From Rhodobacteraceae bacterium XHP0102 (GTDB lineage Bacteria; Pseudomonadota; Alphaproteobacteria; Rhodobacterales; Rhodobacteraceae): a stretch of DNA of 64,000 nucleotides. Below the pieces are notes generated by a model that did not search any database, was not told where the DNA came from, and saw nothing but the letters and a program-made list of their open reading frames with translations. Shown here in pieces: positions 1 to 64,000 of the stretch. The stretch spans positions 992,001 to 1,056,000 of the forward strand of contig JAOWLD010000001.1 in the NCBI GenBank assembly GCA_025751475.1, written 5' to 3'. Every line of letters begins with the position of its first letter. Position 1 is the first letter of the stretch. The position numbers were made by a program, and so were the translations under genes.

Positions 1-2357
1 CGGCTAAGGGGATGGCCTGATTGCCCCGTGGCAATGATAAACACGCTGCTGTCTAGGTCAGAGAAATCATAGACCCCGCGATAGCCCGCCGCATGACGGT
101 TTTCAAAGGGCGCATCCCCGTCCCATGAAATGGCCCCTCGCATCAGGCTATGCGGCCCGCCCGAGGTCGGCTGACGGATGTTGACCACCCATGAGAACAA
201 ATCGGTTCCCCCCAAAACGGGGTGGCGGTGCACCGCCTCATGCGCGGCCCCCCAACGCCAACTGTCAAGATTGGGTCCATAGGTCTCGATCAGATATTGC
301 AGCGCCTCGTCCAGCGCGTCTTGTGCTATCTCCGCGCAGGTTTCAATGCGGGAAGTGTTGCGCAGATCACACCAGATGGCCGCCCCCTCTATGTCCCGAA
401 AGACACGTTCGATGAAAATCGGCTCGACCGAGTAAAATGCATCGGACAAGGGGCCGAGATCATCGCGGATCAAGCGCTGTTGCAAGGCGCGCATCCACGC
501 AATGTAGATCAGCGGTTCGGGCATATGTTCGTTCATATCCCCATCCCAATCCGCCAAACGCTCCAGCGCGCGTGCGCGCGTGCGCGCAAGGCTGCCTTCG
601 GGGGCGGTGTCTTGGTTGAACCATAATTCCGCCCCTACAAGGGGCAGAATATTCACCGCTGCGGCGGAAACGGGGTCGAGTTGCGCTTCGATAAAGCTGT
701 CACGGGTATGGACCGCGCGCATCTGCATCAGCCGCTGCCAACGCAAAACGCGCTGTGTGTCGCCCCAGTTATAGCTCAGATGATCTGGAAATGCCCGATC
801 CACGGTTTTGTTGTTCGTGTTGCCAACGATGCCACCTTCGGGATTGACGAAGCGGGGATTGGCCTGTTCGGGGATCACCCCCCGCCAACGGTTTTGATCA
901 AGCCAGCCCTGCGCAGGAATGCGCCCCTGTCCGATCATCTCAGGATTGCGGCGCGGTTGGCGGCCAATGACCTGCAGGGCGATATTTCCATCCGCATCCG
1001 CCAAGGTCAGGTTCTGCGATGGGGCGATATAGGCGGCCGTTGCCTCCAACGCCGCATCCACCGATTGCGCCCGCATCAAGGCAAGTCCTGCTTGCAGGCT
1101 TGTGTTGCGCGGGTTCAGCGCGGTCCAAGACAGGGCCATCACATGATTTTCGGGCGTAACCGTTCCCAAATCCCAATGCGTGGCGGGGATAATCGGGCCA
1201 TTGCGACTGTTGCGCAGGGTAATTGTAACGGGCGTGTCATCTGCGACCTGAATGATCTCTTGGCGGCTGACGAAAGGAATAAACTCCGCCCCGGCACGAT
1301 AGCGCATGGGATCGTTTGGATCGAGTTCCTCAACAAAGAGGTCCATATCGTCCACATAGGACGAGGTGAGCCCCCATGCGAGCCTGTCAGAGCGCCCGAC
1401 CGCGACAACGGGCATTCCAGGGATGGTTGCGCCGATGACACCGCCCGTAGACAGCTCCAACCGCGCCAGATACCAAACCGAAGGCGCGCTGAGGCCCAAA
1501 TGCGGATCATTGGCCAACAGCGTTGCGTTGCTGGTCGCCCGAAACGGTGCCGCCGCCCAAGCGTTTGATGCCCCCGCAAGCCCGCGTGGCGCGACAGGGT
1601 AAAGCGGGTCTTCATGCGCGGGTGTGGTGCTGTTGGCGAAATCCCGTGGGGCTGCATCGAACAGGCTGGCATAATCAGGCAGCGCGGCCACGCCTGTGCC
1701 TGGTGCATCTGGCATCAGGTCACGAATACGTTCGGGGCGGTCCAATGCCAAAATGGCACGGGCGCGCAAGATATCGGTTTGTGCCTGATCGCTGAGGGTC
1801 AGGGCCATCAGCATGGAAATCGCGATGCTGTCTTGCGGACGCCATGGGGCGATATTTGGTTCAAACAGGAACAATTCAGGCGCGCCACGCCCCAAAGCCT
1901 CGCGCGCGATCTGGTCAAGCCAGCCGTTCACCCCCGCTGCATAAGCCTCAAGATCGGCGCGCGCCGCGGCGGAGTAGTTTTCAAAAGATGTCTGCGCGTA
2001 AGCCTCAAGATCAAGGCGGCGCATCAAATCATCACTGCGCAGACTGCGCGCCCCGAAAATCTCGGATAGGCGCCCCTGTGCCGTGCGCCGCAGAACCAGC
2101 ATTTGCCAAAGCCTGTCTTGCGCGTGCGCCACCCCAAGACCGTAGAACACATCTGCATCACTGCTGCCGAAAATATGCGGAATGGCCCCTTGTGCGCGGA
2201 CAATCTCGGCCCCGTTTGGCAAATCTGCCATGCGCCATGTGGCGTTGTAATTCGGCAGGGAACGGGCCGCAAACCAATAGGCCACGGCCCCGAACAGAAC
2301 CGCAAGCGCGATCACCACAGTGGTGATCTGAAACAGAAAACGCAGAAGCGATCCCAT
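1..2357 (-). CDS. Penicillin acylase family N-terminal-nucleophile hydrolase, 3' end outside window
   Basis: The minus-strand frame is open from an ATG at 2355-2357 to the window edge, about 785 codons. The protein starts with a membrane anchor or signal (hydrophobic residues about 5-32). It then has the family layout: an alpha part, the autocatalytic site GASNAW with nucleophile Ser264 (codon 1566-1568), and soon after it LLANDPHLG. Near the window edge it reads GQSGHPLS, which in this family lies close to the C terminus, so only a few tens of residues should be missing. Members are exported, self-cleave before the Ser, and hydrolyse amides such as beta-lactam side chains or acyl-homoserine lactones. 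The substrate cannot be told from sequence. It lies 11 bases after the SYLF lipoprotein gene, probably in one operon. Confidence 0.88.
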   Translation of the reverse strand, partial: MGSLLRFLFQITTVVIALAVLFGAVAYWFAARSLPNYNATWRMADLPNGAEIVRAQGAIPHIFGSSDADVFYGLGVAHAQDRLWQMLVLRRTAQGRLSEIFGARSLRSDDLMRRLDLEAYAQTSFENYSAAARADLEAYAAGVNGWLDQIAREALGRGAPELFLFEPNIAPWRPQDSIAISMLMALTLSDQAQTDILRARAILALDRPERIRDLMPDAPGTGVAALPDYASLFDAAPRDFANSTTPAHEDPLYPVAPRGLAGASNAWAAAPFRATSNATLLANDPHLGLSAPSVWYLARLELSTGGVIGATIPGMPVVAVGRSDRLAWGLTSSYVDDMDLFVEELDPNDPMRYRAGAEFIPFVSRQEIIQVADDTPVTITLRNSRNGPIIPATHWDLGTVTPENHVMALSWTALNPRNTSLQAGLALMRAQSVDAALEATAAYIAPSQNLTLADADGNIALQVIGRQPRRNPEMIGQGRIPAQGWLDQNRWRGVIPEQANPRFVNPEGGIVGNTNNKTVDRAFPDHLSYNWGDTQRVLRWQRLMQMRAVHTRDSFIEAQLDPVSAAAVNILPLVGAELWFNQDTAPEGSLARTRARALERLADWDGDMNEHMPEPLIYIAWMRALQQRLIRDDLGPLSDAFYSVEPIFIERVFRDIEGAAIWCDLRNTSRIETCAEIAQDALDEALQYLIETYGPNLDSWRWGAAHEAVHRHPVLGGTDLFSWVVNIRQPTSGGPHSLMRGAISWDGDAPFENRHAAGYRGVYDFSDLDSSVFIIATGQSGHPLS

Positions 2358-2368
2358 ACCTGCGACAG

Positions 2369-2956
2369 TTATGGGATGATGCGCGAATAGCGCGTGCCCT
2401 CAAGCGTGGCCCCCGCAATCAAACCCGCCTGCCCAAACACCACCGCGATCACAGGGCTGGTCAGGGTGTTGCTGTCCACCCCCAAAGAGGCCCCGCTTGC
2501 GTTGAACGCATAGCGCACATCCGCCCCAACCGCCCAACCGGGCGATCCACGGAAATTGGCCAAGGCATCTTCTGTCATGAAAAACAGGGCATGGGCATAT
2601 TGTTGTGCGCCAATCTGAAACCCGAAGGAGCCGCTGATGGCATTGTAATAATCGACCGTTGCATTGTTGATGCGCAAGGCCCCGCGCCCATAAGAGGCCC
2701 CAAATCCAAATCCCGCCTCAGTCACAAGGGGCATGATCAGCACGCCCGCCGCGTTGAAGGCCAATTCCTCGGTTCCAGGAACTTCTTGGAACATGAACTG
2801 CTGGGCGCTGTCCACGCGCGCGTCCAAGCGCTGCGAGGCTTGCGAATTCACCCCATTGCCGCAGGCCGCCAACAGGGGCACAGCCGCCCCGCCAAGAACG
2901 AAATTACGGCGCGACAAAATCTGGTTGGGCTGGGTTTTCTGTGTTTGACTGCTCAT
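2369..2956 (-). CDS. SYLF/Ysc84-type lipid-binding lipoprotein
   Basis: This is a 195-residue protein with a leader that combines a twin-arginine pair (R16-R17 in SRRNFVLGG) and a lipobox ending LLAAC32. It is thus probably a Tat- or Sec-exported lipoprotein. The mature part is Gly/Ala-rich with the alternating hydrophobic pattern of SYLF (DUF500/Ysc84) domains, for example GFGFGASYGRG and FGQAGLIAGATLEGTRYSRI at the C terminus. Eukaryotic SYLF domains bind phosphoinositides. Bacterial members are poorly characterised envelope proteins. It is the first gene of a likely two-gene unit with the downstream acylase. The start at 2956 is supported by the export signal directly after it. Confidence 0.85.
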   Translation of the reverse strand: MSSQTQKTQPNQILSRRNFVLGGAAVPLLAACGNGVNSQASQRLDARVDSAQQFMFQEVPGTEELAFNAAGVLIMPLVTEAGFGFGASYGRGALRINNATVDYYNAISGSFGFQIGAQQYAHALFFMTEDALANFRGSPGWAVGADVRYAFNASGASLGVDSNTLTSPVIAVVFGQAGLIAGATLEGTRYSRIIP

Positions 2957-2970
2957 TGATGGACCTCATT

Positions 2971-3004
2971 CCCGTAAATATTTTTTCGGCCCTACTTTTA
3001 CGGG
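2971..3004 (-). other. Inverted repeat in the leader of the SYLF gene
   Basis: CCCGTAAA at 2971-2978 is repeated inverted as TTTACGGG at 2997-3004, an 8-base stem around an 18-base AT-rich centre. It lies 15-48 bases upstream of the SYLF start codon. It could be an operator or a 5' UTR hairpin. No known regulator consensus was recognised. Confidence 0.3.
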
Positions 3005-3073
3005 TTTTTGCAGGGCTTGTCATGGGCAAAGCGGCGCAAGCGGCGTAATCTTGCGCAACTGTGATCGTGCCGT

Positions 3074-4066
3074 TTACCCTTGCAGCAGGGCGGCCAAGCG
3101 CGGCGCGAAATAGGTCAGCACACCGTCAAGCCCCGCGCGGCGGAAACACATCAGGCTTTCAAGCATAACTTTTTCACCGTCTATCCAGCCGTTTGCGGCT
3201 GCCGCCTCTATCATCGCATATTCACCTGAAACCTGATAGGCAAAGGTCGGCGCGCCAAAGCGGTCTTTCACGGCGCGGGCAATGTCGAGATAGGGTTGAC
3301 CTGGTTTCACCATCACCATATCCGCGCCCTCCGTCAAATCGCGCTCCACGCAGCGCAAGGCCTCGTGGCGATTGGCGGGGTCAATCTGATAGGTTTTCTT
3401 ATCGCCTTTCAGCGCACCTGACGCCCCCACCGCATCGCGAAACGGGCCATAGTAACTGGAGGCGAATTTCGCCGCATAGGACATGATCGTGACATTGCGA
3501 TGGCCTGCCCCCTCAAGCGCTGTGCGGATGGCGCGGATGCGGCCATCCATCATATCAGATGGCCCTAAAATATCTGCGCCTGCCTCGGCCTGCGCCAAGG
3601 CCATTTTCACCAATGCCTCAACGGTTTCGTCATTGATGATTTCACCATGGCGCACATAGCCGTCATGGCCGTTGATGTTATAAGGATCAAGCGCGATATC
3701 AGTCATCACGGCGATATTGGGCGCGGCTTTTTTGATCGCGGCAATTGCGCGATTGGTCAGGTTATTTGGGTTCCACGCTTCGGCGCAATCCTCGGTTTTG
3801 AGGGCAGGGTCGGTATAGGGGAACAGGCAGATCGCGGGAATGCCAAGCGCCTCGGCCTCAATTGCGGCCTTGACCACCAGATCCAAGGACAGGCGGTTGA
3901 CACCTGGCATGGAGGTGACAGGCTCGCTCACGGCTTCGCCATCCCTTAAAAATACGGGCCAGATCAAATCATTCACGCTCAACTCCACCTCGCGGGTCAG
4001 GTTGCGCAAAGCGGCGCTCGCACGCGTGCGGCGATGACGGGCGAGGGGGAAGGGGGCTTGTGGCAC
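3074..4066 (-). CDS. hemB: Delta-aminolevulinic acid dehydratase (porphobilinogen synthase)
   Basis: HemB condenses two 5-aminolevulinate molecules into porphobilinogen, the second common step of haem and bacteriochlorophyll synthesis, in the cytoplasm. Family motifs are clear: LIWPVF near the N terminus, the active-site Lys regions SYAAKFASSYYGPFRDA and MVKPGQPYLDI, and YQVSGEYAMI. The region that carries a Cys-rich zinc site in many bacteria reads DIALDPYNINGHDG, without the cysteines, so this is a zinc-independent (Mg/K-type) enzyme as in Rhodobacter. I chose GTG at 4064-4066 because AAGGAG lies nine bases before it. An ATG at 4085-4087 would add seven residues but has no ribosome site and almost touches the PpsR box. 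Length 330 residues fits the family. Confidence 0.93.
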   Translation of the reverse strand: MPQAPFPLARHRRTRASAALRNLTREVELSVNDLIWPVFLRDGEAVSEPVTSMPGVNRLSLDLVVKAAIEAEALGIPAICLFPYTDPALKTEDCAEAWNPNNLTNRAIAAIKKAAPNIAVMTDIALDPYNINGHDGYVRHGEIINDETVEALVKMALAQAEAGADILGPSDMMDGRIRAIRTALEGAGHRNVTIMSYAAKFASSYYGPFRDAVGASGALKGDKKTYQIDPANRHEALRCVERDLTEGADMVMVKPGQPYLDIARAVKDRFGAPTFAYQVSGEYAMIEAAAANGWIDGEKVMLESLMCFRRAGLDGVLTYFAPRLAALLQG

Positions 4067-4091
4067 GCGGGGGAACTCCTTGAGCATATAC

Positions 4092-4109
4092 TGTCACAAA
4101 TTTCTGACA
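4092..4109. promoter_or_regulatory. PpsR/CrtJ-type operator (TGT-N12-ACA) upstream of hemB
   Basis: The palindrome TGTCA-N8-TGACA matches the PpsR/CrtJ consensus TGT-N12-ACA exactly. It lies 26 bases upstream of the GTG start proposed for hemB. PpsR/CrtJ represses tetrapyrrole and photosystem genes in air, and hemB is a plausible target. Binding is inferred, not shown. Confidence 0.6.
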
Positions 4110-4177
4110 GCTTGGGGCGGAATTCTCAAGACTAGAAAACCGCAAGATTGCCGCATAGAAGATGGTGGCGGCTAAAA

Positions 4178-4717
4178 ATGGGGTGGAATGCTGGTGTGAG
4201 CTTTCTGGATCACTTGATGACGGTGCTGGATTTTTCCGCCTTTGACGCGGTGTGGTATTGGGTGCTGTTGGCGCTGTTGTGGTCCCATTGGACCCAAACC
4301 ACACTTGGCGTGCCTTTGGCCATGATCCGCCGCGCACAGATGGGGGATAAGGCGGCCTTGGCCGATCTTGCCCAATTATGCGACATTCATGCCCGCGATC
4401 TGCGCGGGCTGACGGCGCAACTGGGGGCCGTGATGGTTACGGGTGTTGGGGTGATCTTGGGCTTTTTGGCTGCGCTCGGCTTTGTCTATCAAAGCCCCCT
4501 TGCGCAATCGGTGTTTTTCTTGGTGATGCCTGCCGTTGGCGTGGGCTATTTTCGCAGCCGTCTTGCCCAACGGTGGCCGATGGTGGCCCCTCAGGATCAG
4601 GTGGCAACGCTGTTGCGCCATCGCCGCCGTGTGCAATTGTTTGGGGCTTGTTTGATCTTTTTCACCGCGATTTGGGGGGTGTTTTTCCTTCAGCAAATTC
4701 CCCTCTCGCCGCTTTGA
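4178..4717 (+). CDS. Small membrane protein of the Rhodobacterales 'component of SufBCD complex' type
   Basis: This is a protein of about 180 residues with four likely membrane spans: around WYWVLLALLW, a pair in the central GVGVILGFLAALGFVYQ / FFLVMPAVGVGYF region, and a last one near FFTAIWGVFF. Between the first and second spans is a charged cytoplasmic-looking stretch. The N-terminal pattern of a short helix, then LDFSAFDAVWYW and later LGVPLAMIRRAQ, resembles a family I remember from Rhodobacterales annotations under the name 'component of SufBCD complex'. That name has weak experimental support. The start is uncertain: ATG 4178 is used here, and GTG 4196 or ATG 4217 are possible. It lies 38 bases before mfd. 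Confidence 0.6.
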   Translation: MGWNAGVSFLDHLMTVLDFSAFDAVWYWVLLALLWSHWTQTTLGVPLAMIRRAQMGDKAALADLAQLCDIHARDLRGLTAQLGAVMVTGVGVILGFLAALGFVYQSPLAQSVFFLVMPAVGVGYFRSRLAQRWPMVAPQDQVATLLRHRRRVQLFGACLIFFTAIWGVFFLQQIPLSPL

Positions 4718-4755
4718 TCTTGACACGCGGGTTCACCCCTTTACCTGACGCAGCC

Positions 4756-7700
4756 ATGTCATACTCACCGCCCCAACCCGCCCTGATCCGCGCCACTGGC
4801 GTCCCCGAAGGTTATGACGCGCAGATGATCCTGCGCGAACTTGACCGCGCAGCACAGGCTGCGCCACAGCAGATCGGACAGGGGGCAGGGTGCGTTTTGC
4901 ACATCGCGCGGGACGACAAGCGCGCCGAAAGCCTGTTTCAGGCCTTGCATTTCTTTGCCCCTGATCTGGAGGTGCTGCGCTTTCCTGGATGGGATTGCCT
5001 GCCCTATGATCGCATCTCCCCCAATGCCGAGATTTCCGCGCGGCGTCTGTCCACGCTTTCGGCCTTGGCGCATGGCAAGACGGGGCGCTTCGTGGTCCTG
5101 AGCACGCTGAACGCGGCCAGCCAGATGATCCCCCCCCGCGAAGTGTTGCGTCAATCGGCCTTTCACGCGCAGGTCGGGGGGCGAATTGACGAGGAGGGGT
5201 TGCGCGCCTTTTTGGTGCGGATGGGGTTTACCCAAACCCCCACGGTGACCGAGGCAGGCGAATATGCGCTGCGCGGGGGGATTATCGATATATGGCCCGC
5301 AGGTGCGGCGCGGCCTTTACGGCTGGATCTTTTTGGGGATGTGCTGGACGGGTTGCGCAGCTTTGACCCTGCCACGCAGCGCAGCCTCGAGACCTTGTCG
5401 CAGCTGTCGCTGTCGCCTGTCTCAGAAGTCATCATGGACGAAAGCGCAATCACGCGGTTTCGGCAAAATTACCGCATCGAATTTGGGGCTGCGGGCCATG
5501 ATGATCCGCTTTACGAGGCGGTCAGCGCAGGGCGCAAACACCAAGGGGCCGAGCATTGGCTGCCCTATTTCCATGAGCGCCTAGAGACCTTGTTTGATTA
5601 TCTGCCCCATGCGGTGGTCAGCTTGGATGATCAAATCCTGCCCCAGCACAGCGCGCGATGGGAGACGATCACCGATCAATATGACACGCGCAAAACCGCG
5701 CTGACGCAAAAGGGGCGGTTGGACAGCGTCTATAAGCCCGTGCCGCCCGAATTGCTTTATCTTGATCCTGCGCGGTTCGAGGCGGGGCTTGCGGCGCATC
5801 GGGTGTTGCAATTCAGCCCCCTGCCTGCGGCCACAGGCCCCAATGTGATTGATGCAGGCGGTCGTATCGGGCGCAATTTCGCGCCAGAGCGCCAACAAGA
5901 AAACATAAATATTTTCGAGGCGCTTTGTGATCATATCCGCGATATGCGCCAATCGCGCGCGGTGGTTTTGGCCTCATGGTCGGATGGCGCGCGCCAACGT
6001 CTGATGCAGATATTGGCCGATCAAGGCTTGTCGGGTTTGGTGGCATTGGATCATTTCACCCCTGATCTGCCCAAGGGCAGCATTTCCTGCGTGATCTGGC
6101 CCTTGGAGGAAGGCTTTACCACCCCCGATTTGGCGGTGATCTCCGAGCAGGATGTGTTGGGCGACCGCCTGATCCGTCCGCGCCGCAAAACCAAGCGCGC
6201 GGAAAATTACCTGACCGAGGCGCAAAGCCTGTCTGCGGGTGATCTGGTGGTTCATGTCGATCATGGCATCGGGCGGTTTAAGGGGTTGGAAACCATCACC
6301 GCCGCAGGCGCGCCGCATGAATGTTTGGCGCTTGAATATGCGGGCGGGGATCGCCTGTTTTTGCCTGTTGAGAATATCGAACTTCTCAGCCGATATGGCC
6401 ATGATGAGGGCCTGCTCGACAAACTGGGCGGTGGCGCATGGCAGGCGAAAAAGGCGCGGATGAAGGAACGCATCCGCCTGATTGCGGATAAGCTGATCCG
6501 CATTGCCGCCGAACGCGAATTGCGTCAAGCGCCGATTTTGGGCACGCCAGATGATCTGTGGGAGAATTTCTGCGCCCGCTTCCCCTATGAGGAAACCGAA
6601 GATCAACTGTCGGCCATTGCGGATGTGGTGGAGGATTTGGGTCGTGGCCGCCCGATGGATCGCCTGATTGTGGGCGATGTGGGGTTTGGCAAGACCGAAG
6701 TGGCGATGCGCGCGGCCTTTATCGCGGCGGCCTCTGGCCTGCAGGTGGCGGTGATTGCACCCACCACATTGCTTGCGCGTCAACACGCCCGCACTTTTGC
6801 CGAGCGGTTTCGCGGCTTCCCGTTGAAGGTGGCGCAATTGTCCCGCTTTGTCTCCGCCAAGGACGCAGCCGAGACCCGCGCGGGCCTCGCGGATGGAACC
6901 GTGGATATCGTCATCGGCACCCATGCGCTTTTGGCCAAAGGGGTGCGCTTCGCCAATCTAGGGCTTTTGGTGATTGATGAAGAACAGCGCTTTGGCGTGA
7001 ACCATAAAGAGCGGCTTAAGGAATTCCGATCCGAGGTTCATGTGCTGACCCTATCGGCCACGCCTATTCCGCGCACCTTGCAGATGTCGCTGTCTGGGGT
7101 GCGTGATCTAAGCCTGATTGGAACTCCGCCCGTGGATCGCTTGGCCATCCGCTCCTATGTCAGCGAATTTGACGCGGCCACCATTCGCGAGGCGCTGTTG
7201 CGCGAACATTATCGCGGGGGTCAGTCCTTTTATGTTGTGCCGCGCATCGAAGATTTGCCCGAGATTGAAACCTTCCTGCGCGACCATGTGCCAGAGGTGA
7301 GCTTCGTGGTTGCCCATGGCCAGATGGCGGCGGGCGAGTTGGATGACCGCATGAATGCCTTTTATGACGGCAAATATGATGTCCTGCTGGCCACGACAAT
7401 TATTGAATCAGGTATTGATATTCCGACCGCAAATACGATGGTCATTCACCGCGCGGATATGTTTGGTTTGGCGCAATTGTATCAAATCAGGGGCCGTGTG
7501 GGGCGCGCAAAAACCCGCGCCTATGCCTATCTTACGACCAAGCCGCGCGGAAAATTGACCCCTGCCGCCGAGAAACGCCTGCGGGTGTTGGGCAGCCTTG
7601 ATAGCCTTGGTGCGGGCTTTACCATCGCGTCCCAAGATTTGGACATCCGTGGGGCGGGCAATATCGTGGGCGAGGAACAATCGGGCCATGTCCGCGAGGT

Positions 7701-8235
7701 GGGGTTTGAACTGTATCAATCCATGTTGGAGGAGGCGATTGCCGCCATCCGTTCAGGTGCGGCCGAAAGCACCATCAGTGATGGGCAATGGTCGCCGCAG
7801 ATCAATTTGGGCGTGCCCGTGATGATCCCCGAGGCCTATATCCCCGATTTGGATGTGCGCCTTGGCCTCTATCGCCGCCTGTCGCAATTGGAAAGCAAGG
7901 TCGATCTTGAAGGCTTTGCCGCCGAGATGATCGACCGCTTTGGCCCGCTGCCGCGCGAGGTGAATACTCTGCTTTTGGTGATGCGCATCAAAGCGATGTG
8001 CAAACGCGCCCATATCGCCAAGATGGATGCAGGGCCAAAAGGGGCGACCTTGCAATTTCACAATGACAAATTCCCGAACCCTGCGGGCCTTGTGACCTTT
8101 GTCGAAAATCAACGTGGGCTTGCCAAGATCAAGGATAATAAGATCGTCATCCGCCGTGACTGGGCGAAGGATGCCGATAAGATCAAAGGCGCCTTTGCGA
8201 TTGCCCGTGATCTGGCCGAGCAGGCGAAGGGCTAG
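4756..8235 (+). CDS. mfd: Transcription-repair coupling factor
   Basis: Mfd removes RNA polymerase stalled at DNA damage and recruits UvrA. The 1159-residue protein has all family parts in order: a UvrB-like N-terminal module (FPGWDCLPYDRISP), the RNA-polymerase-interacting domain around GDLVVHVDHGIGRFKGLE, and a RecG-like helicase with Walker A GDVGFGKTE, DEEQRFG (DEXQ box), TLSATPIPRTLQ, and motif VI QIRGRVGR. A C-terminal TRCF domain follows. The upstream in-frame sequence overlaps the preceding gene in another frame, so ATG 4756, which matches the usual family length, is the start. Its end overlaps the convergent exporter gene by four bases with no terminator between. Confidence 0.97.
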   Translation: MSYSPPQPALIRATGVPEGYDAQMILRELDRAAQAAPQQIGQGAGCVLHIARDDKRAESLFQALHFFAPDLEVLRFPGWDCLPYDRISPNAEISARRLSTLSALAHGKTGRFVVLSTLNAASQMIPPREVLRQSAFHAQVGGRIDEEGLRAFLVRMGFTQTPTVTEAGEYALRGGIIDIWPAGAARPLRLDLFGDVLDGLRSFDPATQRSLETLSQLSLSPVSEVIMDESAITRFRQNYRIEFGAAGHDDPLYEAVSAGRKHQGAEHWLPYFHERLETLFDYLPHAVVSLDDQILPQHSARWETITDQYDTRKTALTQKGRLDSVYKPVPPELLYLDPARFEAGLAAHRVLQFSPLPAATGPNVIDAGGRIGRNFAPERQQENINIFEALCDHIRDMRQSRAVVLASWSDGARQRLMQILADQGLSGLVALDHFTPDLPKGSISCVIWPLEEGFTTPDLAVISEQDVLGDRLIRPRRKTKRAENYLTEAQSLSAGDLVVHVDHGIGRFKGLETITAAGAPHECLALEYAGGDRLFLPVENIELLSRYGHDEGLLDKLGGGAWQAKKARMKERIRLIADKLIRIAAERELRQAPILGTPDDLWENFCARFPYEETEDQLSAIADVVEDLGRGRPMDRLIVGDVGFGKTEVAMRAAFIAAASGLQVAVIAPTTLLARQHARTFAERFRGFPLKVAQLSRFVSAKDAAETRAGLADGTVDIVIGTHALLAKGVRFANLGLLVIDEEQRFGVNHKERLKEFRSEVHVLTLSATPIPRTLQMSLSGVRDLSLIGTPPVDRLAIRSYVSEFDAATIREALLREHYRGGQSFYVVPRIEDLPEIETFLRDHVPEVSFVVAHGQMAAGELDDRMNAFYDGKYDVLLATTIIESGIDIPTANTMVIHRADMFGLAQLYQIRGRVGRAKTRAYAYLTTKPRGKLTPAAEKRLRVLGSLDSLGAGFTIASQDLDIRGAGNIVGEEQSGHVREVGFELYQSMLEEAIAAIRSGAAESTISDGQWSPQINLGVPVMIPEAYIPDLDVRLGLYRRLSQLESKVDLEGFAAEMIDRFGPLPREVNTLLLVMRIKAMCKRAHIAKMDAGPKGATLQFHNDKFPNPAGLVTFVENQRGLAKIKDNKIVIRRDWAKDADKIKGAFAIARDLAEQAKG

Positions 8236-9443
8236 TTTGCCTGTTCGGATTTTGGCATCATCTGCATCAGCGCCACGGCAATAGCGGCAAAGATCAGCGC
8301 AAAAGCCATCAGGGGCAGGGGGGTGCCATCGAAAAATTGCCCCACAATCGCGCCTAAAACCGCGCCAAGGGTGGTGGCAATCGCGCCCATGACCGAACTG
8401 GCCGTGCCCGCGATATGGCCCAAAGGCTCTAGCGCGAGCGCGTTGAGATTGCCAAGCGTAAAGGCGGCCGCGGCAAAGATCGTCAGGGTGAAGGCGATGT
8501 AAAGCGCAAAACCCTGTCCTGTGTCCAAGAATAATCCAAAGGCGGACAGGGAAAGCGCGCTGTTGAACAGCACCACAAACAGCGTGCCGCGGATCATCGC
8601 GCGCATACCATGGCGCATCACCATGCGTCCGTTAATGGGGCCTGAAGGTGCCGCTATAAGGGCAATCGCGCAAAACCAAAAGGGAAATTGATCCCCGCGT
8701 CCAAAGCTGACATCAAACACCTGTTGGATAGAGGAAATTGTGCCGAACAATGCCCCGAAGATGCAGGTTTGCACCAAGATGGATATCTGCATCTGGCGCA
8801 GCGACAGCGCCTCGGAAATTGCGGATTTCAATGCGGTAAGATTAAGGTTTTTACGCCGCGCTTTGGGTAAGGTTTCTGGCTGTCGCCACCCCAACCACGC
8901 AACAGAAAGCACGATGAACACCAAAAACGCCATGAATATGGCGCGCCAACCAAAGCCCGAAATGATAGCCGCCCCCAAAAGCGGGGCAATGGCGGGAAAA
9001 ATGGTAAAGACGAGCATCGCATAGGAGATGATTTGCGCCATAGCGCGCCCCTGATACAGATCGCGCACCATGGCCAAGGTCACCACACGCGGCCCTGCCG
9101 CACCGATCCCCTGCAGCACGCGCGCCGCCAAGACCAGCTCAAGAGACGGGGCGTAATAGGCCAATATCGCACCGATGGCATAAAGGCCCGCCCCGATGTA
9201 AATCACGGGCTTACGTCCCAAAGCATCGGACAAAGGCCCCGTGAAGAAAATCCCAATCCCCATCCCAAGGATAAAGGATGTCAAGATCAGCTGCGCCCTG
9301 TTCGCGTCATTGGGGGTTAATTCCGCCGCAATCTGGGGCAGGGCGGGCAGCATGGCATCCATGGAAAAGGCAATGGTGGCAAACAGCACCCCCATCATTG
9401 CCGTGAATTCCAGTTTGCCCGGGCCGTTGTCTTGCGCGCTCAT
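8232..9443 (-). CDS. Bcr/CflA-type drug-resistance MFS exporter
   Basis: This is a 403-residue protein with twelve predicted membrane spans of the major facilitator superfamily. Near the N terminus it has DAMLPALPQIAAEL, typical of the Bcr/CflA (DHA1) branch, and the loop 2-3 motif GPLSDALGRKPV. RVLQGIGAAGPRVVTLAMVRDLYQGRAMA is the antiporter-type motif of helices 4-5. Such proteins expel small drugs or metabolites across the inner membrane in exchange for protons. Its ATG overlaps the stop of the DsbA-like gene (ATGA), so the two are translationally coupled. The substrate is unknown. Confidence 0.9.
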   Translation of the reverse strand: MSAQDNGPGKLEFTAMMGVLFATIAFSMDAMLPALPQIAAELTPNDANRAQLILTSFILGMGIGIFFTGPLSDALGRKPVIYIGAGLYAIGAILAYYAPSLELVLAARVLQGIGAAGPRVVTLAMVRDLYQGRAMAQIISYAMLVFTIFPAIAPLLGAAIISGFGWRAIFMAFLVFIVLSVAWLGWRQPETLPKARRKNLNLTALKSAISEALSLRQMQISILVQTCIFGALFGTISSIQQVFDVSFGRGDQFPFWFCAIALIAAPSGPINGRMVMRHGMRAMIRGTLFVVLFNSALSLSAFGLFLDTGQGFALYIAFTLTIFAAAAFTLGNLNALALEPLGHIAGTASSVMGAIATTLGAVLGAIVGQFFDGTPLPLMAFALIFAAIAVALMQMMPKSEQAN

Positions 9444-10111
9444 GCGGGGTTGGTGCCTGGGTTGGCATCTGGGTCTTTGATCTGTGCATTGATTTCATCA
9501 ATCACATTCAGCCAAAATGCGGGCGGTTGCGCGCCTGATATGACGTGGTGATTGGCGATGATAAAGCAGGGCACACCCGTCACACCGCGGCTGCGGGCAT
9601 GGGTGTCGCGCGCGGCGATATCGGCACGATCCGCATCCCCTTGCAACAGCCGTGCAACCATCGCGCGATCCAACCCGATGTCATCCGCGATATCTTCCAA
9701 AACATAGCTCTCGCCAATATCACGATGGGTGATGAAATAGGCCCGAAACAGCGCAAGCGCGGCGGCGGTCTGCCGCCCCTCAAGCCCCGCCCAATGGATC
9801 AGGCGATGTGCATTGAGCGTATTGGGGGTGCGTTTGATGCCCGCAAAATCAATTGTCAGGCCCGCTTTTTCACAATGCTCCAACACGGGCGCATAGGCCT
9901 GCGCGGCGGCTTCGCGGCTGCCAAATTTCGTTTCAAGATAGCTGTGCCGATCCATCCCCAAATCTGACATATCTGGATTGAGCTGAAAGGGATGCCACTC
10001 GACCACGAAGGGGTGATCCGCCCGCTGCTCCATCGCGCGGGCGAGATTGCTCCACCCGATATAGCACCAAGGGCAGATCGGGTCCGAGAGGATATCAAGT
10101 TTGACACTCAT
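9440..10111 (-). CDS. FrnE-like DsbA-family oxidoreductase
   Basis: This is a cytoplasmic thioredoxin-fold protein of 223 residues without a signal peptide. The redox motif CPWC (C13, C16) sits in LSDPICPWCYIG, and the cis-Pro loop is GVTGVPCFII. The alpha-helical insert with ETKFGS and the sequence NTLNAHRLIHWA are typical of the FrnE / 2-hydroxychromene-2-carboxylate-isomerase-like branch. FrnE homologues act as thiol oxidoreductases or isomerases. The start at 10109-10111 overlaps the bdhA stop (ATGA), and the end overlaps the exporter start. A longer upstream frame lies inside bdhA and was not used. Confidence 0.88.
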   Translation of the reverse strand: MSVKLDILSDPICPWCYIGWSNLARAMEQRADHPFVVEWHPFQLNPDMSDLGMDRHSYLETKFGSREAAAQAYAPVLEHCEKAGLTIDFAGIKRTPNTLNAHRLIHWAGLEGRQTAAALALFRAYFITHRDIGESYVLEDIADDIGLDRAMVARLLQGDADRADIAARDTHARSRGVTGVPCFIIANHHVISGAQPPAFWLNVIDEINAQIKDPDANPGTNPA

Positions 10112-10893
10112 AGCGCGGTCCAACCGCCATCCACGGAAACGGTTGTGCCAGTGATTTGATCTGCGGCCGCACTGCACAGGAAGGCCACTGTGCCGCCCAG
10201 TTGATCCACGGTCGCAAAGGCCTTTGAGGGTTGGCGCGCCAACATCACCTCGCGCACGACCTGATCGCGGCTCATATTATGGGTCTTCATCTGGTCTGGG
10301 ATTTGCGCCTCGACCAGCGGGGTCAAAACATAGCCGGGGCAAATCGCATTGGCCGTGATTGCCTCTTCTGCGGTTTCAAGGGCCGTCACCTTGGTCAGAC
10401 CCACAACCCCATGTTTGGCGGCCACATAGGCCGATTTATAGGGCGAGGCTGTCAGACCATGCGCAGAGGCAATATTGATGATGCGCCCCCATCCTGCGGC
10501 CCGCATCATCGGCAGCGCCACAGCGGTGGTGTGGAACGCAGAGGACAGATTGATCGCAAGGATCGCGTCCCATTTCTCGGGCGCGAAATCCTCGATGGCA
10601 GCCACGTGTTGGATGCCCGCATTATTGACCAGAATATCACAGCGCCCCGCCTGTTCGATCAAAGCGCGGCACTGGTCGGGCTTGGACATATCCGCCGCGA
10701 TATAGCGTGCGCTGATCCCGTGACGTTTGGCCAGATCGGCGGCGAGATCATGATCCTCGCTGCGATTTGTGAAAGAGTTTAACACCAGATCGGCACCCGC
10801 CTGCGCCAAAACCTCGGCCACACCCAGACCGATTCCTGAATTGGAGCCTGTGACGATGGCGGTCTTTCCAGACAAATCGGTGTGCAATGCCAT
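10108..10893 (-). CDS. bdhA: 3-hydroxybutyrate dehydrogenase (short-chain dehydrogenase)
   Basis: This 260-residue SDR enzyme oxidises D-3-hydroxybutyrate to acetoacetate with NAD, a step in use of polyhydroxybutyrate stores. It has the cofactor site TGSNSGIG (residues 15-22), NNAGIQH, catalytic Ser in NIASAHGL, and the YxxxK pair in YVAAKHGVVG. ICPGYVLTPLVE and the C-terminal TGTTVSVDGGWTAL are strongly typical of the 3-hydroxybutyrate dehydrogenase group. The ATG at 10891-10893 has the ribosome site GGAGA just before it. An in-frame extension upstream runs into a terminator hairpin and is not real. It heads the three-gene overlapping unit bdhA-frnE-exporter. Confidence 0.9.
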   Translation of the reverse strand: MALHTDLSGKTAIVTGSNSGIGLGVAEVLAQAGADLVLNSFTNRSEDHDLAADLAKRHGISARYIAADMSKPDQCRALIEQAGRCDILVNNAGIQHVAAIEDFAPEKWDAILAINLSSAFHTTAVALPMMRAAGWGRIINIASAHGLTASPYKSAYVAAKHGVVGLTKVTALETAEEAITANAICPGYVLTPLVEAQIPDQMKTHNMSRDQVVREVMLARQPSKAFATVDQLGGTVAFLCSAAADQITGTTVSVDGGWTAL

Positions 10894-10959
10894 GATGAAA
10901 ATCTCCTGCGGCTGGATATGGGGAAGGGGCCTTAGGCCCGATGCGGCAGAGAAAAGCGC

Positions 10960-10986
10960 AAAAAAAACGCCGGCACAAGGCCGGCG
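10960..10986 (-). terminator. Intrinsic terminator upstream of bdhA
   Basis: A GC-only 7-base stem (10968-10974 with 10980-10986) around a 5-base loop is followed on the minus strand by eight T (10960-10967). It ends the candidate small RNA and insulates bdhA from upstream transcription. Confidence 0.8.
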
Positions 10987-11036
10987 CAAGTTATTGAGGC
11001 AGGTTTCATACAGGCAAGAAACCTATCGAGCAGTGC
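10960..11036 (-). ncRNA. Candidate small RNA with two hairpins and its own promoter
   Basis: On the minus strand a -35-like TTGGAA (11065-11070) and a -10-like TATAAA (11041-11046) are 18 bases apart. They are followed by about 75 bases without a plausible reading frame. The predicted transcript has a 7-base-pair hairpin, AGGTTTC / GAAACCT (11018-11024 with 11001-11007), around the 10-base loop TTGCCTGTAT. It then has a perfect intrinsic terminator (CGCCGGC / GCCGGCG, 10968-10986) and eight U. It sits between the divergent bdhA and solute-binding-protein genes. I did not recognise a named RNA family. Confidence 0.55.
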
Positions 11037-11148
11037 CCTATTTATAATCATGTTTGGTATTGAGTTCCAAGAGAAAAGTTTGCGCTTGATGCGACAAGCC
11101 CCTAGCGTTTACCCCATAATCACAGCGGATATGGGGATTGTTCTCGAA

Positions 11149-12960
11149 ATGGCACGAGTTTGTTTCACGGGGATTGGGGCGTGGATTGCAGCGGTGGGGA
11201 TGGCCCTCGGCATGGCACAGGCGGAACCGCAACATGGCATTGCTATGTATGGCGACCCCGCACTGCCACCAGATTTTGTGCATCTGCCCTATGCAAACCC
11301 AAATGCGCCAACGGGTGGGCGGATCGTCACGGGTGAGGTGGGCAGCTTTGACAGCCTCAACCCGCATATCCGTTTGGGCAGCACACCGTGGCAATTGCGG
11401 TTTTTGGCCTATGAATCGCTTTTGATCCGGTCTTGGGATGAACCCTTCACGCTATACGGCCTTTTGGCCGAATCGGTGGAGGTCGACCCTGATGGGTTTT
11501 GGGTGGAATTCACCCTAAACCCTGCGGCACGGTTTTCCGATGGCAGCCCCGTCACCATGGAGGATGTGATCTGGTCTTATGAGACCTTGGGCACCGAAGG
11601 CCATCCACGCTACCTGAACGCGTGGCAAAATGTAGAGGCCATCGAAGCGCAAGATGCCCGCCGTCTGCGGATCACCTTCAAGGAGGCTGATCGCGAGATG
11701 GCGCTGATCATGGGGCTGCGCCCCATTCTGAAAAAGGCGCAATGGGAGGGGCAGGATTTCCAAGCGTCAGGTTTGGATCTGATCCCCATCGCTTCGGCCC
11801 CTTATGTGATCGATGATTTCGAGGCGGGGCGTTTCGTGTCCCTACGCCGCAATCCCGATTACTGGGGCGCGAATTTGCCCGTGCGCCGTGGCACCAATGT
11901 GATTGATGAAATCCGTTTGGAATTTTTTGCCGATGGCAATGCCATGCTCGAGGCGTTCAAGGCGGGTATCGTGACCACGATGCGCGAAACCAATGCCGCC
12001 AATTGGGCCAGTAATTATCAATTTCCCCGCGTGCAATCGGGCGAGGTGGTCCTGTCCGAAGTGCCGCACCAGCGCCCGTCTGGCATGAACGGATTGGTGA
12101 TGAACACCCGCCGTGACCATTTTGCGGATTGGCGCGTGCGCGAGGCGATGATCCAAGCGTTCAACTTTGAATATATCAACCTCACCTTGAATGGTGGGGT
12201 CGAGCCACGGATCACCTCGTATTTTTCAAACTCCCCCTTGGGAATGGGTGAAGCTGCTGCCACGGGCCTTGTGGCCGAATTCCTTGCGCCCTTCGCGGAT
12301 GATTTGCGCCAAGGCGCAGTTGAGGGCTATGCCCTGCCACAAACCGATGGCACCGCGGCCAATCGTGCAGGTATCCGCCGCGCCATGGCCCTGTTGGAGG
12401 AGGCGGGCTATCGCGTGGAAAATGGCGTGATGCTGACGCCCACAGGTGCGCCGTTTACCTTTGATATTCTTTTGTCCCAAGGCTCGACCGAGTTGCAATC
12501 CATCGTGAATATATACGTGGAGGCATTGGCGCGGCTTGGGATCACGCCGACCCTCACCACGGTCGACAGCGCGCAATACCGCGAACGCATCGATAATTTC
12601 GACTTTGATATGACCGATATCACCCGTGGTTTGTCGCTGAGTCCCGGCAACGAACAGCGGCTTTATTGGGGCTGTGATCTGGTGGAAACCACAGGGTCGC
12701 GCAATCTGATGGGGGCGTGCCACCCCGCGATTGAGGCGATGATTGACAAAATGCTGACGTCTGACAGCCAAGCGGAGTATCGCGCCGCCGTGCAGGCCTT
12801 GGATCGCGTCTTGATGAGCGAGCGCTATGTGATCCCGTTCTGGTATTCCCCGATCAGCCGCTTGGCCCATAATGCCGAGTTGAAATTTCCAGACTATATC
12901 CCGATTTACGGCGATTGGATCGGGTGGCAGCCTGATGTCTGGTGGGTGGACGGACCCTAA
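11149..12960 (+). CDS. ABC transporter substrate-binding protein, family 5 (peptide/YejA-like)
   Basis: This is a periplasmic binding protein of about 600 residues. It starts with a signal peptide (MARVCFTGIGAW... ending near MAQA) and then has the family-5 pattern: GGRIVTGEVGSFDSLNPH, FSDGSPVTMEDVIWSYE, SAPYVIDDFEAGRFVSLRRN and a C-terminal WYSPISR region. The FVHLPYANPNAPTGG start and the R-rich NPDYWGANLPVRRGTNV stretch resemble YejA-type oligopeptide/microcin-C binding proteins. The start is uncertain: ATG 11149 gives the cleanest signal peptide, and ATG 11131 or 11050 are possible. No permease or ATPase gene lies beside it, so its transporter is encoded elsewhere. A terminator follows. 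Confidence 0.88.
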   Translation: MARVCFTGIGAWIAAVGMALGMAQAEPQHGIAMYGDPALPPDFVHLPYANPNAPTGGRIVTGEVGSFDSLNPHIRLGSTPWQLRFLAYESLLIRSWDEPFTLYGLLAESVEVDPDGFWVEFTLNPAARFSDGSPVTMEDVIWSYETLGTEGHPRYLNAWQNVEAIEAQDARRLRITFKEADREMALIMGLRPILKKAQWEGQDFQASGLDLIPIASAPYVIDDFEAGRFVSLRRNPDYWGANLPVRRGTNVIDEIRLEFFADGNAMLEAFKAGIVTTMRETNAANWASNYQFPRVQSGEVVLSEVPHQRPSGMNGLVMNTRRDHFADWRVREAMIQAFNFEYINLTLNGGVEPRITSYFSNSPLGMGEAAATGLVAEFLAPFADDLRQGAVEGYALPQTDGTAANRAGIRRAMALLEEAGYRVENGVMLTPTGAPFTFDILLSQGSTELQSIVNIYVEALARLGITPTLTTVDSAQYRERIDNFDFDMTDITRGLSLSPGNEQRLYWGCDLVETTGSRNLMGACHPAIEAMIDKMLTSDSQAEYRAAVQALDRVLMSERYVIPFWYSPISRLAHNAELKFPDYIPIYGDWIGWQPDVWWVDGP

Positions 12961-12962
12961 AG

Positions 12963-12994
12963 CAAAAGGGCGACCCAAGGGCCGCCCTTTTTGT
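12963..12994 (+). terminator. Intrinsic terminator after the solute-binding protein gene
   Basis: AAAGGGCG and CGCCCTTT form a stem around a short partly paired loop, directly after the stop codon at 12960. A run of five T follows on the plus strand. Confidence 0.75.
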
Positions 12995-13135
12995 TGAATG
13001 CCTTGCATTTGATCCAAACGACATAAACGCCTTGCAACGATATCAAAACAGCCTTCAGCCCTTAGCGCAGTTTGGCTTTTGCAGAATTTAAAATCGATGG
13101 TCGTGTAATATGGCAAAAGCGGTGCGGCGTGGATC

Positions 13136-13885
13136 TTAGGCGCTTTTTTTATCTGCCTTGGCCAATGCCTCCACGGCTTCCTTTGCGTCCTTGCCATTGG
13201 GATAAACCAGACCTGCCGAGATGATCAGCTTGGCGGCATCCTCGACTGTCATGTCCAATTCGATCACGTCTTTGCGTGGCAAAAACAGCAAAAAGCCCGA
13301 AGTTGGGTTCGGTGTGGTGGGCAAAAATACCGAAACCAGATCATCGCCCAATTTTGCAGCAACCTCGCCTTTGGCTTTGGTCGAGATAAAGGCAATGGCC
13401 CAAATCCCCTGACGCGGATATTCGACCATACAGGCGCGGTCGAAGTTTTGTTCGCCTTGCGCCAGAACGGTTTCAACAATCTGTTTCAGCCCCGAATAGA
13501 CGGAGCGGACCAGCGGGATCGACAACACCAAACTTTCGGCATAGCGGATCAAGGACCGCCCAATCAGGCCCTTGGCGACCCACCCAACAATCACCGCAAA
13601 GATTAAGAAGGTCGCGACACCCAGACCGCGAATATCCACCTCCAACCCTGTATATTGCTGGATCAGCAGCAAGGGATTGTAACGGGCGGGGATGAAAGGC
13701 AAAACCCAACTGTCGATCCACCCAATCAAGGTCCAGACAAGCCAGATTGTCACCGCAATGGGTGCGATGACCACAACACCCGTGAAAAAATTATTGCGCA
13801 AAGCGGCCAAAAAGCCGCGTTTCGGGGGGTGTGGATGCTCTGGAAGCTGCATGATGCGGGGCGTCTTGTGTTTTGGTTTTGCCAA
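13136..13885 (-). CDS. DUF502 family membrane protein
   Basis: This is a 249-residue protein with two N-terminal membrane spans (around NNFFTGVVVIAPIAVTIWLV and VATFLIFAVIVGWVAKG). The DUF502 signatures follow: SIPLVRSVYSGLKQIVETVL, then a beta-rich soluble part with VEYPRQGIWAIAFIS and VFLPTTPNPTSGFLLFLPR. It ends with a lysine-rich tail. The family is widespread in proteobacteria and plants and is thought to be a membrane protein of unknown function. The gene is alone: its 3' side faces the solute-binding gene, and it diverges from rpsB. Confidence 0.88.
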   Translation of the reverse strand: MAKPKHKTPRIMQLPEHPHPPKRGFLAALRNNFFTGVVVIAPIAVTIWLVWTLIGWIDSWVLPFIPARYNPLLLIQQYTGLEVDIRGLGVATFLIFAVIVGWVAKGLIGRSLIRYAESLVLSIPLVRSVYSGLKQIVETVLAQGEQNFDRACMVEYPRQGIWAIAFISTKAKGEVAAKLGDDLVSVFLPTTPNPTSGFLLFLPRKDVIELDMTVEDAAKLIISAGLVYPNGKDAKEAVEALAKADKKSA

Positions 13886-14017
13886 ATTTCCATCAGATGT
13901 ATGCGCTGATGCAGGGCCTTACAAGGGAAAAGGCGGCCCCGATCACCCCCGTGTTCTTTCATCATGTCCTTGGGCCTAACGATGAGGCGGCGGATTGTGC
14001 GAATGACCCTTGCGGGC

Positions 14018-14151
14018 AGGGCGCAAATGCCCTAAAGCGCCCCTGTCCAAACGGACAATTCACAGGCGAGGGCGGGTTGCTTAGGGGAGACATCCCTATC
14101 GATCCACCGGTTGGGGCAATGCCCCTGATCCCTCGCTCAGGCGCAAACCGG
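14018..14151 (+). promoter_or_regulatory. Structured 5' leader of rpsB (candidate S2 autoregulatory RNA)
   Basis: Upstream of rpsB the RNA can form hairpins AGGGC/GCCCT (14018-14033) and TGTCC/GGACA (about 14044-14057). A three-way element follows: outer helix GCGAGGG/CCCTCGC (14066-14072 with 14130-14136) enclosing TAGGG/CCCTA (about 14082-14098) and GGGGC/GCCCC (14113-14125). CCGGTT near 14107 can alternatively pair with AACCGG (14146-14151) just before the ribosome site AAAGGA, which offers a switch. S2 is known to repress its own operon in E. coli. The same role here is inference. Confidence 0.4.
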
Positions 14152-14164
14152 AAAGGAAACTATT

Positions 14165-14962
14165 ATGGCGCTTCCTGATTTTTCTTTGCGTCAGCTGTTG
14201 GAAGCTGGCGTTCATTTTGGCCACCAGAAACACCGTTGGAACCCGCGCATGGAGCCGTATATCTACGGTGACCGCAACGGGATTCACATTCTGGACCTGA
14301 CGCAGACCGTTGAATTGCTGGAGCAGGCACTGGTTGCGGTGCGCGAAACTGTGGCCAAAGGCGGCAGCATTCTGTTTGTCGGCACCAAACGTCAGGCACA
14401 GCGCCCTGTCGCCGAAGCCGCAGAGCGTTGCGCGCAATATTACATGAACCACCGTTGGTTGGGCGGCACGCTGACCAACTGGCAGACGGTTTCCAACTCG
14501 ATCAAGCGTTTGAACGAGATTGACGAAGCCATGCAAAACGGCATTGAGGGCCTGACCAAGAAAGAGCGTCTTGGCATGGAGCGCGACCAAGCGAAGCTGC
14601 AAGCCTCGCTCGGCGGAATCCGTGAAATGGGTGGCTTGCCCGATCTGATCTTCGTGATTGACGTGAACAAGGAAGACCTTGCCATCGCCGAAGCCAACAA
14701 ACTGGGCATTCCCGTTGTGGCTGTGGTTGATACGAATTGCTCGCCTGCAGGCGTGGATTACGTGATCCCTGGCAATGACGATGCGGCGCGTGCCATCGGC
14801 CTGTATTGCGACTTGATCTCACGTGCAGCCCTTGACGGGATGAGCGCACAGATGGATGCCGCAGGCGTTGATTTGGGCGCAATGGAAGAAACAGTCGAGG
14901 AAACTTTGGCCGAAGATGTAGCCCCTGCCGAAGACGCAGCGGCGGAAGAAGCATCGGCCTAA
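14165..14962 (+). CDS. rpsB: 30S ribosomal protein S2
   Basis: S2 binds the small ribosomal subunit late in assembly, near the mRNA exit. The 265-residue protein starts [21 protein letters not shown]. It has the family signatures [32 protein letters not shown], and [20 protein letters not shown] followed by VVDTNCSP. An acidic tail rich in Glu and Ala extends the C terminus, as is common in alphaproteobacteria. AAAGGA lies eight bases before the ATG. It is followed by tsf after a 109-base gap with a strong hairpin, the usual rpsB-tsf pair. Confidence 0.98.
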
Positions 14963-14976
14963 GGGCTTTGTGAGGA

Positions 14977-15003
14977 CAGCGGGGAAGGGGGCCTTTCCCG
15001 CTG
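14977..15003 (+). other. Hairpin in the rpsB-tsf gap
   Basis: CAGCGGG...CCCGCTG, with the inner AAGG/CCTT, forms a near-perfect stem but has no U tract. It could act as an mRNA processing or stability element that sets the S2 to EF-Ts ratio. It does not look like a terminator. Confidence 0.4.
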
Positions 15004-15071
15004 GACTGACATATCTGTGACATATCGGCGGGGCATATCCCGCCTGACCTACAAATCAGGAGATTCTCACC

Positions 15072-15947
15072 ATGGCAATTACTGCTGCAATGGTAAAAGA
15101 CCTGCGCGAAGCAACGGGCGCGGGCATGATGGATGCAAAAAAAGCACTGACCGAGACCGATGGCGATTTTGACGCCGCGATTGACTGGCTGCGCACCAAA
15201 GGCTTGGCGAAAGCCGCCAAGAAATCGGGCCGCACCGCGGCCGAAGGTTTGGTGGCTGTGGCGGTTGAAGGTGGCACTGCCGTTGCGGTTGAGGTGAATT
15301 CCGAAACCGATTTCGTGGCAAAGAACGCAGAATTTCAGACGATGGTTGCGGGTATCGCGCAAGCTGCACTGGGTGCAGGTGACGTTGATGCGCTCAAAGC
15401 GGCGGATATGGGTGGCAAGCCTGTGGAAACCGTTATCACCGATGCGATTGCCAAGATCGGTGAAAACATGGCGCTGCGCCGCATGGTCAAATTGTCGGGT
15501 CAAAATGTTGTGTCTTATGTGCACAATGCCGCGGCCGATGGCATGGGCAAGATTGGCGTTCTGGTTGCGTTCAACGGTGATGATGCGGGCTTTGCCCGTC
15601 AGGTTGCCATGCACGTGGCCGCCGTGAACCCTGCATCTTTGTCTGCCGATGATCTGGACCCCGCAATTGTGGAAAAAGAGCGTCAGGTGCAAATCGACAT
15701 CGCGCGTGAATCTGGCAAGCCAGAGGCCGTGATCGAAAAGATGATCGATGGTCGGATGCAGAAATTCCTGTCCGAAGTGACGCTTGTGAACCAAGCCTTT
15801 GTGATCAACCCTGATCTGACCGTAGCGGCCGCTGCAAAAGAGGCAGGCGTCGAGCTGACGGGTTTTGCCCGCCTCGAAGTGGGTGAAGGCATTGTTGTCG
15901 AAAAAGAAGATTTCGCCGCAGAAGTTGCCAAAGCCGTTCAGGGCTAA
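15072..15947 (+). CDS. tsf: Elongation factor Ts
   Basis: EF-Ts recycles EF-Tu by exchanging GDP for GTP. The 291-residue protein starts with the UBA-like domain containing [21 protein letters not shown] and then [13 protein letters not shown]. It has the EF-Tu contact sequence [10 protein letters not shown] and the core [10 protein letters not shown], followed by LMREATVNQ-like elements ([12 protein letters not shown]). AGGAG lies eight bases before the ATG. It is followed by an intrinsic terminator, so rpsB-tsf is a closed two-gene operon here. Confidence 0.98.
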
Positions 15948-15975
15948 CAGCCGCGATTTTCGCGTGAGATTGACG

Positions 15976-16004
15976 AAGGGCAGGGGGCGACTCCTGCCCT
16001 TTTT
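15976..16004 (+). terminator. Intrinsic terminator after tsf
   Basis: GGGCAGG and CCTGCCC form a 7-base stem followed by five T, 29 bases after the tsf stop codon. Confidence 0.85.
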
Positions 16005-16030
16005 GCTTGCAGTTTTTCAACAAAACAGAA

Positions 16031-16064
16031 AACGGCGTCATTCAGGGACTTGAATGACGCCGTT
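16031..16064 (-). terminator. Terminator hairpin downstream of the luxR-type gene
   Basis: A perfect 14-base inverted repeat begins AACGGCGTCATTCA with a 6-base loop. On the minus strand it is followed by TTTTCTGTTTTG, so it most likely ends minus-strand transcripts of the LuxR-type gene, 155 bases past its stop. Its stem is unusually long, and the opposite strand lacks a U run. Confidence 0.65.
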
Positions 16065-16188
16065 CCGAAAAGCCCGCTAGGTTTGGGGACGCGGGACAAA
16101 ACGCGGGGCAAAATACAGCTGCACCCGATGCAGGTGTTAGGGACAAGCACCCTGCATATGGTTAATATAATGCAAAATTTAGACATCA

Positions 16189-16210
16189 ACACTGAGGAAT
16201 TCCTCAGTGT
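16189..16210. promoter_or_regulatory. Lux-box-like 22-base perfect palindrome (CTG-N10-CAG)
   Basis: The sequence is a perfect 22-base palindrome with the core CTGAGGAATTCCTCAG. It therefore fits the CTG-N10-CAG pattern of LuxR-family boxes. It lies 10 bases beyond the stop codon of a LuxR-type regulator gene with no gene starting directly beside it. A second small inverted repeat (CTCAC/GTGAG, 16219-16234) overlaps the stop codon. It could instead be an RNA hairpin of the 3' UTR. Confidence 0.4.
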
Positions 16211-16219
16211 CGCTATGGC

Positions 16220-17053
16220 TCACGCAACTGTGAGTTTGGTTAATGCGCCATCTGATGGCTGAGATGGCTGCGCGCCTGCGGTGATCTGGTCTTTGGACGT
16301 CGGCAAGAAAATTTGATGCAGGACCAATGCCTTAGCAACCGCCTGCGCGGTGGTATCGCTGTGCAGGGCATCACGTGCCGCGCGCAGATGTTTTTCAACC
16401 GTGGTCACGCTGACATCCATGGCCTGTGCAATATCCCGCATCGTGCGCCCTGCAATGACCAATTCGAGCGCCTCGCGCTGCCTGTCGGTTAGGATTTGGG
16501 CCATTTTGGGGGCTGGCAGGGCAGTAATGCACAGATGAAACAATTGGCACTGCCTAAAAATATCGCAGCCCTGTTCATCCCAAATGGCATCCAGATCACC
16601 TTGGGTCACGTCCGAACGGGCCATAAGGGCCATACCTGCGCTGGCGTTGCGATGTGCGAGTGGAAAGGACAAGGTAAATCCCGCACTGACCGATGATTCT
16701 GCAAAAAGCTTCCACAAAGCGCGTTCTTCGCGCGAAAGCGCGGTCAGATCACAAGGCGGCTCTATCATATCCCAAGATTGCACGCCCGTATGTGTGGTGG
16801 CCCATTTCATCATCGGGCATACGCGATACAGGCCATTTCCAACATAAGCGTCTAGAAATTCCTTGGGATAGGTCGAGGCCACGATGCTGTCATTTGCATG
16901 ACCTGCCTTGCCATGTTCTGCGGCGATTGGATTTGTGGCGTAGAGATACGCGCCAATTCCGAACTGTTCGAGATATGCGCCGTGCAGCGCAACCAGATCT
17001 TCAAACTCCTGACAGGCCAAATAGCGCGCCGACCATGCGTCCATGTGTGTCAT
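16220..17053 (-). CDS. LuxR-family regulator with autoinducer-binding-like domain (LuxR solo)
   Basis: This is a 277-residue protein with two parts. The N-terminal 180 residues resemble the autoinducer-binding fold (FGIGAYLYA, FLDAYVGNGLYRVCPMMKWATTHTGVQSWD, AGFTLSFPLAHRNASAGMALM). The C-terminal LuxR helix-turn-helix is LTDRQREALELVIAGRTMRDIAQAMDVSVTTVEKHL, with a 40-residue tail. LuxR proteins bind acyl-homoserine lactones or related signals and then a DNA palindrome. No luxI-type synthase is in the window, so it is provisionally a solo. Upstream is an inverted repeat at 17081-17095, and downstream is a lux-box-like palindrome. Confidence 0.85.
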   Translation of the reverse strand: MTHMDAWSARYLACQEFEDLVALHGAYLEQFGIGAYLYATNPIAAEHGKAGHANDSIVASTYPKEFLDAYVGNGLYRVCPMMKWATTHTGVQSWDMIEPPCDLTALSREERALWKLFAESSVSAGFTLSFPLAHRNASAGMALMARSDVTQGDLDAIWDEQGCDIFRQCQLFHLCITALPAPKMAQILTDRQREALELVIAGRTMRDIAQAMDVSVTTVEKHLRAARDALHSDTTAQAVAKALVLHQIFLPTSKDQITAGAQPSQPSDGALTKLTVA

Positions 17054-17080
17054 TCCCCAGTTTAGCGAATTTAAGCCTAA

Positions 17081-17095
17081 CGTTCAAAAAGTGAA
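17081..17095. promoter_or_regulatory. Inverted repeat upstream of the luxR-type gene
   Basis: GTTCA-N5-TGAAC lies 27 bases upstream of the start codon in an AT-rich intergenic region (17054-17255). Its position suits an operator, possibly autoregulatory. No consensus was recognised. Confidence 0.3.
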
Positions 17096-17255
17096 CTTGT
17101 CGAGAGGGGAAATTTTGGACGCAGTTTTTATAGTTTTATCAAATGCTTATTGCGCTATGTGAAGGCGATTTTTAAAATCCGAGCGCATAAATAATTAACA
17201 TAATATTGATTATCGGACAAATTGACGAGGACAGAGGACGCGCCGCCCGTCCGTT

Positions 17256-17942
17256 TTAGCCAAGCGCGTAGCCTGCACCCCGCACCGTGCGGATTGGATC
17301 GCCCTCGCCCCCGCTGCGCAAGGCTTTGCGCAAGCGCCCGACATGAACATCCACGGTGCGGCTGTCTACATAAATGTCGCGCCCCCAGACCCGATCGAGA
17401 AGTTGCTCACGGCTCCAGACACGGCCTGGACGTTCCATGAATGCGGTCAAAAGCCGAAACTCGGTCGGGCCAAGATTGATCTGCGCGCTGCCGCGAAATG
17501 CACGATGCGCGCTGGTGTCGAGTTTGATGTCCTCAAACTCCAACGTCTCCCCCACCGAGGATGGTCGCGTGCGGCGCAATTGGCTGCGCGTGCGCGCAAG
17601 AAGCTCGGCCAAGGAATATGGCTTGGTCACATAATCATCCGCACCTGTTTCAAGGCCGCGAATTTTATCCACCTCTTCAGACCGCGCGGACAGCATAATC
17701 ACAGGGATGCGGGCGGTTTGGCTGCCCGTTTTCAATTGGCGACAGACCTCAATCCCCGACACATTCGGCAGCATCCAATCAAGGATGATCAGATCGGGCG
17801 GTGTTTCGCGCGCAATCAATAATGCCTCATCGCCACTATCGGCCGTGAGCACGTCAAAGCCCTCAGCGGCGATATTATAGGCCAAAACCTCGCGCTGCGC
17901 GGGTTCATCTTCGACAACCAAAATGACGGGCGAATGGGACAC
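17256..17942 (-). CDS. phoB: Phosphate regulon response regulator PhoB
   Basis: PhoB activates phosphate-starvation genes after phosphorylation by PhoR. The 228-residue protein has a receiver domain (ILVVEDEP, phosphoacceptor Asp in LIILDWMLPN, YVTKPYS) and an OmpR-type winged helix (LGPTEFRLLTAFMERPGRVWSREQLLDRVWG, YVDSRTVDVHVGRLRKAL, IRTVRGAGYAL). The start is GTG at 17940-17942 with GGAAGG seven bases before it. An upstream TTG would overlap that ribosome site. It is the last gene of phoR-pstSCAB-phoU-phoB, 23 bases after phoU. Its likely binding sites are the Pho boxes upstream of pstS. Confidence 0.96.
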   Translation of the reverse strand: MSHSPVILVVEDEPAQREVLAYNIAAEGFDVLTADSGDEALLIARETPPDLIILDWMLPNVSGIEVCRQLKTGSQTARIPVIMLSARSEEVDKIRGLETGADDYVTKPYSLAELLARTRSQLRRTRPSSVGETLEFEDIKLDTSAHRAFRGSAQINLGPTEFRLLTAFMERPGRVWSREQLLDRVWGRDIYVDSRTVDVHVGRLRKALRSGGEGDPIRTVRGAGYALG

Positions 17943-17965
17943 TGTTTTGCCTTCCACCAATTACG

Positions 17966-18676
17966 TTACTTGCGATCCATATGGGTCATTGGATCCTGTT
18001 TGGGGCGCATATCATCAGGCATGGTGCCTGAAACAAGATACACCACCTGCTCGGCGATGGAGGTCACATGATCCCCCATACGTTCGATGTTTTTTGCCAT
18101 AAAATGCAAATGCATACAGGCCGTAATTGATCTTGGATCTTCCATCATGAAGGTCAGATATTCACGGAACAGGGCCGAATAAATCTGGTCAATTTCCAGA
18201 TCGCGCTCGCGCACATCTTCGGCCATGCCGATATCGCGTTGGATATAGGCATCCAAGACATCCTTGAGCATCAATTCCACTTCGCGCGCCATCCGCCGCA
18301 GGGAGGCCGTTGCCCCATCAATTGGCGGTTGCTCGATCACCGCATGGCTGCGCTTTGCGATGTTTTTGGAATAATCGCCAATCCGCTCCAAATTGGTGGA
18401 GACGCGGAAAACCGACAAAACGGTGCGCAAATCTGACGCGGTTGGCGCGCGCAGCGCCAAGATGCGTGCCGCCTCCTCGTTCACTTGGGTCTCCAATGCG
18501 TCAATGGCGGCATCCCCTTTGCGCACCAGATCGGCCAGTTCTGGATCGCGTGTGTCCAGCGCCAAAACGGATTTGTTGATCGAGTCTTCGACCAAGCCGC
18601 CCATTTTCATGATCATGGCCTGAATACCTTCTAGGTCACGGTCAAAGGCGGAAACGATATGTTCATTCGTATTCAT
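17966..18676 (-). CDS. phoU: Phosphate transport system regulator PhoU
   Basis: PhoU links the Pst transporter to PhoR and represses the regulon when phosphate is ample. The 236-residue all-helical protein has two PhoU repeats with the metal-binding helix motifs: RVSTNLERIGDYSKNIAKR in the first and MHLHFMAKNIERMGDHVTSIAE in the second. The start MNTNEHIVSAFDRDL at 18674-18676 follows pstB closely. The longer in-frame extension lies within pstB and is rejected. Confidence 0.96.
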   Translation of the reverse strand: MNTNEHIVSAFDRDLEGIQAMIMKMGGLVEDSINKSVLALDTRDPELADLVRKGDAAIDALETQVNEEAARILALRAPTASDLRTVLSVFRVSTNLERIGDYSKNIAKRSHAVIEQPPIDGATASLRRMAREVELMLKDVLDAYIQRDIGMAEDVRERDLEIDQIYSALFREYLTFMMEDPRSITACMHLHFMAKNIERMGDHVTSIAEQVVYLVSGTMPDDMRPKQDPMTHMDRK

Positions 18677-18701
18677 AACAGCCCCTTCCAGAGCAAAAGG
18701 A

Positions 18702-19511
18702 TTATCCAATTCGGCCCGTGATGTAGCTTTCTGTGCGTGGATCTTCGGGATTGGTGAAAATCTTTGATGTTTCGTCAAACTCGACCAAATGACCCAAGTG
18801 GAAAAACGCGGTCTTTTGGCTGACACGCGCCGCCTGCTGCATGGAGTGCGTCACAATCACAACCGAGAAATTGCTGCGCAGCTCGTCAATCAATTCCTCG
18901 ACCTGTGCGGTGGCAATCGGGTCCAGCGCCGAGCATGGCTCGTCCATCAAAAGAATTTCGGGGTTGGTCGCAACGGCGCGCCCGATGCACAGACGCTGCT
19001 GCTGACCGCCAGAGAGGCCCGTTCCTGGTGCTTCCAGGCGGTCCTTCACCTCGTCCCATAATGCGGCGCGGCGCAAGCTTTGCTCGACAATCACGTCCAG
19101 ATCGGCCTTTGTGCGGGCCAGCCCGTGAATGCGCGGGCCATAGGCCACATTCTCGTAAATCGATTTTGGGAATGGGTTTGGCTTCTGGAACACCATGCCC
19201 ACTTTCGCGCGCAACTGCACAGGGTCCACGCGGCGGTCATAGATATCTTCGCCATCGATGCGAATGTCACCTTCGATCCGCGCGATGGAAATCGTATCGT
19301 TCATGCGGTTGAGGCACCGCAGAAAGGTCGATTTCCCGCAGCCCGATGGACCAATAAAGGCTGTGACGGTCTTGTCGAGAATATCGACATTCACATCTTT
19401 GATTGCGTGGGTGTCGCCATAATAGACCTGCACATCCCGTGCTGCGATTTTGATGGCGTCTTCGCCAACGATGCGCGTGTCAATTTGCATATTATTCACT
19501 TTCGTCTCCAT
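18702..19511 (-). CDS. pstB: Phosphate ABC transporter ATPase PstB
   Basis: PstB powers high-affinity phosphate import at the cytoplasmic face of the inner membrane. The 269-residue protein has Walker [10 protein letters not shown] (residues 54-62), the Q-loop in [22 protein letters not shown], signature LSGGQQQRL, Walker B ILLMDEP and the H-loop [32 protein letters not shown] near the C terminus is diagnostic of PstB. It starts three bases after the pstA stop. Confidence 0.97.
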
Positions 19512-19514
19512 GAC

Positions 19515-21284
19515 TTACCACCTCCGCTCGAACCTACGGCGCAGGATAATGGCGAGGAAATTCAATAGGAACAGCAGGATCAGCATCACGATGATTGCGG
19601 ATTGTGCCAAACCCTGACGCACGGGTGCATCCTCGTTTTGGGCCAACAGATAAACCACCGTTGGCATAGATTGTGTTTGCTCCAACAGGCCCCCGCTTAA
19701 GGGCGAGGATAGCAGATCCGCGCCTGTAGATACAGAAAGACCAATCAACAGCAATGGCGCGGTTTCACCCAAGGCCTGCGCGATGCCGATAATTGTGCCC
19801 GTCAGGATGCCTGGGGCGGCCAAAGGCAGAATATGGTGGAACATGGCCTGCACTTTCGAGGCCCCTACCCCAAGCGCCGCTTCGCGGATCGAGGGCGGCA
19901 CGGCCTTTAGCGCGGCACGTGTGGCAATCACGATGGTGGGCAGCGTCATCAATGACAACACAAACCCGCCGAGCAATGCCGTGCCACGGATCGAGGTGGT
20001 GATCCCCAAATCAGTCATCGCAAACAGGATCGCAGCCCCCAAAATACCAAACACAATCGAAGGAACAGCCGCCAGATTGGCGATGTTGATTTCGATGAAA
20101 TCGGTGAATTTGTTTTTGGGCGCAAATTCCTCCAGGTAGATGGACGCGGCCACACCAAAGATCAGCGAGAAAACCAAAACCACCAACATCATGTACAGCG
20201 ACCCCATCAAAGCAGGCCCGATACCCGTGATTTCGCCGCTTTGGGAATAGAGGTTGGTGAAGAATTTCCAGTGGAAATGGCGCTGGATAATATCCGCTTC
20301 CACCATTGCATCTGCCATCGCCAAATGCCCCAGATCAAAACCAGGTGGCATATCCGACTTGTCCTGACCTTGCAATTCTCCCGTCAGATACCGCGTAAGC
20401 GAAATCGCGACAGGCACGCCAATCATCTCGCTTTGGCCCACCAGATCGGGGTTTGCGGCGAGATAATCACGGGTGTCGCGGCGGTTGGCGGCAAAGATCA
20501 TGCTGGCCAATGCCGTATCATCAAATTCCGCAGGTGCCCGCATCAAGCCCGCCGCATCCAAAAGCGCGGTTTGCAGCCCCGTGTTGGACAGTTGAACGGC
20601 CACATCGGCCATGGTTTCGGCGGTGAGATTGGCCGCGAACCCGCGCAATTGATCCGCCGCAGCGGCAAAGCCGCCGTCCGACAGCGCAGCAATCGCCGTA
20701 TCTAGGGCCGCTTGCGCAGCCACAAGATCATCACCTTCGAGGCTGGACTGCGCAGCACGCAGCGCGCTGCCGGCTTGGCCAAAGAGGCGGGCGACATCCC
20801 CGCCTTCGAGGGTGCCATTGCGCAATTCGGACAAAACCCCCGCGGCCCCATCCATCAAGCCAACGGCGCCAAGTGTCTCCGATGCACGATCCACATAGCG
20901 TGCGGTCACGGTTGCCATGACATCAATCCCTGCGGCATCAACCGTTTGCTTGAGCGAATTTGCGAAGATCCCGCGCTCAAACCCAGACCGAAGGCTGACG
21001 GCGTTGATCTCCTCTGGCGTGACCGCGCCGCCATCTTCATTCAAGATGGCAGGGTCATAGAACAGCTCAATCTGCGCTTGATATTGCCACAACGCGGGAA
21101 TACCGCGCGAGACGATGGACCACAGCAAAACGCACAGGAAAAACAAAACCACGCTGATCGCGGCCATGCCCAAAATACGCAGGGCCATGCCCTTTTGGTG
21201 GCGTTTTTGAACCTGTTCGGAGCGCGCATAAAGCGAATGCGCCTTGCGCTGTGGCAGGTCGGATGGGTGAGACAGATCAGCCAT
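19515..21284 (-). CDS. pstA: Phosphate ABC transporter permease PstA with large periplasmic insertion
   Basis: This is a 589-residue inner-membrane permease. After a first membrane span (about residues 33-58) comes a long, mostly Ala/Leu/Asp-rich periplasmic segment to about residue 345. The conserved permease core follows: GSLYMMLVVLVFSLIFGVAASIYLEEFAP and the EAA loop REAALGVGASKVQAMFHHILPLAAPGI, ending with GETAPLLL. E. coli PstA is about 296 residues, so the insertion doubles the size. Its ATG shares one base with the pstC stop (TAATG), so translation is coupled. Confidence 0.94.
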   Translation of the reverse strand: MADLSHPSDLPQRKAHSLYARSEQVQKRHQKGMALRILGMAAISVVLFFLCVLLWSIVSRGIPALWQYQAQIELFYDPAILNEDGGAVTPEEINAVSLRSGFERGIFANSLKQTVDAAGIDVMATVTARYVDRASETLGAVGLMDGAAGVLSELRNGTLEGGDVARLFGQAGSALRAAQSSLEGDDLVAAQAALDTAIAALSDGGFAAAADQLRGFAANLTAETMADVAVQLSNTGLQTALLDAAGLMRAPAEFDDTALASMIFAANRRDTRDYLAANPDLVGQSEMIGVPVAISLTRYLTGELQGQDKSDMPPGFDLGHLAMADAMVEADIIQRHFHWKFFTNLYSQSGEITGIGPALMGSLYMMLVVLVFSLIFGVAASIYLEEFAPKNKFTDFIEINIANLAAVPSIVFGILGAAILFAMTDLGITTSIRGTALLGGFVLSLMTLPTIVIATRAALKAVPPSIREAALGVGASKVQAMFHHILPLAAPGILTGTIIGIAQALGETAPLLLIGLSVSTGADLLSSPLSGGLLEQTQSMPTVVYLLAQNEDAPVRQGLAQSAIIVMLILLFLLNFLAIILRRRFERRW

Positions 21285-22852
21285 TAGTCATACTGCTCCC
21301 GATATTTGGCAACGATACGCTGCGCGAGCAAGTTCAATCCAAGTGTGACGAAGAAAAGCGTGAAGGCCAGTGCGAAGACCGCAAGAACATCGATGGAGTC
21401 AAACCCAGACCCCTCGCCCAGCAAGACCGCCACGATCCGTGTGGTCACCGTGACAACCGCGCCAAACGGGTTGGTCTCTAGCCCCGTGACCGATGACAAG
21501 GCACCCGCCGCAAGAACCACGATCATGGTCTCACCAATCGCGCGGGAGGCGGCCAAGACGATTGCGCCCACGATGCCAGGCAGTGCAGCGGGCAAGATCA
21601 CCTTGGTGACGGTTTCCGCAGGCGTTGCCCCAAGCCCAAGGGAGCCATCGCGCATCGCCTGAGGCACGGCGTTGATCACGTCATCCGAGAGCGAGGAGAC
21701 AAAGGGAACCAACATCATCCCCATCACCACGCCTGCCGTGATGACAGACACGGTGTTGGGCATAATGGTGCTGCCGACAACGGCCTGCAAAAATGGGCCG
21801 ACTGTCACAAGCGCGAAGATACCGTAAACAATGGTCGGAATACCCGCCAGAATTTCCAGCGCAGGTTTAACAAAGGCACGAACACGGCTTGGCGCGAATT
21901 CAGACAAGTAGATCGCCGCCGACAACCCCAAGGGCACGGCCACCAAAAGCGCCACGAAGGCGATATAGAGCGTGCCCCAGATCAGCGGCATAAAGCCAAG
22001 CGCGGAAATATAGCTGCCATCGGCGCCTTCGGGCCGCCCTGCCACATCCCCCGCGGGTGCCCATTCCATTCCGAATAAGAAGTTAAAGAGCCCGTATTCT
22101 TTGAAAAAGGCCAAAGTTGGGAATGTGATGGCCGAGAGAATGCCAACAGTGGTCATAACCGCAATGGTCGAGGCGAAAATTAGGAAGGACAGCAACCAGC
22201 GCTCCACTGAAATGCGGGCGCGGAAATCGCGGGTGATCAGCTTCAGACCAATAAGAAACCCTGCAATGGACAGCAAAATCGCGGCAACACGTCCCGTCAG
22301 GGCCACGGCCGCGTCAAAGCTGCGCAGGCGCAAGGCCGCGTCCAGCATATTTTGCGAGATTGAGGCAGCAATGATTTGACCATCCTCGCGCAGACGCGCC
22401 TCAAGCGGGGCGAAATCAACCCGCCAACGCTCAAGATCGGCAAGGGTTGCATTGCCATTGGCAATGTAGCCATCAATCGCGGTTTTCAGACCCTTGATGC
22501 TGGCCACGAACAGATCACGCTGCGCAGCAAGCCGCACCTCGATTTCGGCCTCGGGCAGACCATCGGTCACCGAAGCAGACAACTGCAATTCAGGCGCATT
22601 CGGGTCGATGATCGAATTTGTATAAATGTTCGAGGCAATCCCCGAACCGATTGACCACAAAGCAATCAAAATAATCGCGGGCACGGCCGTGGATAGCGCA
22701 ACGTGCCAGCCATGCTGTTTGGGCAGCGAATGCAGGCCAGATTCGGCACCATTGGCGACCGACAGGGCGCGGGCGCGTCCCAAGACAAAACCCACCGCAG
22801 CCAGAACCGCGATGAAGATCAGGACAATGCTAATGCTTATGGTCAGGGGCAT
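21284..22852 (-). CDS. pstC: Phosphate ABC transporter permease PstC
   Basis: This is a 522-residue permease partner of PstA. It has an extended N-terminal part with two spans and a periplasmic segment (about residues 60-170), then the core with SAAIYLSEFAPSRVRAFVKPALEILAGIPTIVYG and the EAA loop RDGSLGLGATPAETVTKVILPAALPGIVGAI. It is longer than E. coli PstC (319 residues), like many alphaproteobacterial members. It follows pstS after a 107-base gap with two hairpins, which may lower expression of the membrane genes relative to the binding protein. Confidence 0.95.
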   Translation of the reverse strand: MPLTISISIVLIFIAVLAAVGFVLGRARALSVANGAESGLHSLPKQHGWHVALSTAVPAIILIALWSIGSGIASNIYTNSIIDPNAPELQLSASVTDGLPEAEIEVRLAAQRDLFVASIKGLKTAIDGYIANGNATLADLERWRVDFAPLEARLREDGQIIAASISQNMLDAALRLRSFDAAVALTGRVAAILLSIAGFLIGLKLITRDFRARISVERWLLSFLIFASTIAVMTTVGILSAITFPTLAFFKEYGLFNFLFGMEWAPAGDVAGRPEGADGSYISALGFMPLIWGTLYIAFVALLVAVPLGLSAAIYLSEFAPSRVRAFVKPALEILAGIPTIVYGIFALVTVGPFLQAVVGSTIMPNTVSVITAGVVMGMMLVPFVSSLSDDVINAVPQAMRDGSLGLGATPAETVTKVILPAALPGIVGAIVLAASRAIGETMIVVLAAGALSSVTGLETNPFGAVVTVTTRIVAVLLGEGSGFDSIDVLAVFALAFTLFFVTLGLNLLAQRIVAKYREQYD

Positions 22853-22884
22853 GGGCTAATCCGCTCTGCTCTATCGAAATTTTA

Positions 22885-22935
22885 CCTGTACATACAGGGT
22901 TTTGGTGGAGATGGGCGGCCCTTGTGAGGCCGCCC
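22885..22935 (-). other. Two hairpins in the pstS-pstC gap
   Basis: GGGCGGCC / GGCCGCCC (22913-22920 with 22928-22935) is a perfect 8-base stem right after pstS. Next to it is the palindrome CCTGTA-CA-TACAGG (22885-22898). Neither has a long U tract, so they look like stabilising or attenuating elements inside the operon. Confidence 0.5.
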
Positions 22936-22959
22936 AAACCCAATCAGATCAGCCGAGGC

Positions 22960-23979
22960 TTAGAGACCTGCGACCATTGCTTGGGTCGCGGCCAATTCTG
23001 GATCAGGAACCAGGCCGTATTCAGCCAAAGGACCACCAGGGCCTGCGATTTCGTCAGAGATGAAGAACTGAACGTATTCTTTCAGACCAGGGATCACGCC
23101 GATATGCTCTTGCTTCACGTAGAACTGCAGAGGGCGCGATACAGGGTATTCGCCAGATGCGATGGCATCAACGGTTGGCACGATGCCAGACATCGTTGCA
23201 ACCTGAAGACGGTCAGTGTTGTTTTCGTAGAAGGACAGACCGAAAACGCCGATGCCCAAAGGTGTGCTCTCGAGGTTTGCAAGCGTCTGTGTGTAGTCGC
23301 CTTCGATGTCGACCGAACGACCATCTGTGCGAAGGGTCATGCAGGTCTCTTCAACGGTGTCTTCGTCCATACCCATTGCGGCCATGGCTTCGGCTGCGCC
23401 CGTCTCTTCACAACCGGCCAGGATCACGTTCTCGTCAAAAACTTCACGTGTGCCGTGGTTGGTACCTGGGATGAACATGTTGATTTCCTGCGAAGGAAGA
23501 TCGCCGTTCACTTCGGACCAGTTGGTGTTTGGGTTTGCAACCATTGCGCCGTCAACAGGCAGCTCGGCTGCCAACGCGAGGTAGATGTCCGCAGGTGTGA
23601 AAGCAAAAGATGCGCCGTTGATGTCGGACGCGAATACGATGCCGTCATAACCAAAGCGCACTTCGATTGGGGTTACACCATTGCCGGCGCATACTTCTTT
23701 TTCGCTGTCCTTCATCAAGCTCGAGGAGTTGGCGATGTCGATGGTTGCTTCACCAGCGCCTTCGCACAACATACGGCGGCCTGTGGACGAACCGCCACCC
23801 TCAACAACGGGGGTCGCGAAATCGGTTTCTGCACCGAAGGCTTCTGCAACGATGTTTGCATAAGGCAAAACGGTGGATGAGCCAGCGATGCTGACGAAGT
23901 CACGGCTTTGCGCAGCAGCGCCCGTTGCGGACAATGCGGCCATCGCCAAGGCGGAAACGGTCAATTTTGTGAAAGACAT
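22960..23979 (-). CDS. pstS: Phosphate-binding periplasmic protein PstS
   Basis: This is a 339-residue exported protein that captures phosphate for PstCAB. A clear signal peptide (MSFTKLTVSALAMAALSATGAAAQ) precedes the mature part. The mature part has the phosphate-site patterns IAGSSTVLPYANIVAEAF, VVEGGGSSTGRRMLCEG and IANSSSLM, and later NTNWSEVNGDLP and GTNHGTREVF. The start is the ATG at 23977-23979. A longer frame begins within the promoter and was rejected. It is preceded by tandem Pho boxes. Confidence 0.96.
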   Translation of the reverse strand: MSFTKLTVSALAMAALSATGAAAQSRDFVSIAGSSTVLPYANIVAEAFGAETDFATPVVEGGGSSTGRRMLCEGAGEATIDIANSSSLMKDSEKEVCAGNGVTPIEVRFGYDGIVFASDINGASFAFTPADIYLALAAELPVDGAMVANPNTNWSEVNGDLPSQEINMFIPGTNHGTREVFDENVILAGCEETGAAEAMAAMGMDEDTVEETCMTLRTDGRSVDIEGDYTQTLANLESTPLGIGVFGLSFYENNTDRLQVATMSGIVPTVDAIASGEYPVSRPLQFYVKQEHIGVIPGLKEYVQFFISDEIAGPGGPLAEYGLVPDPELAATQAMVAGL

Positions 23980-24070
23980 TCTTCTGTCACTCCAAGTGGT
24001 TTTCTGGGTTGGCAGAACGCGCAAAACCCGCGCTCTCGGATGCCTGCCTAATCGCGCTTCACCAAGCTTT

Positions 24071-24100
24071 TGTGACAGAAAGGTAACAGTTATATGACAA
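24071..24100 (-). promoter_or_regulatory. Tandem Pho boxes upstream of pstS
   Basis: On the minus strand three TGT-type half sites (TGTCAT, TGTTAC, TGTCAC) recur every 11 bases. The first two make one complete PhoB box and the last two a second, overlapping one. They lie about 92-121 bases upstream of the pstS ATG. This matches the 11-base direct-repeat architecture of PhoB sites, and PhoB is encoded in the same operon. Confidence 0.8.
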
Positions 24101-24189
24101 CGCCCAAGTTTTGGCGGAATTTTGTGAAATTAGCGAAACATATCCCCGATATGCGCAGATTTATTGAACGATTCGCCAAAAATGCCGTG

Positions 24190-25245
24190 TCATTCGATGG
24201 GCAGAATCACGGAAAAGCAGCTGCCTTCCCCCAAGGTCGAGGTGATTTTGAGCCGTCCGCGGTGGCGTTGAACGATGTGTTTTACAATCGCAAGCCCAAG
24301 CCCCGTTCCCCCCATTGCGCGACTGCGGTGATTGTCCACCCGATAGAATCGTTCGGTCAGGCGTGGAATATGCAGCGGATCAATTCCTTCCCCCTGATCA
24401 ATCACGTCAATACACAGCAACCGCCCCTTGAGGCTGCCCAATCCTGTCTCCTCGCGCAAGCGCACGGTGACGACCTTCCCCTGCCCGCCATATTTCAGGG
24501 CGTTTTCAATCAGGTTGCGGAACACTTGGGTCAATTGATCGCTGTCACCGCGCAATTCGGTCAGCACCCCGTCAGGGCGTTCGATGACCATTTTACAGCT
24601 GCTTTCCTCGAAAACAGGGCGCAGCGCCGCTTGAACGCGGGAGATGACATGGATCACATCGACCATTTGATCGGGGCGCTGGCGTTGTTGCGATTCCACC
24701 CGCGACAGGGACAGCAAATCTCCAATAAGCCGATTCATCCGCTGCGCCTCGTCTTGCATGATTTGCAAGAACCGCGTCTGCGCGTTCGGGTCTTTTGCCG
24801 CAGGGCCACGCAGCGTTTCAATAAAGCCAAGAATCGCGGTCAAAGGGCTGCGCAGTTCATGGCTGACATTGGCCACAAAATCACGGCGCATTTCCTCCAC
24901 CTCGGTCAGGTGGGTGACATCCTCGAAATGCAGAACAATGCCCAGTTCGGCCTCGGGCAAAGGGGTGATGCGCACAATATACCGTTCGGCCCCTGCGGTG
25001 CTGGTTTGAACGAATTCTGCCTCGCCTGATATGCCGCTTTGCAAGACCTGCTCAATCGCCTGCGCCAGCATGGGTTGCCGAAACAAAGTGACATAAGAAC
25101 GCCCCTGCGCCCATGTGCCAAACATGGCTTCGGCTTCCTCGTTCTGCTCAAGCAGATTACCGCTCGGGCTGAGGCGCACCATTGGGTCTGGCACACAATC
25201 GAACATGGCGCTGAGAATGGCCGCGAAGGTTTGGGGCGTGTGCAT
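24190..25245 (-). CDS. phoR: Phosphate regulon sensor histidine kinase PhoR (no membrane span seen)
   Basis: This is a 351-residue histidine kinase. A PAS-like N-terminal domain (FDCVPDPMVRLSPSGNLLEQNEEAEAMFG) is followed by the H-box FVANVSHELRSPLTAILGFIETL and then N-box NLIENALKYGG. G-box IDVIDQGEGIDP and the GTGLGLAIVKHIVQRH motif come after. PhoR of E. coli has an N-terminal membrane anchor. None is visible here, even in the extended frame to 25308, so this kinase may be soluble or tethered through PhoU/Pst. ATG 25245 was chosen because AAGG lies nine bases before it. ATG 25296 is an alternative. It is divergent from the pseudo-receiver gene. Confidence 0.93.
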   Translation of the reverse strand: MHTPQTFAAILSAMFDCVPDPMVRLSPSGNLLEQNEEAEAMFGTWAQGRSYVTLFRQPMLAQAIEQVLQSGISGEAEFVQTSTAGAERYIVRITPLPEAELGIVLHFEDVTHLTEVEEMRRDFVANVSHELRSPLTAILGFIETLRGPAAKDPNAQTRFLQIMQDEAQRMNRLIGDLLSLSRVESQQRQRPDQMVDVIHVISRVQAALRPVFEESSCKMVIERPDGVLTELRGDSDQLTQVFRNLIENALKYGGQGKVVTVRLREETGLGSLKGRLLCIDVIDQGEGIDPLHIPRLTERFYRVDNHRSRAMGGTGLGLAIVKHIVQRHRGRLKITSTLGEGSCFSVILPIE

Positions 25246-25419
25246 TGTTCTGGGCCTTGTGTTGGTCCAATGGGACGAATCTCTTTCGCCCATCATTTCG
25301 TCAAACAAAGAAAAATGTCGACTGCCCCTTTTTCTTTTGAATTTTCAATCTAATTCATTGCATATGAAACCGTATTGGGGTGACCCGCGGTTGCAAAGGA
25401 CGGCCAAGGGAGGTGCAGA

Positions 25420-25806
25420 TTGTCCAGTGCCTCGAACAACAACAGCGCGCTTAAACGGCTGCGCAAATTGGTCTTGGTGGAGGTTCCCCCCGCCCTCGAA
25501 CGGCGTTTGCCCCGTTTGGTGATCGATGCGGCTGATGATGTGATCGCCGCCAACCTTGACAGCGTGCCACAGATTCTAACCAGTGATCCCCCTGAAATGG
25601 TGGTGTCACCGCTGATTTCTGGGCGGTTTGATGCCATTGAATTGGCAGTCGCGCTGCGCAAGGCGGCGTTTCGGGGCAAATTGGTCGTTGTATGCGACAA
25701 GCTGCCTGATCCTGCGCTCATCCGTCAGGAATTGGAAAACCAAGCCTCGGGTTTTAGCGTCAGCCTTTTGGTTTTGGGGCAACAGGACAAGCCTATCGCG
25801 CTTTAA
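25420..25806 (+). CDS. Hypothetical protein, pseudo-receiver-like
   Basis: This is a 128-residue protein with a TTG start preceded by a strong ribosome site (GGGAGG, eight bases). The strand-helix rhythm resembles a response-regulator receiver: VVSPLISGRFDAIELAVALRKAAFRGKLVVVCDKLPDPALI matches the region after beta3 to beta4-alpha4. The usual phosphoacceptor Asp position is occupied by Ser/Pro (VVSPL), so it would not be phosphorylated in the normal way. It diverges from phoR and overlaps the convergent PLP-enzyme gene by four bases. The function is unknown. The neighbour suggests, but does not prove, a link to phosphate signalling. Confidence 0.65.
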   Translation: MSSASNNNSALKRLRKLVLVEVPPALERRLPRLVIDAADDVIAANLDSVPQILTSDPPEMVVSPLISGRFDAIELAVALRKAAFRGKLVVVCDKLPDPALIRQELENQASGFSVSLLVLGQQDKPIAL

Positions 25807-26987
25807 ACCGCTTCAAGTGCCCGCGCTATGTCATCTTTCAGCTGGTTGATATCTTCGATCCCAACCGAAAGACGGAAGAACCCCTCGCTGATCCCCAACG
25901 CGGCGCGGCCCTCTGGCGTCAGGGCGCGGTGACTGCTTGAGGCGGGGTGACTGAGCGAGCAGGCCACATCACCCAAGGTGGGGGCAAAGGCAATATCAGG
26001 GGCCGCTTCGACAAAGCGATTTGCGGCAGCGCGCCCGCCCGCAATCTCGAAAGACAGCATATTGCCCCCCTGCCCTGCGAACAGCGCCAGTGCGCGGTTG
26101 TGATCTGGGTGGTCTGGCCGTGTCGGATAAAGGACACGCGTGACCTTGGGGTGACTGGCCAGATAATCGGCCAAGGCGGTGGCGTTTTCTTGCGCACGCG
26201 CGTAGCGCAGATCGAAGGTAAAGAGCCCGCGTTCGGCAAGCCAACATTCATAGGGCGCTGGCGTCATGCCCGTTGTCACCGCGAAATCATAGATCGCCTT
26301 ACGCTGCGCGGGGTCTTTTGCCGCGACATAGCCCAAGGTCACATCCGCATGACCCGCCAAAAGCTTGGTCACTGAATGCACGATGATATCCGCCCCTTGG
26401 GCATAGGATTTCAGCATCGCAGGCGTGGTGAATGTGTTGTCCAGCACCATAACCACCCCATGCGCGCGGCAGATTTCGGCAATACCCGCCATATCCGCCA
26501 CCCGTAGGGTGGGGTTTGACAGGGCCTCGACCAGAACCAGTTTGGTGTTTGGTTGGATCGCGCGCGCAAGGGTTTGCGCATCGGTGGGATCAAATTTCCC
26601 CGTTTCAATCCCAAGCCGAGGCAAATCTTCGGCCATCAGACGCAGGCTGCGGCCGTAGAGCTGATCTGCGCCGATCATATGATCGCCCGCTTTCAACAGC
26701 CCCAAAAGCACGGCGGTGATCGCGGCCATGCCTGAGCCAGTGATCATGCCGCCTTCGGCCCCTTCGAGCGCGTCAATGCGCGCCGCCAATGCGGCGGCGT
26801 TGGGATGGCCCTCGCGCGCATATGTATACCCTTTTAGCGCGCCGCTATATTGCGCATCCAATTGATCGGGGCTGCCTGCGGCATAGACCACGGATTGATG
26901 CAAAGGCGTCACCACAGGGCGCGCGACACCGATATCCATCGCTTGGCGGCGGATGATCTGGCTGGTTGTTTTTGGGTCTTGTGTCAT
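25803..26987 (-). CDS. Cys/Met metabolism PLP-dependent enzyme (trans-sulfuration family)
   Basis: This is a 394-residue fold-type I PLP enzyme. The family signatures are [27 protein letters not shown] near the N terminus, [21 protein letters not shown], and the PLP lysine in [17 protein letters not shown]-terminal [13 protein letters not shown] and [18 protein letters not shown] complete the pattern. Members include cystathionine gamma-synthase, cystathionine lyases, O-acylhomoserine sulfhydrylase and methionine gamma-lyase, and the reaction here cannot be assigned safely. Its ATG overlaps the proA stop, placing it at the end of the proB-proA unit. Confidence 0.88.
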
Positions 26988-28243
26988 GATCGCACCGCTC
27001 CGTTACCTGTTACAACATATTTGAATGAGGTCAGCTGCTCTGCCCCGACTGGACCGCGCGCGTGCATCTTGCCTGTGGCGATGCCAATTTCCGCGCCCAT
27101 GCCAAATTCGCCGCCATCGGCAAATTGTGTGGAGGCGTTGACCATCACAATCGCACTGTCCACATGGGCGGTGAATTGCGCGGCGGCGGCTGTATCCTCG
27201 GTGATAATGGCATCTGTATGCCCCGACCCGAATTGAGCGATATGCGCCATTGCGGCATCAATATCGGCCACGGGTTTAGTCGCCATGATCATATCCAGAA
27301 ATTCCTTGCCAAAATCATCTGGCGTGGCCGTTACCGTGCCTGTGATATGATCCAAGGGTGGGCTTGCGCGCATCTCGACCCCTGCGGCGATCAGCGCCTC
27401 TAGGATGGGTTTGCCATGGCTTTCGATGACATCGGCATGGATCAACAAACATTCCGCCGCGCCACAAATGCCCGTGCGCCGCGTCTTGGCGTTGAGGACC
27501 ACGCGGATGGCTTTCTCCAGATCGGCGGATTTGTCGATGTAGATGTGACAAATCCCCTCCAAATGGGCAAAAACGGGCACGCGTGCCTCTGATTGCACCA
27601 GACCGACCAAGGCCTTGCCACCGCGCGGCACGATCACGTCAATCTGGCCTTGTGCATTGAGCATGGCGGAGACCGCCGCACGGTCGCGGGTGGGCACCAG
27701 TTGCACCGCCGTATCAGGCAAGCCTGCCGTTTTGATCCCTGCGGCCATCGCCTCCTGCAAGGCTGCGGAGGAATGAAAACTTTCCGATCCGCCGCGCAAA
27801 ATCACCGCGTTTCCCGATTTCAGGCACAGCGCCGCAGCATCGGCCGTCACGTTGGGGCGGCTTTCATAGATCACCCCAATCACGCCTAGCGGTGTGCGCA
27901 CCCGTGCGATATGCAAGCCATTTGGACGATCCCATTCGGCCATGGTTGCGCCAATCGGGTCGGGCTGTTCGGCAATTGCGCGCACGCCCGCCACAATATC
28001 CCCCAAGCGATCCCGCGTCAGGGTCAGGCGATCCATCATCGCATCGCTCAAGCCCTTGTTGCGACCATAGGCGAGGTCTTTTTCATTGGCCGCCAGAATG
28101 GTGTCCTGCGCTGCCGTAATATGATCCGCCGCCGCGAGCAGGGCTGCGCGTTTTTGCGCCGCTGTCGCGGTGGCCAGAACCTGTGCGGCGGATTTCGCCT
28201 GCGCATAAAGCGCGGTCATCATTGCATCAATCGCCTCAGACAT
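26984..28243 (-). CDS. proA: Glutamate-5-semialdehyde dehydrogenase
   Basis: ProA reduces gamma-glutamyl phosphate to glutamate-5-semialdehyde with NADPH in proline synthesis. The 419-residue protein has [26 protein letters not shown] and [29 protein letters not shown]. The catalytic Cys is in [12 protein letters not shown], and [13 protein letters not shown] lies toward the C terminus. The start MSEAIDAMM at 28241-28243 has a GA-rich ribosome site. An ATG eight codons upstream overlaps the end of proB. It follows the usual proB-proA order. Confidence 0.96.
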
Positions 28244-28260
28244 CAGATGCCCCCCTTCCC

Positions 28261-30488
<2,228 letters not shown>

Positions 30489-30496
30489 TTAACGCT

Positions 30497-31036
30497 TTAG
30501 CCGAGCTTTTTCAAATAGGTCCAAGTCGGAACCGCCGCACGGCGGGCCACGGAATAGCTTTCGGCATCGCCAAGATATTCAAACCCCGCATTGACCAAGA
30601 CCCGCGCAGAGCTGGGATTGTCCTGAAACACACTTGCGAAAATGGTTTCATTGGCCAAAGGGTTGGCCGCGATCATCGCCCGCACAACCTCGGAGGCAAT
30701 GCCTGTGTTCCACATCGTGGGGGCAACCCAATAGCGGATTTCCGATTGTGCGCGATCCATCTGATGCAATTCAATAATGCCGACCAATTCCGCCCCGCCC
30801 GAAGGGCTGGCGTCAATCGCCCAAACCACATCGGCGCTGTCCCCCACGGTGGCACGATCAATCAAGGCCTCCACCGCACCAGGTGGCAATGGATGGGCCA
30901 TATTCGGCGTCATTTCGGCCAAACGTTTGTCGGATGCATAAAGCGCAATCAGCCCGCTATCGGCCTTGTGTAGGGGCCGCAGGCAAAAACGCTCCGTCTC
31001 GATGATGGGCTGCCGTGTTACGGTGGCTTGCTTCAT
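30497..31036 (-). CDS. GNAT-family N-acetyltransferase (RimJ/RimL type)
   Basis: This is a 179-residue acetyltransferase-3 domain protein. It starts with IIETERFCLRPLHKADSGLIALYASD and has EIRYWVAPTMWNTGIASEVVRAMIA, where the acetyl-CoA loop normally sits, and VFQDNPSSARVLVNAGFEYLGDA. RimJ/RimL-like enzymes acetylate protein N termini or small amines, and the substrate is unknown. It sits between rpmA and obgE, a conserved place for it in Rhodobacterales, and follows the rpmA terminator, so it may need read-through or its own promoter. Confidence 0.88.
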   Translation of the reverse strand: MKQATVTRQPIIETERFCLRPLHKADSGLIALYASDKRLAEMTPNMAHPLPPGAVEALIDRATVGDSADVVWAIDASPSGGAELVGIIELHQMDRAQSEIRYWVAPTMWNTGIASEVVRAMIAANPLANETIFASVFQDNPSSARVLVNAGFEYLGDAESYSVARRAAVPTWTYLKKLG

Positions 31037-31073
31037 TTCAATACCTGACCCTCACATTCTGCGAGGCACAAAG

Positions 31074-31102
31074 AAAAAAGGGCCGGCTTCAACGCCGACC
31101 CC
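31074..31102 (-). terminator. Intrinsic terminator after rpmA
   Basis: On the minus strand GGG-CGGC and GCCG-CCC arms (one mismatched pair) are followed by six T. It lies 30 bases after the rpmA stop. Confidence 0.75.
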
Positions 31103-31131
31103 ATTTCGATTTTTACGCGAAAGGCGTGGCG

Positions 31132-31401
31132 TCACTCAGCCGCGTCAGCCGCCGGCAACACGGAAATAAATGTGCGGCCCTTGAAACCTTTGCGGAAGCT
31201 GACATTCCCTTCGGAGGTCGCAAAGATCGTGTGATCCTTGCCAATGCCAACACCTTCACCGGGCCACCATTTTGTGCCGCGCTGACGGCAGATGATGTTA
31301 CCTGGAATGACGGCTTCGCCACCGAATTTCTTAATGCCAAGGCGGCGACCTGCACTGTCGCGACCATTGCGGGACGAGCCACCTGCTTTTTTATGTGCCA
31401 T
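31132..31401 (-). CDS. rpmA: 50S ribosomal protein L27
   Basis: This is an 89-residue protein with the canonical start [18 protein letters not shown], then [29 protein letters not shown] and [12 protein letters not shown]. The N terminus reaches the peptidyl-transferase centre. It lies 12 bases after rplU, the near-universal rplU-rpmA pair. Confidence 0.98.
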
Positions 31402-31413
31402 GTGTCTCTCTCC

Positions 31414-32049
31414 TTATGCCTTGTCCGCTTTCGCGGCTTTGGGTTTCGCTGCAGCCTTCTTTGGGGCTGCGGCTTTCTTTTCGGCGGCATCCTTTTTGGG
31501 TGCTGCTTTCTTGGCAGGGGCCTTTTTCGGCGCCTCAGCCTTCACGTCATCGGTCTTTGCGGCTGCGGGCTTCTTCGCGGCTGCCTTCGCGGGCTTCTCG
31601 GCCGCGCCTGCCTTCTTTGGCGCTGCTGCTTTCTTCGCGGCGGCTTTTGCGGGGGCCGCAGCCACCAAGGCCGCCATTTCAGCCGCGGAAACAGAACCCG
31701 CGCCAACGGCCGCTTTTACGCCTGATTTATCCGCGCCAGAGGCGAGGATCTCGGTCACGCGCAACAGGGTCAATTGCTGGCGATGGCCCTTTGTGCGCTT
31801 CGAGCTGTGCTTACGGCGGCGCTTGACAAAGTGGATCAGCTTTTCGCCTTTGATCTGGTCGATCACAGTGGCCTGAACGGCAGCACCAGACACAAGCGGC
31901 GCGCCAAGCACGGGCTTGTCGCCACCGACCATCAGAACTTCGTTAAATTGAACGGTTTCACCCGCTGCAGCCGCCAGTTTTTCAACGCGCAGAACGTCAC
32001 CCGCCTGCACCTTATACTGTTTGCCGCCTGTCTTGAGGACCGCGAACAT
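31414..32049 (-). CDS. rplU: 50S ribosomal protein L21 with long Ala/Lys/Pro-rich tail
   Basis: The first about 105 residues are ordinary L21: [25 protein letters not shown], then the basic [28 protein letters not shown]. The protein then continues for over 100 residues with a low-complexity tail of repeated KKAAAPKK / AKAAAK units, histone-H1-like in composition, to a total of 211 residues. Such tails are known on L21 of some alphaproteobacteria. Their role is not established. Strong stops do not interrupt it and the frame is clean. Confidence 0.96.
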
Positions 32050-32122
32050 GGGTCTTTCCTTTCCATAACCGCGCCGTGTGGCCCCCCGGTTTTGGGGTGT
32101 TCATGCAAGGAATGTGCCTTGC

Positions 32123-32173
32123 GCCTCTGGCTGCGCACCCTTCGGTGAGGGCGTTCATCACAATAACCAGAGC
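32123..32173 (-). promoter_or_regulatory. Structured 5' leader of rplU
   Basis: CTCTGG and CCAGAG arms (32125-32130 with 32167-32172) enclose a smaller stem in the L21 mRNA leader. A second small hairpin (AAGG/CCTT, 32107-32120) lies closer to the gene. Ribosomal-protein leaders often bind the protein product. Here this is only a possibility. Confidence 0.35.
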
Positions 32174-32207
32174 CGCCCGAGTCACCTCGCGCGGCCTGTG
32201 AAGGGGC

Positions 32208-32235
32208 GTATGCCCTAAGGGTGTCTTCCTGTCAA
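32208..32235 (-). promoter_or_regulatory. Candidate rplU promoter
   Basis: A perfect TTGACA (-35) lies at 32230-32235, with a weak -10-like CATACG about 17 bases on. It is placed before the structured leader, about 180 bases upstream of the rplU start. Confidence 0.4.
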
Positions 32236-32347
32236 GGCGAGGGGCACCTGAAAATAAGGGCTGCAAAAATTTTGCCACAGCCCCCCAACGCCCCCTTGCG
32301 CCCCCTGCCGCCTGCCGCTATGCCCCCACCACCCTGACCCAAAGCGC

Positions 32348-32437
32348 GGAGAGGTGCCGGAGTGGTCGAACGGGGCGGTCTCGAAAACCGTTGTGGGTGC
32401 AAGCCCACCCAGGGTTCGAATCCCTGTCTCTCCGCCA
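32348..32437 (+). tRNA. tRNA-Ser(CGA)
   Basis: This is a 90-base class II tRNA with acceptor stem GGAGAGG paired to TCTCTCC (one G-T pair) and encoded CCA. The anticodon loop is CTCGAAA with anticodon CGA, reading UCG. A long variable arm (GTGGGTGC...GCCCACCC) is typical of serine tRNA, and the T loop GTTCGAATC follows. It lies 110 bases upstream of typA. Confidence 0.96.
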
Positions 32438-32546
32438 GTTTGGCTCTATCCCCGTTTATTCTTTGCGCACATTTGCGTCTGGCTTTTGTCGGGCTTTGTC
32501 GTTAAGGGGCTGCCAAACTCTCCCCCCTTGCGGACAAGGAATTCCG

Positions 32547-34364
32547 ATGGAACTGCGTAATATCGCGATTATCGCCCATGTTGACCATGGCAAAACAACC
32601 CTTGTTGATGAGCTGCTCAAGCAATCGGGCGCCTTCCGCGAGAACCAAGCCGTGGCCGAGCGCGCGATGGACAGCAATGATCTGGAGCGCGAGCGCGGGA
32701 TCACCATTTTGGCGAAGGCCACAAGCGTGGAATGGAATGGCGCGCGGATCAATATCGTGGACACCCCAGGTCACGCCGATTTCGGCGGCGAGGTCGAGCG
32801 GATCCTGAGCATGGTCGATGGTGTGGTTTTATTGGTGGATGCCGCAGAGGGGCCAATGCCACAGACGAAATTCGTCACCTCCAAGGCGCTTGCGCTTGGC
32901 CTGCGCCCTATTGTGGTGCTCAACAAGGTGGATAAGCCAGATGCGGAGCCTGATCGCGCCTTGAACGAATGTTTTGATCTTTTCGCCTCGCTTGGCGCAA
33001 GTGACGAGCAGCTTGATTTCCCGCATCTTTATGCCTCGGGGCGCTCTGGTTGGGCGGATACATCGCTGGACGGGCCGCGTAAGGATTTGACGGCGCTTTT
33101 TGAATTGGTGATGCGGCACGTCCCTGCCCCGCGCCAGATTGCAGAACGCGGCGCGCCATTTCGGATGTTGGCCACCACGCTTGGCTCTGATCCCTTCATC
33201 GGGCGGATTTTGACGGGCCGTGTCGAAAGCGGCACGCTCAAGCCAAATGAAACCGTCAAGGCGTTGTCGCGCGATGGCACCCAGATCGAAAGCTTTCGGG
33301 TGAGCAAGATCTTGGCCTTTCGCGGCTTGGGGCAGCAGCCCATTGATGTGGCCGAGGCGGGGGATATTGTGACGCTTGCGGGTATGACCAAGGCCACGGT
33401 GGCCGATACCATCTGCGCGCCCCAAGTGACCGAGGCGATCCCCGCGCAACCAATCGATCCGCCCACCATTACCGTCACCTTTGGGATCAACGACAGTCCC
33501 CTTGCAGGGCGCGAAGGCAAAAAGGTGCAAAGCCGCGTGATCCGTGAGCGCCTGATGAAAGAGGCGGAGTCGAATGTGGCCATCAAAATCACCGACACGC
33601 CCGGCGGCGAGGCCTTCGAGGTTGCGGGGCGCGGCGAATTGCAGATGGGGGTCTTGATTGAGAATATGCGCCGAGAGGGGTTTGAGCTGTCGATCTCGCG
33701 CCCACAGGTTCTGTTCCGCGAGGAAGGTGGCCAGCGCCTAGAACCCATCGAAGAAGTGACAGTCGATGTGGATGACGAATATGCAGGGGCGGTGATTGAA
33801 AAAATCACAGGGCCGCGCAAAGGCGATCTGGTGGAGATGAAGCAGAACGGCGGCAAGACCCGCATCGTGGCCCATGTGCCATCGCGTGGCTTGATTGGCT
33901 ATCACGGTGAATTCTTGACCGACACGCGCGGCACGGGCGTGCTCAATCGGGTGTTCCACGAATGGGCTCCCCACAAAGGGCCAATTGCGGGCCGCCGTGC
34001 GGGGGTTCTGATCTCGATGGAAGATGGGGAGGCCGTGGCCTATGCCCTGTGGAACCTTGAAGAGCGCGGCCGTATGTTCATCGGCCCGCAGGAAAAGGTC
34101 TATCAAGGCATGATCATTGGCGAGCATAGCCGCGACAATGATTTGGAAGTAAACCCGCTCAAGGGCAAGAAATTGACAAACGTGCGGGCCTCAGGCTCAG
34201 ATGAGGCGGTGCGCCTGACCCCGCATATCCAATTTAGCCTCGAGGAGGCCATCGCCTATGTGGATGATGATGAATTGGTGGAGGTCACGCCAAACTCGAT
34301 CCGCTTGCGCAAACGATACCTTGACCCCCACGAGCGCAAACGCCAGTCGCGCGCGGCAAGCTGA
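32547..34364 (+). CDS. typA: Translational GTPase TypA/BipA
   Basis: This is a ribosome-binding GTPase that assists 50S assembly and stress adaptation. The 605-residue protein begins [18 protein letters not shown] (G1) and has [28 protein letters not shown] and [11 protein letters not shown]-like domains II and III-V follow, with the BipA-specific C-terminal part ([30 protein letters not shown]). The ATG at 32547 has AAGGA seven bases before it. The longer in-frame extension covers the tRNA gene and is not coding. Confidence 0.97.
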
Positions 34365-34371
34365 TATAGAA

Positions 34372-34397
34372 AAAAGCCCGCCATTTTGGCGGGCTTT
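34372..34397. terminator. Bidirectional intrinsic terminator between typA and cysE
   Basis: AAAAGCCCGCC and GGCGGGCTTTT flank a 4-base loop between the convergent genes. T runs are present on both strands. Confidence 0.85.
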
Positions 34398-34400
34398 TCC

Positions 34401-35216
34401 TTAGTCACTTTTGCCCTTCGGCAGCAATTGGTCCATACTGATCGAGGGTTGTGCGCACCCCGCCTCGCCCACCACCTTGGCGGGCACGCCTGCGACCGTG
34501 GTGCAATCGGGCACCTCATGCAGAACAACAGAACCCGCCGCGATGCGCGAGCAATGTCCGACACGGATATTGCCCAAAACCTTGGCGCCTGCGCCAATCA
34601 ACACACCATCGCCGATCTTTGGATGACGATCTTCTTCCTCTTTGCCCGTGCCGCCCAAGGTCACCGAATGCAGCATCGAGACATTATCGCCGACCACGGC
34701 CGTCTCGCCGATCACGATGGAATGCGCATGGTCGATCATGATCCCCTGCCCGATCCGCGCGTTGGGATGAATGTCGACACCAAACAATTCCGAGGTGCGC
34801 ATTTGAATGAAATAGGCAAAATCGCGGCGTCCCTGATGCCACAACCAATGGGCCAAACGATAGGCCTGCACCGCTTGGAACCCTTTGAAATAGAGCAGCG
34901 GTTGGATGAAACGATGGCAGGCGGGGTCACGATCCGTCACCGCGACAATATCCGCGCGTGCCGCTGCGCCAAGATTGGCATCGCTGCGATAGGCTTCATC
35001 CGCGATTTCGCGCAATATCTGTTCGCTCATCTCGCTAGACGCAAGTTTCTGCGCAATCCGATGGGCTAAGGCCGCCTCAAGGGATTTGTGATGCAATACG
35101 CAGCCATGGATCAATCCGCCCAGCAACGGCTCCGCTGCAATTGCTGATTCCGCCTCGCGCAAAATACGATCCCATACGGGATCAAATTTGGATGGTTTTG
35201 GATGTGTTTGGGCCAT
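34401..35216 (-). CDS. cysE: Serine O-acetyltransferase
   Basis: CysE makes O-acetylserine from serine and acetyl-CoA, the first step of cysteine synthesis. The 271-residue protein has an N-terminal helical domain (FDPVWDRILREAESA, RCADPACHRF-like DRDPACHRFIQPLLYFKGFQA, YRLAHWLW). A left-handed beta-helix of hexapeptide repeats follows (VDIHPNARIGQGIMIDHA, IVIGETAVVGDNVSMLHSVTLGG, HPKIGDGVLIGAGAKVLGNIRVG). The start at 35214-35216 has AGGA immediately upstream. It lies downstream of the GTA cluster on the same strand with a 90-base gap. Confidence 0.96.
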   Translation of the reverse strand: MAQTHPKPSKFDPVWDRILREAESAIAAEPLLGGLIHGCVLHHKSLEAALAHRIAQKLASSEMSEQILREIADEAYRSDANLGAAARADIVAVTDRDPACHRFIQPLLYFKGFQAVQAYRLAHWLWHQGRRDFAYFIQMRTSELFGVDIHPNARIGQGIMIDHAHSIVIGETAVVGDNVSMLHSVTLGGTGKEEEDRHPKIGDGVLIGAGAKVLGNIRVGHCSRIAAGSVVLHEVPDCTTVAGVPAKVVGEAGCAQPSISMDQLLPKGKSD

Positions 35217-35305
35217 ATCCTGCCTCCCTCGCGCCGTATTTAAGCTGGCTACATAGCAGGTATAGCACGTTTGAAAACCCAATGCTGTCGCAAAATCGCG
35301 CGCCT

Positions 35306-36016
35306 CTACACGGGATCAGGCAGGGTTAATTCGATGAAATGGGCAACCAAACGCAGGCTGCCGCCAGAAAACACGCCGCCAGTCGCGGTTAAAACCAAGG
35401 GGGTTGCCGCCCAATATACAAATGGGGTCTGCGGACCATTGAGCCATGAATTCTCCTGCAGGGACAGGCCTGTGCCAAAGCGTTGGGGATCATCGGGGGC
35501 ACCGATGGCCCATGATGTCAGACTGCCTGTGATGGTCGATGTCACGCGCCCCGTTACGCCCAGGCCGATACTGCGTTCGGGAAAAAGCGCCTCCGTGGTT
35601 ATAGTGCTGCCTGCACTCACCGTAAGGTCCAAGCTGTTTGAGCGAATATCCACCCCGCCGCCAAAGGCGGCGGTGCTGGCCTGCGCTGCGCGCCAATTTG
35701 TGCCATCGAAAACCAAACGCGCGCCTGTTGGGATCAGATAGGCCTGCCACCCCGTTGCAGGTGTGAGGAAATCCCACCCGCCGTTCGTGAAAAGGGCAAG
35801 CTTGCCTGCGGCATTGGCAAAGCCTTCGGCGGGGGTCGCCCCAATCGCATAAACGGCGCCCTCGATGGGGGCCAGCGGGGGGGGTATTGTATCAATTCCG
35901 CTTAGACGCAGTTGCACCACCCCGTCCAAACGCGTGAGCGCCTCGTTCACGGTGACGTGTTTTTGCGCCTGTGCCGCACTCAGAAAAGGCAGGCCAAGAT
36001 TGGGGCTAGATGTCAT
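35306..36016 (-). CDS. DUF2793 protein at the end of the GTA cluster
   Basis: This is a 236-residue protein starting with the DUF2793 signature: TSSPNLGLPFLSAAQAQKHVTVNEALTRLDGVVQLRL, then a beta-rich part with EGAVYAIGATP and WQAYLIPTGARLVFDG. Its C-terminal half, rich in Ser, Thr and Gly, has no motif I know. It overlaps the end of the megatron gene by 11 bases, so it is translated with the GTA tail genes. A role at the tail tip or in receptor binding is an inference. DUF2793 proteins also occur in prophages. Confidence 0.82.
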   Translation of the reverse strand: MTSSPNLGLPFLSAAQAQKHVTVNEALTRLDGVVQLRLSGIDTIPPPLAPIEGAVYAIGATPAEGFANAAGKLALFTNGGWDFLTPATGWQAYLIPTGARLVFDGTNWRAAQASTAAFGGGVDIRSNSLDLTVSAGSTITTEALFPERSIGLGVTGRVTSTITGSLTSWAIGAPDDPQRFGTGLSLQENSWLNGPQTPFVYWAATPLVLTATGGVFSGGSLRLVAHFIELTLPDPV

Positions 36017-39000
36017 GGATCAATTTCCTCGCAAATGGCCCCGCCCCGAAACTGTCGGAGATTTGGGCAACTTCGATTTCAAAAGGCGGCGCGACCACAT
36101 CCGCACCTTCATAGCGATATGTTGGGCTGCTTAACGTCACATCCCGCAGGATCACCCCATTTTGACGGATGCGCAGGTGGTATTGCTCCTGTGTCTCGCC
36201 CAAGGGAACCTCGGCACCTTGCCAATTGTCGCCGTCTATGCGGGTGCGGCGGATGAAGCCAATATCCCACCCACCCGCGGACCAAACGGCACGCAAATGT
36301 GCAGGCGCATAAGGGCGCAACCCCTCCCCCGCGAACCCAAGGCTGCGCGTGACAAAACTTGGGTCATCAAAATTGCGCGCTGCAGGCCCAATCCGATAAT
36401 CGCGCTGTAAGCCACGCGCCGTAAGCGGCAAATCAATCTGCGACAGGGCTGGCGTGATCAGGGCGACATAGCTGCCAATGGGCCATAGCGCGGGCATAAT
36501 GCCATCACTGCCCGCCTGGCCGCGCAGACGCATCGACAAGTCCCAAAGATTTGGCGCGATCAAATTAGCCTGTTCAAATTGAAACAGCTGCCAATTTGCG
36601 CCATCCCCTGACCCGATTGCGGCCAGATTGCCACCATTAAGCAACGCGATCCGATCCAGAGAAGACAGCGCCCCCGATGTAAAGCGCACGCGCAGCGGGT
36701 CCCCACGATCCCACACACCACTTTGCGCAAATGGCAGCGGGGTCTCGGTTTTGCCCAAGATCAAGGGTTGATCCAAAACGGTATCAAGCCTGACATTGCC
36801 CGCAGAACCGCCCTCGCTGGAATAGACCGCCACCCGATTGGGCCAAGGCGTTGCCACCGCCCCCACATAGGGCGCCACGGGATTCTCATCCCCGCGCAAC
36901 AAGGGCAAATCAAGGAACAGCGGCATCACAGGCATAGGCGGCACAGTGCCCACAAAGCGCAGCGGTCCTTCCGCCTCCTCGACAATGCCGCGCAAGGTCA
37001 AATCAACGCGCAGCGCCTCGATTTGCAATGTGCCACGATCCTCGACCCGCTCAATGCGCCATGTCTCGCCCTGCTCGTCAGCAATGACATCGCCTGCCCC
37101 AAGATCACGCTGTGACGGCGGCAGTGCAAATTCTAAGCGATCCTGACTGACCCGCGCCTCAGCCAACCAGCGCTGTGCAATCGCACGCGCCTGCCCGCGC
37201 CGAAGGGCGAGGGAAAGCCGCGCTTGCTTGAGCGCGTTTGGATCAGATTGCGCGAAACGCGACTCAATCAAGGCAGGCTCATAGGCCATTTCTGGCTCGC
37301 TGAATCCCAGTTGCACGCGCCCTAATTGCCCAACCTGTGCATCACGGATGCGCGTCAGACCGCCCTGATCCTGCTCTAGGGCGGTTTTTGCCTCACGAAT
37401 ATGGGCCTTCGCGCGCAAGGGCAGCCCCGCAAAACGCAAGGCACCTTCACGCTCAAAGGCGGTGATCCCAAAGGCCTGCATCAAATCCTGCAATTGGCCC
37501 CTCGCGCTGTCTTGCTCGAGGCTGATATGCCCAGAAACCACGTCATAAAGGCGGCTGACATCGACATCTCGCAGACCTGCACGGGCGCAAATTTCGGCCA
37601 CTACTGCCGAAAGTGGCTGTGCCGCAGCCCGCCCCGACACCCAGTGGCCGCGCGCGTAATTTTCACCATCCGACCATGTTTCATCGCGTTGCGGAAAGGC
37701 AGGATAAGGTCGCGTGTCCCATGCCCAGATATGGCTGTAGCGCATATCAATCATCGGCCCATCATAGACCTCGGAGACAGGGTTTTTCGCAGGGTCTAAC
37801 CAATAACCGAACCATGCGCGCAGAAACTGCATCTGCATCGCATCATCGCGCGCACCGTTTGAATAATAGGGAACCGCGTTCTCGCTCGATTTCGGATCAA
37901 GGAACACGTTGGGCTGATTGGCCCCTTTGTCGACTGCGGGGCAGCCAATTTCTGTCATCCAAATCGGCTTACTTTCGGGGATCCACGCGGTTTGCGCCGC
38001 TTCTGACACCAGCGCGATTTCTGATACCTCGATGACACCCGCATCGCCACCTGCACGATTATCACATATATTCAATTGGTTGGTGATCGTTGTTGCAGTG
38101 AATATCAAAACCACGCGCTGCCAGTCAGGTCCAAGGGTATAGCTTTCCTTCACCGCGCCATCATTCAGGCTTAATGCCCCCTGAACGGTCACAGCCGTGC
38201 CGCTGCGCATCAATGCCTCGAAGCGGTAAACCTGATCCACAACCAGGTCACGGTCCAAATAGACACGACCCGCTATGCCAAGGGTGATCCGCGCCACTGC
38301 ACGCCCAGATGGGTTGAACCCAACGCGATCCTCAACTGTCGCGTTTTGCGCAACCGTGGCGTCATTGATATCGCCACGAAGGTCCAACGCGTTACCTTCC
38401 ACCCCGTCAATGCGATCAAAATGGGGATTTCGCCACCAATTGCGCAGATCCTTATACCGAAAAACCCAAGGCTTGTCCGAAAGGCCATCTGTAATCGGCG
38501 TGCGATTTTGCGCATCACGGTCAGCGGCACTGGCATAGAACCACTCATACCCCTCACCACCCTCGATATTGGATTGCAGATATGCGATGTTCTTTTCGCT
38601 GTCATAGCTCTGCGCATCCAGATGATCCGCCCCCTCGCGCCAATCCGCCAAGGGCATATAATTATCAATCCCCACGTAATCGAGCGCGGAATCAGACCAG
38701 AGCGGATCAAGGTGGAAAAACACATCGCCCGTGCCATCTTGGGGCTGGTGGCCAAAATACTCGCTCCAATCCGCAGAATAGCCCAGTTTTGCCTCAGGTA
38801 GAATCTGACGCACCTCCGATAACAGCGCACGCAACTGCGCCACGGCAGGAAAGCCAACCCTATCGCGCAAACTGGTCAGGCCACGCATTTCCGAGCCAAT
38901 AGAAAACCCCTCAACCCCCCCCGCCGCCGCACAGATCGCCGCGTTATGCAGGATGAATCGGCGATAGCTCCATTCATTAGGTCCGCTGTACGACACATGA

Positions 39001-40322
39001 CCCGCTGAAATCGTGAAATCACGTGCCGCAGCCGCGCCAAAAAACGTGGCCACCTCATCAGCAATGACCGCTGTGCCATCCGCGCTGCCTGCGCGTGTGG
39101 GTGCAATATCGGTGGTGATACGCCCGCGCCACGGAAAGGCGGCTTGCACAGACCCGCCATAGGGATCGGGCAAATCATTCTGTGGTAAAATCTCCATCAA
39201 CAAAAACGGGTAGTGCAACACTTTGATACCGCGCGACTTCAGCGCGGCAATGGCCTCAACAATGGCACCGTCAGCAGGTGTTCCGCCATAAACGGAGCGT
39301 TCATTGATCCGCGCGATCACCTCCGCTTGATCGCGTGTGATCCCACCAGAACGCCATGCCATCTCGCGCCCATCTCGGTCCCGTTGTTCGACTTTGGGGC
39401 GAATTTGGCAGCGGCCAACGCGCAAATCATCCCCAAACCAACTGCTCACCAACAAAACTGAAGAAACCGCAGGGTATTCAGCCTCCAAACGGTCTAACGC
39501 GGTGACAAAATCAGGGCGCATCGAGGTGGAATTAACATTGGCACTGCGCACCCGTCCCAAGCCTTCATCAAAGGTCACCGCACGGGTCGATAGCGCATAT
39601 TCCCCTGTCCCTGGGATCAACGCCACCGCCTGCACGGCCGTGTTTAAAACAGGCGCATCCAAACCCGCTGGGGGTTGTGCGGCCCGCGCAACCTCAAAGG
39701 CAAATTGCGGCACACGATTGCCAAATGGGGCCAGCTGCAGATCTTCAAAAACCACATAAGCCAAACCACGATAGGCAGGCACCTGCCCTGCCCCCTCCGT
39801 GGCCTCGATGGTGCTGTCGGGCAATTGATCATCGGTGCCTTTATACAGCCGATAGGAGGCTGTGTCGGGATCCAGCTCCATCCCATCGGCCCAAATGCGA
39901 CCGATCCCCAAAATTGGCCCTTCGCAAATCCCAATCGCCACCGACAGGCTATAGCTGTAACGCGTGGTTGTTTGCGTGACTGTGCCACCGCGACTGCCTT
40001 TGCCCCGCCCGGCCATGGCCGTTTGCGTGCTGGTGGTGACAGTTTCCCGAAAATGACTGGCCCAAATCACCTGTCCACCAATCCGCATTTGCCCATAAAG
40101 GCGCGGCAAGGCGCCCCCCTCGGCTGCGTTGGTGAGACGAAATTGGGTCACGCGCCCTTCGGACACAGGGGCAAGCGCCACCCCTGCCGAAGGCGCATCA
40201 AAACGCTGCCCGATCATCGCGCCTGCCGCACGTCCCAAAGTCGCACCGCTCAGGCCAAAAAATGTGCCAGGAATCGCCGACCCAATCGCCGCTCCTGCCG
40301 CAGATAAAACAAGCGTTGCCAT
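36006..40322 (-). CDS. g15: GTA tail fibre/host-specificity protein (gp15, 'megatron')
   Basis: This is a 1438-residue structural protein at the tail tip of the GTA particle. The Gly/Ala-rich hydrophobic N terminus (MATLVLSAAGAAIGSAIPGTFFGLSG, GRAAGAMIGQ) is typical. A glycoside-hydrolase-like TIM-barrel domain follows (LDYVGIDNYMPLADWREG and KPIWMTEIGCPAVDKGANQPN), then a phage-tail-type beta domain (YDGPMIDMRYSHIWAWDTRPYPAFP). In Rhodobacter capsulatus this protein forms the bulk of the baseplate and may help to pierce the envelope. The frame is uninterrupted. It starts five bases after the g14 stop. Confidence 0.95.
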   Translation of the reverse strand: MATLVLSAAGAAIGSAIPGTFFGLSGATLGRAAGAMIGQRFDAPSAGVALAPVSEGRVTQFRLTNAAEGGALPRLYGQMRIGGQVIWASHFRETVTTSTQTAMAGRGKGSRGGTVTQTTTRYSYSLSVAIGICEGPILGIGRIWADGMELDPDTASYRLYKGTDDQLPDSTIEATEGAGQVPAYRGLAYVVFEDLQLAPFGNRVPQFAFEVARAAQPPAGLDAPVLNTAVQAVALIPGTGEYALSTRAVTFDEGLGRVRSANVNSTSMRPDFVTALDRLEAEYPAVSSVLLVSSWFGDDLRVGRCQIRPKVEQRDRDGREMAWRSGGITRDQAEVIARINERSVYGGTPADGAIVEAIAALKSRGIKVLHYPFLLMEILPQNDLPDPYGGSVQAAFPWRGRITTDIAPTRAGSADGTAVIADEVATFFGAAAARDFTISAGHVSYSGPNEWSYRRFILHNAAICAAAGGVEGFSIGSEMRGLTSLRDRVGFPAVAQLRALLSEVRQILPEAKLGYSADWSEYFGHQPQDGTGDVFFHLDPLWSDSALDYVGIDNYMPLADWREGADHLDAQSYDSEKNIAYLQSNIEGGEGYEWFYASAADRDAQNRTPITDGLSDKPWVFRYKDLRNWWRNPHFDRIDGVEGNALDLRGDINDATVAQNATVEDRVGFNPSGRAVARITLGIAGRVYLDRDLVVDQVYRFEALMRSGTAVTVQGALSLNDGAVKESYTLGPDWQRVVLIFTATTITNQLNICDNRAGGDAGVIEVSEIALVSEAAQTAWIPESKPIWMTEIGCPAVDKGANQPNVFLDPKSSENAVPYYSNGARDDAMQMQFLRAWFGYWLDPAKNPVSEVYDGPMIDMRYSHIWAWDTRPYPAFPQRDETWSDGENYARGHWVSGRAAAQPLSAVVAEICARAGLRDVDVSRLYDVVSGHISLEQDSARGQLQDLMQAFGITAFEREGALRFAGLPLRAKAHIREAKTALEQDQGGLTRIRDAQVGQLGRVQLGFSEPEMAYEPALIESRFAQSDPNALKQARLSLALRRGQARAIAQRWLAEARVSQDRLEFALPPSQRDLGAGDVIADEQGETWRIERVEDRGTLQIEALRVDLTLRGIVEEAEGPLRFVGTVPPMPVMPLFLDLPLLRGDENPVAPYVGAVATPWPNRVAVYSSEGGSAGNVRLDTVLDQPLILGKTETPLPFAQSGVWDRGDPLRVRFTSGALSSLDRIALLNGGNLAAIGSGDGANWQLFQFEQANLIAPNLWDLSMRLRGQAGSDGIMPALWPIGSYVALITPALSQIDLPLTARGLQRDYRIGPAARNFDDPSFVTRSLGFAGEGLRPYAPAHLRAVWSAGGWDIGFIRRTRIDGDNWQGAEVPLGETQEQYHLRIRQNGVILRDVTLSSPTYRYEGADVVAPPFEIEVAQISDSFGAGPFARKLIHDI

Positions 40323-40327
40323 TTGGG

Positions 40328-40756
40328 TTAAAACCTTTCTGGAAATCGAAACCGTGCCACGATGCGCCGCGACCATGCGGGCGCCAAGGCGCTCTCAACA
40401 ACACCATGGCCGCTATAGGCATGAATGAACCGCGCGGGATATCCTTGCGATAAAATTCCCAAATGTTTCGCAACCGCACCCCTGTGCATCCGAAACAACA
40501 ACACATCCCCGCTGCGAAGGTCGCAGTCGGCAACTGGATGCAAATGACGCAATGCGGCCTGCCAAAGCCGCTCCTCCCCTGTCGCTTCCGACCAATCATA
40601 GCTGTAGGCAGGCACCGCTTCAGGTTCCGCACCGCAACATTCCCGCCAAACGCCGCGGATCAGGCCAAGACAATCGCACCCCGCACCTTTTACGCTGGCC
40701 TGATGCATATAGGGTGTTCCAATCCAGCCTCTGGCGGCCTCCACAATTCCACTCAT
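40328..40756 (-). CDS. g14: GTA NlpC/P60-type cell-wall peptidase (gp14)
   Basis: This 142-residue enzyme probably opens the peptidoglycan of the recipient cell during DNA entry. It has GWIGTPYMHQASVKGAGCDCLGL with catalytic Cys29, then GDVLLFR and the His of AKHLGIL, the NlpC/P60 order. The ATG at 40754-40756 overlaps the g13 stop (ATGA). A longer frame upstream lies in g13. Confidence 0.92.
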   Translation of the reverse strand: MSGIVEAARGWIGTPYMHQASVKGAGCDCLGLIRGVWRECCGAEPEAVPAYSYDWSEATGEERLWQAALRHLHPVADCDLRSGDVLLFRMHRGAVAKHLGILSQGYPARFIHAYSGHGVVESALAPAWSRRIVARFRFPERF

Positions 40757-41625
40757 CGGCGGCTGCCACCGTTGCGATATTCCGCCCGCGCGGGGTAAGA
40801 CATCTGCCAATCTTCCCCAGGAATATCCGGAAATCCCTGAAAATTCAGAAGATTGTCAAATTTATCTCGGCAAGTGGTCCAACGCTTGTCACATCCCGCG
40901 CGCAAAATGGCGTTTTGACCAAGGTCTGCCTCTAAATCCGACCACAGCGTGATTTGGCGATAGGTGGCAAAGCGTTGATCCAATTTGATCAAGGCGCGCG
41001 CGCCTGCGATTTCGACCGTGCCGCGCTCAAAATGGGCCAGCGGAAATGCCAGAACCTCAAAGGTCTCAAAGCGCAGGATACGCGCCTCTTGATCGACAAA
41101 GCGAACGGGTGCTTCGGCGCGCACACTGGGCGCATCCAGATCAGCGCGACAGCGCAGATCACCCAAGACGGCATCACAATCGCGGCCATAGGCGCGCCCG
41201 CGAGATTGGTTTAGCGCCTCCGATAGGCCGCGCAGCTCCACCTCGAATTGACCCGCTTTGCGGGTGATTTCCCCCATATGACCCTTGAATTGAACCATAC
41301 GCGCTTCTGGCGCATCCCATCTGACCAGATAGGCCGTCACTTCTGCCCCATCATAAAGACCGCGCGCAATATCTGCCTCTGCGATCACATCATCGCGCAG
41401 CGCTCCAATGGCAAAACCATTATCAACGGAAAGGCCCGTCTCCTGCGCCAAAGCGCCCGCTGACAGCCCGCTGTCGGCCCGAAACGTCACGCCGTCAAAA
41501 TGCAAATTGCGGTCGTGATCTGTAAACCCCAACACGACCCCGTCCTTGCGCATGATTTTCCACGCGCGCGCTACCTGTGTCGCGCCCGTTGCCAAATGAC
41601 TGAGGAAATCGTCCCGCCCGCTCAT
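40753..41625 (-). CDS. g13: GTA tail hub protein (gp13, DUF2163)
   Basis: This 290-residue protein of the DUF2163 / GTA hub family contains the cysteine-rich stretch YGRDCDAVLGDLRCRADLD and a C-terminal ILRAGCDKRWTTCRDKFDNLLNFQGFPDIPG. In the Rhodobacter particle the hub proteins connect the distal tail ring with the megatron and bind iron-sulfur clusters through such cysteines. The start overlaps the g12 stop by four bases. Confidence 0.92.
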   Translation of the reverse strand: MSGRDDFLSHLATGATQVARAWKIMRKDGVVLGFTDHDRNLHFDGVTFRADSGLSAGALAQETGLSVDNGFAIGALRDDVIAEADIARGLYDGAEVTAYLVRWDAPEARMVQFKGHMGEITRKAGQFEVELRGLSEALNQSRGRAYGRDCDAVLGDLRCRADLDAPSVRAEAPVRFVDQEARILRFETFEVLAFPLAHFERGTVEIAGARALIKLDQRFATYRQITLWSDLEADLGQNAILRAGCDKRWTTCRDKFDNLLNFQGFPDIPGEDWQMSYPARAEYRNGGSRR

Positions 41626-42254
41626 AGACGGATCTCCAAGATCGGAACATCGGGCAATTCACCTGCCTCAAAGGCGGCATTGGAAATGGATAGAAAATCC
41701 GTATCAAACCGTGCGGGCACGTCAAATTCATAGCCCGCCGTGACCTCCTCCCCCAATTCGGGGATCTCGCTAAAGGTGACAATTCCAGTGGTTTCATCCA
41801 CCTCAAAATGCACGCCTTCAACCATAACATCGCCCGCCACAGCCACACGTAACGATCCTGCAACGGGTTTGGTGATCTCGCGGCGCTGCTCTACACCGCC
41901 CGAGCGATAGGTTTTTATCAACTGAAACAGCGCCGTTTCCCCATCACCCAAAGCAATCAATTGATCCTCAGGGCCAGGTGTGGCACTCGGCGCGCAGCTT
42001 TTATAATCCGTCCAGTCTTTCCAACGAAACCCATGGATGGGACCGCGCCGCGCCTCGAAAAACGCCAAAACTTCGGCCAGATCATCCAAACTGCGCACCC
42101 CGAATCCCGCCGCATAGCGGCGGCGCGATTGCGCCCATGGGGTGTTGCGCTCCTCAAAACCATTTTGCAGCGTCACAATTTCACTGCGGATTTCTGGCCC
42201 GCCAGAGGCCCCGAAACTGACCGAGACGGGGAATTGTATTTCGTGAAACGCCAT
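41622..42254 (-). CDS. g12: GTA distal tail protein (gp12, DUF2460)
   Basis: This 210-residue protein begins MAFHEIQFPVSVSFGASGGPE and has the family patterns ERNTPWAQSRRRYAAGFGVRSLDDLAEVLAFFEARRG and HGFRWKDWTDYKS. It forms the distal ring of the tail tube. The ATG at 42252-42254 has AAAGGA six bases before it. A GTG one codon upstream is also possible. Confidence 0.93.
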   Translation of the reverse strand: MAFHEIQFPVSVSFGASGGPEIRSEIVTLQNGFEERNTPWAQSRRRYAAGFGVRSLDDLAEVLAFFEARRGPIHGFRWKDWTDYKSCAPSATPGPEDQLIALGDGETALFQLIKTYRSGGVEQRREITKPVAGSLRVAVAGDVMVEGVHFEVDETTGIVTFSEIPELGEEVTAGYEFDVPARFDTDFLSISNAAFEAGELPDVPILEIRL

Positions 42255-42271
42255 CACGCATCCTTTCCGAT

Positions 42272-42913
42272 TTAGCGGTTGCGCTGCCCCATCTCCAAGG
42301 CGCGCGCCATTTGTGTTGCGATTTGGGATCGGCTGCGTTGAAAGCTGTGCACGTCAGGCGTGGCGATATTGATGGTGATCTGTGCGGGGCGGGCCATGCC
42401 TTGGGATTGAACCCCCAATCGGCCATCACTGCCACGGGTTAGCGGCATAATGGCCTCTGGCCCCGCCTCCCCCATGACGCCGAGGCCCCCTCCCGCCATG
42501 GCAAACGGGGTTGCGCGGTTCACCACGCCGCCACGCGCAAAAGGTTGCATCGTGGCGCCCATTTGAAACGGGGCAATAGCCCCCAATAGGCCGCTCAACC
42601 CTCTGCCAACCGCCCCGCCGATTTGGGTCTCAATCGGGCGCATGGCATTTCGATAGGCGCTGTTGATCATCCGATCCGCCAAGCCGCGAAAGGCCTCAGA
42701 TAGGCTTGCGCCATCCACAACAATCTCGCGCATGGCGCGGCTCACCCCGCTTTGCAGGGCGCGCGATAATCCCTGCGCATCGCGGTTGGTGGTCGAGAGG
42801 GCCGCTTGCATATTGCGCAGCTCGCTTTGAAATTGCCGCGCCATGGTCGATGTCGCGTTCATCGCATCTTCAACTTGATCCAATTGCCGCGCCAAAATCT
42901 GTGATTGTGACAT
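42272..42913 (-). CDS. g11: GTA tape measure protein (gp11)
   Basis: This is a 213-residue tape measure protein, very short compared with phage tape measures, as expected for the short GTA tail. An N-terminal helical, Gln-rich part (QILARQLDQVEDAMNATSTMARQF) leads to LAFR-like RMINSAYRNAMRPIE. A Gly-rich segment then contains FARGGVVNRATPFAMAGGGLGVMGEAGPEAIMPL, the conserved tape-measure C-terminal signature. It lies between g10.1 and g12. Confidence 0.93.
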   Translation of the reverse strand: MSQSQILARQLDQVEDAMNATSTMARQFQSELRNMQAALSTTNRDAQGLSRALQSGVSRAMREIVVDGASLSEAFRGLADRMINSAYRNAMRPIETQIGGAVGRGLSGLLGAIAPFQMGATMQPFARGGVVNRATPFAMAGGGLGVMGEAGPEAIMPLTRGSDGRLGVQSQGMARPAQITINIATPDVHSFQRSRSQIATQMARALEMGQRNR

Positions 42914-42919
42914 CCTCGC

Positions 42920-43114
42920 CTATCCTTCCTTTGGTGCGGGGTAATCGGGAAAGCGCGTCATCAACGCCTCCAGATCGCCGCGTAATAAAACCGCTCGCTC
43001 TCCCCCGCACAGCAGCGAAAGCTCATAGGGTGTCAGCCGCCAAAATTGGTCTGGACTGATCCCCAAATCGCGCATCGCCACCCGATACAATGCGGGCCAA
43101 TCAAACCCTGTCAT
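42920..43114 (-). CDS. g10.1: GTA tail assembly small protein (gp10.1)
   Basis: This is a 64-residue protein of the phage tail assembly chaperone-like family. The pattern FDWPALYRVAMRDLGISPDQFWRLTPYELSLLC is conserved in Rhodobacterales GTAs. It overlaps g10 by four bases and sits just before the tape measure gene, the normal place for a tail chaperone pair (gp10 and gp10.1). Confidence 0.88.
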   Translation of the reverse strand: MTGFDWPALYRVAMRDLGISPDQFWRLTPYELSLLCGGERAVLLRGDLEALMTRFPDYPAPKEG

Positions 43115-43434
43115 GGCGCGGGCCCCTGAAAGGCAAGGATCAACAAACGCGCGGCAACGCGCGTGGCCTCGGCCACCCCACCTTCGATCTCGGCTTGGGC
43201 CAAATCATCGACTTCGCCTTGCCACCCCCCACCGCGCAGCCCCGCCACCAACAGCAGCAAAATATCCTGCGCGCGCAGCTGCGCCCCCTCGAAACGGGCA
43301 ATCAGATCAGCCAGGCTTTCCGTGCCAAGCGCCGCCTCCAATTCCGCCAGCCCATGCAGGGTCAGCCGCGCGACATGGCGTTGCCCGTCAATCGTCAGCG
43401 CGACCTCACCCCTGACTTCATTGACCATAATCAA
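43111..43434 (-). CDS. g10: GTA tail assembly chaperone (gp10)
   Basis: This 107-residue protein of the GTA-gp10 family has the pattern MVNEVRGEVALTIDGQRHVARLTLHGLAELEAALGTESLADLIARFE. It probably coats the tape measure protein during tail assembly. Its ATG overlaps the g9 stop by four bases. Confidence 0.9.
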   Translation of the reverse strand: MIMVNEVRGEVALTIDGQRHVARLTLHGLAELEAALGTESLADLIARFEGAQLRAQDILLLLVAGLRGGGWQGEVDDLAQAEIEGGVAEATRVAARLLILAFQGPAP

Positions 43435-43844
43435 AGCTCGACAAAACTCAGCAGTCCCGCTGAGGCCATGGAAATTTCATAGCTGGCCTCCCCATCATGG
43501 CTGCCCGCATATTCCAAAGCGGTGATTTGGAACTTGCCCTCGATCACGCCAAAGTCTGGGATGACCACCTGAAATTCTGGGATTTGTCCATCAAAGAACA
43601 CCGCCCGCGCCCGCGCATCACTATCGGCATCGCGGAAAATCCCTGATCCCGACAGCGCAGCGGATTTGACCCCTGCCCCAGCCAGTAATTCCCGCCAACC
43701 ACCCTCCGATGAAAGGGACGTGACATCAACACTTTGCGCGTTAAAGCTAATCCGCGTGCTGCGCAGGCCGGCAAAGGTTTCAAAGACACCGTTGCCGTCA
43801 ATATCAATCTTGATCAGTAAATCCTTACCGCTTTGCGCCGCCAT
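43431..43844 (-). CDS. g9: GTA major tail tube protein (gp9)
   Basis: This is a 137-residue protein that stacks into the tail tube. Family patterns are KDLLIKIDIDGNGVFETFAGLRSTRISFN and GGWRELLAGAGVKSAALSGSGIF, with an acidic, soluble C terminus. It has the strongest ribosome site in the cluster (AAAGGAGAG), consistent with a need for many copies, and is separated from g8 by 39 bases. Confidence 0.93.
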   Translation of the reverse strand: MAAQSGKDLLIKIDIDGNGVFETFAGLRSTRISFNAQSVDVTSLSSEGGWRELLAGAGVKSAALSGSGIFRDADSDARARAVFFDGQIPEFQVVIPDFGVIEGKFQITALEYAGSHDGEASYEISMASAGLLSFVEL

Positions 43845-43883
43845 GGCCGCTCTCCTTTGAAATGATATAATGAAATGAGACGG

Positions 43884-44294
43884 TTATTGCGCGTCATCAA
43901 TCAATGCGCGAAACCACAGCTCTACTTCGCGTGCGGTGTCAGTCTTGCGCGCACGGGCACGCAGAAACCCGATGTTTACCAACACACCGCGCGCCAAACT
44001 CAGGTCAGACCCCGCAAGAAGCGCATCGGAAACGGCCACTGCCGCCTGCTTTGCGGCCAGGAAACCTGCCGTATTTCCGATAATGGTAATCGCAAATTCA
44101 TGTGTCGCACCTGCACCGCTGCCATCCGCAAAAACCCGTGCTTCTTCGGGTCCGATCACGACATACAGCGTGGGCAAGCTGCCTTCGGGCAGCGCATCAA
44201 AGATATTGCTGCCAACAATCGCCGCCAAAGCACTGTCTTGGGTCAAACGATCAAACACCGCCATTTGCAACGCGGCACTGGCCCCATAGCTCAT
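43884..44294 (-). CDS. g8: GTA tail terminator protein (gp8, DUF3168)
   Basis: This 136-residue DUF3168 protein begins MSYGASAALQMAVFDRLTQD and has IFDALPEGSLPTLYVVIGPEE and HEFAITIIGNTAG. It caps the head-proximal end of the tail tube. The start overlaps the g7 stop by four bases. Confidence 0.92.
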   Translation of the reverse strand: MSYGASAALQMAVFDRLTQDSALAAIVGSNIFDALPEGSLPTLYVVIGPEEARVFADGSGAGATHEFAITIIGNTAGFLAAKQAAVAVSDALLAGSDLSLARGVLVNIGFLRARARKTDTAREVELWFRALIDDAQ

Positions 44295-44611
44295 GCCCCC
44301 GTCTCCTCTGTTGCAAAGCAGATCAAATACCGCCCCAGCCCATCGGCTTCGGTGACGGCATCAATGCTGTAAATCCGCGTTCCATCCACAAAGCGTTGCG
44401 AAGGGGTGGGACGCATAGGCGCGCCTTGCGGGGCCGCACGCAAGGTGATCTGCAATCCCAATCTGGCGATGTTTTCCGATTGGCTACCACCGCGGGGCAA
44501 CACCTCGGCCCAGACCGCACCCAGCCTTTCCCAGCTCAATAGAAACCCGCCCGCGCCATCGGCCACCCTGATGGGCGTCTCCAAATATAATTTGCGCCGC
44601 AGGATCCTCAT
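44291..44611 (-). CDS. g7: GTA head-tail stopper protein (gp7)
   Basis: This 106-residue phage head-tail adaptor family protein has LYLETPIRVADGAGGFLLSWERLGAVWAEVLPRGGS and a C-terminal beta hairpin. It closes the portal channel after DNA packaging. The start overlaps the g6 stop by four bases. Confidence 0.92.
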   Translation of the reverse strand: MRILRRKLYLETPIRVADGAGGFLLSWERLGAVWAEVLPRGGSQSENIARLGLQITLRAAPQGAPMRPTPSQRFVDGTRIYSIDAVTEADGLGRYLICFATEETGA

Positions 44612-45192
44612 GGCCGCGCCCCGATCCGCAGCGGGCGGTAGGGTTCGATCAACATAGCAACCGCAAAGGGGATTTCCGCGCCTTCGCGCCCCACCCCATC
44701 ATGGAATCCTGCGGCCATAATCAAAACGGCTTGCCGCAAATCTGGCGGAATATCCTCCCAAGCGGCCCCATAACCTGCGCGCAAAACAAGATCGATGTGG
44801 CCGCCAAATGACGGGTTCGGAAGCCCCGCCGATCCAGATTCAATTGCCGGGCGATGCAAATCCGCGCGCAGCCTGTAACGCGCGGGATCCACGTGTGTTT
44901 CCACACCTGCACGATTGACCAATGTCACTGTTTCGATCTCGCGCACTGGGGCAATAGGTAGGCGATGGGCATGACCCTGTTGCCATTGCGATATCTGCAA
45001 GGAAAAGCGCCGCTCAAACAGCACCTTGCCAATCCGCGCCTCAATCGCGGAAATCGCCGCGCGCAAACAACTTTCGAGTGTGGCGTTCTCACTGCCATCA
45101 TCGGCAAATCCTGATGCAAGCCGCAAATGGCGACCCAGCTCCGCAACAGGCAGCGCGGCCGTGGCAATCGAGGTCAATTCGACCATCATCAT
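44608..45192 (-). CDS. g6: GTA head-tail connector/adaptor protein (gp6)
   Basis: This is a 194-residue protein of the phage connector family. It begins MMMVELTSIATAALPVAELGRHLRLASGFADD and has LRAAISAIEARIGKVLFERRF and the C-terminal PPDLRQAVLIMAAGFHDGVG. ATG 45192 has GGAG nine bases before it and matches the usual N terminus. The frame stays open for 54 more codons upstream, but that part lies in the 189-base gap after g5 and looks non-coding. Confidence 0.9.
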   Translation of the reverse strand: MMMVELTSIATAALPVAELGRHLRLASGFADDGSENATLESCLRAAISAIEARIGKVLFERRFSLQISQWQQGHAHRLPIAPVREIETVTLVNRAGVETHVDPARYRLRADLHRPAIESGSAGLPNPSFGGHIDLVLRAGYGAAWEDIPPDLRQAVLIMAAGFHDGVGREGAEIPFAVAMLIEPYRPLRIGARP

Positions 45193-45381
45193 ATCGTCAT
45201 GCTCCAAAATGAAACGGGTCTGTTGGGGCGATGCACCTGACCGCAGGAAAGCCGCGTTCATGCATGTCGCTCGGGGGTTATGCTGCCTGCCAGACCATGC
45301 AGACCGCCCCCCATGCGGCAAAGGCACATCGCCCCGCCCCGCGCAGATCACCACCGCGCAGGGATCAGGAACTCAGACCGG

Positions 45382-46575
45382 TCAGGCGGTGCCGAATTTC
45401 AGCAGTTTGATCGCGGCGAAATCGCTGACATCTCCGCCGACACGTTTGGTTGCATAGAACAAAACATGGGGTTTCGCGCTAAACGGATCGCGCAAAACGC
45501 GCAATTCGGGACGCTCGGCAATGGTATAGCCCGCACGGAAATCGCCAAAGGCAATCGCGGTGCTATCAAGCGCGATATCGGGCATATCCTCGGCAATCAA
45601 AACAGGATAGCCCATCAGCCGCGCGGGCTCCCCTGCGGCCAGCCCGTCAGACCAAAGGAAACGGCCATCGGCATCTTTCATCTTGCGCACAGCGCCCGCC
45701 GTTTTTGAATTCATGATGAAATTCGCATTGGCGCGATAGCGCGCCCCAAGCGCATAAACCAGATCGACAATCGCATCCGAGGGCGCGGCCGCATCAAAAT
45801 CGCCCGCCGCCCCCGTGACCACATAGCCAAGATTGCCCCAAGACCAAAGCTCATGATCCACGCTCGGGTGCGACAGAAGCCCCAAAGGCTTGTCGATGCC
45901 GTCCCCTGTCAGAAAGGCAGCCGCCTCAGCGCGGGCAAATTTATCGGCAATGCGATCCGCAAGCCAGGTCTCGATGTCAAATGCGCTATCGTCCAACAGG
46001 CGTTGACTGGCCTTTGGCAGGGCCGACAATTCATGCAGCGGGATGGAAATCCGCTCGATCTGCGGTGTGTCAGTCTCGGTGGCGGCTCCTGTTTCTGTGG
46101 CCCATCCCGCACCGATATCACTGTGATCGACCAAGACATCAAATGAACTGGCTTCCACATTTACAACATTTGCAACCGCACGAAGCGAGGATGAGCTGCG
46201 CAACACCGAGGAAATGCGATCTGCGGTCTGTGGATCAACCAAATAGCCGCCCTCTGCATTAATGGCACTGGACAGCGCTTTGCCCTCCAACGCGATCCCG
46301 CGCAGCGCGTCCTCATCACCGCTGCGCAAATAGCGGTCCAGCGCCTTGCGATGTGGTGCGTCTTCATGGGTCGCGGCTGACAGCTGCGGACGGGTGGTGT
46401 TTAGGTTGTGATGTTTCAGCATAGCAATCCGCTCATCCTGTTTGTTAAGCTTGACATTGATCTCGGTATGCAGGCGATGCACATCACCCAACAAACCCTC
46501 GAGGGCCGTGGTCATCTGCGCCACAGCGTCGCCGCTCTGATGCGCCCGCGGCGCATCTGATTTTTGCTCTGTCAT
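45382..46575 (-). CDS. g5: GTA major capsid protein (gp5, HK97 fold)
   Basis: This is a 397-residue major capsid protein. An N-terminal scaffold-like helical delta domain (about residues 15-110, TALEGLLGDVHRLHTEINVKLNKQDERIAML) is removed by the protease. It is followed by the HK97 coat core: ALSSAINAEGGYLVDPQTADRI, ISIPLHELSALPKASQRLLDDSAFDIETWLADRIADKFARAEA and AFLTGDGIDKPLG. The ATG at 46573-46575 fits the family. Its frame is intact. Confidence 0.95.
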   Translation of the reverse strand: MTEQKSDAPRAHQSGDAVAQMTTALEGLLGDVHRLHTEINVKLNKQDERIAMLKHHNLNTTRPQLSAATHEDAPHRKALDRYLRSGDEDALRGIALEGKALSSAINAEGGYLVDPQTADRISSVLRSSSSLRAVANVVNVEASSFDVLVDHSDIGAGWATETGAATETDTPQIERISIPLHELSALPKASQRLLDDSAFDIETWLADRIADKFARAEAAAFLTGDGIDKPLGLLSHPSVDHELWSWGNLGYVVTGAAGDFDAAAPSDAIVDLVYALGARYRANANFIMNSKTAGAVRKMKDADGRFLWSDGLAAGEPARLMGYPVLIAEDMPDIALDSTAIAFGDFRAGYTIAERPELRVLRDPFSAKPHVLFYATKRVGGDVSDFAAIKLLKFGTA

Positions 46576-46641
46576 CTCAATTTTCCTTGATGTGGATCGG
46601 CTCAATCAGCCGCCTTTGGCCTTGCAGATCTCAACCAGATC

Positions 46642-47220
46642 TTAACGCAAAGCCCCCAATTGCGCGCGCAGATCTTGCAATTTGCGCGTCCAATCTTGCA
46701 CGCTCTCATACGTGCTTGATTGTGCCTTGCGCGCATCAACGCGCGCCTGACTTAGCATTGGAAATGTCACCAAGGACACTTCCCATAATTCCACTTCACG
46801 CAACACACGTTGTCCTTGTGCGTTGCGCTGTGATTTGATCGTGCGATATCCAATGGACAAACCATCAATCGCGCCCGCCTCGATCAAGGCCCGCGCCTCG
46901 CGCCCCTTGGCCACCGCATCAAGCAGCCGCCCAGACACCCATAACCCCCGCGCATCTTCACGGATGTCATCCCAAATCCCAATCGGGCTGGCGGGATCAT
47001 GCTGCCACAGCATTTTCACACTGACACCCTGCGCCTTCAGGCGCGACAGCGCATCGCCATAGGCGCCTTTCTCGACAATATCACCGCCTTGATCCACCGC
47101 ACCAAACAGACTGGCATAGCCCGCAATCGTGCCAGATTGCCCCAAAACGGGACTGCGCTCGAACTTACAGAATTTTGTCTCCAAACCTTCTGCGGCTCTG
47201 ATCTCATCACCGATATCCAT
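46642..47220 (-). CDS. g4: GTA prohead protease (gp4)
   Basis: This is a 192-residue U35-type prohead protease that trims the capsid precursor. It has ETKFCKFERSPVLGQSGTIAGYASLFGAVDQGGDIVEKGAY, the catalytic His in MLWQHDPASPIG and the catalytic Ser in IDGLSIGYRT. It lies between g3.5 and g5 as in other GTAs. Confidence 0.94.
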   Translation of the reverse strand: MDIGDEIRAAEGLETKFCKFERSPVLGQSGTIAGYASLFGAVDQGGDIVEKGAYGDALSRLKAQGVSVKMLWQHDPASPIGIWDDIREDARGLWVSGRLLDAVAKGREARALIEAGAIDGLSIGYRTIKSQRNAQGQRVLREVELWEVSLVTFPMLSQARVDARKAQSSTYESVQDWTRKLQDLRAQLGALR

Positions 47221-47231
47221 ATCGCCTCCCT

Positions 47232-47474
47232 CTACGGGTGTGAAAATTCAATCAAACGGGTGGCCGCTTCGGCAAACACCACGCTTGCAATGCCAAAAAC
47301 GGCCAACCACAGCCGCCGCTCCAACCGCTCGATCGCGGCCTCAATTGCACTCAGCCGGAAATTCAACGCGGTCCATTTTTCATCTAGAACCCGCTCATTG
47401 GCCTCGATCCGTGCTTCAGCCATCTCAAATGGGTCGTAAAGAAACCGTGACCCGCTCGCCTTGCGCATGGTCAT
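47232..47474 (-). CDS. GTA small head-formation protein (gp3.5-like)
   Basis: This is an 80-residue protein with YDPFEMAEARIEANERVLDEKWTALNFRLSAIEAAIERLERR, a likely coiled coil, and then a hydrophobic span LWLAVFGIASVVFAEAATRL. Position and pattern match g3.5 between portal and protease in Rhodobacterales GTAs. The function is unknown. A capsid assembly or membrane-linked role is possible. It overlaps the portal gene end by four bases. Confidence 0.85.
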   Translation of the reverse strand: MTMRKASGSRFLYDPFEMAEARIEANERVLDEKWTALNFRLSAIEAAIERLERRLWLAVFGIASVVFAEAATRLIEFSHP

Positions 47475-48634
47475 GTTGCATCAGGCGCCACCGCGGGCAG
47501 GCCCAACATCACACGCTTCTCCGCCGTGCTCAGGAAATCCGCCTCTGACACTTTGCGCCACTGCGCCTCGCGCTCCGCGGCCAAAGCGGGCACCTGATCG
47601 AGATCAACCCGCAACTCCGCCCCGCCATAGGCCGTTCCCAAGAACCGCGACAGCGCCGCCAAAACTTTGCCCGCAAGCGGCAAAACCGTCAGCCGATAGA
47701 AGGCACGATGCGCTTCGGCATAATTGGCATAGGTGGCATCGCCTGGAATGCCTATCAACATCGGCGGCACGCCAAAGGCCAATGCAATATCGCGCGCTGC
47801 GGCTTCTTTGGTTTTTTGAAATTCCATATCCGAGGGTGAAAACCCCATCGGCTTCCAATCCAATCCGCCATCAAGCAACATGGGCCGCCCTGCATTGCGC
47901 GCGCCCATGTGATAACTGTCCAGTTCTTCTTGCAATCGACTGACCTGCGCATCGGTCATGCTCGAGGCTGCCCCATCGACCCCACGATAGACAATCGCCC
48001 CAGAGGGGCGCGCGGCATTGTCCAACAGCGCCTTTGACCAATGCGTGGCGGCGTTATGCACATCAAATGCGGTGGCGGCCGCGTGCAGCGGACCTAATCC
48101 GTAATGATCATCTTGCGGATGAAACCCACGAATATGGCAAATCACCTCTGCCGCAAAACGATGCACCTTGCCGCCCACATGATAATCAAAGGCTTGGGGC
48201 CAGCCATCTGGCCCTGGCTGCACCTGCACACGATCCGCGCGCAGAATATGCAGCTCGCGCGGAACCGCCGTGTCATCCTCCACCACCGCTTCCAAATAAG
48301 CGTTTCCCGTCAACAGCAAACTGGCATAAAGCGCCTCTAGCATCGCAGCCGTGCCTTGCATCGGATTTGGCGCTTTCAGCCGCGCCAACATCGGATGATC
48401 CTCATAGCGCGTCTGATGATCTTGGCAGATCAACGGCAAGGCCGCCGCCGCTTCGGAGATCAGGCGCACCGCGCGAAAGCCGATGGGATTGTTCAAAAAC
48501 CCTGCGCGGGTCAAGCTGCCCGTGTCGCGCGCCGTCCACACGGCGCCACGCGCGGTATGCGCCATCGCCACAACCCGACCCACCGCCGAGGCCTTAACCT
48601 CCGCCTGTGGACGTTTCTTGATGAATTCGAGCAT
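47471..48634 (-). CDS. g3: GTA portal protein (gp3)
   Basis: This is a 387-residue HK97-type portal protein. It has TARDTGSLTRAGFLNNPIGFRAVRLISEAAAALP, SLLLTGNAYLEAV, IRGFHPQDDHYGLGPLHAAATAFDVHNAATHWSKALLDN and DIALAFGVPPMLIGIPGDATYANYAEAHRAFYR. It forms the ring through which DNA is packaged. The start MLEFIKKRPQ at 48632-48634 has AAGGGGG before it. Further upstream sequence overlaps g2. Confidence 0.95.
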   Translation of the reverse strand: MLEFIKKRPQAEVKASAVGRVVAMAHTARGAVWTARDTGSLTRAGFLNNPIGFRAVRLISEAAAALPLICQDHQTRYEDHPMLARLKAPNPMQGTAAMLEALYASLLLTGNAYLEAVVEDDTAVPRELHILRADRVQVQPGPDGWPQAFDYHVGGKVHRFAAEVICHIRGFHPQDDHYGLGPLHAAATAFDVHNAATHWSKALLDNAARPSGAIVYRGVDGAASSMTDAQVSRLQEELDSYHMGARNAGRPMLLDGGLDWKPMGFSPSDMEFQKTKEAAARDIALAFGVPPMLIGIPGDATYANYAEAHRAFYRLTVLPLAGKVLAALSRFLGTAYGGAELRVDLDQVPALAAEREAQWRKVSEADFLSTAEKRVMLGLPAVAPDAT

Positions 48635-48657
48635 ATCGCCCCCTTCGTGATCGTTGA

Positions 48658-50064
48658 TTAAAGCGCGCGCAGCCGCGGCTCCGAATAATGGCGCGCGGGC
48701 ACAAGCAGCCCCTCGGTCAGCGCCCATACCAAGGCATCTACGCGGTCAGGGCTGCCCTGCCCCTCAAATCCCGCCTGCCCCATCTGGCACATTTGATCTT
48801 CCAATTCAGAAAACACGCCCAAATGGGCAACACGACCCTGTTCATAAAGTGCCGCCACGGGCTCTGCGCGGGCCCGTTTGCCCTTGCTGGCCCGCACCGC
48901 CCGATAGGCAATCAACGGGTCAATCTGGCGCAAAATCGCCGCGACCAAATCACCGCCTTGGTTTACCTCCGCCACCAAGCGGCTTGCGCCATGGCGATGA
49001 TAACAGTCCGCCGCCGCCTGCGCCCAAAGATGCGGACGTGCAGCGGCAAGGCTTGCATCCTCCAACACGATGGCCCGCCAATTCTGCGGCGCGCCTTGGC
49101 GCATAACCGCCACCGCAACGATGCCGCAAAGATCCGATCCCTCATGGCCTGTCATAGGCGGATCAACAGCCACAATGATGTCGCAGGACGCAGGGATATC
49201 CGAGACGCGCAAAGCCTCAAACATCGCATGATGCCAAAGCGCGCCTTCGCAATCTTCCAGCAATTCGCCATCCAATTCTTGCCGCCCCAGACGGGTGTTG
49301 CCGTACCGTGTGCGGACCTCCTCCAGAAAGGATGGGGCCAGATAGGCGCGATTGGCTTCTGTTGCGGCGCGGGTAACAACCGTGTTCTCGCGCGCCAAAA
49401 TCCCTCGCAGCAGCGCGATATTACGGGGGGTGGTCGTGACCACCTGCTGTGGATGCGCACCCAATCGCAGCGCAAATTGCAGCATATCCCACGCCTCTTG
49501 CGCATTACGCCATTTCGCCAATTCATCCATCCATGCCGCATCAAATTGCGGCCCGCGCAGGGCCTCTGGATCATGCGCTGAATAGATCTGTGCTTCTGCG
49601 CCATTGGGCCAAAGTAATTTTCTCTCACCCGCAAGAAATTTGGGCCGCCTGTCGGGGGGTGCGCAGGTTAGTATCCCGCTTTCCCCCTTGACCATGACCG
49701 CGACCGCTTGATCGTAGGTCTCGCCGACCAATGCCACACGGGCGGCGCGCCCCTTCTCGCGCGGGTGCGCCCCTTCCACTTGGGCGCGCACCCATTCTGA
49801 TCCAGCGCGGGTTTTGCCCGCGCCGCGACCGCCCATGATCACCCATGTCTTCCAGATTCCCTCAGGTGCGCGTTGATGGGGCAACGCCCAGAAATCGAAA
49901 ATATAGGGCAAGGCGGCCAATGCCTCAGGGCTTAACCCGTCAAGAAACGCCGCGATCGTCTCCTGCGGCTGCGAGGCAAGCCAAGCGGCAGAATATCTCC
50001 TCTCGGGCGCGCTCAAGGTCAAATTCCCCTGTGCGTGCGCCGATGGTTTCGGCTTCAAGCTCAT
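48658..50064 (-). CDS. g2: GTA terminase large subunit (gp2, TerL)
   Basis: This is a 468-residue packaging motor that cuts and pumps host DNA into the capsid. The ATPase domain has Walker A GGRGAGKT (residues 78-85), and AAWMDELAKWRNAQEAWDMLQFALRLG holds the Walker B region. The nuclease domain has VAVDPPMTG and LVAEVNQGGDLV. The ATG at 50062-50064 follows GGAGG with nine bases between and lies 125 bases inside g1, an unusually long overlap for this cluster. Confidence 0.93.
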   Translation of the reverse strand: MSLKPKPSAHAQGNLTLSAPERRYSAAWLASQPQETIAAFLDGLSPEALAALPYIFDFWALPHQRAPEGIWKTWVIMGGRGAGKTRAGSEWVRAQVEGAHPREKGRAARVALVGETYDQAVAVMVKGESGILTCAPPDRRPKFLAGERKLLWPNGAEAQIYSAHDPEALRGPQFDAAWMDELAKWRNAQEAWDMLQFALRLGAHPQQVVTTTPRNIALLRGILARENTVVTRAATEANRAYLAPSFLEEVRTRYGNTRLGRQELDGELLEDCEGALWHHAMFEALRVSDIPASCDIIVAVDPPMTGHEGSDLCGIVAVAVMRQGAPQNWRAIVLEDASLAAARPHLWAQAAADCYHRHGASRLVAEVNQGGDLVAAILRQIDPLIAYRAVRASKGKRARAEPVAALYEQGRVAHLGVFSELEDQMCQMGQAGFEGQGSPDRVDALVWALTEGLLVPARHYSEPRLRAL

Positions 50065-50269
50065 CAAGCTTGCCCTCCAGTGCCAAGGCTTGGATCAAAA
50101 CAGAATTAAGCGCGCGCAGATCTTTGATCAGCGTATCGCCCGATTTGCTGTGCGATGCTTTCAACTCTGCCACCGCATCGGCCAAAGTGATCCGCGCGGT
50201 TTCAAAGGCGTCTCTGGCATCAGCCAGCATCAAAACACGCGTGCCGCGTGCGTCTGATTTTTTCGTCAT
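49940..50269 (-). CDS. g1: GTA terminase small subunit (gp1, TerS)
   Basis: This is a 109-residue mostly helical protein at the head of the GTA cluster (MLADARDAFETARITLADAVAELKASHSKSGDTLIKDLRALNSVLIQALALEGKLDELEAE). In R. capsulatus, gp1 was shown to be the small terminase that feeds DNA to TerL without strong sequence preference. Its 3' part overlaps g2 in another frame. It follows the leader with mini-ORF and terminator. Confidence 0.85.
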   Translation of the reverse strand: MTKKSDARGTRVLMLADARDAFETARITLADAVAELKASHSKSGDTLIKDLRALNSVLIQALALEGKLDELEAETIGARTGEFDLERAREEIFCRLACLAAAGDDRGVS

Positions 50270-50316
50270 GAAAATTCCCGATAATGGCTTAAATGAAAAA
50301 GCCCCCGAGAATGCGA

Positions 50317-50356
50317 AAATAAAAAACGGTCAAACCGCAGCGGCGGCAGACCGTTT
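50317..50356 (-). terminator. Intrinsic terminator/attenuator ahead of the GTA cluster
   Basis: On the minus strand AAACGGTC and GACCGTTT pair, with an inner CCGC/GCGG stem, and are followed by TTTTTTATTTT. It lies about 50 bases upstream of g1 and contains the stop codon of a 14-codon ORF. It would end transcripts entering from the upstream promoter region unless antitermination or read-through occurs. Confidence 0.75.
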
Positions 50357-50374
50357 ACCCAATTCGTCCAGCAT
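50330..50374 (-). CDS. Mini-ORF (14 codons) in the GTA leader
   Basis: An ATG at 50372-50374 follows AGAGG by seven bases and opens the short frame MLDELGKRSAAAAV, whose stop lies inside the terminator hairpin. It could be a leader peptide of an attenuator or the remnant of a deleted gene. The frame is open for 47 more codons upstream without similarity that I recognise. Translation is unproven. Confidence 0.35.
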   Translation of the reverse strand: MLDELGKRSAAAAV

Positions 50375-50381
50375 GACATAA

Positions 50382-50410
50382 CCTCTACATGAGACCGCGC
50401 GGTCTGTCAA
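50382..50410 (-). promoter_or_regulatory. GTA leader promoter region with TetR-like palindrome
   Basis: A perfect TTGACA (50405-50410) overlaps by one base the 14-base palindrome AGACCGCGCGGTCT (50392-50405), which has the form of TetR-family operators. A weak -10-like TAGAGG follows at 17-base spacing, although AGAGG could also be the ribosome site of the mini-ORF. No TetR gene is nearby. Confidence 0.4.
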
Positions 50411-50421
50411 AATATTTATTG

Positions 50422-50436
50422 TAAACAATTGGTTAA
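50422..50436. promoter_or_regulatory. CtrA-like site (TTAA-N7-TTTA)
   Basis: Read on the minus strand, TTAA-N7-TTTA differs in one base from the CtrA consensus TTAA-N7-TTAA. It lies just upstream of the putative GTA -35 element. CtrA is required for GTA expression in R. capsulatus, so position and context fit, but AT-rich matches occur by chance. Confidence 0.3.
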
Positions 50437-50483
50437 TAAGGTGCGCGCGCAGTTCGAAATTCTTCAAGAATTCACAAAATGAA

Positions 50484-50497
50484 TTGATATGTGTCAA
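50484..50497. promoter_or_regulatory. FNR/FnrL-like box upstream of bchE
   Basis: TTGAT-N4-GTCAA differs from the FNR consensus TTGAT-N4-ATCAA in one base. It is centred about 64 bases before the bchE ATG and overlaps the PpsR-type box. FnrL activates bchE-type genes at low oxygen in Rhodobacter. Confidence 0.55.
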
Positions 50498-50509
50498 TTT
50501 AATCTGACA
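50492..50509. promoter_or_regulatory. PpsR/CrtJ-type operator upstream of bchE
   Basis: TGTCA-N8-TGACA matches TGT-N12-ACA exactly and lies 45 bases before the bchE ATG. It has the same arms as the box upstream of hemB. PpsR/CrtJ represses bch genes in air. Confidence 0.65.
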
Positions 50510-50554
50510 CAACACCTGTCACGCTGATCTTACCATAACCGCAGAGGTCAGATC

Positions 50555-52201
50555 ATGCGTATTCTCTTTATCCATCCCAATTACCGCTCAGGCGGCGCCG
50601 AGATTGCAGGGAATTGGCCGCCCGCTTGGGTCGCTTATCTGACTGGGCATCTGCGCCAAGCAGGGTTTGATGACATCCATTTCATCGATGCAATGACCCA
50701 TGAACTCAGCGATGATGACGTTGCCGAGAAAATTGCGGAACTTCAGCCTGACGCCATCGGTGTCACCTCCATCACCCCGTCCATTTACAAGGCCGAGGAG
50801 ATTTTGCGCCGTGCCGCCGAGGTCGCCCCAAACGCGGTGCGTATCTTGGGTGGTATCCACGCCACATTCATGTTCAAGCAAGTGCTGTCCGAGGCGCCTT
50901 GGATTGACGTCATCGTGCGCGGCGAGGGTGAGGAGATCGTGGTCAATCTCATGCAGGCCATCGCCACAGGGCGATATCCGCAAGATCGCAAACGCATTCA
51001 CGGCCTCGCCTTCCGCGAAGGGGATGAGATTGTCGCCACCCAAGCCGCCCCCACAATTAAAAACTTGGATGCAATCAAACCCGATTGGACCATTCTTGAC
51101 TGGGCGAAATATATCTACATCCCGCTCGGGACGCGTGTGGCCATTCCCAACATGGCGCGAGGCTGCCCCTTTACCTGTTCATTCTGCAGTCAATGGAAAT
51201 TCTGGCGCGACTATCGCGTGCGTGATCCCAAATCCGTGGTCGATGAAATCGAAGATTTGGTTGAAAATCATGGCGTTGGCTTCTTCATCCTCGCCGATGA
51301 GGAACCCACGATCAACCGCCGCAAATTCATTGAGTTTTGCGAGGAATTGATCAAACGCGATCTGCCGCGCCGCGTGCAATGGGGCATCAACACCCGCGTC
51401 ACCGATATTTATCGCGACCGTGAATTGCTGAAATTCTATCGCAAGGCGGGCCTTGTCCATGTCAGCCTCGGAACCGAGGCCGCAGCGCAGATGAAGCTGG
51501 ACCGTTTCAACAAAGAGACCAAGGTCGAGGAAAACAAGACAGCCATTCGCCTTTTGCGCGAGGCCGATATCTTCACTGAGGCACAATTCATCGTAGGGCT
51601 CGACAATGAAACCCCAGAAACCTTGGAAGAAACCTTCCAAATGGCGTGGGATTGGCAGCCTGATTTGGCCAATTGGGCCATGTATACGCCTTGGCCCTTC
51701 ACGCCTCTGTTTCAGGAGTTGAAAGATCAGGTCGAAATTTTCGATTTCTCGAAGTATAATTTTGTCACGCCCATCATGAAGCCCGCTGCGATGGAGCGGG
51801 GCGAATTGCTTGATGGGGTGATGAAGAACTACCGCCGCTTCTATATGCGCAAGGCGCTGTTTCACTACCCGTGGCGCGGCACGGGCTACAGGCGGCGCTA
51901 CCTGCTTGGCTGTCTTAAGGCCTTTCTCAAGGCCGGTGTGCAGCGCAGCTTCTACGATCTGGGCAAGGCAGGCTATTGGGGGCCGCAAACCAAGAAAACC
52001 GTGGATTTCCAATTTGACGAAAGCCGCACCTTGGCCCCTGCCCAAATTGCCGACTGGGAAGCCGCAGCCGACCGTGCCGCCCGCGCAAAAGAGCGCCGCG
52101 AGGCCGTGCGTGACCAGATGAAGGCCCGCAATCGGGATCAAAGCGGCGATCAGCCCCCCGATTTGGGCCGCACCCAGGGCAAAGCGGCGGAGGATGTCTA
52201 A
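50555..52201 (+). CDS. bchE: Anaerobic Mg-protoporphyrin IX monomethyl ester cyclase
   Basis: BchE is a B12-dependent radical-SAM enzyme that forms the isocyclic ring of bacteriochlorophyll with oxygen from water, so it works without O2. The 548-residue protein has an N-terminal B12-binding domain ([40 protein letters not shown]). The radical-SAM cluster motif CPFTCSFC follows (Cys204, 208, 211), with [13 protein letters not shown] and [18 protein letters not shown] charged tail rich in Arg, Lys and Asp ends it. It is followed directly by bchJ and preceded by FnrL- and PpsR-like sites. No other bch or puf genes are in the window. Confidence 0.96.
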
Positions 52202-52774
52202 ATGTCCGCAGATGCCCTCATCGGACCCAATGCGATTTTGCAATTGATCCCCGTTCTGGATCGGAACCTTGGCGAAGGCGCGCGGAAATCCCTGTTTTCG
52301 GCGCTCGACACCCCCATCCCCTCAGGCGATCACATGATCCCTGAACAGGATGCCGCCCGTGTTCATCAGGGCTTGCGCGCCAATTTTCCGCAACAGGCCG
52401 CAGGGCTATCCGCCCAAGCGGGGCGCGCCACCGCCGATTACATCATCACCCACCGCATTCCTGCCAAGGCACAAATCCTCATGGGTTTTTTGCCCGCCAA
52501 TCTTGCCGCCCGCGCCCTCTCTGTGGCGATTGCGCGCAATGCTTGGACATTTGCGGGGTCGGGTCGGTTTCACGTGGTCTCTCCATGGGAATTCCAGATC
52601 CAAGACAACCCTGTGATCAGCGGCGAAACCTCTGACCATCCCTTGTGTCACTGGCACGCGGCGGTGTTTGAGCGACTTTATCGCCGTCTTGTTTGCCCAG
52701 ATGTGATCTGCCGCGAAACCGCCTGCTCGGCAATGGGTGCCGACAGCTGCCGCTTCGCCTTGCGCCGTGTGTGA
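52202..52774 (+). CDS. bchJ: BchJ, V4R-domain protein (8-vinyl reductase-associated)
   Basis: This is a 190-residue protein with a C-terminal V4R (4-vinyl reductase) domain, including FERLYRRLVCPDVICRETACSAMGADSCRFALRR with the conserved Cys residues. BchJ was first thought to reduce the C8 vinyl group of divinyl-protochlorophyllide. Later work gave that role to other enzymes (BciA/BciB), so BchJ may act as a pigment carrier or helper. The ATG directly follows the bchE stop, with GGAGG inside the bchE end, so the two genes are coupled. Confidence 0.92.
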   Translation: MSADALIGPNAILQLIPVLDRNLGEGARKSLFSALDTPIPSGDHMIPEQDAARVHQGLRANFPQQAAGLSAQAGRATADYIITHRIPAKAQILMGFLPANLAARALSVAIARNAWTFAGSGRFHVVSPWEFQIQDNPVISGETSDHPLCHWHAAVFERLYRRLVCPDVICRETACSAMGADSCRFALRRV

Positions 52775-52798
52775 CAGGCTGGCCCTTCTGCGCTTGTC

Positions 52799-53965
52799 TT
52801 AATTTGCGGAATTGCGCCGCATCTCCGCTTCGATCTCCCGCCAACGCGCGACATTGCGGTTATGCTCCGCCAATGTAACCGCAAAGGCATGGCCACCCGT
52901 GCCATCCGCCACGAAAAAGATGTAATCGCTGCTCTCAGGGTTCAGTGCCGCCTCGATAGAGGCCCGCCCTGGATTGGCAATCGGCGTTGGAGGCAAACCG
53001 TCAATCTGATATGTATTCCAAGGGGTTACACGGTCAAGCTCACTCCGCCGCAAGCCCCGACCCAACACACCTTGGCCCTCGGTCACCCCGTAAATCACGG
53101 TCGGGTCTGTTTGCAAACGCATCCCGCGATTGAGGCGGTTGACAAAGACGCTGGCGACAAGCCCCCGTTCATTGGGCTGCGCGGTTTCTTTCTCGATGAT
53201 GGAGGCAAGGATCAGCGCCTCCTCAGGGGTGGATATGGGCAACCCTTCTGCGCGCGCCTGCCATGCCGCCATCAGGATATCATCCTGACGGGCCTGCATC
53301 TGCGCCAACAGCTCCGTGCGCGCCATACCGCGTGTGGCCTCGTATGTATCAGGCGCCAGCCGCCCTTCGGCGGGAATTTCCGCAACTTCCCCCGTCAAGA
53401 ATTCTGCCGATTTCAATCCCTCGACAATCTGCCACGAGGTCAGCCCCTCTGGGATCGATACCCGATAAGCGATGCTTGCACCGCTTTGTGTGATGTCGCG
53501 ATAAATCTCAGGAATTTCTGCATCATAGGCAAACGCAGCCAATTCCACCACCTCGCCTGTGCCAGGTGTGCGTTCGACCAATCGCTGCTCGCCAGTGCCA
53601 TCGATGCTTAGAATGTAAGTGGCCACATAGCGGTAAACGGGGGCCGCATTTTGCGTGATCACCCCCAAAATATCCTGCATAGAGGCCCGCGCAGGCAATT
53701 CAAAGGAACCCGCGCGAATGGCCCCTGCCATATCGCTATATTCTGCCCCCAATCGAAAGATGGACGGATGCGAAATTGCCCCTGCCGCTTCCAGTGCCAC
53801 GGCGACCTGTGACAGGCCCGCGCCGCGCGGAACCTCAAAAAAGATCGGTGCCGCCAGCGGCCCCTCCTTGGTGAATTCCCGCTGACCCCACCCGATCGCG
53901 CCAGCCACGGCGATACACAGCACAATCAGCAGGCTGAACGCATTCGCAGCCACGCTTTTCCACAT
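52799..53965 (-). CDS. mltG: Endolytic transglycosylase MltG (YceG-like)
   Basis: This 388-residue inner-membrane enzyme cuts nascent glycan strands of peptidoglycan. It has one N-terminal membrane span (AFSLLIVLCIAVAGAIGW), a LysM-like region (FFEVPRGAGLSQVAVALEAAGAI), and the YceG core with catalytic Glu in LASIIEKETAQPNERGLVASVFVNRL. LQTDPTVIYGV, PWNTYQIDGLPPTPIANPG and AALNPESSDYIFFVADGTGGHAF follow. It starts three bases after fabF, its usual partner in alphaproteobacteria. Confidence 0.95.
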   Translation of the reverse strand: MWKSVAANAFSLLIVLCIAVAGAIGWGQREFTKEGPLAAPIFFEVPRGAGLSQVAVALEAAGAISHPSIFRLGAEYSDMAGAIRAGSFELPARASMQDILGVITQNAAPVYRYVATYILSIDGTGEQRLVERTPGTGEVVELAAFAYDAEIPEIYRDITQSGASIAYRVSIPEGLTSWQIVEGLKSAEFLTGEVAEIPAEGRLAPDTYEATRGMARTELLAQMQARQDDILMAAWQARAEGLPISTPEEALILASIIEKETAQPNERGLVASVFVNRLNRGMRLQTDPTVIYGVTEGQGVLGRGLRRSELDRVTPWNTYQIDGLPPTPIANPGRASIEAALNPESSDYIFFVADGTGGHAFAVTLAEHNRNVARWREIEAEMRRNSAN

Positions 53966-53968
53966 ATG

Positions 53969-55225
53969 TCAGACTTTCCCCATAATCAGACAGGCATTTG
54001 TCCCACCAAAGCCAAAGGAATTGCTTTGCGCCACGTTGATCTCGCCTTTCACGGCCTGATTGGCGCAAAGGTTGATCGCGGTCTCAGCGGCAGGGTTATC
54101 AAGGTTAATCGTAGGCGGTGCGATTTGATCGCGAATAGCCAAGATTGAGAAAATCGCCTCAATCGCCCCCGCCGCACCCAACAAATGCCCTGTGGCCGAT
54201 TTTGTGGATGACATCAGCAGGTTTTTCGCATGATCCCCCATCAGCCGCTCAACCGCGCCCAACTCGATGGTATCGGCCATGGTCGATGTGCCATGCGCGT
54301 TGACGTAATCCACATCCGAGGGCTGCAACCCCGCCCGCTTCAACGCGGCGCGCATTGCCCGTTCTGCGCCCTCGTGATCGGGGGGCGGCGCGGTGATGTG
54401 ATGGGCATCGCCCGACAGGCCATAGCCCAAAATCTCGGCATAGATTTTCGCACCACGCGCCTTGGCGTGTTCATATTCCTCCAGCACGACCACGCCCGCG
54501 CCTTCGCCCATGACAAAGCCATCACTGTCGCTATCCCATGGACGGCTGGCTTTTTGCGGCGCATCCCCCCGCTTGGTCGACAGCGCCTTACAGGCGTTGA
54601 ACCCCGCAATGCCAATCTCGCAAATCGGGCTTTCTGCGCCGCCTGCAATCATCACATCTGCATCACCCCATTGAATCAGACGCGCCGCATCCCCAATGGC
54701 GTGCGCGCCTGTGGAACAGGCGGTGACCACCGCATGGTTTGGCCCACGGAAGCCGTATTTGATGGACACTTGCCCCGAAATAAGATTGATCAGCGCGCCT
54801 GGCACGAAGAAGGGCGATACACGGCGCGGCCCTTTTTCCTTAAGCGTGATGGAGGTCTCCGCAATCGAGGCCAGACCACCAATGCCCGACCCAATCAATA
54901 TGCCCGTGCGCTCCTGCGCTTCGCGCTCCTGCGGCTGCCACCCTGCATCCTTGATCGCCTGATCTGCTGCGGCAATGCCGTATAGGATGAACTCATCCAC
55001 TTTGCGCTGTTCTTTAGGCTCCATGTAGAGATCAGGGTTGAACGTCCCGTCAGACCCATCGCCGCGCTTGACCTCACAGGCATAGGTTGTTGCCAAGTGG
55101 CTGGCATCAAATCGGGTGATCGTGCCCGCGCCTGATTGACCCGCCAAAAGCCGCGCCCATGTCTCTTCCACCCCCGTGGCCAGAGGTGTCACCAAACCCA
55201 ATCCTGTCACAACAACGCGCCGCAT
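53969..55225 (-). CDS. fabF: Beta-ketoacyl-ACP synthase II
   Basis: FabF elongates acyl-ACP with malonyl-ACP in fatty acid synthesis. The 418-residue protein has RRVVVTGLGLVTPLATG at the start and the active Cys in VVTACSTGAHAIGDA. The two catalytic His are in YVNAHGTSTMADT and STKSATGHLLGAAGAIEA, and NSFGFGGTNACLI lies near the end. The ATG at 55223-55225 fits the family. The longer frame was rejected. The acpP terminator lies between acpP and this gene. Confidence 0.97.
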   Translation of the reverse strand: MRRVVVTGLGLVTPLATGVEETWARLLAGQSGAGTITRFDASHLATTYACEVKRGDGSDGTFNPDLYMEPKEQRKVDEFILYGIAAADQAIKDAGWQPQEREAQERTGILIGSGIGGLASIAETSITLKEKGPRRVSPFFVPGALINLISGQVSIKYGFRGPNHAVVTACSTGAHAIGDAARLIQWGDADVMIAGGAESPICEIGIAGFNACKALSTKRGDAPQKASRPWDSDSDGFVMGEGAGVVVLEEYEHAKARGAKIYAEILGYGLSGDAHHITAPPPDHEGAERAMRAALKRAGLQPSDVDYVNAHGTSTMADTIELGAVERLMGDHAKNLLMSSTKSATGHLLGAAGAIEAIFSILAIRDQIAPPTINLDNPAAETAINLCANQAVKGEINVAQSNSFGFGGTNACLIMGKV

Positions 55226-55337
55226 TTTCACTGCCCTTCTCTCGTTTCGCGAAAGCTTGAAGGTTGATACCCTAGCGGGCCAATGATGGGCAATCCCTCT
55301 CGCGCCAATCAATTGCACGCATCGTTAAATTTGGCAC

Positions 55338-55372
55338 AAAAAAACGGCACCGCACTGGCGATGCCGCTTTAA
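55338..55372 (-). terminator. Intrinsic terminator after acpP
   Basis: On the minus strand CGGCATCGC and GCGGTGCCG arms (one G-T pair) with a 4-base loop are followed by seven T. It lies between acpP and fabF and would keep acpP expression well above fabF. Confidence 0.85.
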
Positions 55373-55417
55373 ATTTGAACGTCTGGCCCACGCAGGCGCG
55401 GACCCGCGCGCAATGCC

Positions 55418-55651
55418 TTACTGCGCGTCTGTGATAAACTTGACGGCATCCCCGAAGGTCTGGATCGTCTCAGCTGCATCATCAGGGATTTCGATACCGA
55501 ACTCTTCTTCAAACGCCATAACCAGCTCGACCGTATCGAGCGAATCTGCGCCCAGATCGTCAATGAAAGACGCGTTTTCAGTCACTTTGTCCTCATCTAC
55601 GCTCAGATGCTCGACAACAATTTTCTTCACGCGACCTGCGATATCGCTCAT
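55418..55651 (-). CDS. acpP: Acyl carrier protein
   Basis: This is a 77-residue acidic carrier of fatty acyl chains. The phosphopantetheine Ser37 lies in [21 protein letters not shown], followed by [20 protein letters not shown]. It lies in the usual fabD-fabG-acpP-fabF order with its own likely promoter upstream and a strong terminator downstream. Confidence 0.98.
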
Positions 55652-55808
55652 GTTCTTTCCTCATCCGTTTCGTGCTTAGGGTTTATTCCCCAACACTGTT
55701 TCACTGGGCCGATTTTGGCCGCTCAATCCCGGTTCCAACCATCCCAAGCGGGCCATTGCAAGAACCAGAGCCGCCGAAAAGCAACGCCTTTCGGTGAAAA
55801 TCAGCGCC

Positions 55809-55836
55809 GCTATAGCATGAATTCAAAATAAGGCAA
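55809..55836 (-). promoter_or_regulatory. Candidate acpP promoter
   Basis: TTGCCT (55831-55836) and TATAGC (55809-55814) are 16 bases apart on the minus strand, about 160 bases upstream of the acpP ATG. A small hairpin with CCGAAA/TTTCGG arms follows in the leader. Confidence 0.45.
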
Positions 55837-55866
55837 TGCCCCAATCCATACGACACGGCGCAACTG

Positions 55867-56604
55867 TTACAGCATCGCCATGCCACCATTAACGTGCAAA
55901 GTCGACCCCGTAACATAGCCCGCCTCTTGGGACGCCAGATACAGCACCGCCGCCGCGATCTCCTCGGGTGTGCCCATGCGGCCTGCAGGGATTTTGACGT
56001 TGATGGCGGCTTTTTGATCTTCGTTCAGTTTGTCTGTCATCGGTGTCGCGATAAAGCCAGGCGCCACGCAATTCACCGTCACGCCACGGCTGGCCACCTC
56101 ATAGGCAAGGCTTTTGGACATCCCCACCATCCCTGCCTTGGCGGCGGCATAATTTCCCTGACCAGGATTGCCCGTGGCCCCCACAATCGAGCTGATATTG
56201 ATGATCCGCCCCCAACGAGATTTCATCATCCCGCGCAAAACCCCACGACACAGCCGCATGGTCGAGGTCAGATTGACCTCCAAAACTTGCGCCCATTCTT
56301 CATCCGACATTCGCATAAACAGATTGTCGCGCGTGATGCCTGCGTTATTCACCAGAATATCCACGGCCCCCATCGCCTCAACCGCTTGTTTCGGCAGGGC
56401 TTCGACCGCCTCAGCATCGGACAGGTTGCAGGGAAGAACATGGGTGCGCTCACCCAATTCAGCCGCGAGGGCCTCAAGCGGCTCCACCCGTGTGCCAGAC
56501 AGGGCAACCACCGCCCCTGCGCCATGCAACGCACGGGCAATATCCGCGCCAATGCCCCCAGATGCGCCTGTCACCAACGCAGATTTTCCTGTCAAATCAA
56601 ACAT
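55867..56604 (-). CDS. fabG: 3-oxoacyl-ACP reductase
   Basis: FabG reduces 3-oxoacyl-ACP with NADPH. The 245-residue SDR protein has TGASGGIGADIA, NNAGITRDNLFMRM, INISSIVGATGNPGQGNYAAAKAGMVG with the Ser-Tyr-Lys triad, and the C-terminal TGSTLHVNGGMAML. It starts 11 bases after fabD. Confidence 0.97.
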   Translation of the reverse strand: MFDLTGKSALVTGASGGIGADIARALHGAGAVVALSGTRVEPLEALAAELGERTHVLPCNLSDAEAVEALPKQAVEAMGAVDILVNNAGITRDNLFMRMSDEEWAQVLEVNLTSTMRLCRGVLRGMMKSRWGRIINISSIVGATGNPGQGNYAAAKAGMVGMSKSLAYEVASRGVTVNCVAPGFIATPMTDKLNEDQKAAINVKIPAGRMGTPEEIAAAVLYLASQEAGYVTGSTLHVNGGMAML

Positions 56605-56615
56605 AAAGCCTGTCC

Positions 56616-57548
56616 TTATCCCTTAAGCGCGGCAATATCCGCGGCCGTTCCAATTGATGTGGTCTCGATCTCGCGCGCAATCCGCTTGACCATGCCAGAC
56701 AGCGCCTTGCCTGCGCCAATCTCCCATGTGTTCCGCACGCCATTTTCCGCCATCCAGATCACGGACTCGCGCCAACGGACACGGCCTGTCACCTGTGTGA
56801 TCAGATTTTTGCGGATGGTGTCGGGATCATCGCTAGGGCTGGCCATAACATTCCCCACCAAAGGCACGGCAGGCGCGGCGAGCGGCACATCGGCCAGTGC
56901 TTCTGCCATCACATCGGCGGCAGGTTGCATCAGCGCACAATGAAATGGCGCTGACACGGGCAGCATCACGGCCCGCTTCGCCCCGCGCCCCTTGGCGATG
57001 TCAACCGCGCGCTCCACTGCCGCCGCATCGCCTGAAATCACAACTTGCGCGGGGTCGTTGTCATTTGCCGCTTGGCACACGGCTCCTTCTGCGGCCTCTG
57101 CGGCAACCTCCGCCACAGTGTCGAAATCCAGCCCCAAAATGGCGGCCATCGCGCCCTGTCCTTTGGGCGTTGCTTTCTGCATGGCATCGCCCCTGATCCG
57201 CAACAGCCGTGCTGTGTCCGCCACGGATAAGCTGCCCGCCGCACAAAGCGCGGAATATTCCCCCAAGGAATGACCCGCCACAAATTGCGCGTAATCTTTC
57301 AGCGCATAGCCTTCGTCTTCCAAGGCGCGAATTGCCGCAAGGGATGTGGCCATCAAGGCGGGCTGCGCATTTGCAGTCAGGGTCAATTCCTCAAGCGCGC
57401 CCTCCCAAATGAGGTGGGAAAGGTTCTGTCCCAAGGCCGCGTCCACCTCCTCAAACACTGCACGTGCGGATGCATAAGTCTGCGCAAGGTCGCGCCCCAT
57501 CCCGATGGTTTGCGCCCCTTGACCTGGAAAGATGAAAGCACGGCTCAT
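56616..57548 (-). CDS. fabD: Malonyl-CoA:ACP transacylase
   Basis: FabD loads malonyl onto ACP. The 310-residue protein begins MSRAFIFPGQGAQTIGMGRDLAQ and has the nucleophile Ser in VAGHSLGEYSALCAAG and the His of PVSAPFHCALM. QVTGRVRWRESVIWM and GAGKALSGMVKRI are near the end. The ATG at 57546-57548 is the family start. The upstream in-frame extension overlaps the leader and rpsF on the other strand. Confidence 0.97.
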   Translation of the reverse strand: MSRAFIFPGQGAQTIGMGRDLAQTYASARAVFEEVDAALGQNLSHLIWEGALEELTLTANAQPALMATSLAAIRALEDEGYALKDYAQFVAGHSLGEYSALCAAGSLSVADTARLLRIRGDAMQKATPKGQGAMAAILGLDFDTVAEVAAEAAEGAVCQAANDNDPAQVVISGDAAAVERAVDIAKGRGAKRAVMLPVSAPFHCALMQPAADVMAEALADVPLAAPAVPLVGNVMASPSDDPDTIRKNLITQVTGRVRWRESVIWMAENGVRNTWEIGAGKALSGMVKRIAREIETTSIGTAADIAALKG

Positions 57549-57668
57549 TTTGCCTCTCCCGCTTGTTTCTATCGGGCCATTCGCTACAAGATATAGGGGC
57601 GAAGAGCAATTCATAACCGAAAGGTTCTGCCGGGCTTGCGCCCGTGTTGCAACAATCTGCGCCAATGC

Positions 57669-57696
57669 TTGCACCGACAGGTCAGATGTGTATAAG
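57669..57696 (+). promoter_or_regulatory. Candidate rpsF promoter
   Basis: TTGCAC (57669-57674) and TATAAG (57691-57696) are 16 bases apart on the plus strand, about 110 bases before the rpsF ATG. Confidence 0.5.
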
Positions 57697-57703
57697 GCGC
57701 GTA

Positions 57704-57759
57704 TCTTTCGCCAAAATATTTGCAACGGCGTGATCCCTCGTGACTGATGGGGCGAAAGA
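57704..57759 (+). promoter_or_regulatory. Stem in the rpsF leader (candidate S6/S18 control element)
   Basis: TCTTTCGCC (57704-57712) and GGCGAAAGA (57751-57759) form a 9-base helix in the 5' UTR of the S6-S18-L9 operon. S6:S18 leaders are known in other bacteria. I could not match their consensus with confidence. Confidence 0.35.
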
Positions 57760-57806
57760 AGAATGCATCGGTCTTTGAAACGCGCCCGAACAGTATCGGA
57801 GTTCTC

Positions 57807-58163
57807 ATGCCCCTCTACGAGCATGTGATGATCTCGCGTCAGGATTTGTCCAACGCGCAGGCTGAAAGCTTGATCGAGCATTTCAGCACCATCCTTAAGG
57901 ACAATGGTGGTTCCGTGGTTGATACCGAATATTGGGGTATCAAGACCATGGCCTACAAAATCAACAAGAACCGTAAGGGCCATTATGCCTTCTTGCGCAG
58001 CGATGCCCCTTCGGCCGCCGTGCATGAGATGGAGCGCCTGATGCGCTTGCATGATGACGTGATGCGCGTTTTGACCATCAAGGTTGACGCCCACGAAGAA
58101 GGCCCCTCGGCACAAATGCAAAAGCGCGAAGAACGTGGCGAACGCCGCGAGCGCCGTCAGTAA
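57807..58163 (+). CDS. rpsF: 30S ribosomal protein S6
   Basis: This 118-residue protein begins MPLYEHVMISRQDLSNAQAE and has VVDTEYWGIKTMAYKINKNRKGHYAFLR. Its C-terminal tail is rich in Arg and Glu. S6 binds S18 on the small subunit platform. The ATG at 57807 has GGAG five bases before it. Confidence 0.97.
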   Translation: MPLYEHVMISRQDLSNAQAESLIEHFSTILKDNGGSVVDTEYWGIKTMAYKINKNRKGHYAFLRSDAPSAAVHEMERLMRLHDDVMRVLTIKVDAHEEGPSAQMQKREERGERRERRQ

Positions 58164-58181
58164 TCAGGGAAGGACAGAATC

Positions 58182-58409
58182 ATGGCAGCAAAACCTTTTT
58201 TCCGCCGCCGCAAATCCGACCCGTTTGACGGGGAAGACGCGCCAAAGATTGACTATAAAGATGTGCGCTTGCTTCAGCGCTATATCTCTGAACGTGGCAA
58301 GATCGTGCCTGCACGCATCACCGCCGTATCCGCAAAAAACCAGCGCAAGCTGGCACAGGCCATCAAGCGTGCCCGTTTCCTCGCGCTGTTGCCCTATGCA
58401 GTGAAGTAA
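58182..58409 (+). CDS. rpsR: 30S ribosomal protein S18
   Basis: This 75-residue protein has [51 protein letters not shown], the full S18 signature. It lies 18 bases after rpsF in the standard rpsF-rpsR-rplI order. Confidence 0.98.
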
Positions 58410-58421
58410 GGAGAAACCGAT

Positions 58422-59060
58422 ATGGATGTGATCCTTCTTGAACGCGTGGCCAAGCTTGGCCAGATGGGCGATGTGGTTACGGTAAAAGATGGCTATGCGC
58501 GCAACTTCTTGTTGCCACAGCGCAAAGCCATGCGTGCCAATGACAACAACCTCAAGGCTTTCGAGGCGCAAAAAGCACAGCTTGAAGCGCGCAATCTCGA
58601 AACCAAAAAAGAGGCCGAGGATTTGGCCGCTCGCCTTGCGGGGCAGCAATTCATCGTGATCCGTTCCGCGTCCGATTCTGGTGCGCTCTATGGCTCCGTC
58701 ACCACGCGTGACGCGGCTGATGCGGCCACTGCAGCGGGCTTTAGCGTGGATCGTAAGCAGGTCGCCTTGACCGCACCGATCAAAGAACTGGGCCTACACG
58801 TGGTCTCGGTTGTTTTGCACCCTGAGGTGGATTTGACCATCACCCTCAACGTGGCACGCTCGACCGAAGAGGCAGAATTGCAAGCTTCGGGCAAATCGAT
58901 TCAGGAATTGGCCGCTGAAGAAGAAGCAGCAGCCGAGTTTGAAATCGCTGAATTGTTTGATGATATCGGCGCCGCACAGCTCGATGATGATGAAGATGGC
59001 ATGGCCCCTGCCCCTGCGGCAGAGGCAGAGGCAAAGGAAGACGGCGAAGAAACCGCCTGA
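58422..59060 (+). CDS. rplI: 50S ribosomal protein L9 with acidic tail
   Basis: The 212-residue protein has the L9 start [33 protein letters not shown], the connecting helix, and the C-terminal domain ([29 protein letters not shown]). A tail of about 60 residues, rich in Glu, Asp and Ala, extends beyond the usual length of about 150. It closes the rpsF-rpsR-rplI operon and is followed by a terminator. Confidence 0.97.
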
Positions 59061-59085
59061 TCTCATCGTGTCATTCGTGAAAACA

Positions 59086-59123
59086 AAAGAACCGCGCCCC
59101 GATCAAGGCGCGGTTCTTTCTTT
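59086..59123. terminator. Bidirectional terminator between rplI and the secreted protein gene
   Basis: AAAGAACCGCGCC and GGCGCGGTTCTTT flank an 8-base loop between two convergent genes. T-rich tracts follow on both strands. Confidence 0.85.
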
Positions 59124-59140
59124 GCATAAGTTGCGCCGCT

Positions 59141-60031
59141 TCAATTGGTCCACGTTTCCAATTCAAGCGATGCAGGGCAGCTGACCCCGTTATATGTGCC
59201 AAGCCACACATCGACCCGACCATTCAGGCTGGACGCCCCTGCGATATTCACCAACGGGTTGAGATTTCCGTTACTGTCATCGTCAAAGTACCACGTGCCA
59301 TCGGCGCCGTTGACCAACATCACCGTATCGCAGCTGCCCGTCACCTGTAGCTCCAGACGGTATCCCTGCATCTGGCTGAGATTAAAGGAAAACTGCGGCG
59401 CAGGCGTGAACCAGCCATGCCCAGGCAGGCCGCAGCCAGAAATATCGGTGCTGCCATAGGCAGAGGCGCTGAATGTGCTTGGGGTGTAAAGCTGCGGCCC
59501 GTTCAGATCATAGCTTGGTCCAGTCAGGCCTATGGTCGGGCAATTTCCCGCACTCGCAGGGGCTGCGGCATTCGCGGTCCATGTCTCGAATTCAATTGTG
59601 GCGGGGCAGTTTGACCCCAATGTGCCCACCCAGACATCAACCTGACCATTCAGCGCATCCTCCCCAGACAAGCGCAGCATGGGATCAAGATTTCCGTTGC
59701 TGTCATCATCGAAATGCCAAACGCCGTTGGCCGTGTTCACCAAAAGCGTGGCATCGCATTGGCTGTTCACCTGAATTTCCAGATCATAGCCCTGCATTCC
59801 CGACAAGTTCAGCGTATATTGCGGGCTGGCCGATGTAGAACCATTTCCCGCGATACCGCAATTGCCCAGCATCGCGCCGCCCGTGGCCGTGGTGGCAAAG
59901 CTTTGCGGGGAAAACAGTTGATCCCCTGTAAAGGCCAGACGCATCCCGCCTTTCTCGAATGTTGGGCAGGCGACCGCAGGGGCCGCGAAGATCATCATGA
60001 CCGCAAATGCGGCCCATATAAAACGTGTCAT
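59141..60031 (-). CDS. Secreted protein with two tandem repeats of unknown function
   Basis: This is a 296-residue protein with a signal peptide (MTRFIWAAFAVMMIFAAPAVA). It then has two homologous units of about 135 residues (about 22-155 and 160-296). Each unit has CP(T)..., a GNCGIAG / SGCGLPG turn, the pattern NLSxMQGYxLExQVxxxCDxxLLVN, W(H/Y)FDDDSNGNLxP, LNGxVDVW(V/L)GT and CPAxxExETW. The Asp-rich FDDDSNGNL loop may bind calcium. Paired cysteines suggest disulfides. I do not recognise a named family. It resembles in outline extracellular beta-sandwich (pre-peptidase-type) domains. Function unknown. Confidence 0.75.
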   Translation of the reverse strand: MTRFIWAAFAVMMIFAAPAVACPTFEKGGMRLAFTGDQLFSPQSFATTATGGAMLGNCGIAGNGSTSASPQYTLNLSGMQGYDLEIQVNSQCDATLLVNTANGVWHFDDDSNGNLDPMLRLSGEDALNGQVDVWVGTLGSNCPATIEFETWTANAAAPASAGNCPTIGLTGPSYDLNGPQLYTPSTFSASAYGSTDISGCGLPGHGWFTPAPQFSFNLSQMQGYRLELQVTGSCDTVMLVNGADGTWYFDDDSNGNLNPLVNIAGASSLNGRVDVWLGTYNGVSCPASLELETWTN

Positions 60032-60131
60032 GTCACAGTCCCTTTTGCGCCATAGAGGCGAGCCGAGCGCATACAACCATGCTGCGCCCCAACATCATCC
60101 AAGCTATGATCAGAAGCGGGCAATATCCATC

Positions 60132-60165
60132 AAAAAAGCCTCCAATCTTCATCGGAGGCTTTTTT
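60132..60165 (-). terminator. Intrinsic terminator after tig
   Basis: AAAAAAGCCTCC and GGAGGCTTTTTT flank a 10-base loop, 29 bases after the tig stop. The symmetry allows it to work on both strands. Confidence 0.85.
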
Positions 60166-60193
60166 CAATATTTTAAAAGTCAGATCAGAGAGA

Positions 60194-61519
60194 TCACTCT
60201 TCGTCCAAGGCCTCAACGGCTTTTTCCAACTTGGCTTTGGTGGTTTCCACCTCTTTGACATCGGCCTGCTCGAAAATAAAGTCCACGACCTTATCCTCAA
60301 ACAATGGCGCACGAAGCTGCTGCTGCGCCTGCTGATTCTTTTGAATAAATTCAAAGAAGGCGCGCTCTTGGCCAGGGTATTGACGCGCTTGGTTCATCAC
60401 CGCTTGGGTGAATTCCGCATCTGTCACCTGAACCTCGTTTTTCTGGCCCAGTTCCGCCAGAAGCAGGCCCAATTTCACGCGGCGCTCCGCCAGTTTCGTA
60501 TGTTCCTTGGTCGGTTTGATCTCGCCGTGATCGTGCCCCTGATGTTCGGGGTTTTCTTCATGCCACAATTGATGCGCGATTTGTGCGGCTTCTGCCTCAA
60601 CAAGGCTTGGGGGCAGATCGAATTTGATCTGTTTGTCCAACTGATCCAACAAGGCGCGCTTTGCCACTTGGCGCGCTGCGCCCGCATATTCCGCTTGCAA
60701 CCGTTCCGAGACTTGACCCTTCAACGCCTCAAGACTTTCTGCGCCATATTTCTTGGCCAGTTCATCATCAATCGCCGCGGGGGCCGCCTTTTTCACTTCT
60801 TTAATGGTGCAGTCAAATGTTGCCGCTTTGCCCGCCAAATGCTCTGCGCCATATTCAGCGGGGAAGGTGACCTCGACCAGCTTTTCATCACCCGCTTTTA
60901 CACCGATAAGCTGATCTTCAAACCCAGGGATGAAGCTGTTTGATCCAAGAACCAAGGGGTAATCTTCGGCAGAACCACCCTCGAAGGCTTCGCCATCAAC
61001 CTTGCCAACGAAATCAAAAACAACCTGATCGTCTTTCGCCGCCTTGCCTTTTTTGGTTTCATAATTCTGAGCGGTTTCTGCCAATTTGGCCAAGGTCTCG
61101 TCAATTTCTTTGTCAGTCGCAGGCACGACCATGCGCTCAAGCTTAAGCTTTTTGTAATCCACATCGGGGATCGCAGGCAGCGTTTCATAAGACATGGACA
61201 CGACCACGTCATCGCCTTCTTTCCAGTTCTCATTTACCATTTTCACTTCGGGCTGCATGGCGGGACGGTCGCCCGAGCTTTCAAGGTGGCTTTGCATCGC
61301 GCCATCAACGGCCTCTTGCATCGCTTCGCCCATAATCCGCGGGCCAAATTGCTTTTTCAGCAGCGCCATCGGCACTTTCCCTTTGCGAAAGCCTTTCATC
61401 TCGATTTCAGGCTGCGCTTCGATCAATTTCTCATTAACCTTGGCATCCAATTCCGCGCCCGTGATGGTGATCTCATAAGCGCGTTTCAGACCCTCGTTCA
61501 GGGTTTCGTTGACGTTCAT
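60194..61519 (-). CDS. tig: Trigger factor chaperone
   Basis: This 441-residue ribosome-bound chaperone and prolyl isomerase begins [19 protein letters not shown]. The ribosome-binding signature is [17 protein letters not shown]. The PPIase domain holds [23 protein letters not shown] and [18 protein letters not shown], and an all-helical C-terminal arm follows. The ATG at 61517-61519 has AGGAAA before it. The upstream frame is part of the leader. Confidence 0.97.
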
Positions 61520-61583
61520 CTGCTTTCCTCGCAATCGAAAACGGCCACCGCCCTGTGGCGGCCCGCAAAAGGGAATTTGCGCC

Positions 61584-61612
61584 TTACTATTGACAGGCAA
61601 GAGGGCGTTCAA
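61584..61612 (-). promoter_or_regulatory. Candidate tig promoter
   Basis: TTGAAC (61607-61612) and TAGTAA (61584-61589) are 17 bases apart on the minus strand. A GGCC-rich hairpin (about 61541-61565) lies in the leader before the tig ATG. Confidence 0.5.
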
Positions 61613-61659
61613 CCCCGAAATGCGGGGTAAGGACCGCTTGGCCCCCGCATTCAGGCAAT

Positions 61660-62517
61660 TTAGCCCAAAATAACCTTCGGTTCAGCCATGCCTTTCACCT
61701 CAAGTCGCGCATGATAGAGCAGGCCTTGCTGCGCGTCAGGTTCATCCATGCCTTCTTGGGCCGAGGTCACATAGAGGTCTTGGAAATCTGCCCCCCCAAA
61801 CGCGGGGCAGCTTGAATGACGCCCATCAAGTGTGACCACACGATCAAGCCTGCCATCGGGCGCGTAGCGCGCGACACGGCCCCTGCCCCATTGCGCATTC
61901 CAAACATAGCCCTCAGCATCCACCACGGACCCATCAGGATTTAAATCTTCGCCCCGCAGATCCAGAAAGACAGAAATTGGCCCCTCGGGCCATCCTTCGT
62001 CATTCAGCCCGACCTGCATGATCTGCTGATCAGGGGTGGAGCAGAAATAGGCGATTTTGCCATCGGGCGAAAAGCATATCGAATTGGGGATGGTCACGGC
62101 GGCAAATAATTTGCGCAACTCGCCCTTGTAATAGCGGTAAATCGCGCCTGCCCCTTCCTCGAAGGCCTTGCCCATCGTGCCAATCCAAAATCCGCCCTGA
62201 TGATCCGCACGCCCATCATTGGAGCGTGTGACGGGGTTATCCGCCTCAAGATCACACAGCGGCGCACTGTCGCCTGTCTCAAGATCAAAGACAAACAGGG
62301 CCCGCTCCGAGGCAATGACAATCCGCGCCTCATCGACCCAACCCGCAGCGGAGACCAAATCTGGAAACACCCATTCACGCAGCGCGCCATCCTTCAGCGC
62401 GAACAGGGTTTTGTTCATGATATCAAACCACAGCAATTCCTCGCGCAACGGGTGCCACAGTGGCCCCTCACCCAAGAAATTTTGCCGTGTCGTAATCGCG
62501 CTTGCATGGACACCCAT
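61660..62517 (-). CDS. SMP-30/gluconolactonase family sugar-lactone lactonase
   Basis: This is a 285-residue six-bladed beta-propeller. Family motifs are [19 protein letters not shown] with the metal-binding Glu, [18 protein letters not shown] with the metal-binding Asn/Asp, and [42 protein letters not shown] and [13 protein letters not shown] follow. Members open gluconolactone, arabinonolactone or related sugar lactones. The gene beside it (alpha-ketoglutaric-semialdehyde-dehydrogenase-like) suggests a pentose or sugar-acid oxidation route. Confidence 0.9.
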
Positions 62518-62539
62518 GATGCAACCTCATCCTATTGCG

Positions 62540-64000
62540 TTACGGGGCCAATTCATTGGGCAACAGCCCCACAGGCATATTTTGATAACACACAGGCCGC
62601 AGATAGCGGCGAATGGCCAATGACCCCACCGATGTTGCGCCGAAATTGGTCGAGGCTGGATAAGGCCCGCCATGCACCATCGCATCGCAGACCTCGACCC
62701 CTGTGGGAAATCCATTGGCCAAAACGCGGCCCGCTTTGCGCTCTAGGATCGGCATCAGGCGCTGCGCATGGTCCAGATCGCTGTCATCCATATGCAAGGT
62801 GCAGGTCAACTGCCCCTCCAGGGCCAATGCAATCTCCCGCATCTCGTCAAAATCCTTGGCGCGCACCACCATGCCAACGGGGCCAAACACCTCATGGCTG
62901 AGTTCCACATTGGCCAGCCAATCCGCGCCGCTGACCTCGTATAAATAGGGGGCTGCGTTGCGCTTGTCGCACATCGTGCCAATCACCTCGCGCACGGCGC
63001 GATGCGCTGCGATTTTTTCAACCCCGCTGCGATAGGCCTCGGCAATGCCCGTGGTCAGCATCACCTGCGGCGCGGTGCTGGCCAAGGCTTCGCTTGCGGC
63101 GGTGACGAATGCATCGGCATCCGCCCCATCCATCACAACCGCAACGCCAGGATTGGTGCAAAACTGCCCAACCCCCATGGTCAGCGACCCCGCCCATGCC
63201 GTGCCAATCGCAGGCCCGCGTGCGGCCACTGCAGCAGGCATCAGGAACATCGGGTTCACACTGCCCAATTCGCCAAAAAACGGGATGGGGTTGGGGCGCG
63301 CGGCGCAGAGATCAAACAGCGCCCGCCCCCCCCTGAGCGAGCCTGTAAACCCAACCGCCGAGATCAGCGGGTGCTGCACCAAAGCGGCCCCCACCTCATG
63401 CGCGCCACCATGGACAAAGCTGAACACCCCATCAGGCATCCCGCAGGCGCGGATCGCGGCCAATATGGCCTCTGCGATGATTTCCCCTGTTCCTGGATGT
63501 GCCTCATGCGCCTTGACCACCACAGGGCACCCCGCCGCCAATGCGCTGGCGGTATCCCCGCCCGCCGTGGAAAAGGCCAAGGGGAAATTGGACGCCCCAA
63601 ACACCGCCACGGGTCCGACAGGCCGTTGCATCATCCGCAAATCGGGGCGCGGCAAAGGCGCGCGATCAGGCAGTGCTGCATCATGGCGCAGGTCAAGATA
63701 GGCTTCGGATTGGATATGCGCCGCGAACATTCGCAACTGGCCCGTGGTGCGTCCCCGCTCTCCCTCCAAACGGGCGGCGGGCAAGCCTGTTTCGGCCGTG
63801 CCAATCTCGGTGATCTGCGCGCCGCGCGCCTCGATCTCATCGGCGATCTGCGTCAGAAACGCCGCGCGGGATGCACGGGACGTGTAACCATACTCCCAAA
63901 AAGCGGCTTCTGCCGCTTGCACCGCCGCATCCACCAAAGCGGCATTTCCCTTGGAGACGGCATGACCCTCCCCCTCGAGGCGCGCCGCAGTAAAGTGATC
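62540..64000 (-). CDS. Aldehyde dehydrogenase, 2,5-dioxovalerate dehydrogenase-like, 5' end outside window
   Basis: The frame runs from the stop at 62540 to the window edge and stays open, so the N terminus is missing by a few tens of residues at most. It has ALDH motifs GPVAVFGASNFPLAFSTAGGD, VVVKAHEAHPGTGE, VGFTGSLRGGRAL, the general-base Glu in PFFGELGSVNP and the catalytic Cys in GVGQFCTNPGV. The AHPGTGE and GSLRGG patterns are typical of NADP alpha-ketoglutaric semialdehyde dehydrogenase, which ends non-phosphorylating pentose degradation. It is 22 bases upstream of the lactonase gene and probably in one operon. Confidence 0.9.
   Translation of the reverse strand, partial: DHFTAARLEGEGHAVSKGNAALVDAAVQAAEAAFWEYGYTSRASRAAFLTQIADEIEARGAQITEIGTAETGLPAARLEGERGRTTGQLRMFAAHIQSEAYLDLRHDAALPDRAPLPRPDLRMMQRPVGPVAVFGASNFPLAFSTAGGDTASALAAGCPVVVKAHEAHPGTGEIIAEAILAAIRACGMPDGVFSFVHGGAHEVGAALVQHPLISAVGFTGSLRGGRALFDLCAARPNPIPFFGELGSVNPMFLMPAAVAARGPAIGTAWAGSLTMGVGQFCTNPGVAVVMDGADADAFVTAASEALASTAPQVMLTTGIAEAYRSGVEKIAAHRAVREVIGTMCDKRNAAPYLYEVSGADWLANVELSHEVFGPVGMVVRAKDFDEMREIALALEGQLTCTLHMDDSDLDHAQRLMPILERKAGRVLANGFPTGVEVCDAMVHGGPYPASTNFGATSVGSLAIRRYLRPVCYQNMPVGLLPNELAP

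Follow-up and report, generated by a model that had tools for sequence, protein, structure and literature searches.

The anti-terminators lambda Q, phage 21 Q and AlpA are loaded at a promoter element, and a terminator is found shortly downstream. In Caulobacter, evidence that GafZ anti-terminates was presented by Tran and Le (2024, PMC11150451), and according to the available part of that paper GafZ needs a near-perfect palindrome (an inverted repeat, ZBE) between the -10 and -35 elements and associates with NusA, NusG and NusE. The Caulobacter terminator is located after the first gene, and the CcGTA terminator that was tested is a set of 150-bp repeats (PMC11150451, same part). GafY and GafZ are equated there with the two ends of GafA, and the authors write that GafA of R. 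capsulatus might have an unrecognised anti-termination activity. PMC13236601, in its available portion, cites a 2025 study of anti-termination in the GTA of Bartonella.

As far as the texts available to us extend, GafA of Rhodobacter capsulatus has been published as an activator that contacts omega and not as an anti-terminator. Among five 50-bp probes, GafA bound only that lying 76-125 bp upstream, and this probe, pGTA2, includes the predicted -10 together with the start site, which was confirmed from RNA-seq coverage (Fogg 2019, PMC6363796, available text). The C-terminal domain (GafA 221-382) binds the same place in the promoter; GafA is reported as a dimer, the N-terminal part of which binds on both sides, and the annotation given to its homologues is either DUF6456 or helix-turn-helix protein (Sherlock and Fogg 2022, PMC9638019, available text). 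In their available portions, PMC6363796 makes no mention of a terminator, hairpin, palindrome or stem, PMC9638019 none of a terminator or inverted repeat, and PMC6854486, on the GTA small terminase, none of a terminator. No report of a leader terminator in the GTAs of Rhodobacterales was found in the literature searched, in which subscription journals were scarcely covered.

Organisation of the GTA leader in the window

The window analysed here is a 64,000-nucleotide stretch of the genome of Rhodobacteraceae bacterium XHP0102. A first-pass annotation had described a CtrA-like site, a promoter element overlapping a palindrome, a 14-codon ORF and an intrinsic terminator at the front of its GTA cluster, and all of these elements were found to be present, on the minus strand, in front of terS. 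The features are as follows; counts of leaders refer to the 83-leader set described below.

50449-50444, minus strand: CGnnCG pattern ahead of the promoter, possibly a second copy
50436-50421, minus strand: CtrA-like near-site TTAAC-N6-TTTAC, one base off the pattern
50410-50405, minus strand: -35 element TTGACA; TTGA in 83/83 leaders, the C in 99%
50405-50392, minus strand: 14-bp palindrome AGACCGCGCGGTCT between the -35 and -10 elements, with a one-base overlap with TTGACA
50401-50396, minus strand: core CGnnCG inside the palindrome, in conserved columns; proposed loading element for the C-terminal (GafZ-like) domain of GafA
50387-50382, minus strand: -10 element TAGAGG, separated from TTGACA by a 17-bp spacer; the family consensus is TATA in the same columns
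50375-50357, minus strand: initial transcribed block CATGCTGGACGAATTGGGT, about +1 to +19 from the predicted start, including the ATG of the mini-ORF
50374 (ATG) to 50332-50330 (TGA), minus strand: 14-codon mini-ORF MLDELGKRSAAAAV, an ORF reading
50356-50324, minus strand: intrinsic terminator hairpin, dG -18.5 kcal/mol, with covariation in the 83 leaders
50326-50321, minus strand: T-run TTTTTT of the terminator, the first bases of which are also paired in the fold
50311-50275, minus strand: second hairpin before terS, a fold prediction
50269-49940, minus strand: terS (GTA g1), at the head of the cluster; assigned from its position and because it overlaps terL
50067-48658, minus strand: terL (GTA g2), Terminase_6N/6C
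48727-47471, minus strand: portal gene, a GTA cluster member
Upstream of the leader, plus strand: bchE, divergent (TIGR02026, E 3e-255), then bchJ

No Pfam or NCBIfam match was obtained for terS of the window. The terminator, which ends about 50 nt before this gene as first annotated, is real and not a local oddity: the hairpin has a z of -4.35 at its -18.5 kcal/mol, and 0/200 shuffles were equally stable. A simple terminator scan found 5 sites in 1.5 kb versus 1.9 in shuffles, which is weak evidence by itself. The promoter-plus-block pattern has a single occurrence in the window and was seen in 0/100 shuffles, and since the leader is conserved, with this one pattern match in the window and matches to the leader model in the family genomes, chance is ruled out. 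The terminator is also not the end of an upstream gene, because bchE is divergent in the window.

Between bchE and the GTA leader lie what we take to be an FNR-like site, TTGATATGTGTCAA (50484-50497), and presumably a PpsR/CrtJ-like site of the form TGT-N12-ACA (50492-50509). Sequence resembling this stretch is visible in the congeners G002 and G003. In the genus of the window, an oxygen-controlled region may possibly be common to the divergent GTA and bacteriochlorophyll gene.

Conservation of the leader in the genus and the family

The genus was compared in four genomes, G000 (the window's own) to G003. In G002 and G003 the whole leader is kept before terS and beside a divergent bchE, with a T-run of seven T in both and a compensatory pair change in the hairpin of G002. 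The palindrome carries one mismatch in these two genomes (AGAGCGCGCGGTCT), and the perfect form is thus not kept even within the genus; the 14-codon ORF is retained in the three GTA-bearing congeners. Genome G001 is without terL, leader, gafA and bchE together, all of which the other three genomes have. The two leader-model matches in G001 are both weak, and the better one is located at a gene-end terminator. The best second matches to the leader model in the genus (E of 1.6e-7 in G002, 7.5e-5 in G001 and 1e-3 in G000) were rejected as GTA leaders, being an ordinary terminator behind a gene which we take to be carD-like.

Beyond the genus, alignment A1 was built from 31 loci, comprising the three of the genus and 28 others top-ranked by TerL similarity, two of them with ends extended by hand. 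The 28 loci have TTGAC, a -10 and a block like CAWGCTRGAAGAAGTGGGC, which is also approximately the family consensus of the initial transcribed block, at 33-35 nt from TTGAC, and nearly all have a GC-rich hairpin with a T-run. A covariance model of the leader unit, R1, matched 206 of 295 family genomes at E<=1e-5 (counted by eye) and 230 of 295 at E<=0.1, where about 30 matches are expected by chance; about 30 of the 295 genomes scanned had contributed to the model. Several genomes gave a further match besides the best one, mostly unlisted. In the order, 207/292 genomes matched at E<=0.001, with the listed members coming from this one family. Conversely, 89/295 family genomes were without a match at E<=1e-5 and 65/295 at 0.1, and a TerL match was found in 263/295, a comparison in which the R1 scan used stricter filters than the TerL scan. 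In 40 held-out TerL-anchored loci, R1 matched 34 at E<=3e-9 and one more at 1e-4; the five without a full-length match comprised one recognisable remnant, with fragments or nothing in the others. This set was made up of 40 of 41 consecutive rows of the TerL listing, and G099, whose row listed a stop, was omitted.

For the analysis of covariation, 84 sources were fitted to R1, of which 83 matched; the 84 included 18 picked for scoring in the R1 family scan and omitted the five unmatched held-out loci. Standard pairs occupy 95.6% of 1034 stem cells in the 83 leaders, and compensatory changes on both sides were seen in 13/13 stem pairs. Double changes in the hairpin amount to 150 cells versus 40.5, and the covariation score is 0.467 versus 0.187 in shuffles (0/500) and <=0.154 in slid controls, the alignment being fitted to the structure, which favours this score. 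Hairpin energies have a median of -22.4 kcal/mol with z<-2 in 81/83 leaders, and at least 4 T were found in the seven tail columns in 78/83. Because the hairpin is kept by compensation, its structure matters. The first pass had also proposed that a terminator at the front of the cluster requires read-through for expression, and this is favoured as the best reading, because hairpin and U-run before terS are kept by compensatory change family-wide.

The promoter-plus-block pattern was found in at least 117 stretches of the genome collection and in 97 of IMG/VR. Among the 214 pattern matches listed, terL is located downstream in 195, with a median distance of 348 nt. In fourteen of the remaining 19 the stretch behind the pattern is <=513 nt long; the last five extend for 1.2-2.5 kb without a TerL and carry other genes or reduced clusters. 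The leader unit therefore belongs to the GTA cluster, with promoter, spacer core, block and hairpin with U-run in fixed order before terS. This count rests on the pattern matches; the position of the R1 family-scan matches upstream of TerL was compared by eye. No phage record with an archetypal GTA was found among the best 30 of 207 TerL-search rows.

An unpaired, conserved 5′ block with an intrinsic terminator behind it is also how a small RNA is built, and the unit could produce one of about 55-60 nt that ends at the terminator and acts in trans with the block as seed, GTA mRNA being the read-through product. A search of Rfam, however, gave 0 matches in the window at 49900-50800 at E<=1 and nothing in 13 relatives at the gathering score, and the unit stands before GTA genes in nearly all pattern matches listed, the exceptions being mostly short stretches. 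As a replacement for the reading as a leader terminator we regard a small RNA as decidedly improbable; as an addition to it, such an RNA is possible.

The terminator might instead be an insulator that stops stray read-through from upstream, with GafA acting purely at initiation and strongly enough to exceed the terminator. GTAs are harmful when leaky, and other genomes may have a co-directional gene ahead of the leader. Against this, the hairpin follows the GTA promoter, so that the GTA's own transcript would be cut too, the upstream bchE is divergent in the window, and the conservation extends to some 19 transcribed nt for which an insulator has no need. We consider an insulator unlikely.

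Outside the order, terminator-like hairpins were found at -500..-120 from TerL in 4/20 loci, with 0 to 1 in shuffles; the script used is insensitive, since it recovered only 15/40 Rhodobacteraceae loci versus 35 by the covariance model. L355, from a family outside the order, has the best R1 match of the 20 loci (21.6 bits), with a promoter and block and a poor hairpin, and L362 and L366, both from one family outside the order, score about 15 bits and have a -10, a short block, a hairpin and a T-run. From their sequences, these three loci are possible distant relatives of the leader.

The 14-codon ORF before terS is present as first annotated (50374-50330, minus strand), and sensing through its translation had been proposed as the control of the terminator. 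Its ATG, an apparent Shine-Dalgarno sequence, a stop placed at the hairpin and its retention in the three GTA-bearing congeners are in keeping with a leader-peptide attenuator. In the family, however, the codon at the start position is ATG in 41/83 leaders and another codon in 39, the block not being found in 3, and in those with a start codon the frame runs from 3 to 147 codons. The presumed ribosome site, AGAGG, sits inside the -10 element TAGAGG and hence upstream of the predicted start. In relatives, the region upstream of g1 has thus conserved the hairpin across the family and not the mini-ORF; the first ~19 transcribed nt are conserved although the ORF is not. One alternative RNA stem, pairing the 5′ block with the U-tract, was tried as a single candidate antiterminator and had no covariation, which favours a protein switch over an RNA switch. 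Attenuation by translation of the mini-ORF is thereby largely refuted, and we hold it to be very improbable.

A second conserved hairpin, CTCGTGCGG...GCATGAGAGG, is located between the terminator and terS in about half of the leaders (for example L060, L029 and L163), with the arm CTCGTGC in 43/83 and GCATGAG in 44/83; the corresponding alignment, A4, holds 52/83 leaders chosen by eye. In these relatives a possible terS ribosome site coincides in part with the 3′ arm. The genus of the window has a different hairpin at this place.

The spacer core and the upstream sites

The TTGACA was correctly described as overlapping the 14-base palindrome, by one base at 50405. Within the palindrome, the four columns of the CGnnCG core are conserved in the 83 leaders (C.89, G.98, C.99, G.92). 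An exact CGNNCG is located in the spacer of 70/83 leaders and is absent from 13/83; in A1 it was found in 25/31 loci, genus included. The palindrome had been read as a TetR-like operator, or alternatively as part of the scar of a deleted TetR-regulated gene, and 14 bp of palindrome overlapping a -35 would suit a TetR-family operator. Yet none of the five neighbours scanned encodes a TetR-type protein, the palindrome is imperfect in the congeners, and the core, together with the leader, recurs at GTA promoters across the family, which speaks against a local scar. Either form of the TetR explanation seems to us hardly credible.

A second CGNNCG was found at -48..-20 from TTGAC in 50/83 leaders versus 8.35 in shuffles, and in 32/83 its distance above the spacer copy is exactly 44-45 bp. 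This upstream copy may be a second contact for the GafA dimer, an idea drawn from the dimer and the two-sided binding of its N-terminal part described in the available text of PMC9638019. Support for the CtrA-like site is divided: a full TTAA-N7-TTAA is located upstream in 17/83 leaders versus 0.12 in shuffles, but the site in the window is one base off, and CtrA failed to bind the GTA promoter of R. capsulatus according to the available part of PMC6363796.

GafA and the leader

The window's genome has a gafA candidate, a protein of 377 aa (G000:C1:972491-973621, from the CtrA-site search) located 69 kb from the leader. DUF6456 was matched at residues 231-366 (E 1.8e-55), and an N-terminal helix-turn-helix was matched weakly, below the cut-off. 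A CtrA site is located upstream of the gene. GafA was surveyed in 50 genomes chosen by hand. A match was found in 26/26 genomes with a leader match at E<=1e-9 (13 with a TerL-tail fusion, 3 without a TerL hit and 10 ordinary), the copy of G058 having an internal stop, and in 14/14 genomes with TerL but without a leader match, where some copies are split or partial. Among ten genomes with neither a TerL hit nor a leader match better than 0.02, two had a GafA match; this group includes G017, with a leader match of 0.029, and G179, whose GafA match is weak and has a stop. Therefore GafA follows the GTA. The GTA genomes that lack a leader match and still have GafA (14/14 surveyed) count against a leader switch, and GafA is therefore not strictly dependent on a recognisable leader.

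The TerL-tail fusion gene was found in 13/295 family genomes at E<=1e-130, one per genus in 13 genera. It is an open frame that joins TerL, to about residue 184, with the C-terminal half of a GTA tail protein (GTA_TIM, Phage-tail_3). All 13 genomes have the leader and a GafA match (that of G058 with a stop). The fusion loci are L373-L384, and the leaders include L066, L067, L068 and L050. Of 12 loci read, 10 have a single frame of 774-870 aa and one runs off its contig; the fusion of G058 is cut short by a stop at 418 codons. A joint motif, AAW.DE (AAWVDE-like), was found in 11/12 loci, and the TerL N-terminal half ends there. The pN/pS of 0.47 is not usable, because synonymous differences are nearly saturated. 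By its sequence the fusion locus looks like a long-kept reduced GTA locus. Whether the internal deletion is ancient or happened more than once, it is surprising that the frame has stayed open in such a number of genera.

In R. capsulatus, strain SP108 (L163) has the leader: relative to the first ATG of terS, TTGAC starts 129 bp, the -10 106 bp and the block 95 bp upstream, the hairpin starts at 76 bp and the U-run ends at 44 bp. Set against these positions, the GafA-bound probe would span the spacer motif, the -10, the start and the block and would end at the start of the hairpin, provided that the first ATG is the start codon from which the published distances were counted and that SP108 agrees with the strain used. 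Because the published start falls inside pGTA2 (PMC6363796, available text), transcription in R. capsulatus begins upstream of the hairpin and not downstream of the terminator. The known GafA target and the present locus thus have in common the promoter region and a DUF6456 protein, and GafA binds where the spacer motif, -10, start and block lie; the published account differs from the proposal below in being one of activation with omega contact.

A possible leader switch of the GTA cluster

We consider it probable, on the pattern of sequence conservation, that the leader is a switch of the Rhodobacteraceae GTA cluster, in which transcription starts, stops at about +55 and reads on in a GafA-dependent, Q-like manner. 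RNA polymerase would start at the TTGACA promoter and transcribe the conserved ~19-nt block, and the intrinsic terminator would stop it in vivo about 55 nt downstream of the predicted start; with the polymerase stopped there, the cluster would therefore stay silent although transcription is initiated. Once GafA has been produced, its GafZ-like C-terminal half with DUF6456 would be loaded through the CGnnCG between -35 and -10. The loaded GafA would then join the early elongation complex, probably aided by the conserved first 19 nt, and the polymerase so modified would pass the leader hairpin and continue into terS and the long operon. By eye, the block is not a clear -10-like or pause consensus.

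The nearest likeness is to GafY/GafZ of Caulobacter crescentus. Both have a GTA cluster, a homologous regulator (here the 377-aa DUF6456 protein as GafA/GafZ homologue) and a long untranslated leader, and both have an inverted repeat between -35 and -10, here a perfect palindrome in the window and the core in 70/83 leaders; the CGnnCG core occupies the promoter position where GafZ loads in Caulobacter. Both have a terminator within the transcription unit, here a predicted one, but at a different place: after the first gene there, and as a short intrinsic terminator directly behind the start site here. GafY and GafZ are moreover separate proteins, whereas GafA is one protein, the anti-termination activity of which we infer. 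The Rhodobacterales leader is accordingly put forward as a candidate for the missing anti-termination target. With lambda Q, phage 21 Q and AlpA the proposed switch would share loading at a promoter element, a conserved early transcribed sequence and a near downstream terminator; unlike in the Q-type loci, the gafA candidate is unlinked, 69 kb from the leader and not beside the promoter, and GafZ is reported to be without similarity to these three anti-terminators.

A wider reading is that GTA gating in Rhodobacterales is mainly post-initiation, by a dedicated family-wide switch made up of a GafA-loading spacer element, a block at +1 to +19 that serves for loading or pausing, and an intrinsic terminator, all derived from ancestral phage late-gene control, with GafA a processive anti-terminator of a non-Q type and an off state that emits an RNA of about 55 nt; we regard the chances for and against it as even.

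GTAs kill the cells that produce them, and how most cells keep them silent is a long-standing problem. A terminator right behind the promoter, kept by compensation across the family and also in R. capsulatus, would be a simple physical answer and offers a testable place. The leader model is in addition a sequence mark for many Rhodobacteraceae GTA promoters, which helps to find intact and reduced GTA loci. If the switch is true, the anti-termination reported for GafZ of Caulobacter would extend to Rhodobacterales, as was suggested earlier for GafA and not demonstrated.
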